The position numbers were made by a program, and so were the translations under genes. 21,397 nucleotides of DNA from Balneolales bacterium. Lineage in GTDB: Bacteria > Bacteroidota > Rhodothermia > Balneolales > Natronogracilivirgulaceae. The notes beneath the pieces were generated by a model. It ran no database searches. It had not been told where the DNA came from and was given only the letters and a program-made list of their open reading frames with translations. Of this stretch, positions 1 through 21,397 are shown one piece after another. Numbering within the stretch: the first letter of the stretch is position 1; every line of letters starts with the position of its first letter. The DNA is taken from positions 1 to 21,397 of the forward strand of contig SLLW01000083.1 in the NCBI GenBank assembly GCA_007133875.1, read 5' to 3'.

Positions 1-264
1 CTAAGCTATACCTGGGGGGAAGACACCGGAGAGTTTTCGGAAGTGACCTACGAACTCATCCCCCAAAAAAACAATAAGGTTTTGTTAATACTGACCCATA
101 CCCGTCTGGGTGACGATCCGGCAGTTCTCATCAGTGTTGGTGCCGGTTGGCATACTCACCTTGGGATTCTCACGGATCGGCTTGAGGGAAATGATCCTGA
201 GGGCTTCTGGACGGTTCACACCAAAATGGAGAAAGAGTATGAGCGGCTGGTGAAAAATCAGTAA
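1..264 (+). CDS. AHSA1/SRPBCC-domain protein, C-terminal part
   Basis: The reading frame is open from base 1 and ends at TAA 262-264, so about 87 C-terminal residues are visible and the start lies outside the window. The pattern SEVTYEL, then KVLLILTHTRL, then GAGWHTHLGILTDRL and a final helix FWTVHTKMEKEYERL is the typical end of Activator-of-Hsp90-ATPase-1-like (AHSA1) START/Bet v1 proteins. In these, a curved beta sheet and a long C-terminal helix form a hydrophobic pocket. Members are small cytosolic proteins of about 140-160 residues, often encoded beside transcriptional regulators, and their ligands are mostly unknown. An internal GTG at 43 is not a plausible start because the frame and the domain continue upstream. 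It is convergent with the TetR gene. Family assignment is from pattern recognition; the specific function is unknown. Confidence 0.8.
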   Translation, partial: LSYTWGEDTGEFSEVTYELIPQKNNKVLLILTHTRLGDDPAVLISVGAGWHTHLGILTDRLEGNDPEGFWTVHTKMEKEYERLVKNQ

Positions 265-415
265 GCAGACACCAATCAAAGCTTTGTATCATAAACCCGA
301 CATATGTATTTCGATTTTTGTCCGCTGAAGTACCCATGAGACGCCGCTTTGCCGGAGGCCAGTGGAAGAGGGTGGAAAGGGCACCCGAGCGTCATATTTC
401 GGTCATTCACCCCGG

Positions 416-1003
416 TTACTGTTGCGTTTTCTGACCGGCAACATGCGATACCATGTCGGCCATCTCTTTGCCGATATCCTCAATAGGCTGGATACTCTGT
501 TCACTGCGGGCCATCAGGATTGCCCCTTCCGAAGCTGCCTGCACGGTTTTGGCCAATCGCAATGCACGTTCCGGTTCTATTCCGGCTTTCACAAAGGCAC
601 CGTAGTACACCTCATTCCACAGGTTATAGGCCTCCCGGCAAATTTCGGCCAGTTCTGATTCGATATCCGGCATATCGAGTACAACAGATGACACCGGACA
701 GCCCATCTGATAATTGGATTCCTTCATCGCCTGTGCAAGAACCTGGTAATTCGACATCACACCCTCTGCCGGATCATCGGAGTTTTCCATACTCGATTTA
801 ACCGCGGTACTGACCTCTTCAATTCCGGCCTTCATTGCTTCCAAAACCAATGTTTTTTTTCCGCCAGGGAAATGAAAATAGAGCGATCCCCGGGGAGCGT
901 CGCTCTTTTGAAGAATTTCATTCAAGCTGGTTCCATGGTAACCTTTGGCCTGAACCAGTCTGGCCGTTATTTCAATCATTTTTTGGCGTGTATTCGATGA
1001 CAT
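416..1003 (-). CDS. TetR/AcrR-family transcriptional repressor (LmrA/YxaF-like)
   Basis: This 195-residue protein is of normal length for the family. Residues about 5-55 form the TetR DNA-binding helix-turn-helix: an ARLVQAKGYHGTSLNEIL helix pair, then SDAPRGSLYFHFPGGKKTL, the signature of the recognition helix and helix 4. The C-terminal half, with NYQMGCPVSSVVLDMP and a long ligand-binding helical bundle, resembles the LmrA/YxaF-like C-terminal domain found in repressors of drug or quinone/flavonoid-responsive genes. The start ATG (complement of 1001-1003) has no clear Shine-Dalgarno. Two copies of a GACCGGTC-centred operator lie 37-68 bp upstream and flank a perfect TATAAT on this strand, so autorepression is likely. 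The divergent target seems to have been lost to erosion. The inducing ligand cannot be told from sequence. Confidence 0.9.
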   Translation of the reverse strand: MSSNTRQKMIEITARLVQAKGYHGTSLNEILQKSDAPRGSLYFHFPGGKKTLVLEAMKAGIEEVSTAVKSSMENSDDPAEGVMSNYQVLAQAMKESNYQMGCPVSSVVLDMPDIESELAEICREAYNLWNEVYYGAFVKAGIEPERALRLAKTVQAASEGAILMARSEQSIQPIEDIGKEMADMVSHVAGQKTQQ

Positions 1004-1024
1004 GGCAGGAGATACTATTTTTAT

Positions 1025-1053
1025 TTGACTTACTATGATGACCGGTCTATATT
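1025..1053 (+). promoter_or_regulatory. Rightward sigma70-like promoter under TetR control
   Basis: TTGACT at 1025-1030 (five of six consensus bases) and TATATT at 1048-1053 (five of six) are separated by exactly 17 bp. One operator palindrome lies inside the spacer (1040-1047) and the second at about +1 (1061-1068), a geometry that would block RNA polymerase. On the opposite strand a perfect TATAAT (complement of 1051-1056) sits midway between the palindromes and could serve the repressor gene, although no good -35 is seen for it. The first sequence downstream of the rightward promoter is a broken methyltransferase relic, then the haloperoxidase gene. Confidence 0.6.
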
Positions 1054-1071
1054 ATATGACGACCGGTCTAT
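1034..1071. promoter_or_regulatory. Two-copy TetR operator
   Basis: Two 17-bp copies, 1034-1050 and 1055-1071, differ at one base (TATGATGACCGGTCTAT versus TATGACGACCGGTCTAT). Each is centred on the 8-bp palindrome GACCGGTC (1040-1047 and 1061-1068). Their centres are 21 bp apart, two helical turns, so two repressor dimers could bind the same DNA face. The position between the repressor gene and a divergent promoter is classic for TetR autoregulators. Binding by the neighbouring repressor is inferred. Confidence 0.75.
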
Positions 1072-1139
1072 TAATGGATTGTTTACAGAATACAACAATC
1101 ACACTTATGTGGCAATACGATAAAAAGAGAATTAAAAAA

Positions 1140-1413
1140 ACGATCCGAAGCATGGTCAGAATTCCCGGTTTTAAAGAAAGCTCGTTTCTCCCGGTAACAT
1201 GGCAACAAGGTTTCCTTCAATGAAGGAGTTTTGCCACGTGAAGTTTTCAACGCAACGATCTCCGGTGAGATAGCGTCGTTGGAACCGGAAACATTGAGAA
1301 CAGTGATCGACGGTTTGGAACAATCACTTGAACCATATCAGGTCGACCATTCAGTGGTATTTCCAATGGAAACAGTGATGATTCTGACTGAAAGAACGGA
1401 TAAACACGGTTAA
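1140..1413 (+). pseudogene. Frameshifted C-terminal relic of a SAM-dependent methyltransferase
   Basis: Two overlapping frames together read like the last third of a class I SAM methyltransferase. The frame ending at about 1197 gives PGFKESSFLPVTW, matching the common AGF..V...PV element. The frame starting at about 1198 gives NKVSFNEGVLPREVF, then TISGEIASLEPETLRTVIDG and EPYQVDHSVVFPMETVMILT, matching the usual closing helix and FPME strand, and stops at TAA 1411-1413. The switch between frames near 1195-1200 implies an indel. The Rossmann core with the glycine-rich SAM motif is missing: between the promoter and 1140 no methyltransferase N-terminus is visible in any frame. I read this as a deletion-plus-frameshift relic of the former TetR target. 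The family call rests on motif memory only; a short functional peptide is a less likely alternative. Confidence 0.45.
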
Positions 1414-1432
1414 AAAAAATGGAGGTATCGCG

Positions 1433-2725
1433 ATGAGACATATTAATTATTTCGGAGTGATCTTGACGATAGTACCTGTAATGTTTGCAATGGCTTTATG
1501 GGACAAACCGAATGATACGGATGCCCGGGTTGTCCTGGATTGGAATGAACTGATCATCAATACGGCTGCTGAAGTTGACCGATTCCAAACACTGCGCAGT
1601 AATCGTGCCGTTCCGATGGTGCAGCTGGCTGTTCATGATGCGCTCAACGCTATTGTTCCGGTCTACGAACAATATGCCTACACCGGGTCAAATGAAGCGG
1701 CTCACCCTGTTGCTGCCGCATCACAAGCAGCCCATGACGTAATGACAGAGCTATTCCCGAATCATTCTGAAACAGCATCTGATCTCCACAGGCAATGGCT
1801 CGGTGAGATTCCTGATGGGCCAGCGAAGGAGCAGGGAATCGTGACGGGTAAGCTTGCCGCCGAAGCAATACTACAAAAAAGAGAAAACGACGGTTACGAT
1901 TCGGAAGGCGAATTCACACCTCGCGATGAACCGGGATCCTATCAGATCACGCCACCTTTTGATGAGCCCATTGGCACCGGCTGGCCGGATACGGAACCAA
2001 TGAGTATGATCGCTCCCGATCAGTTTCGACCGGGTCCACCGCCCGCAGTGGACAGTGAACAATATGCCTCGGATTTCGAGGAAGTCAAACGACTCGGCAA
2101 AAAAGGCAGTGAACAACGAACAGACGACGAAACCCGGATCGGATATTGGTTCGCCGAGTATCCGACAGTCGCCTATCCCGATTTTTCCCGTACTTATGTT
2201 GCGGAGCATGAAGTTCACCCCTGGAGTGCTGCCCGGCTTTTTGCACTTCTGGCCATCGACAATTTCGACGGACTCATCTCCGTATTTGACGCAAAATATG
2301 AATATGCCTTCTGGCGTCCATACACCGCTATTAGGAATGCAGATCAGGACGGTAATCCCCGGACAGAGCCCGATCCTGATTGGGAACCGGAGATGACTAC
2401 CGCCCCGCATCCGGATTATCCGGCGGCACTATCTACATTATGTGCAGGAGGAGCGGAGGTAATGAAGGATGTAATCGGGACGCCGAATTTCAATTATGCT
2501 CGACGGTCAGGAAACATGCCCGAGGGCTTACCAGCCAAACGATCGTATGAGTCGATTGATGATGCCGTAACGGACTGTTTGGATTCACGAATTTATAACG
2601 GGTATCATTTTCGTACAGGTCTTGAGGTTGGGGACGAAATGGGCCGGGAAAGGGCCCGGCATCTGCTCAGAAATTACCTGACACGTCGTTCTGGCACCGA
2701 TTATCCAGACCTTGCGGCATTTTAA
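1433..2725 (+). CDS. Exported vanadium-dependent haloperoxidase/PAP2-like protein with altered active site
   Basis: ATG 1433 follows a strong GGAGG (1421-1425). The 430-residue product begins with a hydrophobic signal-like segment (about residues 5-22, ending FAMA), so export to the periplasm is likely. The C-terminal half carries the PAP2/vanadium-haloperoxidase scaffold: K288-YEYAFW-R295-P (the KX6RP motif), HPDYP at 326-330, and S385-R386-X5-H392 (the SRX5H motif). These residues normally hold vanadate or phosphate. The middle motif, normally PSGH or PSAH/PCAH with a catalytic histidine, reads P330-A331-A332-L333 here. The serine/glycine pair and the histidine are therefore gone while the flanking motifs are intact. 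The fold call is firm, but haloperoxidase activity is doubtful. It is 19 nt downstream of the methyltransferase relic and may be read from the TetR-controlled promoter. Confidence 0.85.
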   Translation: MRHINYFGVILTIVPVMFAMALWDKPNDTDARVVLDWNELIINTAAEVDRFQTLRSNRAVPMVQLAVHDALNAIVPVYEQYAYTGSNEAAHPVAAASQAAHDVMTELFPNHSETASDLHRQWLGEIPDGPAKEQGIVTGKLAAEAILQKRENDGYDSEGEFTPRDEPGSYQITPPFDEPIGTGWPDTEPMSMIAPDQFRPGPPPAVDSEQYASDFEEVKRLGKKGSEQRTDDETRIGYWFAEYPTVAYPDFSRTYVAEHEVHPWSAARLFALLAIDNFDGLISVFDAKYEYAFWRPYTAIRNADQDGNPRTEPDPDWEPEMTTAPHPDYPAALSTLCAGGAEVMKDVIGTPNFNYARRSGNMPEGLPAKRSYESIDDAVTDCLDSRIYNGYHFRTGLEVGDEMGRERARHLLRNYLTRRSGTDYPDLAAF

Positions 2726-2766
2726 ACAAGTCAGGAAAATCTCACAGGATCCTGCCGGTCAGTTGG

Positions 2767-2800
2767 TTATACCGGGTGTTGTGATCAGCACCCGGTATAA
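2767..2800 (+). terminator. Stem-loop after the haloperoxidase gene
   Basis: A perfect 12-bp inverted repeat (2767-2778 with 2789-2800; core ATACCGGGTG/CACCCGGTAT) encloses a 10-nt loop. It lies 41 bp after the haloperoxidase stop. The tract after it (TCTTTCGGG) is only weakly T-rich, so it is a candidate rather than a textbook terminator. It could equally stabilise the mRNA 3' end. Confidence 0.45.
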
Positions 2801-2845
2801 TCTTTCGGGCGAGCCTGTACGAAACATGAAATACAGTCCACGACC

Positions 2846-2948
2846 TAATTTCAATCGTGTATCTGACACCCGGAATCACATCCACGCTCTTGTCCGGCAC
2901 AACACTTTGGGTTTTGTAACTGTAGTTGTGACCTAAGAGAAAGTTTTT
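2846..2948 (-). pseudogene. Relic of a TonB-dependent receptor C-terminus
   Basis: On the minus strand this stretch reads KNFLLGHNYSYKTQSVV, then DKSVDVIPGVRYTIEI. That is nearly the same as the last residues of the receptor at the right edge of the window (KNLLGIATPEGYNYSYKSQ, then DKSVVVIPGISYTIEF). About five residues after the leucines are missing and the stop codon is lost, so the frame runs on into unrelated sequence. At the base level 2855-2933 matches 20320-20398 at 68 of 79 positions by direct hand alignment. No barrel sequence lies upstream (towards 3130), so only the tail of a lost paralogue remains. Confidence 0.75.
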
Positions 2949-3020
2949 CAAGAATAAATACAAAATAATAAATTGTTTCAGACCCAAATTAAAAGCATCT
3001 TGCATTGTTTAAGATTTCTT

Positions 3021-3040
3021 AATATTACGCCGATAATATT
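3021..3040. repeat. AT-rich inverted repeat upstream of the sensor kinase
   Basis: AATATTA (3021-3027) and TAATATT (3034-3040) form a perfect 7-bp inverted repeat with a 6-bp spacer, about 100 bp before the kinase start. It could be an operator, but AT-rich palindromes also arise by chance and no partner copy was found. Confidence 0.25.
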
Positions 3041-3141
3041 ATTCCATTCCGCTCACTTTAGACCGACGATTTCCTGGTATTACCGGATTTGCCATCAAGT
3101 ATGATAAGTGAGCAGGGGGCTGACCTGAAAAATTGTTGCAT

Positions 3142-6100
3142 ATGGCGAGGAATAACGCAAACATCTCCTTGTTCTACCTAAGAAGCATATTGTGGTGTGC
3201 ACTTCCCGCTTTCTTTTTGTTGCTGCCCGTTGATACCAACGGCAATGAAAATAAAAACGGACCAGCGCTGTCATTCCACCGGGTTCACCAAGGCCTGACC
3301 AGCAACCAGGTCACAGGTATCCTGCAGGATGTCAACGGCTTTATTTGGGTGGGGACCGACGGTGGCCTGAACCGGTACAACGGCATTCAGTTTGATACGT
3401 ACAGCCATGAGTCAAACGATGAAAACTCGCTGTCCGATAACTATGTAGGATATTTGTTTCAAGACAGCGGCAATAACCTTTGGATTGGAACAAGGAGCGC
3501 TGTTAACCGGTATCGAATTGAGACTGACAACTTTGAGCGGTATCGGTTGTCCGCTGCACCCGGTACCGAGGCTTCTCCCCACGTAACCGCTCAAACAATG
3601 ATTGAGGATCGTTACGGAACATTGTGGGTCTCGGGAGGTCCGGCCGGATTGTACTTCTTCGACGAAGACAAAGACCGGTTTGTGCCGGTCGAAAATCTCA
3701 AATCCAACATCGTAAATACTGTTGTTGAGGGGGAAGATCAGACACTGTGGTTGACAACACGCAACATGGGGCTTCACAAATACCACACAGGTACCGGTGA
3801 CATTACAACATTTCGGCATGATCCGGCAGATACGTCGTCTCTCTCTTCGGATGTCCTTGATCGCATAGTTCGCGATCCTGAAGGCAACATCTGGATAGGC
3901 TCAAGAGTAGGTGGCGTCAACCGGCTGATAACGCAGGAAGATGGCACCATCACCTTCCGCAGGTATATGAATACCCCCGGCAGACCGCTGGTGCTGGGCA
4001 ACAATGCGGTTCAGGTAATGCATGTGGACAGTCAAGGCGATCTCTGGATCGGAAATGATAATGGCGGGCTGCACCTCTATGACCGGGAAAATGACAGGTT
4101 CCATATATATAGCCCATGCGCTAACGATCCACACAGTCTCACACACGAATCCATCTCAGCAGTACTCCGGGATGATGAAGACCGGCTATGGGTTGGAACA
4201 GCACTGACCGGATTGAATGTGGCCGACCCCCACAAAAGAATTTTTCATCATTATCAGCAATCATTTGGAAGTAACGGAGGGCTTAACAACAACATCATCC
4301 GTGATTTCCGGGAGGATGAAAACGGAAACATCTGGGTAGCCACCGATGGTGGCGGGCTGAACTTCTTCAACAGGCAAAACGGTCTTTTTACAGCTTACAT
4401 GCATGATCCGGAAGATCCGGGTTCCATTCAGTCTGATGTCGCCCTTACCCTGGAGAGGGATGAGCAGAACCGGCTATGGGTTGGCTCATATAATGGCGGA
4501 CTGGATATGATGGCCGATGAAGAGCAGGGTACGTTCAAATCATTTCAGGAAGTGTATGAAGTCCCGGATCTATCCCTGAGACATGTTTTCGGAGTGGCAT
4601 TCGACAAGGAAACGGATTATGTATGGATTGCCAATTTTGGTGAGAATCTGGTCAGGTTTGACCGGCGAGCCGGGAACACCGTAATCTTTACACCGGTATC
4701 CGGGGATGATAGCAGTATGGTTTCAACGGAAGTCAATGGGGTCTTTCTGGACAGCAACGGCAATTTGTGGATCCCGACGCTGGAAGGATTGGCGCGGTTG
4801 AAAAAGGAGAACAAGAAAAAAGGGCGGTTTGAGCGCTACTTACCAAAGCCGAATGATCCCGCAAGTATTCCAAGTCTGATCATCAGGCACATCATCGAAG
4901 ACAGCCAGGGGACTATCTGGGTTGCAACAGGCAATGGGTTGGCCAGGTATGATCCGGAAATGAATGGTTTCTATACATATGATCAGACTGATGGACTCCC
5001 TGCAAACGAACTTCGCTCTCTGGAAGAAGATGATTACGGCGACATCTGGATCGGGACGATCAACGGCCTTTCCCGCTTCAATCCCAAAGAAGAGATTTTT
5101 ACAAATTATACGACGACTGACGGATTGCAGGGCGATGAGTTTTCAAGAAATTCCGCCTTCAAGATGAGCAGTGGGGAACTGCTTTTTGGTGGAATGGACG
5201 GATTCAATCTGTTTCATCCCGATAATATCCATGTCAATCCACATGCTCCGCGGGTTTACCTCACCAACTTTCGATTGTTCAACAGGGATGTGAGGATTGG
5301 TGCTGAAGACTCCCCGCTTGACAGGCATATCATGGTCAGCGATACCATAACTCTCTCCCATGATCAAAATGTAATGACATTTGAATTTGTCGCATTGAGT
5401 TATACCAATCCGGAAGGAAATGAATACGCCTATAAGATGGAGGGGTTTGAATCCGATTGGAATTATGTGGGACAACAGCGATCTGCAACTTATACCAATC
5501 TGAATCCGGGAACATATCACTTCCGGGTTAAAGCGTCCAACAACGACGGAGTGTGGAATAAGCAAGGGGCAGTGGTGGCACTTGTGGTCGTTCCACCATT
5601 CTGGCAAACGACATGGTTCTATCTGCTCCTGGTGATACTGATAGCCGGCATGGTCGTAACCGGGTATGCAATGAAGGTCCGGAGCATCAAGGAGCGGAAC
5701 AGGATGCTTGAAATGGAGGTGAACAAACAGACATCTGAGTTGCAACGTGCCAACGAAGATCTGAAGAAACACATCACCGAAAAAGACAAGGTATATTCGG
5801 TGCTGGCTCACGACCTGCGCAATCCCCTGTTTTCGATTATCGGATATCTTGATTATCTGCGGGAATTGTTTCAAACCCAGGGTAAGGATGAAGAAAGTAA
5901 CGAGGAAGTGCGGGGAATCATCAATACGGTTTACAATGCCGCGCGAAACGCCCATCAGTTGCTGGAAAACCTGCTTCAGTGGTCGAAATCAATCGGTGAC
6001 AAGCTGGATGAAAACATTGCGCCCCACAATCTGTCCGATCTTGCTCAGCAAGCTGTTGCAGAAACCCAAGGCCAGGCGGGCATCAAGAACATTACAGTCA

Positions 6101-6492
6101 GGAATAAACTGGATCCAACCAGCCGGGTACTTGCAGACAAAAACATGATTCAGACCGTATTTCGAAACCTCATCGCCAATGCCATCAAGTTCTCCCCGCA
6201 GGAATCGGAAATCACACTGGATGCAAAGGATATCGGGGATTACTATGATGTATCGGTAACAGATACCGGTATGGGAATGAACAAGGAAGAAATAGAGAGT
6301 ATCTTTTCGGGATCGGGCAACCGGACTAAAAAGGGAACCATGGGTGAAAAGGGCTCGGGATTCGGGTTAATGCTTTGCGAGGATTTTGTAATTCGGAACA
6401 ATGGGAAGATCCGGGTCGACAGCGAGCCCGGCAAGGGGAGCAGCTTTCGTTTTACCTTGCAGAAAGCGGACGGAAAGGCCGTTGATTCCTGA
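3142..6492 (+). CDS. Membrane sensor histidine kinase with propeller (Reg_prop) and Y_Y_Y sensor domains
   Basis: The 1116-residue product (from ATG 3142; a TTG at 3133 is also in frame and lies 13 nt after AGGGGG) starts with a signal segment (LWCALPAFFLLLP). Next come many two-component-propeller repeats (pattern GLTSNQVTGILQDVNGFIWVGT, recurring as NIWIG/LWVGT up to about residue 690), which build the periplasmic ligand-binding propellers. A Y_Y_Y domain (about 755-820) leads to one membrane helix (about 826-848) and a coiled coil. The cytoplasmic part has an H-box (AHDLRNPLFSIIGYL, H890), an N-box (NLIANAIKFS), a G1 motif (DTGMGM) and a G2 motif (GEKGSGFGL), so phosphotransfer should work. 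Unlike the hybrid (HTCS) kinases that share this sensor, it ends after the ATPase domain, with no receiver or AraC domain. No response regulator is adjacent. The signal is unknown; in relatives it is often a glycan. Confidence 0.93.
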   Translation: MARNNANISLFYLRSILWCALPAFFLLLPVDTNGNENKNGPALSFHRVHQGLTSNQVTGILQDVNGFIWVGTDGGLNRYNGIQFDTYSHESNDENSLSDNYVGYLFQDSGNNLWIGTRSAVNRYRIETDNFERYRLSAAPGTEASPHVTAQTMIEDRYGTLWVSGGPAGLYFFDEDKDRFVPVENLKSNIVNTVVEGEDQTLWLTTRNMGLHKYHTGTGDITTFRHDPADTSSLSSDVLDRIVRDPEGNIWIGSRVGGVNRLITQEDGTITFRRYMNTPGRPLVLGNNAVQVMHVDSQGDLWIGNDNGGLHLYDRENDRFHIYSPCANDPHSLTHESISAVLRDDEDRLWVGTALTGLNVADPHKRIFHHYQQSFGSNGGLNNNIIRDFREDENGNIWVATDGGGLNFFNRQNGLFTAYMHDPEDPGSIQSDVALTLERDEQNRLWVGSYNGGLDMMADEEQGTFKSFQEVYEVPDLSLRHVFGVAFDKETDYVWIANFGENLVRFDRRAGNTVIFTPVSGDDSSMVSTEVNGVFLDSNGNLWIPTLEGLARLKKENKKKGRFERYLPKPNDPASIPSLIIRHIIEDSQGTIWVATGNGLARYDPEMNGFYTYDQTDGLPANELRSLEEDDYGDIWIGTINGLSRFNPKEEIFTNYTTTDGLQGDEFSRNSAFKMSSGELLFGGMDGFNLFHPDNIHVNPHAPRVYLTNFRLFNRDVRIGAEDSPLDRHIMVSDTITLSHDQNVMTFEFVALSYTNPEGNEYAYKMEGFESDWNYVGQQRSATYTNLNPGTYHFRVKASNNDGVWNKQGAVVALVVVPPFWQTTWFYLLLVILIAGMVVTGYAMKVRSIKERNRMLEMEVNKQTSELQRANEDLKKHITEKDKVYSVLAHDLRNPLFSIIGYLDYLRELFQTQGKDEESNEEVRGIINTVYNAARNAHQLLENLLQWSKSIGDKLDENIAPHNLSDLAQQAVAETQGQAGIKNITVRNKLDPTSRVLADKNMIQTVFRNLIANAIKFSPQESEITLDAKDIGDYYDVSVTDTGMGMNKEEIESIFSGSGNRTKKGTMGEKGSGFGLMLCEDFVIRNNGKIRVDSEPGKGSSFRFTLQKADGKAVDS

Positions 6493-6552
6493 TCCTGGTA
6501 TCCGGACTGTGCCCCTTCAGGCCGTTTATGACGTTTTTCGGATCCAAACAAA

Positions 6553-6573
6553 CCCCGGATGCTGTATCCGGGG
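6553..6573 (-). terminator. Rho-independent terminator, best on the minus strand
   Basis: CCCCGGAT (6553-6560) and ATCCGGGG (6566-6573) form a GC-rich 8-bp stem with a 5-nt loop. Read leftwards, the stem is followed by TTTGTTTGG, a short T-rich tail. Read rightwards, the following CTTGATAA is poorer. It lies 16 nt beyond the stop codon of the minus-strand sorting-domain relic, suggesting it belonged to that lost gene. It may now also serve the kinase gene that ends at 6492. Confidence 0.55.
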
Positions 6574-6589
6574 CTTGATAAATCGCATA

Positions 6590-6679
6590 TTATTTCAACA
6601 GCAAGAGCTTCCTGCTCTCCACAAACCCGCCCGGAACTATGAGTTGGTATCCTGCGTATCTAACTGGTAATCCAATTTT
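6590..6679 (-). pseudogene. Relic of a type IX-like sorting-domain C-terminus
   Basis: The minus strand reads GLPVRYAGYQLIVPGG followed by FVESRKLLLLK and TAA (complement of 6590-6592). A GxYxL strand, then a short linker and a final basic-hydrophobic KLLLLK just before the stop, is how secretion-sorting domains of this bacterial group end. Compare YLYRLEAGSFRQTKKMILAK in the CHRD protein at 11037-13706. The frame is closed upstream by a TAA right before KIGLP, and no further sorting-domain or passenger sequence is recognisable towards 6751. A terminator follows directly. I infer the last 30 codons of a deleted secreted protein. The stretch is short, so chance resemblance is possible. Confidence 0.4.
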
Positions 6680-6751
6680 TTACGGCCAAGTGCGACTGAA
6701 TGATTTTATGAAAAGCGATGTTTTTGCTTTTTTGATCCTATCATTCCAGCC

Positions 6752-8779
6752 ATGCGGATTTTTCTTGATGCCACTACCATAACACGCAGACAAAGCGGTA
6801 CCGGAACGTACACGCGCAACATACTGCAATCACTTCCGCATATACCCGGCACTGACCATGTATATGCAGCTGCGGGTTCGGATACCAGCAACTTCCTACC
6901 TCTTCCCGAAAAGACGACACTGATTCACAAACACCCGTCTCCGCACCGGGTTTTGAATTATCAGCTCATCGGAAATCGCGACCGTATCCCTGCCGACCTG
7001 GCGATATTTCCCAACTACTTTATGCCTTTTTTCTGGGAAATCCCTTCCGCCGTGACAGTGCACGATCTCTCTTTTCTTTCTCATCCGCATTGTTACTCTT
7101 TCAAAATGCGACAGTGGTACCGGCGGCGAATCAGGCACAGTGTCGATAAAGCCATGTACTTCCTTACTGTGAGCGAAGCTTCGGCCCGGCAGATAACCCG
7201 GTACCTGGGTATTCCGCGCGACCGTATTCTGGTTCATCCACCTTGTTGGCTGGAGCCCAAACAAATTGTGCCGCCCGAAGAACGGACAAAAACCCTGCTG
7301 TATCTCGGCAACATGGAACCCAAGAAAAATGTCCTGACCCTCATCGAGGTGTTCAATCACAGCGGACTGAACAATTATCGACTTGAGCTGGTGGGTAAGC
7401 TGCACGCCGGCGGATCCTGGCTACGCCGGTTTCACCATCTCGTAGGCGGCTCGGACCGCGTTACCTGGACAGGGTATCTTTCGGATGACGAGGTGCAGCA
7501 ACGCCTGTCCGGTGCTTCCGGATTTATAAATCTGAGCTATATTGAAGGGTTTGGCCTGCCTCACGCAGAGGCGCTTTCAGTGGGGACACCCTGCCTGATT
7601 TCAGACGATGCTGCCATGCAGGAAGTCAGCGGTGGCCGATCGCTTGTGACGGATCCTTACGACACCGCACAGATATCCCGGCAAATGCGTGCGCTTGCTG
7701 ATTTCGATTTTGACAATGCGCGGCGCCAGGCCACTGAAATGTGGGAACGATTCTCCAGAAAAAAGTACATGGAAAGCATGGAAGAGATTACCGACCGTCT
7801 CAATTCCGGAAATACATCTTTGTTTCCCGGGTTTGGTGCGGAACGCCCGAATAAGACAACCGGGGTCCTTGCCACGGCATCCTATGCCGCCGTGTTTGGT
7901 CAACCGCTGTCAACTGACAAAATGTATCAGGCTTTTCCACTTCCGGTTGGCGGAGAGCAGGAAGTACGTTATGAAGCCGGTCGTCTGGCCAGGCTGCACC
8001 CAGGACTCTTCTCGATGTACCGTGACCGGTTCCATATCCTGCAGCATACCCCTGTTTCCAACATTCGAAAAGTGGATGATCGAGGCGTCCATTCCCGGGT
8101 GCGACGACGACACCAGCGGCTGCTTCGGTTGATTGGAGGAGTTCCGATGGTCAGAGCGGTTTACTATTCCGGAGGCACAGTTCACCAGAACAGCCTTTAC
8201 GACACGCCCGATCTTGATCTGTTAATTGTTACCCGGAAAAATGCGGTCTGGATTTCGTACCTGATCATCCGTTTGCTGAGTATCATTATGCTTCGAAAAG
8301 ACAGCTGTTGCAGCAACTATCTGGTTGACGAGCATGCCCAGGAGATTTTCTGGCAGCGGGATTACTATACTGCATTTCAACTTATATTTTTGAAGCAGGT
8401 TTTCCGCAAGCCGGGGACGATGCATATCCGGCAGTGTAATCCATGGATACGGCATTATTTCCCGAATTCACCGGAAATTTCCATCAACACGGATCATATT
8501 CCGACGTTACAAGAAAGATTAGCCGGTCCGGAGCCATTGGCCTCCCGGTTTATATTTGCGGTGAATCTTGCTGTCATGCGCCTTTTTTCATCCCGTTGGG
8601 AAAAGCGGGATAAAAAGAACCACAGCGGCGGACTGATGTGGGACGCTTTTCGTATCAAGCTGCATAATAACGATCATCGCCCATGGGTCTACCGGAGATA
8701 TGATGACATTCTGCTAAACACGCTCGGCCAGATCACTCCGTCAACCCGCGAAAATTACCGGAGAGCATCCGGAAATTGA
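6752..8779 (+). CDS. GT4 glycosyltransferase fused to winged-helix and nucleotidyltransferase-like domains
   Basis: Residues 1 to about 350 form a complete GT-B, family 4 glycosyltransferase. The N-terminus has SGTGTYTRNIL and the C-terminal half carries the EX7E donor-site motif E265-GFGLPHA-E273 followed by SVGTPCLISD. This part probably moves a sugar from an NDP-sugar to an unknown acceptor at the inner membrane face. From about 365 the chain continues with a winged-helix-like segment (TASYAAVFGQPLS) and a polymerase-beta-type nucleotidyltransferase motif (S473-G474-G475 ... D487-L-D489-LLIVT). A family-typical helical tail with CNPWIRHYFPNSPE follows. The second half alone is the usual full length of a separate bacterial family (wHTH + NTase), so this is a genuine two-protein fusion. 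ATG 6752 is the first start after an in-frame stop at 6701, but no Shine-Dalgarno is seen. The epimerase gene follows after 15 nt. Confidence 0.85.
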   Translation: MRIFLDATTITRRQSGTGTYTRNILQSLPHIPGTDHVYAAAGSDTSNFLPLPEKTTLIHKHPSPHRVLNYQLIGNRDRIPADLAIFPNYFMPFFWEIPSAVTVHDLSFLSHPHCYSFKMRQWYRRRIRHSVDKAMYFLTVSEASARQITRYLGIPRDRILVHPPCWLEPKQIVPPEERTKTLLYLGNMEPKKNVLTLIEVFNHSGLNNYRLELVGKLHAGGSWLRRFHHLVGGSDRVTWTGYLSDDEVQQRLSGASGFINLSYIEGFGLPHAEALSVGTPCLISDDAAMQEVSGGRSLVTDPYDTAQISRQMRALADFDFDNARRQATEMWERFSRKKYMESMEEITDRLNSGNTSLFPGFGAERPNKTTGVLATASYAAVFGQPLSTDKMYQAFPLPVGGEQEVRYEAGRLARLHPGLFSMYRDRFHILQHTPVSNIRKVDDRGVHSRVRRRHQRLLRLIGGVPMVRAVYYSGGTVHQNSLYDTPDLDLLIVTRKNAVWISYLIIRLLSIIMLRKDSCCSNYLVDEHAQEIFWQRDYYTAFQLIFLKQVFRKPGTMHIRQCNPWIRHYFPNSPEISINTDHIPTLQERLAGPEPLASRFIFAVNLAVMRLFSSRWEKRDKKNHSGGLMWDAFRIKLHNNDHRPWVYRRYDDILLNTLGQITPSTRENYRRASGN

Positions 8780-8794
8780 TAACAGCTATCTGAA

Positions 8795-9880
8795 ATGGCC
8801 GCCAAAGTTGAAACAAACAGCATGAACAACAGCTCGCCACAGGCAATGGTGATCGGCGGGGGCGGATACATAGGCTCGGAGGTGGTACGCACACTGTCAG
8901 CCCGGGGGTTTCGGATCACAGCTCTGCATCATCACAACCCGGTCCGGGGGGATGGGGTCCGAAGCATTAAAGGCGATTTGCGAACCTTTGACTGGAGCCG
9001 TCTGGAGGATGATCTTCCTGATGTGATTATCCACAGTGGCAGGATTCCGGGACGCACTTGGCCCGGACGTATTCTGGCCGGGATGCAGGGCCGGCGGGCC
9101 AATGCCCGGCTGATGAAATGGCTGAATGGGATACCTGTTCCGCCGGCACTGGTGTACGTATCAGGCACATTGGTTTACGGTTCACGAGGTGAGCTTGAGA
9201 CGGACGAATCCGCGCCGCTGAATCCAGTCGGTTTTCAGAAATATTATGTTCAGGCGGAGTACCCTTTTCTTAGTGCTGCCAAAAATGGAAACGTGCCGGT
9301 ATATATCACCCGGGTGCCCTGGGTGCTCGGTCCAGACTCCTGGTTTCGGCAATTTTACTGGCGTGCTATGCAGAATCAGCACGAAATTCCCTGCTTCGGC
9401 GACGGTGAAAACCTGATGTCTGTTGTACATCTCCGGGATTGTGCCGACTTGATTGTGCGGATATCAGAAGCGGCCGGCGGCAATGCGATGATGCAACGGC
9501 CGGGAGGTGCTGTTTGGGATGGTGCGCGTGTTTCTGTTCGGGATGATATGAATGCCGGAAGCCCTGATGGTATACACGATGGTCTTGAGGATGAAGCAGC
9601 CAGTCCGGGAATCTACAACATTGCGACGATACCGGCGGTATCCCAGCAAAGATTCTGCCAAACCCTGTCCGGAATCACTGGAATTCCGGTGCGGTACTAT
9701 GACGAGCGACGGCTAAGAGCCAGCTATGGCAAAACGGTTACAGAAGCGCTTACGTTTTCACTATCGCTGGCATCCGTACGCGATGTGGTGAATAGTTGGC
9801 ACCCCCAATTTCCGACGGTCGGGACGGCGCTTGATGATGTGGTCCGAAGTCTCGGGTACCGAAATGTTGTGGGATTATAG
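8795..9880 (+). CDS. NAD-dependent epimerase/dehydratase-like protein (atypical SDR)
   Basis: The 361-residue protein begins with the extended-SDR nucleotide-binding motif GGGGYIG (about residues 20-26) and has the YVSGTLVYG strand (about 119-128) that places the active-site serine or threonine. It also has RVPWVLGPDSWF and VVHLRDCADLI, all typical of sugar-nucleotide epimerases and reductases. The catalytic YxxxK is degraded: the sequence is Y150-Y151-V-Q-A-E155, with glutamate or alanine where the lysine should be. Normal epimerase chemistry is therefore uncertain. Residues about 225-270 are a glycine/methionine-rich insertion. ATG 8795 starts 15 nt after the fusion gene; ATG 8822 (MNNSSPQAMV) is an alternative nearer the core. 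The tight spacing suggests one transcript with the glycosyltransferase, hence glycan or glycolipid metabolism, substrate unknown. Confidence 0.82.
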   Translation: MAAKVETNSMNNSSPQAMVIGGGGYIGSEVVRTLSARGFRITALHHHNPVRGDGVRSIKGDLRTFDWSRLEDDLPDVIIHSGRIPGRTWPGRILAGMQGRRANARLMKWLNGIPVPPALVYVSGTLVYGSRGELETDESAPLNPVGFQKYYVQAEYPFLSAAKNGNVPVYITRVPWVLGPDSWFRQFYWRAMQNQHEIPCFGDGENLMSVVHLRDCADLIVRISEAAGGNAMMQRPGGAVWDGARVSVRDDMNAGSPDGIHDGLEDEAASPGIYNIATIPAVSQQRFCQTLSGITGIPVRYYDERRLRASYGKTVTEALTFSLSLASVRDVVNSWHPQFPTVGTALDDVVRSLGYRNVVGL

Positions 9881-9910
9881 GTTGTCCTGCAACGTGGTAG
9901 ATACGGGTTT

Positions 9911-10732
9911 TCAGGAAGTGGCCGGCCGTTTCATCACATAGAGGCTGTACTCACCGATATTCCAGAGCGGCGTTCGGGACATCAGACGGTCAAATTCCCA
10001 TAATTTTTCAGAGAAACCTCCCAGCCCGGGAAGCAGATGAGACCGGTACCAGGCAGGGTAGAAAATGCTGTATCCGCGTTTGGCGGTGACATTAAAATGG
10101 GGGCCAAAGGCTCTTTTGATATCCCCGTGAGAGAGGACGCGACTGGGGATTTTCCGTTGATCCGAATAGCCCCGCCACCTTTTGAATATCCGTTCAAAGG
10201 CTTTGTCGAATCGTCCCTTGACCAGCCAAAGCGGAATCTCGGTGATATAGAAGCGATTGACAAAGGTCAGCACAAGGGTAGCATCATCCGTACAGAACGA
10301 GGCAATTTCCCGGGCAGCCGTTTCAAGATTAAACACGGTGTTCAGTCCGCCGAAAAAAACATAAACCAGATCAAATTTCTGGTCCGGAAACAGCCGCGGC
10401 ACATCCTCAACGGAGCCTGTCCCGGTCCTGACATTATCGTATCCGAGTGAACGGGCATTTTGTTGCGTGAGCCGGATCATCTCCGGCGATACGTCAAGGG
10501 CATACACCATACTCCCGGGGTAACGTCCGGCAAAATAGCACACATCAAACCCGGGGCCGCATCCGATTTCCAGTACATTTCTGAATGGATATTGTTCGGT
10601 CTCACTGCGAAAAGAGGTGCGGATTTTCCTGAGTACCGGATTTTCTTTGTACCGCTGCTCAAAATCCCGGGCATCATCGTCATAATAGGATGCCACTTCA
10701 GCGTAGTAGGTTTCGGGTTTTTGGTACGGCAT
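9911..10732 (-). CDS. Class I SAM-dependent methyltransferase
   Basis: The 273-residue cytosolic protein has the SAM-binding motif I NVLEIGCGPGFDVCYFA (about residues 50-66), an acidic end of strand 2 in VYALDVSPEMI, the motif GSVEDVPRLFPDQKFDLVYV with the post-II/III elements, and ATLVLTFVNRF after it. The C-terminal half (KGYSIFYPAWYRSHLLPG ... LWNIGEYSLYVM) looks like a substrate-recognition cap, but the acceptor cannot be named. It is convergent with the epimerase gene, 30 nt apart. In related genomes such methyltransferases often lie near glycosyltransferases, so a role in modifying the same glycan or lipid is plausible but inferred. The start ATG is the complement of 10730-10732; no strong Shine-Dalgarno is seen. 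Confidence 0.87.
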   Translation of the reverse strand: MPYQKPETYYAEVASYYDDDARDFEQRYKENPVLRKIRTSFRSETEQYPFRNVLEIGCGPGFDVCYFAGRYPGSMVYALDVSPEMIRLTQQNARSLGYDNVRTGTGSVEDVPRLFPDQKFDLVYVFFGGLNTVFNLETAAREIASFCTDDATLVLTFVNRFYITEIPLWLVKGRFDKAFERIFKRWRGYSDQRKIPSRVLSHGDIKRAFGPHFNVTAKRGYSIFYPAWYRSHLLPGLGGFSEKLWEFDRLMSRTPLWNIGEYSLYVMKRPATS

Positions 10733-10765
10733 ATCGGTTTCGCAGCGTGGTTTAATTTCGGTTAC

Positions 10766-10791
10766 AAGTTACGGTTTCGAGTTATGGTTTC
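10766..10791. repeat. Imperfect 13-bp tandem duplication
   Basis: AAGTTACGGTTTC (10766-10778) is followed directly by GAGTTATGGTTTC (10779-10791), matching at 11 of 13 positions. A degenerate third unit (ATTTCGGTTAC) precedes them. It lies about 35 bp upstream of the methyltransferase start, in its 5' region. It could be replication slippage or a tandem binding site. Confidence 0.35.
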
Positions 10792-10945
10792 ATATTCCCG
10801 GGTTTGAACAGCCGGCCATACGGTATCAGGATACTGTTCAGGCACAACCCAATTAAAACCGATATTTGCTACATATCATTCCCGTCGTAAATTCTTGAAT
10901 AACAAGGAACGAGAGATGCCGGGACTAGGTTCTTGCGCATATCTT

Positions 10946-10984
10946 CTGAGACAATTCTATGCTGCAAAATGCAGTGCGTCTCAG
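10946..10984 (+). promoter_or_regulatory. Bipartite stem-loop in the CHRD gene leader
   Basis: CTGAGAC (10946-10952) pairs with GTCTCAG (10978-10984). Inside it, CTGCA (10962-10966) pairs with TGCAG (10970-10974) around an AAA loop, giving a two-level hairpin with an asymmetric internal loop. It ends 52 nt before the start codon, in the likely 5' untranslated region. It matches no riboswitch I know and has no T tract after it, so mRNA stabilisation or a protein-binding leader is more likely than termination. Confidence 0.35.
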
Positions 10985-11036
10985 CCCGCCCTGAACAAGG
11001 CTCTTACAATATCAAACAAACATCCCTGGAAATACT

Positions 11037-13706
11037 ATGAAATATCACATACGATTCCGGTTATTGACGGGATATCTGTCTATCCTTACAGTTGCGTTAT
11101 TGCTGAATCCAGATTTTGCTGTGGCGCAGAATGGTGATGCTGACTTCCATGTATCCACTGAGTCTGTGGACGAATCCTATCCCAATTTTGACAATGCCCA
11201 CCCCTTCGTTTACACTGTAAATGGTGTGCAGGGTAAGGAGCTGACCCTATTCCGGGGACAGACCTACACCTTTGAAATTGTCGCATCGGGCCATCCTTTC
11301 TTTTTTACGACCGAACAGGGTGGTGCCAGTAATTATGACGGAGAAATTACCGATGGTGTAGAAAACAGCCGTGCCCAGGAGGGTATTGTAACGTTTACCG
11401 TGGGTGGTGATCTGCCTGACGAGATTTACTATGAATGCGGGTTTCATACCAACATGGGCGGGGTGATCCAGGTACGGGATCTTCCGGAACCGGCCATAAC
11501 CGATTATCGTGCACGCCTTTCCGGAGCCAATGAGGTCCCACCGGTATTTACGACCGCTACAGGTCATATAACCGCTACACTTGACGGTGCCGAATTAACT
11601 CTTACGGGCAGTTTTGAGGGGTTGCAAAGTCCGGTAGAACCGATTGCCGAAACCGGCGTGCACATTCATGCCGGTTTTGCGGGACAGAATGGTGGTGTTG
11701 AGGCCGTGCTTACTCCGCAACTGAGTGACGGTGACACTGCCGGTGAAATTGATGAGACCATCACACTGACCGGCGAGCAGCTAGTCATGCTTGAAAACCG
11801 CCGTCTCTACATCAACATTCACACCGAAGAATATCCAACAGGTGAACTGCGCGGACAGCTTGTCCCGGACGGTGCGCATGGATTCCAGGCCTACGCTTCC
11901 GGTGGATATGAAGTTCCGGCCAATGCCAGCCTTGCCCAGGGCGGACTTTTCCTGGAGTGGGACGGATCCGACCTGGTTGTGTCCGGAGCATTCGAAGGCC
12001 TCAGCGAACCTTATATTGAAGAGGTTGGCGAGACCGGTTCCGGAGCGCATCTTCATATCGGATTTGCGGGAGAAAACGGACCCGTCGAGCTCTCACTCAT
12101 CGCCCAAAATTCGGACGATGGGCGGTCGGGCGTATTTTATCCCGGAGACAACACCTTTAAAAATGTGGACAGTGATGTAGCCGGGCGACTGGCCGGGCGC
12201 CAGCACTATCTGAATATCCATAGTGAAGCCTATCCCGCCGGTGAAATTCGCGGGCAGGTAGTTCCGGAAGCAGACATCTATTTCTATGCACCGCTTTCAT
12301 CCGGTATTGAGAATTTTGGAAATACCAGCGAAGGCCGCGGTGCTGTGCTGGTCGAGTGGTATGCGGATGATAGTGAAATTGTCCTGACCGGAGCTTTTGC
12401 CAATCTGGGATCGGATTTCAATCCGGGAATCGGCTCACATATTCATGTCGGTTTCGCCGGACAGTCCGGTGGTGTCATTGTTGCGAATCCGGCAACTGTT
12501 GGTGATGATGCCCGAAGTGGTTCCTACCATCCTGACGAAAATACGTTCACACTTGAGCCTGATGATGTAGCATTGGTTGTCAATCGCCAGACCTATTTTA
12601 ATGTGCACACGGTGGAATGGCCGGGTGGTGAAATTCGCGGAAGTCTGCTTCCGCTCGCTCAGCATTATTTCGCGGCCAACCTGACCGGCGAGGCGGAGGT
12701 TGAGCCGGTGTTTACCGACGCCTTCGGCGGCGTTGTCGCTGAACTGCGTGGTAATCAACTCACGGTGTCGGGGTCCTTCTCGGATCTGGGAAGTAATTTC
12801 AATGAATCACCCGGCGCACACATTCACTATGGCCGGGCAGGTGAGAACGGGGGGGTTGCCTTTCCATTTGAGGTAGATACCGGTGATGCCGACGACGCAC
12901 GGGACGGGGTAGTTCCTGGTCCGGCCAACACCTTTAAATTGTCGGAAGATGATATTCTCGCTCTGGCCGCAGGCGAACTCTACGTTAATATTCATTCCGA
13001 AGAGAATCAGCCTGGCGAAATTCGCGGACAACTCTTGCTGGACCCCAATAGTGCTCCGGTCGGCGATCCCGCCATAACAGCACCTGGTGACGGAGCTGAA
13101 ATTGTGATTGAAGGATCCGGTAATACCCCATTTGTGCCGCAGTGGAACAGCTCTGAAGATCCGGACGGCGATCTCGTGGTGTACGTTTGGCAACTGGCTC
13201 TGGACGAAGACTTTGGGGATGTGGTCTTTGCCGCAAGCGCAGGTGAAGAGGAAGAACTGAATCTGACATTCCGGGATGTCGATGGACTGTTGGATGAGCT
13301 TGGCGTTGAGCCCGGCTCCGAAGCAGTTGTTTACCACCGTGCACTTGCAACCGACGGCAGTTATTTCAATATCGGTACCGGAGCTTCGGTGACGCTCCAG
13401 CGCGGAGTAGTTACCTCAGGCGAACAGGAAATGGAGGTAGCCAGCCGGTTTGATCTGCGTCAAAACTATCCGAATCCGTTCAATCCAACCACAACAATCC
13501 AGTTTGTGCTTCCCGAGTCGGCTCAAGCCACTCTGCGGGTATATGATGTCATCGGCAGAGAGGTGGCAACCCTTGTGGATGAAAATCTTTCGGCTGGCAC
13601 TCATAAGGTGACATTCGATGCTGCTTCTCTTTCCAGCGGTATCTATCTGTATCGCCTGGAAGCCGGATCCTTCCGTCAGACCAAAAAAATGATCCTGGCC
13701 AAATAG
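11037..13706 (+). CDS. Secreted cupredoxin + four CHRD domains + type IX-like sorting domain protein
   Basis: The 889-residue protein starts with a signal peptide (MKYHIRF ... ALLLNPDFAVA|Q). Residues about 28-150 look like a cupredoxin: GHPFFFTT contributes H86 and YYECGFHTNMGG gives C134, H137 and M140, a full set of type-1 copper ligands. Four CHRD units follow (about 155-281, 282-411, 412-540 and 541-669), each with a GAHIHxGxAGxxG motif and an ending like YxNIHTxxYPxGEIRGQL. A fibronectin-like segment comes next (about 670-795), then a C-terminal sorting domain (FDLRQNYPNPFNPTTTIQF ... IYLYRLEAG ... KKMILAK) that directs outer-membrane secretion and surface attachment. CHRD domains are widespread and poorly understood; the copper site suggests redox or metal binding at the surface. 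No Shine-Dalgarno is visible. It is convergent with the radical SAM gene, 33 bp apart. Confidence 0.92.
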   Translation: MKYHIRFRLLTGYLSILTVALLLNPDFAVAQNGDADFHVSTESVDESYPNFDNAHPFVYTVNGVQGKELTLFRGQTYTFEIVASGHPFFFTTEQGGASNYDGEITDGVENSRAQEGIVTFTVGGDLPDEIYYECGFHTNMGGVIQVRDLPEPAITDYRARLSGANEVPPVFTTATGHITATLDGAELTLTGSFEGLQSPVEPIAETGVHIHAGFAGQNGGVEAVLTPQLSDGDTAGEIDETITLTGEQLVMLENRRLYINIHTEEYPTGELRGQLVPDGAHGFQAYASGGYEVPANASLAQGGLFLEWDGSDLVVSGAFEGLSEPYIEEVGETGSGAHLHIGFAGENGPVELSLIAQNSDDGRSGVFYPGDNTFKNVDSDVAGRLAGRQHYLNIHSEAYPAGEIRGQVVPEADIYFYAPLSSGIENFGNTSEGRGAVLVEWYADDSEIVLTGAFANLGSDFNPGIGSHIHVGFAGQSGGVIVANPATVGDDARSGSYHPDENTFTLEPDDVALVVNRQTYFNVHTVEWPGGEIRGSLLPLAQHYFAANLTGEAEVEPVFTDAFGGVVAELRGNQLTVSGSFSDLGSNFNESPGAHIHYGRAGENGGVAFPFEVDTGDADDARDGVVPGPANTFKLSEDDILALAAGELYVNIHSEENQPGEIRGQLLLDPNSAPVGDPAITAPGDGAEIVIEGSGNTPFVPQWNSSEDPDGDLVVYVWQLALDEDFGDVVFAASAGEEEELNLTFRDVDGLLDELGVEPGSEAVVYHRALATDGSYFNIGTGASVTLQRGVVTSGEQEMEVASRFDLRQNYPNPFNPTTTIQFVLPESAQATLRVYDVIGREVATLVDENLSAGTHKVTFDAASLSSGIYLYRLEAGSFRQTKKMILAK

Positions 13707-13739
13707 TATCATATGACCATAAGAGCCTGACTCTGCTAC

Positions 13740-14822
13740 CTACCTCCGCAACCACCCGCGCCTCTGGATATCGAGATTGGTCAGCCCCAGCTCTTGTGCC
13801 CGATTCACAACGGTGTTGTACTCTTCCGCAGTGATTCTCCGGGATATTTCCGGATAGTCGTAGGCCTTGTGCTGCGGATTGTACTGTGACATGATGTTTA
13901 CGTAGGTATCTTTCGGCAGATTTTCTGCAATCCACTCCATGATCTCAACCGAACCACTTGTCTCATTGGGCATGACCAGGTGCCGGACCATCAAACCACG
14001 ATACATGATGCCGTTCTCATCCGGCCTGGCCACACCAACCTGCCGGTTCATCTCGAGAATTGCCTTTTTCGTGATCTCCGGATAGGTCTCGGCTTCGCCG
14101 GTGAGCTCTTTCGACAGACCGCTGTCCCAAAACTTGAAATCGGGCAGATAGATGTCGATGACACCATCCAGCAGCGAGAGGGTCTCAAGACGCTCCCATC
14201 CACAGGTATTGTAGACGATCGGCAGCCGGAGCCCGTTTTCTGCCGCCTTGTCGATCGCTTTCACAATAAAGGCCGGGTAGTGAGTTGGCGTTACCATGTT
14301 GATGTTGTAGCATCCCATTTGCTGCAGCTGCAGCATAAGACCGGCCATTTCCTCGATACTTCTTTTGGATCCACGTCCGAGATGGCTGATCTCCCAATTC
14401 TGGCAAAAGACACAGCGCAGGCTGCAGTGGGCTAAAAATATGGTGCCAGACCCGCCATCACCGACCAGCGGACGCTCTTCCCCGAAATGGGGCATCGCCG
14501 AGGAGATATGAAGCTCTGTTCCGGGCGACCGGCAGTAGCCGGTTTCGCCGTCATGGCGCTTTGCACCGCACTCTCTCGGACACGTACGGCACTCCTCCAT
14601 CATAGCCCAGAGCTGGTCTCCCCGTTCTTTCAGCTCGCCAGTACGGTGAAGTTTCACATATCCCGGTTCGAAATCAGGGTTGACGCCGGAATCTTTTTTC
14701 GATGAAGCAACGGCCCCAACCGGTCCGAGCATGAGGCCGGCCACTCCGGCCTGACAACACATTTTAGCAGTGTTCTGCAGAAAGGCCCTTCTGGTAAGAT
14801 TCTTATATGCCGAGGTATCCAT
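13740..14822 (-). CDS. PflX-like (COG1313) radical SAM protein with Tat-type leader
   Basis: The ATG at 14822 is preceded by AAGGAA at good spacing. A longer frame from 14999 would overlap the upstream gene heavily and is rejected. The 360-residue product begins with a twin-arginine leader (TRRAFLQ, then a hydrophobic VAGLMLGPVGAVA). A cysteine-rich element C-x2-C-x3-C ... GYC (about residues 76-97) follows, then HFGEERPLVGDGGSGTIFL and the radical SAM cluster motif C-SLR-C-VF-C (about 132-139) with QNWEIS. This is the layout of PflX-like proteins related to pyruvate formate-lyase activating enzymes, whose substrate is unknown. A Tat leader on a radical SAM protein is odd, because the chemistry needs a reductant usually found in the cytosol. 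It lies 20 nt after the spermidine-synthase-like gene, surely in the same operon, so it may act on that membrane protein or with it. Confidence 0.88.
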   Translation of the reverse strand: MDTSAYKNLTRRAFLQNTAKMCCQAGVAGLMLGPVGAVASSKKDSGVNPDFEPGYVKLHRTGELKERGDQLWAMMEECRTCPRECGAKRHDGETGYCRSPGTELHISSAMPHFGEERPLVGDGGSGTIFLAHCSLRCVFCQNWEISHLGRGSKRSIEEMAGLMLQLQQMGCYNINMVTPTHYPAFIVKAIDKAAENGLRLPIVYNTCGWERLETLSLLDGVIDIYLPDFKFWDSGLSKELTGEAETYPEITKKAILEMNRQVGVARPDENGIMYRGLMVRHLVMPNETSGSVEIMEWIAENLPKDTYVNIMSQYNPQHKAYDYPEISRRITAEEYNTVVNRAQELGLTNLDIQRRGWLRR

Positions 14823-14842
14823 GATATTCCTTTTTCTGTTGG

Positions 14843-17185
14843 TTATTTGTTGCCGGTTACTGTCGATGCCCACGTCCCGTAAGGCACGGTTGCCACCATA
14901 ATGAAACTTGTAATTTTGACCAATCCTACGGTGATGCAGGTGCCGGTCAGTCCCAGAACAGGCAGAAGTACGACACCACCCACGATGCCGCCCAGCCATC
15001 CGCCCAGCAAATCAGACCCGTAAACCAGTCCGGCCGTTTTGCTCAGCCCCTCAGGGTCTTTCAGATACAGTTTATTGGCCAGCGGAAACTGCACGCCGAT
15101 AAGCAGTCCGCTCAGAAATGAAATGGCAAGGAAAAGTATTCGGATCAGGATCAGGGTGGCCTGCGTGTCCGGCAGGGCGTGAGCACCGAAAAAAATCAGC
15201 GGCAATCCAATGGCAAAGCCGATGATGGCCGCTTCCGTGTAGAGAAACATTCGCTGTCCGTTTCGAACATCTCCCATAATCCGGGTTACGTACATGGCTC
15301 CGATTCCCGCGCCGGCCATGAATGCGGCAACCAGCAGGCCGATCCAGGAGAAGACGTGACCGTAGGTGATCTGGAACATGAAAATAACCACCAGGCTGAA
15401 TATCATGCCGGCAAAACCGGTCGCAAAAATCGCAAACGGGATGGCGGCCCGTGAATATCTTCCGGAGGTGGTCTTGAACAGAAAATGCAGCATCAGGATG
15501 ACCAGGAGTACCGGAATGATAACATACAGATCGACCCGGTCAAGCTGATTGAAATATGCCCCGAAGTTGGGAGCGTGCAGCGTGTTCCAGTGCGCGATGT
15601 GATAGAACATGCCGATCGGCTTGAAGTCGTAATTGATATCGGTGGTTCTTCCGTCAATATAGTCCTGGAACCATTGCTGCCAGCCGGTGTGCAGCTTCTT
15701 TTCAATATCCCAGGGAACCATGGCCTCCGCGGAGATGTCCCGTGCTTCGAGTCGACCCATCAGCTGCATCAGGTCCAGCCGCATGATATCCTCCGAATCG
15801 GAGGAGAGATAGATGTGCCTGCTTTCCCCGGGACTCACCCGCACATGCGGAAAAACGCTCTTCAGAGTGTGAAATATGTTGCTGTTGAGATCCCTGATTT
15901 CATCACTCAGATAGGTCAGCGAGCCGGGCGCTCCGATGACAAGGATCCCGCCGTCATTCAGTCGTTCTTTGGCCAGTTCGAAGAATTCGTGCGTGTAAAA
16001 CCGGTTTGCCTGCAGATTGGACGGCTCCATCACACCAATAAAAATCAGGTCGTACCGGTTGGATGTCTTTGACAGGTAGAGGCGGCCGTCCGTATGCTCC
16101 AGATGCACCCTCTCATCATCGAGCTCGGACTCCGTCAGGGGTGTCGGGTGTTTGCGGATGATGTCGATCAGCTTGGGATCATGCTCGGCATATTTGATGG
16201 TCCGGAGGGACGGATGTTTCAGCGCTTCGTAGATGATGCCGCCGGCTCCGCCCCGCAGGATCAGTACTTCCCGGGGATCCGGATGGGCCAATAGCGGAAG
16301 ATGTACAAACTCCTCGACGAACTGGATATCCGGCACCGGCGTTATGAGTTCGCGTATGCCATCCAGGAAAAACAGATACTGCTCATCCCGCTCCACGACA
16401 CTGATGTTGCTGTACCGGGAGTTCTCATAGTGCACGACGTTGTGGTTTTTCCACTGCATGTCGATCGAGCGGTTGTGGATGTTGTCTGCCGGCCCGCCGG
16501 CCAGTGCGTATCCGGTCACAATCAGCAGCACCGCCAGGGCACCCGACATCACCTTGCCCAGGGTTCGGGGTCTGGCAGAGTGTTCGGCGTGTTGCACCCC
16601 GTAAGGCGAAAGCAGAAAGAGGCACGTAATTATGTTGAGGAGGGCGATGCCGAAAGCGATCTCGAATGTATGGAACAGAGGGATCAACAGAAAGGTGCAG
16701 ATAATACCTCCCAGTACGGTGCCGACGGTTTCGTAGACATAGACCCTGCCTGTGGAGGAGGCGTCCTGAACCGAGAACATCGCGTAGATCCGGCAGCCGA
16801 TGGTAAACAAGGCGCCGTGCAGGAAGCAGACCGGCAGGAGGATGAGAAACGAGGAGTAGAACATCGGCAGCAGCTCGATGTTTTCCCCGATGGAGACACC
16901 CAGCAACCCCTTCAGGATGCGTGTGATGAAGACGGCTCCGATAAACGCCGCCGAAAACAGAACCGCGATTATGGCATAGGTCTCCAATTTGTAGCGGGTA
17001 TTGTCGGCCAATCTGCCCAGGGTGAGGCAGCCGGCAGCCTCGAGTATCAGCCAGTTGGCCAGGATGATGCCGATGCTGAGTTCGATCCCCGCGAAGGCGA
17101 TCATCAGCTCACGCAACAAGAGCACCTCGGCCACAAGTCCACTGAAGCCCATTACCACAATAGCTATGCGAACACGTCTTTGCAT
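14843..17185 (-). CDS. Polytopic membrane protein with degenerate spermidine-synthase-like domain
   Basis: The 780-residue product has about seven hydrophobic helices (residues 5-225), a soluble spermidine/spermine-synthase-like domain (about 240-480), and about seven more helices (540-775). This is the known fused MFS-like/spermidine-synthase architecture. The soluble part keeps the fold signatures YSNISVVERDEQYLFFLDG and FVHLPLLAHPDPREVLIL, and the element NRFYTHEFFELAKERLNDGG. Key active-site positions differ. The GGGDGG loop reads RGGAGG (about 310-316), and the catalytic DSSDP-type motif reads IGVMEPS (about 380-388), so the catalytic aspartates are absent. Polyamine synthesis is therefore unlikely; binding of SAM-like ligands or a transport role is possible. 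Its ATG (complement of 17183-17185) follows GGAG closely. It is the first gene of the operon with the Tat radical SAM protein. Confidence 0.85.
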   Translation of the reverse strand: MQRRVRIAIVVMGFSGLVAEVLLLRELMIAFAGIELSIGIILANWLILEAAGCLTLGRLADNTRYKLETYAIIAVLFSAAFIGAVFITRILKGLLGVSIGENIELLPMFYSSFLILLPVCFLHGALFTIGCRIYAMFSVQDASSTGRVYVYETVGTVLGGIICTFLLIPLFHTFEIAFGIALLNIITCLFLLSPYGVQHAEHSARPRTLGKVMSGALAVLLIVTGYALAGGPADNIHNRSIDMQWKNHNVVHYENSRYSNISVVERDEQYLFFLDGIRELITPVPDIQFVEEFVHLPLLAHPDPREVLILRGGAGGIIYEALKHPSLRTIKYAEHDPKLIDIIRKHPTPLTESELDDERVHLEHTDGRLYLSKTSNRYDLIFIGVMEPSNLQANRFYTHEFFELAKERLNDGGILVIGAPGSLTYLSDEIRDLNSNIFHTLKSVFPHVRVSPGESRHIYLSSDSEDIMRLDLMQLMGRLEARDISAEAMVPWDIEKKLHTGWQQWFQDYIDGRTTDINYDFKPIGMFYHIAHWNTLHAPNFGAYFNQLDRVDLYVIIPVLLVILMLHFLFKTTSGRYSRAAIPFAIFATGFAGMIFSLVVIFMFQITYGHVFSWIGLLVAAFMAGAGIGAMYVTRIMGDVRNGQRMFLYTEAAIIGFAIGLPLIFFGAHALPDTQATLILIRILFLAISFLSGLLIGVQFPLANKLYLKDPEGLSKTAGLVYGSDLLGGWLGGIVGGVVLLPVLGLTGTCITVGLVKITSFIMVATVPYGTWASTVTGNK

Positions 17186-17782
17186 CGGCTCCGCTGCTTA
17201 TCTGCTCTGCGTGATAATAATTCGTTTAGAAACTGCGTGAGCGGGTCACTTTACGAGAATGTTATTTGCTGAAATAGAACCCGGATTATTGATGTTGTAT
17301 CATTCCATCGGATCCCTGCTTACGGTCTGCATCTGTTTCTCGGGATGAGAAAAGGCGATGCGAAACAGTTCTGAATACTTTTGGTTTGACTCTTTGCAAT
17401 TCTCCGGCAAGGTCATGATTCAAATAAAAATTAAGCAACACTCATGAGTCTCCGGAGCGAAATACAATATTGCGATTTCAGGATTTATTTGTAATGATAC
17501 GAACAAAATCCTTAACGCAAATTACATTATGAACGAAAAATAATCCGCGGCATTTTAATGGATGACGAGATTTCCGCCAAAGTGATGGGCTCGGCAGGAT
17601 AATCGCTCCAATAAATCAATTATAAATCAGCGCATTTCATATTTCCGACTGATTTTTTTAGATTACGATAGGATGTTAGATAATATTTGACACTGACATT
17701 CTTTCGGCGCTGTATCTGCGTCGTACAATATGCAAGTATTTTAGGCTGCCCAAACGGTGGTCTGTAAGAACCGGAGGTATTT
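17186..17782. other. Long intergenic region, no gene found
   Basis: About 600 bp, clearly more AT-rich than its flanks, lie between the divergent membrane-protein and aldo/keto-reductase genes. No frame on either strand resembles a protein family. I see a 10-bp palindrome ACTCATGAGT (17440-17449), an isolated TTGACA (17687-17692) without a well-placed -10, and TACAAT (17726-17731) without a matching -35. The region probably holds the promoters of both operons. Confidence 0.5.
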
Positions 17783-18715
17783 ATGAGCAATAAATATGAT
17801 CGCAGAAGCTTCCTTAAGAAAAGTCTGGCAACAACGGCAGGAGTCGGATTGGTGGGGACCAGCGGAATATTCGCCAAAACAACTTCCTGGGCGACCGAAC
17901 CGGCCAGTGGACCAATGCCAACCCGGCCTCTTGGTAAAACAGGTCACAACGTAAGTATTTTCAGTCTAGGCGGTGAGACCACCATCGAGATGGCTGATCG
18001 CCATGACGAGGCTGGAGAGATCATCAACCGTGCACTTGATCTCGGGGTTAATTACATCGATACGGCCGCATGGTATGGCAACGGTGCAAGCGAACTGAAC
18101 ATCGGCGCAGCAATTAAAGATCGCCGGGACGAGGTTTTTCTGGCAACCAAAAGCCATGATTACACGTACGACGGGACGATGCGCCTGGTGGATCAAAGCC
18201 TTCGTCGTCTGCAAACCGACTATATCGACCTGTATCAGCACCATTTTGTCGGACATTTTGGTCAGCTCGAAGATCTGAAAAAGGAAAACAGCGCAAGACA
18301 GGCATTCGAGCGTCTTAAAGAGGAGGGCGTCATTAGAAACATTGGCGTGACAGGACATTCATCCCGTATCCTTTCCGAGGCACTTCTTGACTATCCTTAC
18401 GACTGCGCATTGATCACCATTAATGCCGCAGAGGTGGTGATGAATGACACCGATCAGCTCGATCGATTCTTTGAAATTGCAGAGCAAAAAGAGGTCGGAG
18501 TCATTGCAATGAAAGTGGCCAATCGTGGAAGATTGCTTGAACAGGGATTGTCTATCCGGCAGCTGCTGCCCTACACCATGAGTTTTCCCGTTTCAACGAC
18601 CATAATGGGGATCACGGCCATTCCGCATCTGGAAGAAAACGTACGAATTGCCAGCTCGTTCGAGCGCTTGAGCCAGGATGAAATGGCGGATATTCGAGCT
18701 GTCGCACAAGGATAA
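17783..18715 (+). CDS. Tat-exported aldo/keto reductase
   Basis: ATG 17783 follows GGAGG (17773-17777). The first 35 residues are a twin-arginine signal (DRRSFLKKSLATTAGVGLV), so the folded enzyme should be moved to the periplasm. The rest is a TIM-barrel aldo/keto reductase with the complete catalytic tetrad: D93 and Y98 in NYIDTAAWYG, K123 in FLATKS, and H154 in DLYQHH. The NADPH-site element is less clear; the C-terminal part has GVIAMKVANRGRLL and TTIMGITAIPHLEENV, typical of this family. At 310 residues it is of usual length. Such Tat-type members are common in Bacteroidota, but their substrates and periplasmic cofactor supply are mostly unknown. The DoxX-like gene follows, probably co-transcribed. 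Confidence 0.92.
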   Translation: MSNKYDRRSFLKKSLATTAGVGLVGTSGIFAKTTSWATEPASGPMPTRPLGKTGHNVSIFSLGGETTIEMADRHDEAGEIINRALDLGVNYIDTAAWYGNGASELNIGAAIKDRRDEVFLATKSHDYTYDGTMRLVDQSLRRLQTDYIDLYQHHFVGHFGQLEDLKKENSARQAFERLKEEGVIRNIGVTGHSSRILSEALLDYPYDCALITINAAEVVMNDTDQLDRFFEIAEQKEVGVIAMKVANRGRLLEQGLSIRQLLPYTMSFPVSTTIMGITAIPHLEENVRIASSFERLSQDEMADIRAVAQG

Positions 18716-18790
18716 CCGAATTCGTTGGTTGTCGTTGTTTTCCGGGCGGGCGCGCTCTTTCCCGTCCTTTCATTTATCCTGAACCCAAGA

Positions 18791-19165
18791 ATGGTGTACT
18801 ATATGGAAGTGATCTCAGTTGCAGCCAAGCTTATTATTGCTGCCGGAATTGTGAACGTTTGGATTTTACGCTTTAGCAAGGCAACAGCATACCGTGGAGG
18901 CTCTGCCACATCCATGAAAGAAGAGTTTGCCACTTATGGCCTTTCTGAGGGCGTTATGAAGCTGGTGGGTATCCTGAAGCTTTTGCTCGCGGCACTGCTT
19001 GTGATCGGTATTTGGGTAGACGTTCTGGTAGTTCCCGCAGCGACGGTTATGGGCGTATTAATGCTTGGAGCTCTGGCCATGCATTTCAAAGTGGGAGATC
19101 CCCCAATGAAGTCTTTGCCTGCTTTTCTGATGCTCGTGCTAACCCTGGTTGTGTTGTTCTCCTGA
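18791..19165 (+). CDS. DoxX-like small membrane protein
   Basis: The product from ATG 18791 is 124 residues. A TTG at 18725 would add 22 residues of low-quality sequence, and a second ATG at 18803 is also possible. It has four hydrophobic segments (about EVISVAAKLIIAAGIVNVWIL, EGVMKLVGILKLLLAALLVI, VLVVPAATVMGVLMLGALAM and KSLPAFLMLVLTLVVLF), the layout of DoxX/DoxD-like proteins. A short charged loop (KATAYRGGSATSMKEEFATYG) lies after helix 1. It follows the aldo/keto reductase by 75 bp on the same strand, consistent with a shared transcript. DoxX proteins are linked to thiosulfate/quinone oxidation or oxidative-stress complexes in some bacteria, but most members, including this one, have no assigned role. 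Confidence 0.75.
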   Translation: MVYYMEVISVAAKLIIAAGIVNVWILRFSKATAYRGGSATSMKEEFATYGLSEGVMKLVGILKLLLAALLVIGIWVDVLVVPAATVMGVLMLGALAMHFKVGDPPMKSLPAFLMLVLTLVVLFS

Positions 19166-19187
19166 TTTTCGAATAAATACCTGATGT

Positions 19188-19227
19188 ATTACTTTCGCGA
19201 CCGGCTGGAAAAATAGAGGAAAGTAAT
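19188..19227. repeat. 9-bp inverted repeat after the DoxX-like gene
   Basis: ATTACTTTC (19188-19196) and GAAAGTAAT (19219-19227) are perfect inverted copies with a 22-bp spacer, 22 bp after the DoxX stop. A long-looped hairpin in the 3' region could slow or end transcription, but the stem is AT-rich and has no T tract. The rest of 19228-19449 shows no gene I can recognise. Confidence 0.35.
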
Positions 19228-19449
19228 TGCCGGACCGAAATCTACTCCCTTGAAGAACGATTGACAGGGGAGGAGGTCAGCGGTTTTGCCATCCTATTTA
19301 TCATGTCAGAGCCCTTTTTATATCCGATATCCCTCTTCAGTAATGACCCGCAACCCATGAAAGAAATCACTTATTCAAGAGAACCACCATGTAATCTGCC
19401 AAATACTGAAACATGGCGGGGAAATAGTTGTTTTTGATCAGCCAGCCGT

Positions 19450-19863
19450 TCACACCCGCAAGAACTCCGGCGGAATAATCTCGATTGCACCGGTCTCAGC
19501 CCGGAAATCACGCACGTTTCGGGTCACGATCCGGGTGCACCCCATCTCCAGCGCCGCATAATAAATAATAGTGTCTTCCGGGGCGTTCCATCTGGCTTTA
19601 AGTGCGGCGCGTATGATTTCACCTGTTACCGGCGCCACCTCCAGGATGTGCAACAGATCCTCCAACACGGCGTGCGTTTGGACAGATGTTGCATTTTTTC
19701 GGATCAAGAACGCAAGGGTATCTACCGAGGAGGCCGAGATGAATCCTGTAATGTGGCCTGTCGCGGCGAGTTGCAGAGCCGGACCCGACCGCGCTACATG
19801 AGGCTGCCGGTTTTCAACCACATCCAGAATCACATTCACATCGAATAACACCCGTTCAGGCAT
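19450..19863 (-). CDS. PIN-domain toxin (VapC-like ribonuclease)
   Basis: The 137-residue protein has the PIN-domain layout. D8 lies in VLFDVNVILD at the N-terminus, a central helix contains SASSVDTLAFLI, an acidic cluster NAPEDTIIYYAALEMGC supplies the next carboxylates, and IVTRNVRDF gives the closing TRNxxDF motif. PIN toxins are Mg2+-dependent RNases that cleave tRNA or other RNA when freed from their antitoxin. Its ATG overlaps the end of the upstream antitoxin gene by 8 bp (19856-19863), implying translational coupling. This is a standard antitoxin-first pair. The stop is the complement of 19450-19452. The exact RNA target is unknown. Confidence 0.88.
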   Translation of the reverse strand: MPERVLFDVNVILDVVENRQPHVARSGPALQLAATGHITGFISASSVDTLAFLIRKNATSVQTHAVLEDLLHILEVAPVTGEIIRAALKARWNAPEDTIIYYAALEMGCTRIVTRNVRDFRAETGAIEIIPPEFLRV

Positions 19864-20104
19864 ATTTTTCCCTCAACGCCCGTTCAAGCCGCTCCTTATC
19901 ACTTTCAGCCGAGGAATCCTGCGAAACTGCGCCGGTGAGCCGGGCCAGCACCGATCCTGCAGGCGGACTCCAGCCCGCATCCCGCGTTTGCTCTGTCAGG
20001 TAACTTTCTACCATTTCCGAGACGGAAGTATTTTGTGCGCGGGCATGGCGCTTGGCCCGTTCAATCACCTCATCATCTATAACCAGGGTGAGTTTTTTTT
20101 TCAT
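19856..20104 (-). CDS. DUF6364-type antitoxin (ribbon-helix-helix-like)
   Basis: The 82-residue protein opens with a basic beta strand and helix, MKKKLTLVIDDEVIERAKRHA, followed by QNTSVSEMVESYL. This is the pattern of DUF6364/RHH-like antitoxins, in which the N-terminal strand pairs in a dimer to bind DNA. The C-terminal half (GWSPPAGSVLARLTGAVSQ, then the acidic-basic tail SDKERLERALREKYA) is probably the flexible part that wraps and blocks the toxin. It precedes and overlaps the PIN toxin gene by 8 bp. A palindromic operator lies 11-42 bp upstream, overlapping the promoter, so conditional autorepression is likely. No strong Shine-Dalgarno is seen before the ATG. Confidence 0.87.
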   Translation of the reverse strand: MKKKLTLVIDDEVIERAKRHARAQNTSVSEMVESYLTEQTRDAGWSPPAGSVLARLTGAVSQDSSAESDKERLERALREKYA

Positions 20105-20114
20105 CGGGATTTAT

Positions 20115-20146
20115 TTACACGTGCATACTTAAACCAGTACGTGTAA
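20115..20146. promoter_or_regulatory. Palindromic operator of the antitoxin-toxin operon
   Basis: TTACACGT (20115-20122) and ACGTGTAA (20139-20146) are perfect inverted half-sites with centres 24 bp apart. The right half overlaps the end of the -10 hexamer and the site covers the presumed start point. Binding by the antitoxin is inferred from position and from the usual behaviour of such operons. Confidence 0.65.
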
Positions 20147-20173
20147 TGTAATTAAAAATCATATTTTCGTCAA
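20145..20173 (-). promoter_or_regulatory. Promoter of the antitoxin-toxin operon
   Basis: On the minus strand TTGACG (complement of 20168-20173; five of six consensus bases) is followed after exactly 17 bp by TACATT (complement of 20145-20150; four of six). Transcription would begin near 20138, about 34 nt before the antitoxin start. Confidence 0.6.
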
Positions 20174-20269
20174 ACTGTAAAACGGATAGCATTGTCGAAA
20201 GAGGCCTACCTCCGGCTTCGAAAATAGGTGATTTTGGCATTGATCAACCTCGTCCCGGGTATAGCCATT

Positions 20270-20296
20270 GCGGCACGCAAGAGTGATGCATGCCGC
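20270..20296 (-). terminator. Weak hairpin after the TonB-receptor gene
   Basis: GCGGCA (20270-20275) and TGCCGC (20291-20296) form a 6-bp GC-rich stem with a 15-nt loop, beginning 12 nt past the receptor stop on the minus strand. No T tract follows, so termination is only suggested by position. Confidence 0.3.
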
Positions 20297-20308
20297 ACAG
20301 CCCTCGGC

Positions 20309-21397
20309 TTAAAACTCTATCGTGTAGCTGATCCCCGGAATCACAACCACGCTCTTGTCCAGCTCCACTCTTTGGGATTTGTAACTGTAGTTGTATCCCT
20401 CCGGTGTAGCGATGCCAAGCAGGTTTTTCACCTGCACGGCCCAGATGCTTGAGTACCCCGGGCGGTTCAGGCGCCAGGTCACCGACAGATCGGCATACAC
20501 GGTCGAAGGCAGCTGGTTACGGAACGCTCGCGTCTCGTCAAAAAACACCAGTTCGCGCTCCCTGGATTTCTCCGTTAATATCGGGCTGACCCGCTCACCA
20601 CCTACCACATTGATCCGGGTGTTCACCCCCAGGATCCTGCGGTTGTTTTTAAAGGCAAACTCTCTGCCCACCAGCGCGTTGGCCACGTAATTCTTGTTGA
20701 AGCGCGTGTTGCGCCATACTCCGTCACCGCCTTTGTATCGCGAGGTGAACACCGATCCGGTGACCAAAAAGTAGTATCCCTTGTGCAGAAACCGCTCAAA
20801 GGTCACATCCAGCCCCACGTTCCTGCCGATGCTGGTGTTTTCCAGTGCATCACTAAAAGCCCAGTCCTGCTTGTAGTTGATCATGGAGTAGGAGCTGTCC
20901 GCGATGCCGGGCGCATCAAAAAGAAACTGGGCATAGGGCTCGATTTTCATACGCATATTATCACTGATCTGCCAGTCATAAGCCAGCACAAAATGGTGCG
21001 CCCCGGAGAGCCGGAGGTCCGTGTTCGGGAGCGCTGTGTTTCCGTTCTGGGGGATATTGACCAGATATACCTTGAGCTCTTCCATCTGGCTGTGTTTGCC
21101 GTACCCAAGACTCACAGAATGGCTGCCGGTAAGGTCCATTCGCAATGCAATCCTCGGATCAACCCAGAAGGCATCGTTCAGGGCAAAGTATCCGGTGTTC
21201 ACCCCGGCATTCAGCAACAGGTTTTGTGACAGGCTCCAGCGCGACTGCGTATAAAACTCCACCGCGTGACTGTGGCCGCGTTCATCAACCAAATTGCGGT
21301 ACGTTGACGGATCGCTTTCGAGGGTGCTGTTGATGTCGAGGTTGTATTGCAGCCTTTTGACGGTCACCCCGGTCTTTGTGGCAAATCTCGGGCTGAA
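20309..21397 (-). CDS. TonB-dependent receptor, C-terminal barrel part
   Basis: The frame is open at the right edge and stops at the complement of 20309-20311, giving 362 C-terminal residues. The sequence alternates short aromatic-rich amphipathic strands with polar loops (HAVEFYTQSRWSLSQNLLL, HHFVLAYDWQISDNMRMKIE, KGYYFLVTGSVFTSRYKG, STVYADLSVTWRLN). It ends in YTIEF, an aromatic C-terminus suited to BAM-mediated outer-membrane insertion. The style matches the barrel of carboxypeptidase-regulatory-domain-type TonB-dependent receptors in the Bacteroidota; the plug domain and TonB box lie outside the window. The substrate is unknown. The tail is duplicated as a relic at 2846-2948. A start near 21367 (GTG) is internal and not real, since the domain continues upstream. 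Confidence 0.88.
   Translation of the reverse strand, partial: FSPRFATKTGVTVKRLQYNLDINSTLESDPSTYRNLVDERGHSHAVEFYTQSRWSLSQNLLLNAGVNTGYFALNDAFWVDPRIALRMDLTGSHSVSLGYGKHSQMEELKVYLVNIPQNGNTALPNTDLRLSGAHHFVLAYDWQISDNMRMKIEPYAQFLFDAPGIADSSYSMINYKQDWAFSDALENTSIGRNVGLDVTFERFLHKGYYFLVTGSVFTSRYKGGDGVWRNTRFNKNYVANALVGREFAFKNNRRILGVNTRINVVGGERVSPILTEKSRERELVFFDETRAFRNQLPSTVYADLSVTWRLNRPGYSSIWAVQVKNLLGIATPEGYNYSYKSQRVELDKSVVVIPGISYTIEF

Follow-up and report, generated by a model that had tools for sequence, protein, structure and literature searches.

Retaining GT4 glycosyltransferases are known from the solved structures of MshA, BshA, PimA and WaaG, and the nucleotidyltransferase (NTase) fold of Pol-beta type from ANT(4'), ANT(4''), AadA and kanamycin nucleotidyltransferase. 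A GT4-type transferase that works together with a phosphate-group transferase, within a single protein or a single pathway, has been described for Cps3D/Cps7D and CpsC (TPR + LicD NTase), the second transferase of Cps3D/Cps7D being a GT-B glycerophosphotransferase, unlike the NTase fold of the fusion reported here (PMC11666461). For the lasso peptide pseudomycoidin, an annotated nucleotidyltransferase, PsmN, is linked to hexose addition on the phosphorylated product; its likeness to the fusion lies in the description only, and the passages describing it mention no GT4 domain (PMC9266682). In the 21,397-nucleotide stretch of Balneolales DNA analysed here (contig SLLW01000083.1; referred to as the window), frame, Pfam matches and fold models show a predicted protein in which a complete GT4 glycosyltransferase is joined to a winged-helix/NTase-fold protein, the architecture that an earlier note had read from the sequence (Table 1). 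That note knew of no described system built in this way, and likewise we found the combination of GT4, winged helix and NTase in none of the open-access papers searched. Each domain is of known fold; it is their joining that appears to be new.

The fusion is encoded by a single ATG frame without interruption, and the residues numbered in the earlier note (E265, E273, S473-G474-G475 and D487/D489) were correctly placed. AlphaFold predicts both halves to be well folded (mean pLDDT 87.4 and pTM 0.84 at full length; mean pLDDT 88.9 for the second half alone), with a GT-B fold for the GT4 half and an NTase core fold for the second half.

Table 1. Features of the fusion gene and of the two genes that follow it (positions in the window)
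Feature	Position	Strand	Remarks
Fusion gene	6752..8779	+	675 aa: GT4, winged helix, NTase-fold core, C-terminal helical part
GT4 half	6752..7813	+	residues 1-354; predicted GT-B fold
EX7E motif, E265...E273	7544..7570	+	E265 invariant; E or D at 273 in 20/22
Linker	7814..7849	+	residues 355-366; partly low-confidence in the model (357-359, pLDDT<50)
Winged-helix domain	7850..8041	+	residues 367-430
NTase-fold core (Pol-beta type)	8069..8461	+	residues 440-570; homology to stand-alone proteins
hG[GS] motif	8168..8176	+	S473-G474-G475
DhD motif	8210..8218	+	D487-L-D489
RIKLHxxDHR stretch	8651..8680	+	R634-R643; kept in the fused clade, not conserved among stand-alone rows
SDR/epimerase-like gene	8795..9880	+	PF01370; 15 bp after the fusion
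SAM methyltransferase gene	9911..10732	-	convergent; a homologue of the cassette methyltransferase found with stand-alone NTases

Residues 68-316 match the GT4 Pfam models PF00534 (E 4e-19; 69.2 bits against a cut-off of 26.4), PF13692 (59.5 against 27) and PF13439 (29.5 against 28.5). When 22 of the 23 fusions are aligned (P0012 was omitted), H104 and D105 are present in 21/21 rows with a letter at these positions and K192 and E265 in 22/22; residue 273 is E in 5, D in 15, M in 1 and N in 1, the window itself having E. By model and by fold this half belongs to GT4, with a relaxed EX7E motif, and it is predicted to be a retaining enzyme that uses a nucleotide-sugar. The fused clade differs from MshA, BshA, PimA and WaaG in that its second Glu is mostly Asp, and the window protein differs further in carrying a second transferase-like domain. 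Among the best 120 of 1736 matches there is no close stand-alone GT4 relative of this half, the best being 34% identical; these 120 also include P0134 (468 aa, 'partial'), which is 40% identical to the GT4 half and may be a cut fusion. Two GT4 genes that adjoin stand-alone NTases (L096.12 and L102.5) share the fusion's BLAST cluster. A match to 'GT4-conflict' PF20706 (35 bits) was taken as general GT4 similarity, this label being common among ordinary GT4 proteins. A phage origin was rejected, the PHROGs matches being confined to the GT4 half and to glycosyltransferases.

When considering 97 genomes (the window's own genome and others of its genus, family and order), the NTase domain is found in 15, and the same 15 are recovered with a profile built from stand-alone NTase proteins. 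It is fused in 14 of them and stand-alone (337 aa) in one, G016. The whole fused frame, of 655-798 aa, is present in twelve of the 14; in G009 and in G013 a contig edge truncates the fusion, yet its start lies inside the GT4 half. The earlier note had allowed that all relatives might have separate genes, with a stop missing here through sequencing error, and this is contradicted by the 14 fusions among the 15 NTase-bearing relatives: since the other genomes read the fused frame without stops, a sequencing error or lost stop is ruled out. The window's genome carries a second, paralogous and diverged fusion (34% identity) on another contig (L031, G000:C123:1-3498), which is divergent to its own SDR copy and groups with the G008 fusion in the NTase tree (support 91/65). 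Scanning the genomes of 84,980 named species with a pair of peptide patterns taken from the fused clade, which divergent fusions would escape, revealed ten fusion loci, nine of them titled Balneolaceae, Balneolales or Balneolia and one 'Bacteroidetes bacterium'. In a protein search all 22 homologues were fusions, including the fragments P0012 and P0018, which both retain GT4 sequence; the two that are named are both Balneolales. Because proteins under about 370 aa could not be returned by this search, 22/22 is no measure of fusion frequency. One of the homologues, P0003, originates from the Balneolales strain ANBcel1, which is in pure culture (PMC11700989).

In a tree of the NTase domain with 14 fused and 82 stand-alone rows, the fused rows form one side of a 100/100 branch, and therefore one joining event suffices. 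Both halves are constrained, and the NTase domains of the fusions are under purifying selection. For three pairs of fusions the NG86 dN/dS is 0.091, 0.086 and 0.118 in the NTase core and 0.134, 0.165 and 0.144 in the GT4 half, as against 0.19-0.24 in the winged helix and about 0.25, where defined, in the C-terminal part. The core is thus lower than the GT4 half in 3/3 pairs by NG86 and in 2/3 by YN00, with synonymous divergence high (0.6-1.6 where NG86 defines it) and YN00 values obtained only in part; in a fourth pair, L024/L022, the GT4 half (0.253) and second half (0.246) are similar by NG86, so that stronger constraint on the NTase core is not a general rule. A recent chance fusion is ruled out by these values and by the occurrence of the fusion in 14 genomes of the order. 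The GT4-NTase joining is lasting across Balneolales, and relatives elsewhere make the NTase as a separate protein.

The second half alone (window 7823-8776) has no Pfam match at E<=1, and no dedicated Pfam or NCBIfam model was found for its family. Its hG[GS] motif (as defined in PMC6965139), its [DE]h[DE]h motif and its core fold place it within that fold, with the third acid uncertain. All 22 aligned fusions have S473-G474-G475, D487 and D489, and nearly all have T476. In a comparison of 96 NTase rows, made of fused rows from 14 of the 15 fusion loci and 82 stand-alone rows selected from 110 found, SGG, D487 and D489 occur in 14/14 fused rows, so that a loss of NTase catalytic residues, of which the earlier note had warned, is not what is observed; equivalents of D487 and D489 occur in 81/82 stand-alone rows. 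By eye, these motif residues are also present in the omitted G026 fusion, whose match began late. C520 is constant in 96/96 rows. The candidates for the third acid are N522 (N in 95/96) and D526 (D in 65/96); from the strand order, our guess is that N522 occupies the canonical place. Three positions near the active-site motifs are changed across the whole fused clade: position 475 is G in 14/14 fused rows (S in 50, D in 19, T in 7 and others among the 82 stand-alone rows), position 478 is H in 14/14 as against K in 81/82, and position 543 is Q in 14/14 as against E in 82/82. Alignments to solved NTases, insignificant in themselves (E 1.2 and 0.41), place the K478 equivalent opposite the R of GSxxRG. 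These sequences suggest a fused NTase domain that has been re-tuned under constraint, not one that has died; with an uncertain third acid and three clade-wide changes near the motifs, NMP transfer is therefore something that we infer.

These same changes at 475, 478 and 543, two of them at positions near-constant or constant in the stand-alone relatives, are what one would expect if the NTase half now transferred nothing and bound a nucleotide or the acceptor to regulate or position the GT4 half, as the uncertain third acid and modest fold matches would also allow. The invariance of D487 and D489 in the fused rows and the low dN/dS of the NTase core, mostly below that of the GT4 half, would be unusual in a dead domain, and we consider this explanation improbable. 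ANT and MNT tie as the best, modest, fold matches. The half is 9-14% identical in the aligned part to ANT(4'), ANT(4''), AadA and kanamycin nucleotidyltransferase, and the window protein differs from these in having no match to their family models, a winged helix in front and a fused GT4. MNT antitoxins, which AMPylate HEPN toxins, head the Foldseek list, and a half of this kind could switch glycosylation on or off by modifying a protein, for instance by AMPylating a partner or the GT4 half itself. Such a switch appears very unlikely: no recurrent partner gene of <190 aa was seen among the neighbour clusters (ORFs >=90 aa, most neighbours being unannotated), and PADLOC gave no match for the fusion, nor for the stand-alone NTase or the SDR. 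A defence system was rejected, the PADLOC matches to mad2 (methyltransferase) and MkoA (kinase) being read as generic domain matches.

The capsule enzymes mentioned above suggest another role for the NTase half, that of a LicD/FKRP-like enzyme placing phospho-X from CDP-X (glycerol, ribitol or choline) on the sugar added by GT4, in two steps as in TagF-like systems. FKRP is an NTase-fold enzyme that releases CMP and transfers a phospho-polyol (PMC6965139), and a LicD-type NTase acts in capsule priming, where Cps3D/Cps7D join a GT4-type transferase to a glycerophosphotransferase (PMC11666461). By Pfam, however, the fusion belongs to neither type: LicD (PF04991) is absent from the families matched by the fusion and from those matched by any of the 96 NTase rows (E<=0.1), and the 675-aa protein matches five families (E<=1), of which the TagF-like CDP-glycerol glycerophosphotransferase family PF04464 is not one. 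Nor was a CDP-alcohol gene noticed next to the fusion, where neighbours are mostly unannotated. We therefore regard this proposal as unlikely.

The second half is normally a stand-alone protein, as the earlier note had held. The 110 stand-alone relatives found (185-402 aa, mostly about 290-345 aa), of which those with names are Bacteroidota, are annotated 'hypothetical protein' or 'predicted nucleotidyltransferase', and many give weak PF01909 matches; examples of the stand-alone form are L030:8283-9293 and P0024-P0133. They share with the second half the domain order and the motifs SG-x, DhD, CxNY and N-x-W and are homologous over most of their length; they differ in the C-terminal part, in lacking the GT4 and in having a B12/radical-SAM gene alongside. 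Among 296 genomes of the phylum the NTase matches in 30, three of them in this order, and in those three alone is the frame of sufficient length to hold the fusion. Twenty stand-alone loci, the best of the 27 matching genomes outside the order (seven weaker or broken ones were omitted), were set against 20 control stretches from 7 of the genomes holding stand-alone loci. The B12/radical-SAM gene is found in 20/20 loci and the methyltransferase in 19/20, against 0/20 control stretches for each; the profiles for both were partly built from the same loci, and these figures are counts rather than independent discoveries. GT4 genes occur in 12/20 loci and 3/20 control stretches. One cassette radical-SAM protein has BchE (177 bits) and HpnJ (146 bits) as its best matches, both far below the cut-offs. 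The constancy of the radical-SAM gene beside the less regular GT4 speaks against the coupled donor activation suggested in the earlier note, in which the NTase half would supply the nucleotide-sugar for the GT4 half. Known sugar-1-phosphate nucleotidylyltransferases have a fold other than the Pol-beta type, which disfavours this idea further, the NTase half being Pol-beta/ANT/MNT-like. The sharing of one chain by both domains speaks for donor activation, which is otherwise unsupported and which we consider highly improbable.

The SDR and the methyltransferase next door belong to the fusion's module. The order fusion, same-strand SDR, convergent methyltransferase is kept in 12/15 fusion loci, the exceptions being G028, G008 and the second copy in the window's genome (SDR only, divergent, contig end). 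Homologues of both genes are found in the same 13/97 genomes (E<=1e-30 for the methyltransferase, E<=1e-25 for the SDR), all within the 15 NTase genomes and all with the fusion (hypergeometric 2e-14, a value that ignores kinship); at these cut-offs G008 and G016 have neither. In G028 the pair is kept though unlinked, the SDR and methyltransferase lying together near 2.894 Mb and the fusion at 2.037 Mb. A profile of the cassette methyltransferase matches 12 Balneolales proteins at E 1e-39 to 3e-34, and other methyltransferases of the same loci at 2e-11 or worse, save one short profile member at 3e-14; the window methyltransferase therefore belongs with those of the stand-alone cassette. The window SDR is, as predicted from its sequence, atypical, since it and its homologues (L017-L027, L031) keep GxxGxxG while the YxxxK dyad appears as FxxxY (13/13 aligned, by eye). 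Five loci have a small APH/RIO-like kinase gene between fusion and SDR (three were Pfam-scanned).

In G008 the fusion is followed by a radical SAM, a methyltransferase and a kinase related to these APH/RIO-like genes. With the G008 radical-SAM protein as query, 2/40 relatives, G008 and G016, were found to have it, the 40 including all 14 fusion genomes. We read the G008 arrangement as an intermediate state. The simplest history that we infer starts from NTase, radical SAM and methyltransferase; GT4 then joined the NTase, and most lines lost the radical SAM and gained the SDR. Other joinings within the cassette point the same way: in L106 (10241-12421) the B12/radical-SAM enzyme and the cassette methyltransferase form a single 727-aa chain, and in L100 (11750-13450) the cassette methyltransferase shares its chain with a part that resembles GT29 (sialyltransferase; PF00777, E 3e-4, below the cut-off).

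Two transferases kept joined across an order, and closest folds that act on hydroxyls of aminosugars or proteins, suggest that both halves modify a single glycan or glycolipid acceptor stepwise. This is the reading that we favour, as a tentative one, its chemistry being deduced from motifs and folds. The GT4 half would transfer a sugar from a nucleotide-sugar onto an acceptor, which may be lipid-linked, cyclitol-like or another small molecule made by the module. The ANT-like NTase half, with a metal held by D487/D489, would then use a nucleotide donor to place NMP, or a different phosphate-linked group, on a hydroxyl of the same acceptor. The methyltransferase and SDR could tailor the acceptor further, and the fusion would pass it between the two sites. 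The nucleotidylation of a glycan proposed in the earlier note survives as one form of this stepwise modification, with NMP transfer as its predicted part. A bolder version, which we think rather doubtful, has the single chain first glycosylate an acceptor and then either nucleotidylate the product or decorate it via a phosphodiester. On this view the protein would be the visible part of a so far undescribed pathway of Bacteroidota, by which winged-helix NTase, BchE/HpnJ-like B12 radical-SAM enzyme and methyltransferase make a cyclitol or sugar lipid with a nucleotidyl or phosphate linkage. Given the weak HpnJ score and what is known of hopanoid biosynthesis, we speculate that an HpnJ-like radical SAM enzyme would fit a cyclitol product.

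By their lasting fusion GT4 and NTase, two orphan activities, are linked to what is probably a single substrate, and the fusion offers a handle on a cassette of NTase, B12 radical SAM and methyltransferase that recurs in Bacteroidota. If the NTase half is active, it would be a Pol-beta-fold enzyme acting on a glycan hydroxyl in biosynthesis, and not in antibiotic resistance or toxin control.

Several further observations concern the surroundings of these genes. Directly upstream of the fusion, the window (3133-6492) encodes a large sensor kinase (Reg_prop propeller, Y_Y_Y, HisKA, HATPase_c), which falls outside every recurrent neighbour cluster. In L020, L021 and L028 a gene that is ABC-transporter-like by eye lies upstream of the fusion and divergent from it. 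In G028, the ORFs L028:11036-11461, beside the fusion, and L128:10248-10718, beside the SDR/methyltransferase pair, have nearly identical starts, as if the locus had been split by a repeat. An amidohydrolase-like family is present in 7/36 context loci, all of them stand-alone (L088, L089, L092, L098, L099, L100 and L102), and the one member that was Pfam-scanned matched PF01979.
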